A DNA stretch of 7,119 nucleotides from assembly GCA_026985515.1 (NCBI GenBank), contig JALSQH010000261.1:1-7119 (forward strand), in the 5' to 3' direction. This document shows, one piece after another, positions 1 to 7,119 of this stretch. This stretch comes from a bacterium (GTDB lineage Bacteria > JALSQH01). Under the pieces are notes generated by a model. That model did not search any database. It saw only the letters and a program-made list of their open reading frames with translations, and was not told the origin of the DNA. How positions within the stretch are numbered: the stretch's first letter is position 1; every line of letters starts with the position of its first letter. The position numbers and the translations under genes were made by a program.

Positions 1-354
1 AAGGAGATAATCCTCGGAATGACCCGTGATCCATCTTTTGGACCCCTCATCATGTTTGGTCTGGGAGGTATTTATGTTGAAGTTCTGAAGGATGTTTCCT
101 TCAGAATAGCACCAATACCCGTCGATGAGGTTCCACAGATGGTGAGGGAAATAAAATCGTACCCCTTGCTGGCAGGAGTCAGAGGAGAAAAAAGCATTGA
201 TTTCAATACACTCTACGATATGATTTTAAGACTCTCTCAGCTTGTCGTGGATTTTCCCGAGATAGCCGAACTTGATCTAAATCCGGTGAAATTATTGCCG
301 AAGGGTAAGAAATCATATGCCCTTGACGCAAGAATAACCCTTACAGCCAATTAA
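1..354 (+). CDS. ADP-forming acyl-CoA (acetate-CoA) synthetase, ATP-grasp beta subunit or domain, C-terminal fragment
   Basis: The reading frame is open from base 1 and ends at TAA 352-354, leaving 117 residues; the N-terminal part lies outside the window. The segment SFGPLIMFGLGGIYVEVLKD and the late ELDLNPVKLLP followed by YALDARI are hallmarks of the ATP-grasp (ATP-grasp_5) domain of NDP-forming acyl-CoA synthetases. These enzymes convert acyl-CoA, ADP and phosphate into the free acid, CoA and ATP, so they gain ATP by substrate-level phosphorylation in the cytoplasm. It cannot be told whether this is a separate beta subunit or the end of a fused alpha-beta protein. A protein acetyltransferase that carries the same domain is also possible, but linkage to acyl-CoA genes favours a metabolic synthetase. 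The internal ATG at position 19 is not the true start, because homology continues upstream of it (KEIILGMTRDP). The next gene begins 14 nt downstream, so the genes are probably co-transcribed. Confidence 0.85.
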   Translation, partial: KEIILGMTRDPSFGPLIMFGLGGIYVEVLKDVSFRIAPIPVDEVPQMVREIKSYPLLAGVRGEKSIDFNTLYDMILRLSQLVVDFPEIAELDLNPVKLLPKGKKSYALDARITLTAN

Positions 355-368
355 GAAAGGAGGAAAAT

Positions 369-1424
369 ATGAAAAAGGCCATCTATATCGGATCGCTTCT
401 GCCATATACAGGAAAGAGCATTATATCTCTTGCCCTCGCTCACCTTCTCAAGGAGCAGGGAAAGGAAGTGGGGTATTTCAAACCATTTGGGAAATTTCCT
501 GTCCTCTACGGTGACACATATGTTGATCAGGATGTGGTAATTGCCAAAGAAACCCTTGGACTTGAATGTGATGTAAAGGAGCTCTCACCTGTTGTACTTA
601 CTCAGGATCTAAAACTGAAAGCGTTGAAGGGGGAAATCCCCTCTCCATTCAGAAAAATCAAAAAAGCCTTCAATTCTGTTTGTGTAAAAAAGGATTTTGT
701 TATCGTTGGTGGGTCCAATTTTCTGGCAGATGGTGCATTTCTTGGAATATCAGGATATGAACTCATAAAAAAACTCAATCTTCATGCAGTAATCGTTGAG
801 AAACTTGATGCGGAACTTCTCGTGGATCCGGTCCTTGTTACCAAAGAAAGGCTGAAGGAGAAGATGATTGGAGTAATCCTTAACAGGGTAAAACCTGAGT
901 TAATGGAATATGTTGACGAATTGATCATTCCCTTTCTCACCAGGAAGGGAGTGGAGGTGTTAGGTGTCATACCTGAGGAACCGGTACTTGCAGCCATAAC
1001 GATGAGAGAAATTCTTGAAAGTGTGGGAGGAAGAGTTGTTGTGGGTGAAGAAGCACTTGATAATCTTGTTGAACGAATTATGATTGGAGCAATGGATGTT
1101 GAAAGTGCTTTGAGACACTTCAGAAAAGTACGAAATAAGGTCGTAATAACCGGGGGCCACAGATCCGATATTATTCTGGCAGCTCTGGAAACATCTACAA
1201 AGGGAATTGTGGTAACAGGAGGGGTTGTTCCAAATGAACTTATTCTTTCCAAAGCAGCTGAGAGAAGTGTACCTGTAATTGTAACTGATGAAGATACCTT
1301 TACAATTGTGGATAAGATTGATTCTATTTTTGGAAAGGCAAGAATCAGTGATCCACGAAGAATACAGAAAGGGATTGAACTGGTGAAGTCAAGGGTTAAT
1401 ATTTCAAAAATCATTGAAACATAA
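369..1424 (+). CDS. BioD-like P-loop / DRTGG-domain protein (stand-alone phosphotransacetylase N-terminal-like protein)
   Basis: The protein has 351 residues. Residues 1-210 resemble the dethiobiotin-synthetase-like P-loop fold: a [10 protein letters not shown] Walker-A-type loop at 8-17, YFKPFGK at 36-42, a VIVGGSNF strand at 111-118, and GVILNRVKP at 168-176, typical of BioD/CobQ-like proteins. Residues of about 211-316 form a DRTGG domain, with [14 protein letters not shown] at 261-274, a VVTGG strand at 281-285, and the ending [17 protein letters not shown]. This architecture equals the regulatory front half of long phosphotransacetylases (COG0857 type); the roughly 330-residue catalytic PTA domain is absent, so catalysis is not expected. 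The position 14 nt downstream of the ADP-forming acyl-CoA synthetase suggests a sensing or regulatory role for that enzyme; this is inference. The start is set by AAAGGAGG at 356-363, five bases before ATG. The next gene starts 14 nt after the stop. A true ligand or enzymatic role is unknown. Confidence 0.8.
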
Positions 1425-1438
1425 AAGGAGGAAGTAAA

Positions 1439-2290
1439 ATGGAAATAAAAACCATAGGAGTCGCTGGTGCGGGTCAGATGGGAAGCGGAATTGCTCAGGT
1501 GGCTGCGACTTCGGGATATGAAGTGATTCTGAATGATATTTCTGAAGAGTTTTTACAGAGGGGTTTAAATAACATCTCAAAAAGCCTTGCAAAATTTGTC
1601 TCCAAAGGAAAATTAAAGGAAGGAGAAGATAAGGAGATACTTTCCAGAATAAAAACAACCACTTCCCTTGATGATTTTAAAGATGTTGATTTTGTTGTGG
1701 AAGCTGCCACTGAAAATGAAAACATTAAGTTTGAAATATTCAAAAAACTTGACGCAATCACGAGAGATGATATCATTCTCGCAAGCAACACATCTTCAAT
1801 TTCAATAACAAAAATTTCTGCCCAGACAAAAAGGCCTGATAAAGTAATAGGTATGCACTTCATGAATCCCGTACCTCTCATGCAACTTGTGGAAATAATT
1901 AAGGGGCTTGCTACCTCGGATGAAACCTACGAAACCACAAAGAAGCTTGCTGAATCAATGGGGAAAACCACCGTACTTGCTCAGGATTATCCTGGATTCA
2001 TTGTAAATAGAATTCTTCTTCCAATGATAAATGAAGCTGTGTATGCCCTGATGGAGGGTGTGGGAAGTGTTGAGGATATTGATACAGCGATGAAGCTGGG
2101 CACAAATCAGCCAATGGGTCCCCTCGCTCTTGCAGATCTGATTGGACTTGATACATGTCTTGCAATAATGGAAGTTCTACACAAAGAACTTGGAGACAGT
2201 AAATACAGGCCATGCCCTCTCCTTAAAAAATATGTGGCAGCTGGATGGCTTGGAAGAAAAACAGGTAGAGGTTTCTATAAATATGAATAG
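1439..2290 (+). CDS. hbd: 3-hydroxybutyryl-CoA dehydrogenase (NAD(P)-dependent 3-hydroxyacyl-CoA dehydrogenase)
   Basis: At 283 residues it has the normal length of the monofunctional short-chain enzyme. It oxidises (S)-3-hydroxyacyl-CoA to 3-oxoacyl-CoA, or the reverse in butyrate-type synthesis, in the cytoplasm. The N-terminal Rossmann fold shows GAGQMG at 10-15 and an acidic Asp33 after the second strand, which suggests NAD preference. Catalytic residues are visible: Ser119 in SNTSS, His140 in GMHFMNP, its partner Glu152 in VEII, and Asn190 in GFIVNR. The C-terminal helical domain carries [13 protein letters not shown] and ends [15 protein letters not shown], typical of the family. An AAAGGAGG site at 1424-1431 sits seven bases before ATG. 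The gene lies between the DRTGG gene and enoyl-CoA hydratase in one operon, so it most likely acts in a beta-oxidation or crotonyl-CoA cycle. No hydratase fusion is present. The family call is firm; direction and chain length are not determined. Confidence 0.95.
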
Positions 2291-2299
2291 GAGGTAAAA

Positions 2300-3082
2300 A
2301 TGGGTGAGTACAAAAACATAATTCTGGAATTTGACCCACCTGCTGCCATTTTAAAAGTCAATAGACCCAGAGCACTCAATGCCCTTAATCCAGAAACAAT
2401 TAGAGAACTTTCAGAAGCCCTCGATGAGATTCTTAACCACAAAGAGATAAGAGGTGTCATTCTCACTGGCGAGGGTGAAAAGGCGTTTATTGCAGGAGCA
2501 GATATTTCCAGAATGCCTGATATGTCTCCTCAGGAAGCGGAAAGATTTGCTGAGGAGGGTCAGAAATTAACTCTAAAAATGGAAGAGTATCCCCTTCCAA
2601 TAATTGCAGCGGTCAATGGTTATGCTCTTGGTGGAGGAACTGAACTTGCCCTTGCATGCGATTTCATCTATGCTTCACCAAAAGCTGTTTTTGGGCAACC
2701 AGAAGTCAATCTGGGAATTATACCTGGATTCGGCGGAACCCAGAGACTTGCAAGGGTCGTTGGTGTAAATCAGGCAATGGAAATTATACTTACCGGAAGG
2801 CACATTCCTGCAGAAGAAGCCTACAGAATTGGACTTGTAAACAAACTGGTAGAGGGTGATCTCATTGAGGAAGCCAAAAAGACAATTTCAGAAATTGCAG
2901 GTAGAGGCCCACTGGCGGTAATGTACGCCAAGAAAGCAGTGAGGCGTGGCCTCGAACTTGCCATAGAAGCAGGTCTGGAACTTGAAAGATCCCTTTTTGG
3001 TCTGGTTTTTGCGTCTGAGGACAGAATCGAAGGCGTAAAAGCATTCCTGGAAAAGAGAAAACCTGAATTTAAAGGAAAATAA
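2300..3082 (+). CDS. Enoyl-CoA hydratase (crotonase family)
   Basis: The 260-residue protein has the standard crotonase length. It hydrates trans-2-enoyl-CoA to 3-hydroxyacyl-CoA, the step paired with the dehydrogenase encoded just upstream. The oxyanion-hole segments are FIAGADIS at 63-70 and GGG at 111-113. Both catalytic glutamates of true hydratases are present: Glu115 in GGGTELALACD and Glu135 in FGQPEVNLG, followed by IPGFGGTQRL. The tail FASEDRIEGVKAFLEKRKPEF is characteristic of enoyl-CoA hydratases rather than isomerases or dehalogenases. AGGAGG at 2289-2294 overlaps the stop codon of the preceding gene and lies five bases before ATG, a compact operon arrangement. Substrate range (short-chain versus longer enoyl-CoA, or 3-hydroxypropionyl-CoA) cannot be read from sequence. 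The stop codon is one base from the stop of the convergent flippase-like gene, so this is the last gene of the plus-strand operon. Confidence 0.95.
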   Translation: MGEYKNIILEFDPPAAILKVNRPRALNALNPETIRELSEALDEILNHKEIRGVILTGEGEKAFIAGADISRMPDMSPQEAERFAEEGQKLTLKMEEYPLPIIAAVNGYALGGGTELALACDFIYASPKAVFGQPEVNLGIIPGFGGTQRLARVVGVNQAMEIILTGRHIPAEEAYRIGLVNKLVEGDLIEEAKKTISEIAGRGPLAVMYAKKAVRRGLELAIEAGLELERSLFGLVFASEDRIEGVKAFLEKRKPEFKGK

Positions 3083-3083
3083 T

Positions 3084-4049
3084 TCAATCTTCATATGGAG
3101 TGGAGGGAGTTCCTTCCCTCCCCTTCACTTTAAAATCTAAAAGACCTTCTCTTTTACCCATGATAAAAGCGATCAGAATAAGGACAGCTTCAGCTACAGT
3201 GATCATTACCCTTGTCATAAGGGGGAAAAAAGAGGAAAAACCAAGTGAATATCCAAGAACCTTGTGAAGAAACCATGTGTTGACACCCTCTCTGATCCCC
3301 AATCCTCCCGGAGAAAAAAGCGCTATCCAGCCAATAAACCATGACACATAAAAGCTCATCGCAATTGCCAGGGATTCTCTGAAAGAAACTGGATATATGG
3401 AAAATAGAAGTAAATAAAACGCAACCCATCCAATGAAATCAGCCACAAGAAGAGCAAGATACCCCTTAATAAGATACTGATAATAATCTCCAAGATAGGT
3501 TTTAAATACAACAAATAAAAGCGTAAGAACCCCCCCCAGGCTCATGACCACTATGTTTAATGAATTTTTATACAATCCATAAGCTATTCCTGAAAAGGTT
3601 ATTATTCCAAGGATTGAGGCTGTATAAAAGATAAATGTTAGAAGTGCCGCTTCTTTTGGTTTTATGTTGAATTTCTGCAGAAGACCCACCTGGGCAACAT
3701 AACTCCATATCTTCCCCGGAAGATACTTTCCTAACTGAGAGAAGTAAAGAATTATAAAAGCATCTTTGAATGTTGCTTTCCCCTTTGCAATAACAACCTT
3801 CCAGCTATAAGCAAGTCCAAGATCATAAATGAATAAAAAAATAAAACTCAAAATTAAATACCATCTTTTTGCTGAAAAAAATTTATCCCTGATTTCCCAG
3901 AAATTTGTCGCAGCAAGATAAACAACGTAACCGATCAGCAATACAGAGAAAATAAAAAAGAACACCCGCACAGAGCGGGTGTTCCACCATGGTACTTCTC
4001 TATTCTTCACTTTTTCTATTTCTTCTCCTTTTCCTTCATCTCCTTCCAT
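3084..4049 (-). CDS. Flippase-like / lysylphosphatidylglycerol synthase TM-domain membrane protein (UPF0104 family)
   Basis: A polytopic inner-membrane protein of 321 residues with about seven or eight hydrophobic segments, roughly at 28-47, 64-82, 134-159, 164-183, 196-217, 226-245 and 282-298. Family signatures are GKYLPGKIWSYVAQ at 107-120 and SPGGLGIREG at 246-255, which match the LPG_synthase_TM/UPF0104 (YbhN-like) family. Members are linked to lipid or glycan translocation, but the substrate here is unknown; there is no catalytic aminoacyl-transferase domain. The start is uncertain. ATG 4049 overlaps the upstream ligase gene by 34 nt and has no Shine-Dalgarno. GTG at 4010-4008 (308 residues) lies 5 nt after the ligase stop, with AAGGAG 14 nt upstream. 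Odd features: an intrinsic-terminator-shaped sequence covers codons of about 23-34, and a G8 run covers codons 171-174. It is probably co-transcribed with the fatty acyl-CoA ligase. Confidence 0.85.
   Translation of the reverse strand: MEGDEGKGEEIEKVKNREVPWWNTRSVRVFFFIFSVLLIGYVVYLAATNFWEIRDKFFSAKRWYLILSFIFLFIYDLGLAYSWKVVIAKGKATFKDAFIILYFSQLGKYLPGKIWSYVAQVGLLQKFNIKPKEAALLTFIFYTASILGIITFSGIAYGLYKNSLNIVVMSLGGVLTLLFVVFKTYLGDYYQYLIKGYLALLVADFIGWVAFYLLLFSIYPVSFRESLAIAMSFYVSWFIGWIALFSPGGLGIREGVNTWFLHKVLGYSLGFSSFFPLMTRVMITVAEAVLILIAFIMGKREGLLDFKVKGREGTPSTPYED
3102..3121. terminator. Candidate weak hairpin near the convergent gene junction
   Basis: GGAGGGA at 3102-3108 and TCCCTCC at 3115-3121 form a perfect 7-bp stem with a 6-nt loop, starting about 20 nt past the enoyl-CoA hydratase stop. 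It lies inside the 3' end of the opposing flippase-like gene, since only one base separates the two stop codons. No clear T run follows on either strand (plus side continues CCTTCACTTTAAAAT), so efficient intrinsic termination is uncertain. It is the only obvious candidate for ending the plus-strand operon near its last gene. Confidence 0.25.
3530..3537 (-). repeat. Homopolymeric G8 tract (C8 on plus strand) inside the flippase-like gene
   Basis: Eight consecutive C residues on the plus strand read as CTG GGG GGG GTT (Leu171-Gly-Gly-Val174) in the gene. Such runs are prone to slipped-strand length change, and a change of one base would frameshift the second half of the protein. In this copy the frame is intact. 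Whether the length varies in the population cannot be seen here, and the run could also be a site of sequencing error. Confidence 0.6.
3949..3984 (-). terminator. Intrinsic (Rho-independent) terminator after the fatty acyl-CoA ligase, embedded in the flippase-like gene
   Basis: Read on the minus strand, the arm GAACACCCGC (3984-3975) and the arm GCGGGTGTTC (3969-3960) form a perfect, GC-rich 10-bp stem with a 5-nt loop TCTGT. The stem is followed directly by TTTTTT, A, TTTT (3959-3949). This is the classic form of a Rho-independent terminator. It begins 31 nt past the ligase stop codon. It also encodes residues of about 23-34 (NTRSVRVFFFIF) of the flippase-like protein. Ribosomes that initiate on that gene would pass through and melt the hairpin, so it may act as a translation-dependent attenuator rather than a simple end point. 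On the plus strand no T tract follows, so it is one-directional. Confidence 0.7.
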
Positions 4050-5788
4050 TTCAGATAAATGGGATCCTTTTCCACAAGAAAACGATGCATCACCTTACCA
4101 ATAAGATTTTTGGGCAGCTCATCTATAAATTCGATGTATTTTGGAACTTTATATGGAGCCATGTTCTTTTTGCACCACTCGATGAGCTCATTTTCAGTTA
4201 TCTTCCCCTTATATTCATCCTCAAGAACCACCCATGCCTTTATTATTTCTCCTTCTTTACCCTCAAGATCTGGTAAACCTGCAACAGCCACCTCATGGAC
4301 TGCTGGATGATCAGCAATCAATGTTTCCACATCAGCCGGGAATACGCTGTAGCCCTTATGTTTGATCAGCTGTTTCTTTCTGCCCGTGATTTTAACCCTT
4401 CCAAGTTCATCCATTGTACCAAGGTCACCTGTTAGAAGCCACCTTTTGCCGTCAATTTCTTTTATTGTTTCGGCTGTTTCCTCAGGGTTCTTCAAATATT
4501 CCTTCATTACCTGAGGTCCTGCTACCCACAGCTCTCCAACCTCACCTGGTGGCAACTGGTTACCATTTTCATCAGCAATTTTCCAGTCAGTTCCCGTAAA
4601 TGGGAGCCCGATGGTTCCCGTGGTTCTGATACCGTAAAATGGTCCTGCACTGACAACAGGTGAGGCCTCTGTCAATCCATATCCCTCAACAAGCTTGGCT
4701 TTAACTTTTTCTTCAAACTTTTCCTGAACCTGCCTGTGCAACGGACCGGCACCGGAAACGGCAAGAAGGAGTTTCTTATTGATGCCTGTATTTTCTATTC
4801 CAGGGTAATCTGCAAGACGCTGGAAAAGAACCTCCGGCCCAAGATAAATTCCACTTTCATCAGGTACAACTTCAAGAACTTTCTTTATAAATTCCTCTGT
4901 TGATGGCGGTCTGGGGAATAGCATCATACATCCACCAAAGGCAAAGGATATGTTCATTACAGTGGTCATTGCAAAGGAGTGGAAAAGAGGAATTACACCT
5001 ATGGGACACATTCCAGGCTGAGCTTTAAACATCCATAATCTGCTCTGAATGGCATTTGAAACAAGGTTGAAGTGAGTCAGCACGGCTGCCTTTGGAACTC
5101 CTGTGGTTCCTCCAGTCATGATATAAACCGCTGGATCTTCAAACGGGTCTATTTCCACCTCTGGAACACTGGGAGAAGCCTTAAAAAGATCCATATACCT
5201 TATATGCTTGACATCAACTTTACCGGTGGGTATTTTCTTTAGCAGTTTTCCCAGAAATTTCTTAAAGGAAGGCATGAAATCTGCAATGTTCGTGACGATT
5301 ATATGGTCAAACTTATGCCTGTCCAGTATTGGTTTCACAGTCGTTTCAAACAGGCTGTCAAGAAGCACTATGCCTTTTGCACCTGTTAATCTCACCTGGT
5401 GCAATATCTCCATCGGCTTATAAGTGGGATTAATCCCCGTCACAATTACACCAAGCAGTTGAGCAGCATAGTATGATATAACATACTGAAAACTGTTCGG
5501 AAGTAACAGTGCAAGTACATCGCCCTTCTTGTATCCCAGTTGATGAAGAGAATTTGCCATTCTCCTTGTATAGTCCCAGAATTCTCTGTATGTCATGTAC
5601 TGATCAAGAAACCATATTAAGTTCTGATCAGGCCACTTTTCCACAGCTTCCCTGGCAAATTCTCCAAGGGATTTTAGCGGAAAGTCGTAATTCTTTGGGA
5701 CCTCATCTGGCCAGCCTGCTTCTTTTTTAAACCAGGGACGATCTTCCGGTACATAGAACATCTTTCTCAAAGTTTCCCTGTCGATCAT
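4016..5788 (-). CDS. AMP-forming long-chain fatty acid-CoA ligase (ANL superfamily)
   Basis: The 590-residue protein is of full length for an acyl-CoA ligase. It activates a fatty acid with ATP to acyl-AMP, then transfers it to CoA, releasing AMP and pyrophosphate. Core motifs appear in order: phosphate loop TGGTTGVPK at 225-233, PLFHSF at 267-272, GYGLTEASP at 369-377, TGDLG at 453-457, the hinge and C-terminal entry GRVKITGRKKQLIKHKGYSV at about 463-482, and the catalytic lysine of the A10 motif, Lys565 in NLIGKVMHR. There is no membrane helix or signal peptide; the enzyme is expected to be cytoplasmic or membrane-associated. The exact chain length is not determined; a medium-chain or aryl substrate is possible. 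The strong site AGGAGGTG (minus strand, 5802-5795) sits six bases before ATG 5788. It follows the VKOR gene by 57 nt and is followed by an intrinsic terminator. The C-terminal tail is Lys/Glu-rich, as is the start of the overlapping next gene. Confidence 0.93.
   Translation of the reverse strand: MIDRETLRKMFYVPEDRPWFKKEAGWPDEVPKNYDFPLKSLGEFAREAVEKWPDQNLIWFLDQYMTYREFWDYTRRMANSLHQLGYKKGDVLALLLPNSFQYVISYYAAQLLGVIVTGINPTYKPMEILHQVRLTGAKGIVLLDSLFETTVKPILDRHKFDHIIVTNIADFMPSFKKFLGKLLKKIPTGKVDVKHIRYMDLFKASPSVPEVEIDPFEDPAVYIMTGGTTGVPKAAVLTHFNLVSNAIQSRLWMFKAQPGMCPIGVIPLFHSFAMTTVMNISFAFGGCMMLFPRPPSTEEFIKKVLEVVPDESGIYLGPEVLFQRLADYPGIENTGINKKLLLAVSGAGPLHRQVQEKFEEKVKAKLVEGYGLTEASPVVSAGPFYGIRTTGTIGLPFTGTDWKIADENGNQLPPGEVGELWVAGPQVMKEYLKNPEETAETIKEIDGKRWLLTGDLGTMDELGRVKITGRKKQLIKHKGYSVFPADVETLIADHPAVHEVAVAGLPDLEGKEGEIIKAWVVLEDEYKGKITENELIEWCKKNMAPYKVPKYIEFIDELPKNLIGKVMHRFLVEKDPIYLKWKEMKEKEKK
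4025..4030 (-). promoter_or_regulatory. Possible ribosome binding site for a GTG start of the flippase-like gene
   Basis: AAGGAG on the minus strand lies in the last codons of the ligase gene, 14 nt before GTG at 4010-4008. The spacing is longer than the 5-7 nt used by most other genes here, so support is moderate. It is still better than ATG 4049, which has no purine-rich site in the preceding 17 bases. If used, initiation would be coupled to termination of ligase translation. Confidence 0.35.
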
Positions 5789-5794
5789 AAATTA

Positions 5795-5803
5795 CACCTC
5801 CTC
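5795..5803 (-). promoter_or_regulatory. Strong Shine-Dalgarno of the fatty acyl-CoA ligase
   Basis: GAGGAGGTG on the minus strand, six bases before the ATG at 5788, is the most extended anti-16S match in the window and fixes this start. It lies in the 57-nt gap after the VKOR-family gene. The gap holds no terminator-like stem, so readthrough from VKOR is plausible. Confidence 0.75.
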
Positions 5804-5845
5804 TTCAAAATTGCATAATAAAACTAACACCCTTTTAATTAAAAA

Positions 5846-7119
<1,274 letters not shown>

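Follow-up and report, generated by a model that had tools for sequence, protein, structure and literature searches.

The first codons of a gene for a flippase-like membrane protein carry a GC-rich hairpin with a U-tract directly behind it (3984-3949, minus strand), located just after the stop codon of a fatty-acid--CoA ligase gene. Both genes lie in the window analysed here, which spans all 7119 bases of contig C261 from a draft genome of 2.36 Mb. We regard the element as real and probably functional; its parts are ordinary and their arrangement is new. On balance, the evidence leans somewhat towards a working intrinsic terminator of the ligase gene that doubles as N-terminal codons of the flippase-like protein, which would then be expressed by read-through transcription only.

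The ligase-flippase junction and its hairpin

The upstream gene (4016-5788, minus strand, stop codon TAG at 4018-4016) encodes an AMP-binding long-chain fatty-acid--CoA ligase. The protein matches PF00501 (4.5e-72) and PF13193 (1.3e-18), and its matches to the NCBIfam long-chain-fatty-acid--CoA ligase models fall under the curated cut-offs. The downstream gene is located on the same strand (3084-4049) and encodes a flippase-like multi-pass membrane protein related to LPG_synthase_TM, with 321 residues in the longest open reading frame, starting at ATG 4049. The protein itself has no Pfam match even at an E value of 10, PF03706 (LPG_synthase_TM) included, and no NCBIfam match. Proteins encoded in other genomes can be aligned with it over the full length and share its motifs LGxYLPGKxW and PGGLGxREG; four out of five scanned homologues match PF03706.

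Depending on the start codon, the two genes overlap by 34 nt (ATG 4049) or are 5 nt apart (GTG, 4008-4010). The GTG is preceded by AAGGAG at a long spacing of 14 nt, and the likely Shine-Dalgarno motif, GGAG, stays unpaired with a probability of about 90% in the folding ensemble. GTG 4010 is probably the true start rather than ATG 4049, and ribosomes leaving the ligase stop codon could re-initiate there. The homologue alignments span the first transmembrane segment (TM1), whose start is encoded by the T tract, which shows that the hairpin region is coding. The first in-frame start past the hairpin, TTG 3941, would halve TM1, which the homologues keep whole; the true start must therefore lie at or before the hairpin. 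The terminator is found inside the first codons of the flippase-like gene because this gene overlaps or abuts the ligase gene.

The stem-loop (3960-3984, minus strand) has the sequence GAACACCCGC-TCTGT-GCGGGTGTTC, with ten perfect base pairs in a GC-rich stem (eleven if the outer G.T pair is counted), a 5-nt loop, and a folding energy of -18.6 kcal/mol. It is followed by the U-tract T6-A-T4, TTTTTTATTTT (3949-3959, minus strand), which encodes the residues FFIF at the start of TM1. The original prediction had described this stem, loop and tract, 31 nt past the ligase stop codon, and a base-by-base check agreed with it. Its placement of the hairpin wholly within codons of the flippase-like gene was also borne out: counted from ATG 4049, the stem corresponds to codons 22-30 and the tract to codons 31-34, and counted from GTG 4010, the stem corresponds to codons 9-17. 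At 31 nt past a stop codon, a stem is too far away to be covered by a ribosome that is sitting on this codon.

The segment 3984-3949 thus has the form of an intrinsic terminator, a GC-rich hairpin with a U-tract directly behind it, and it is one-directional because the plus strand lacks a T tract. The fold z-score of the region is -3.1. Terminator strength was expressed as a d'Aubenton-Carafa type score d. The window hairpin reached a d of 52.7, which is above 25 out of the 26 ordinary post-stop terminators of the same genome (median 16.8). This score, together with the alignment of homologues through TM1, agrees with the earlier view that the hairpin looks like the ligase terminator and encodes membrane protein at the same time. 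Only two out of 4000 synonymous recodings of the flippase-like protein gave an equally strong terminator, a result that stands out for a single gene but is not decisive alone because a genome of such size has many genes.

A search of the genome for a second copy of the hairpin, allowing up to three mismatches, found none, and the reading as a repeat element was dropped. The Rfam search of the hairpin gave no match. No alternative antiterminator fold was found for the hairpin segment. An early fold, in which the U-tract might pair with the Shine-Dalgarno region, was dropped, as the partition function of a shorter segment gives this pairing a probability of only about 10%.

The window hairpin is known from one genome. 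In the one other genome of the phylum that was compared, the ligase contig stops at residue 547 and the flippase contig starts at residue 254, and the orthologous junction falls within the assembly gap between contigs C138 and C47 (JALTID01). No flippase gene was found in close relatives among the genome contigs searched, nor does one follow the ligase gene in Deltaproteobacteria and Bdellovibrio-labelled bins, whose ligases are about 60% identical to that of the window.

Predicted terminators in early codons of other genes

The search for comparable elements covered 1.27 Mb (54%) of the same genome, in 140 stretches with 1166 genes from home-made gene calls. Strong hairpins were defined by a folding energy of at most -14 and at least six T in eight positions, on the sense strand within genes, and the null was given by within-gene synonymous shuffles. 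In the first 45 codons, five strong sense terminators were observed against 0.23 expected, and the outcome was unchanged when the scan was repeated using 100 shuffles. Counting mismatch-free stems only, three were present against 0.05 under synonymous shuffling. The remainder of the genes fits chance, with two observed against 1.7 (mismatch-free, one against 0.5-0.6).

All three mismatch-free cases, the window hairpin among them, belong to genes with a co-directional stop codon at most 40 nt upstream, and none was found in genes without a close upstream stop. All three are located 15-33 nt past the stop codon of an overlapping upstream gene. The d values of the other two are 48 and 21, and every other early match has a d below 10. 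The genome-wide count (3 vs 0.05) is stronger evidence against chance than the recoding of a single gene.

Both sister cases are found in lipoprotein signal peptides. The terminator in L054 (11474-11500, plus strand) belongs to a gene for a SurA-like peptidyl-prolyl isomerase, where it is found in the signal-peptide codons; the start of this gene overlaps the stop of the previous one in ATGA. The terminator in L029 (16654-16680, minus strand) has a perfect 11-bp terminator-like stem, and its lipoprotein gene likewise overlaps an upstream lipoprotein gene via ATGA; this lipoprotein has no ortholog in the relative genome. As in the window hairpin, the U-tract of both is supplied by U-rich codons for a hydrophobic segment at the N-terminus.

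The SurA-like gene of L054 has an ortholog in another genus of the same family (L170), with about 41% amino-acid identity, and the element is present at the same codons. The two elements read TGGGGGAGCTCATTGCTGGCTCCTCCA-T8 and TGGAGGAGCTCGTAGTGAGTTCCTCCA-T8, with 28 out of 35 nt identical across stem and tract and the T8 kept. The changes in the stem keep or improve pairing (G.T to A-T, G-C to G.T, T.G to T-A). The stop-to-stem distance is 33 nt in L054 and 31 nt in the ortholog, and d is 48 and 52.5, respectively. Nucleotide identity between the two is owed in part to the common residues EL..SSIFF. None out of 4000 recodings of the ortholog protein matched its observed strength. From this comparison of one genome pair, the conservation of the L054 element appears to be the best evidence for selection keeping embedded terminators.

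A lineage-wide version of this idea would be that selection shaped the N-terminal hydrophobic segments of overlapping genes into dual-coding terminators, with U-rich Phe, Ile and Leu codons as the U-tract, holding the exported or membrane protein at a low ratio to its upstream neighbour. We put this forward tentatively, as a possibility on which the doubts outweigh our confidence.

Two further matches received less weight. The very stable stem in the nuoD gene of L121 (16932-16964, plus strand) is located near the gene start and has a broken T tract; it encodes the conserved GPxHPSTHGVLR motif, and is likely protein-constrained. No NuoD was found in the relative genome. The L106 case, with a poor tail, a d of -11.8 and no ortholog, was excluded or down-weighted. 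Strong hairpins lacking a T tail are also two to four times over-represented in the first 45 codons in comparison with synonymous shuffles. Part of the background excess is therefore not related to termination, and over-extended ORF starts or general 5' structure may explain some of the excess of early hairpins.

Coupling of transcription and translation, and alternative readings

Ordinary terminators of the genome follow the stop codon closely, with a median stop-to-stem distance of 7 nt (n=29, L029-L168). The purine excess of the genome's genes is 0.098, and a rho gene is present. Short stop-to-stem distances and purine-rich genes have been linked in the literature to an RNA polymerase that runs ahead of the ribosomes (PMC7858274, PMC13323073). 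The median of 7 nt and the purine bias suggest that transcription and translation are uncoupled in this genome, which belongs to a little-known phylum. In E. coli, terminators located less than 100 bp into a coding region are efficient; one placed 30 bp past the AUG of a second ORF, behind another gene, retained most of its efficiency, and translating this ORF cut termination by only about 10% (PMC4824070).

Under the preferred reading, hairpin and U-tract would end most ligase transcripts in vivo, while the U-tract doubles as Phe and Ile codons of TM1. Read-through by some polymerases would produce a bicistronic mRNA of ligase and flippase-like gene. The amount of membrane protein would thereby be set to a small and constant share of the amount of ligase, with little relief by ribosomes and largely independent of translation. 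The arrangement also has a cost, since terminated transcripts lack the stop codon of the second ORF. In E. coli, a terminator in an efficiently translated ORF leads to non-stop mRNA, and such transcripts roughly halved the expression of the upstream reporter (PMC4824070). Non-stop mRNA from an efficiently translated ORF should be selected against, and we count this against a fixed terminator; inefficient initiation at the second ORF would lessen the cost.

The original prediction had gone further and proposed that a ribosome starting on the flippase-like gene would melt the stem. In such a translation-coupled attenuator, prompt initiation would keep the stem open and poor initiation would lead to termination. 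The overlapping genes would suit it, as a start 5 nt past the ligase stop makes re-initiation plausible and puts the beginning of the stem near codon 9. The ampC/frd attenuator is a natural parallel. In another, pyrBI, the attenuator lies inside a leader-peptide gene (PMC4824070). Nevertheless, the nearly identical geometry in E. coli lost only about 10% of termination upon translation (PMC4824070), the genome bears the signatures of runaway transcription, and no alternative fold was found, which makes this reading unlikely. The small effect in E. coli and the runaway signatures therefore favour a mostly fixed terminator over a switch opened by translation. What is retained of the proposal is a probable reduction of flippase expression relative to the ligase, and what is not supported is its dependence on the gene's own translation initiation. 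The embedded terminator is probably a genuine means of lowering the output of the second gene, and not a switch driven by translation.

We give no greater credence to a reading in which the terminator ends the ligase transcript only, and the membrane protein is made from its own promoter or from a mis-assigned start past the hairpin. A strong terminator directly after the ligase gene is in keeping with this, and a weak promoter-like match (TTGAGT-18-TATGAT, 3851-3822) is present within the flippase-like gene. However, the window has no more promoter-like matches than expected by chance, the stretch from the ligase stop to the hairpin yielded no good promoter, and the late start at TTG 3941 meets the objection from TM1 given above. 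Least probable to us is that the stem is a functionless chance palindrome and the T tract merely the Phe and Ile codons of TM1. The protein sequence does predispose to it: transmembrane segments tend to be encoded by T-rich codons, the residues NTRSVRVF favour such a palindrome, and 5% of the recodings reach a folding energy of -10 or lower. Such hairpins also occur at chance level elsewhere in genes. Against chance are the excess of strong mismatch-free cases, which are all at operon junctions, and the conservation of a counterpart, at a different gene, in a second genus; moreover, a hairpin of such strength should terminate even if it arose by accident.

Relation to known systems

Intrinsic terminators inside operons are known to set unequal expression of neighbouring genes, and partial termination at the ligase-flippase junction would likewise lower the downstream gene. 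Such terminators are usually located in non-coding gaps, whereas the one in the window lies entirely in downstream coding sequence, where it also specifies the beginning of a transmembrane helix. The closest match in layout is the W48 construct of Li et al. 2015, with tR2 placed 30 bp into the second ORF (PMC4824070). It has the same order of stop codon, second start, and terminator less than 100 bp into the ORF. W48 was engineered; the arrangement described here is natural and recurrent in one genome, with one sister case conserved between genera.

In the pyrBI and ampC/frd attenuators, a terminator likewise overlaps or adjoins translated codons and is open to control by ribosomes. As the ORF is homologous through TM1, the window terminator also lies within translated codons, the position that characterises the pyrBI and ampC type. 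However, the codons are those of a leader peptide in pyrBI and ampC, and those of a real downstream protein in the window, where we see no sign of a regulatory signal or pause. RNA 3' ends have also been mapped within ORFs, and thus inside coding sequence, in E. coli and Borrelia (PMC7815308, PMC10319736). Many of these ends depend on Rho, result from processing or lack a known origin, in contrast to the canonical hairpin and U-tract at an operon junction found here.

The control of gene ratios in operons has usually been sought in intergenic gaps, and premature terminators are surveyed in the regions that precede start codons, which is where a large survey placed its candidates (PMC2965389). 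In a limited search, we found no literature on terminators recurrently built into signal-peptide or first-transmembrane codons of overlapping genes. If strong terminators are indeed located in early codons of downstream genes, with hydrophobic N-terminal segments supplying the U-tract, a type of operon control has gone unnoticed in compact genomes. It would bear on how such genes avoid non-stop mRNA, and on whether nascent RNA is protected by ribosomes in an uncultured phylum with signs of runaway transcription.

Terminator-like stems are found within the flippase-like gene at its beginning and at its end. The second stem, GGAGGGAGTTCCTTCCCTCC (3102-3121, plus strand), is located within the last codons of the gene and belongs to a convergent enoyl-CoA hydratase-like gene. 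The flippase-like gene (3084-4049, minus strand) is also slightly pyrimidine-rich, with a purine excess of -0.02 compared with an average of about +0.10 for the genome's genes. Given runaway transcription and Rho, it may be prone to Rho-dependent termination too.
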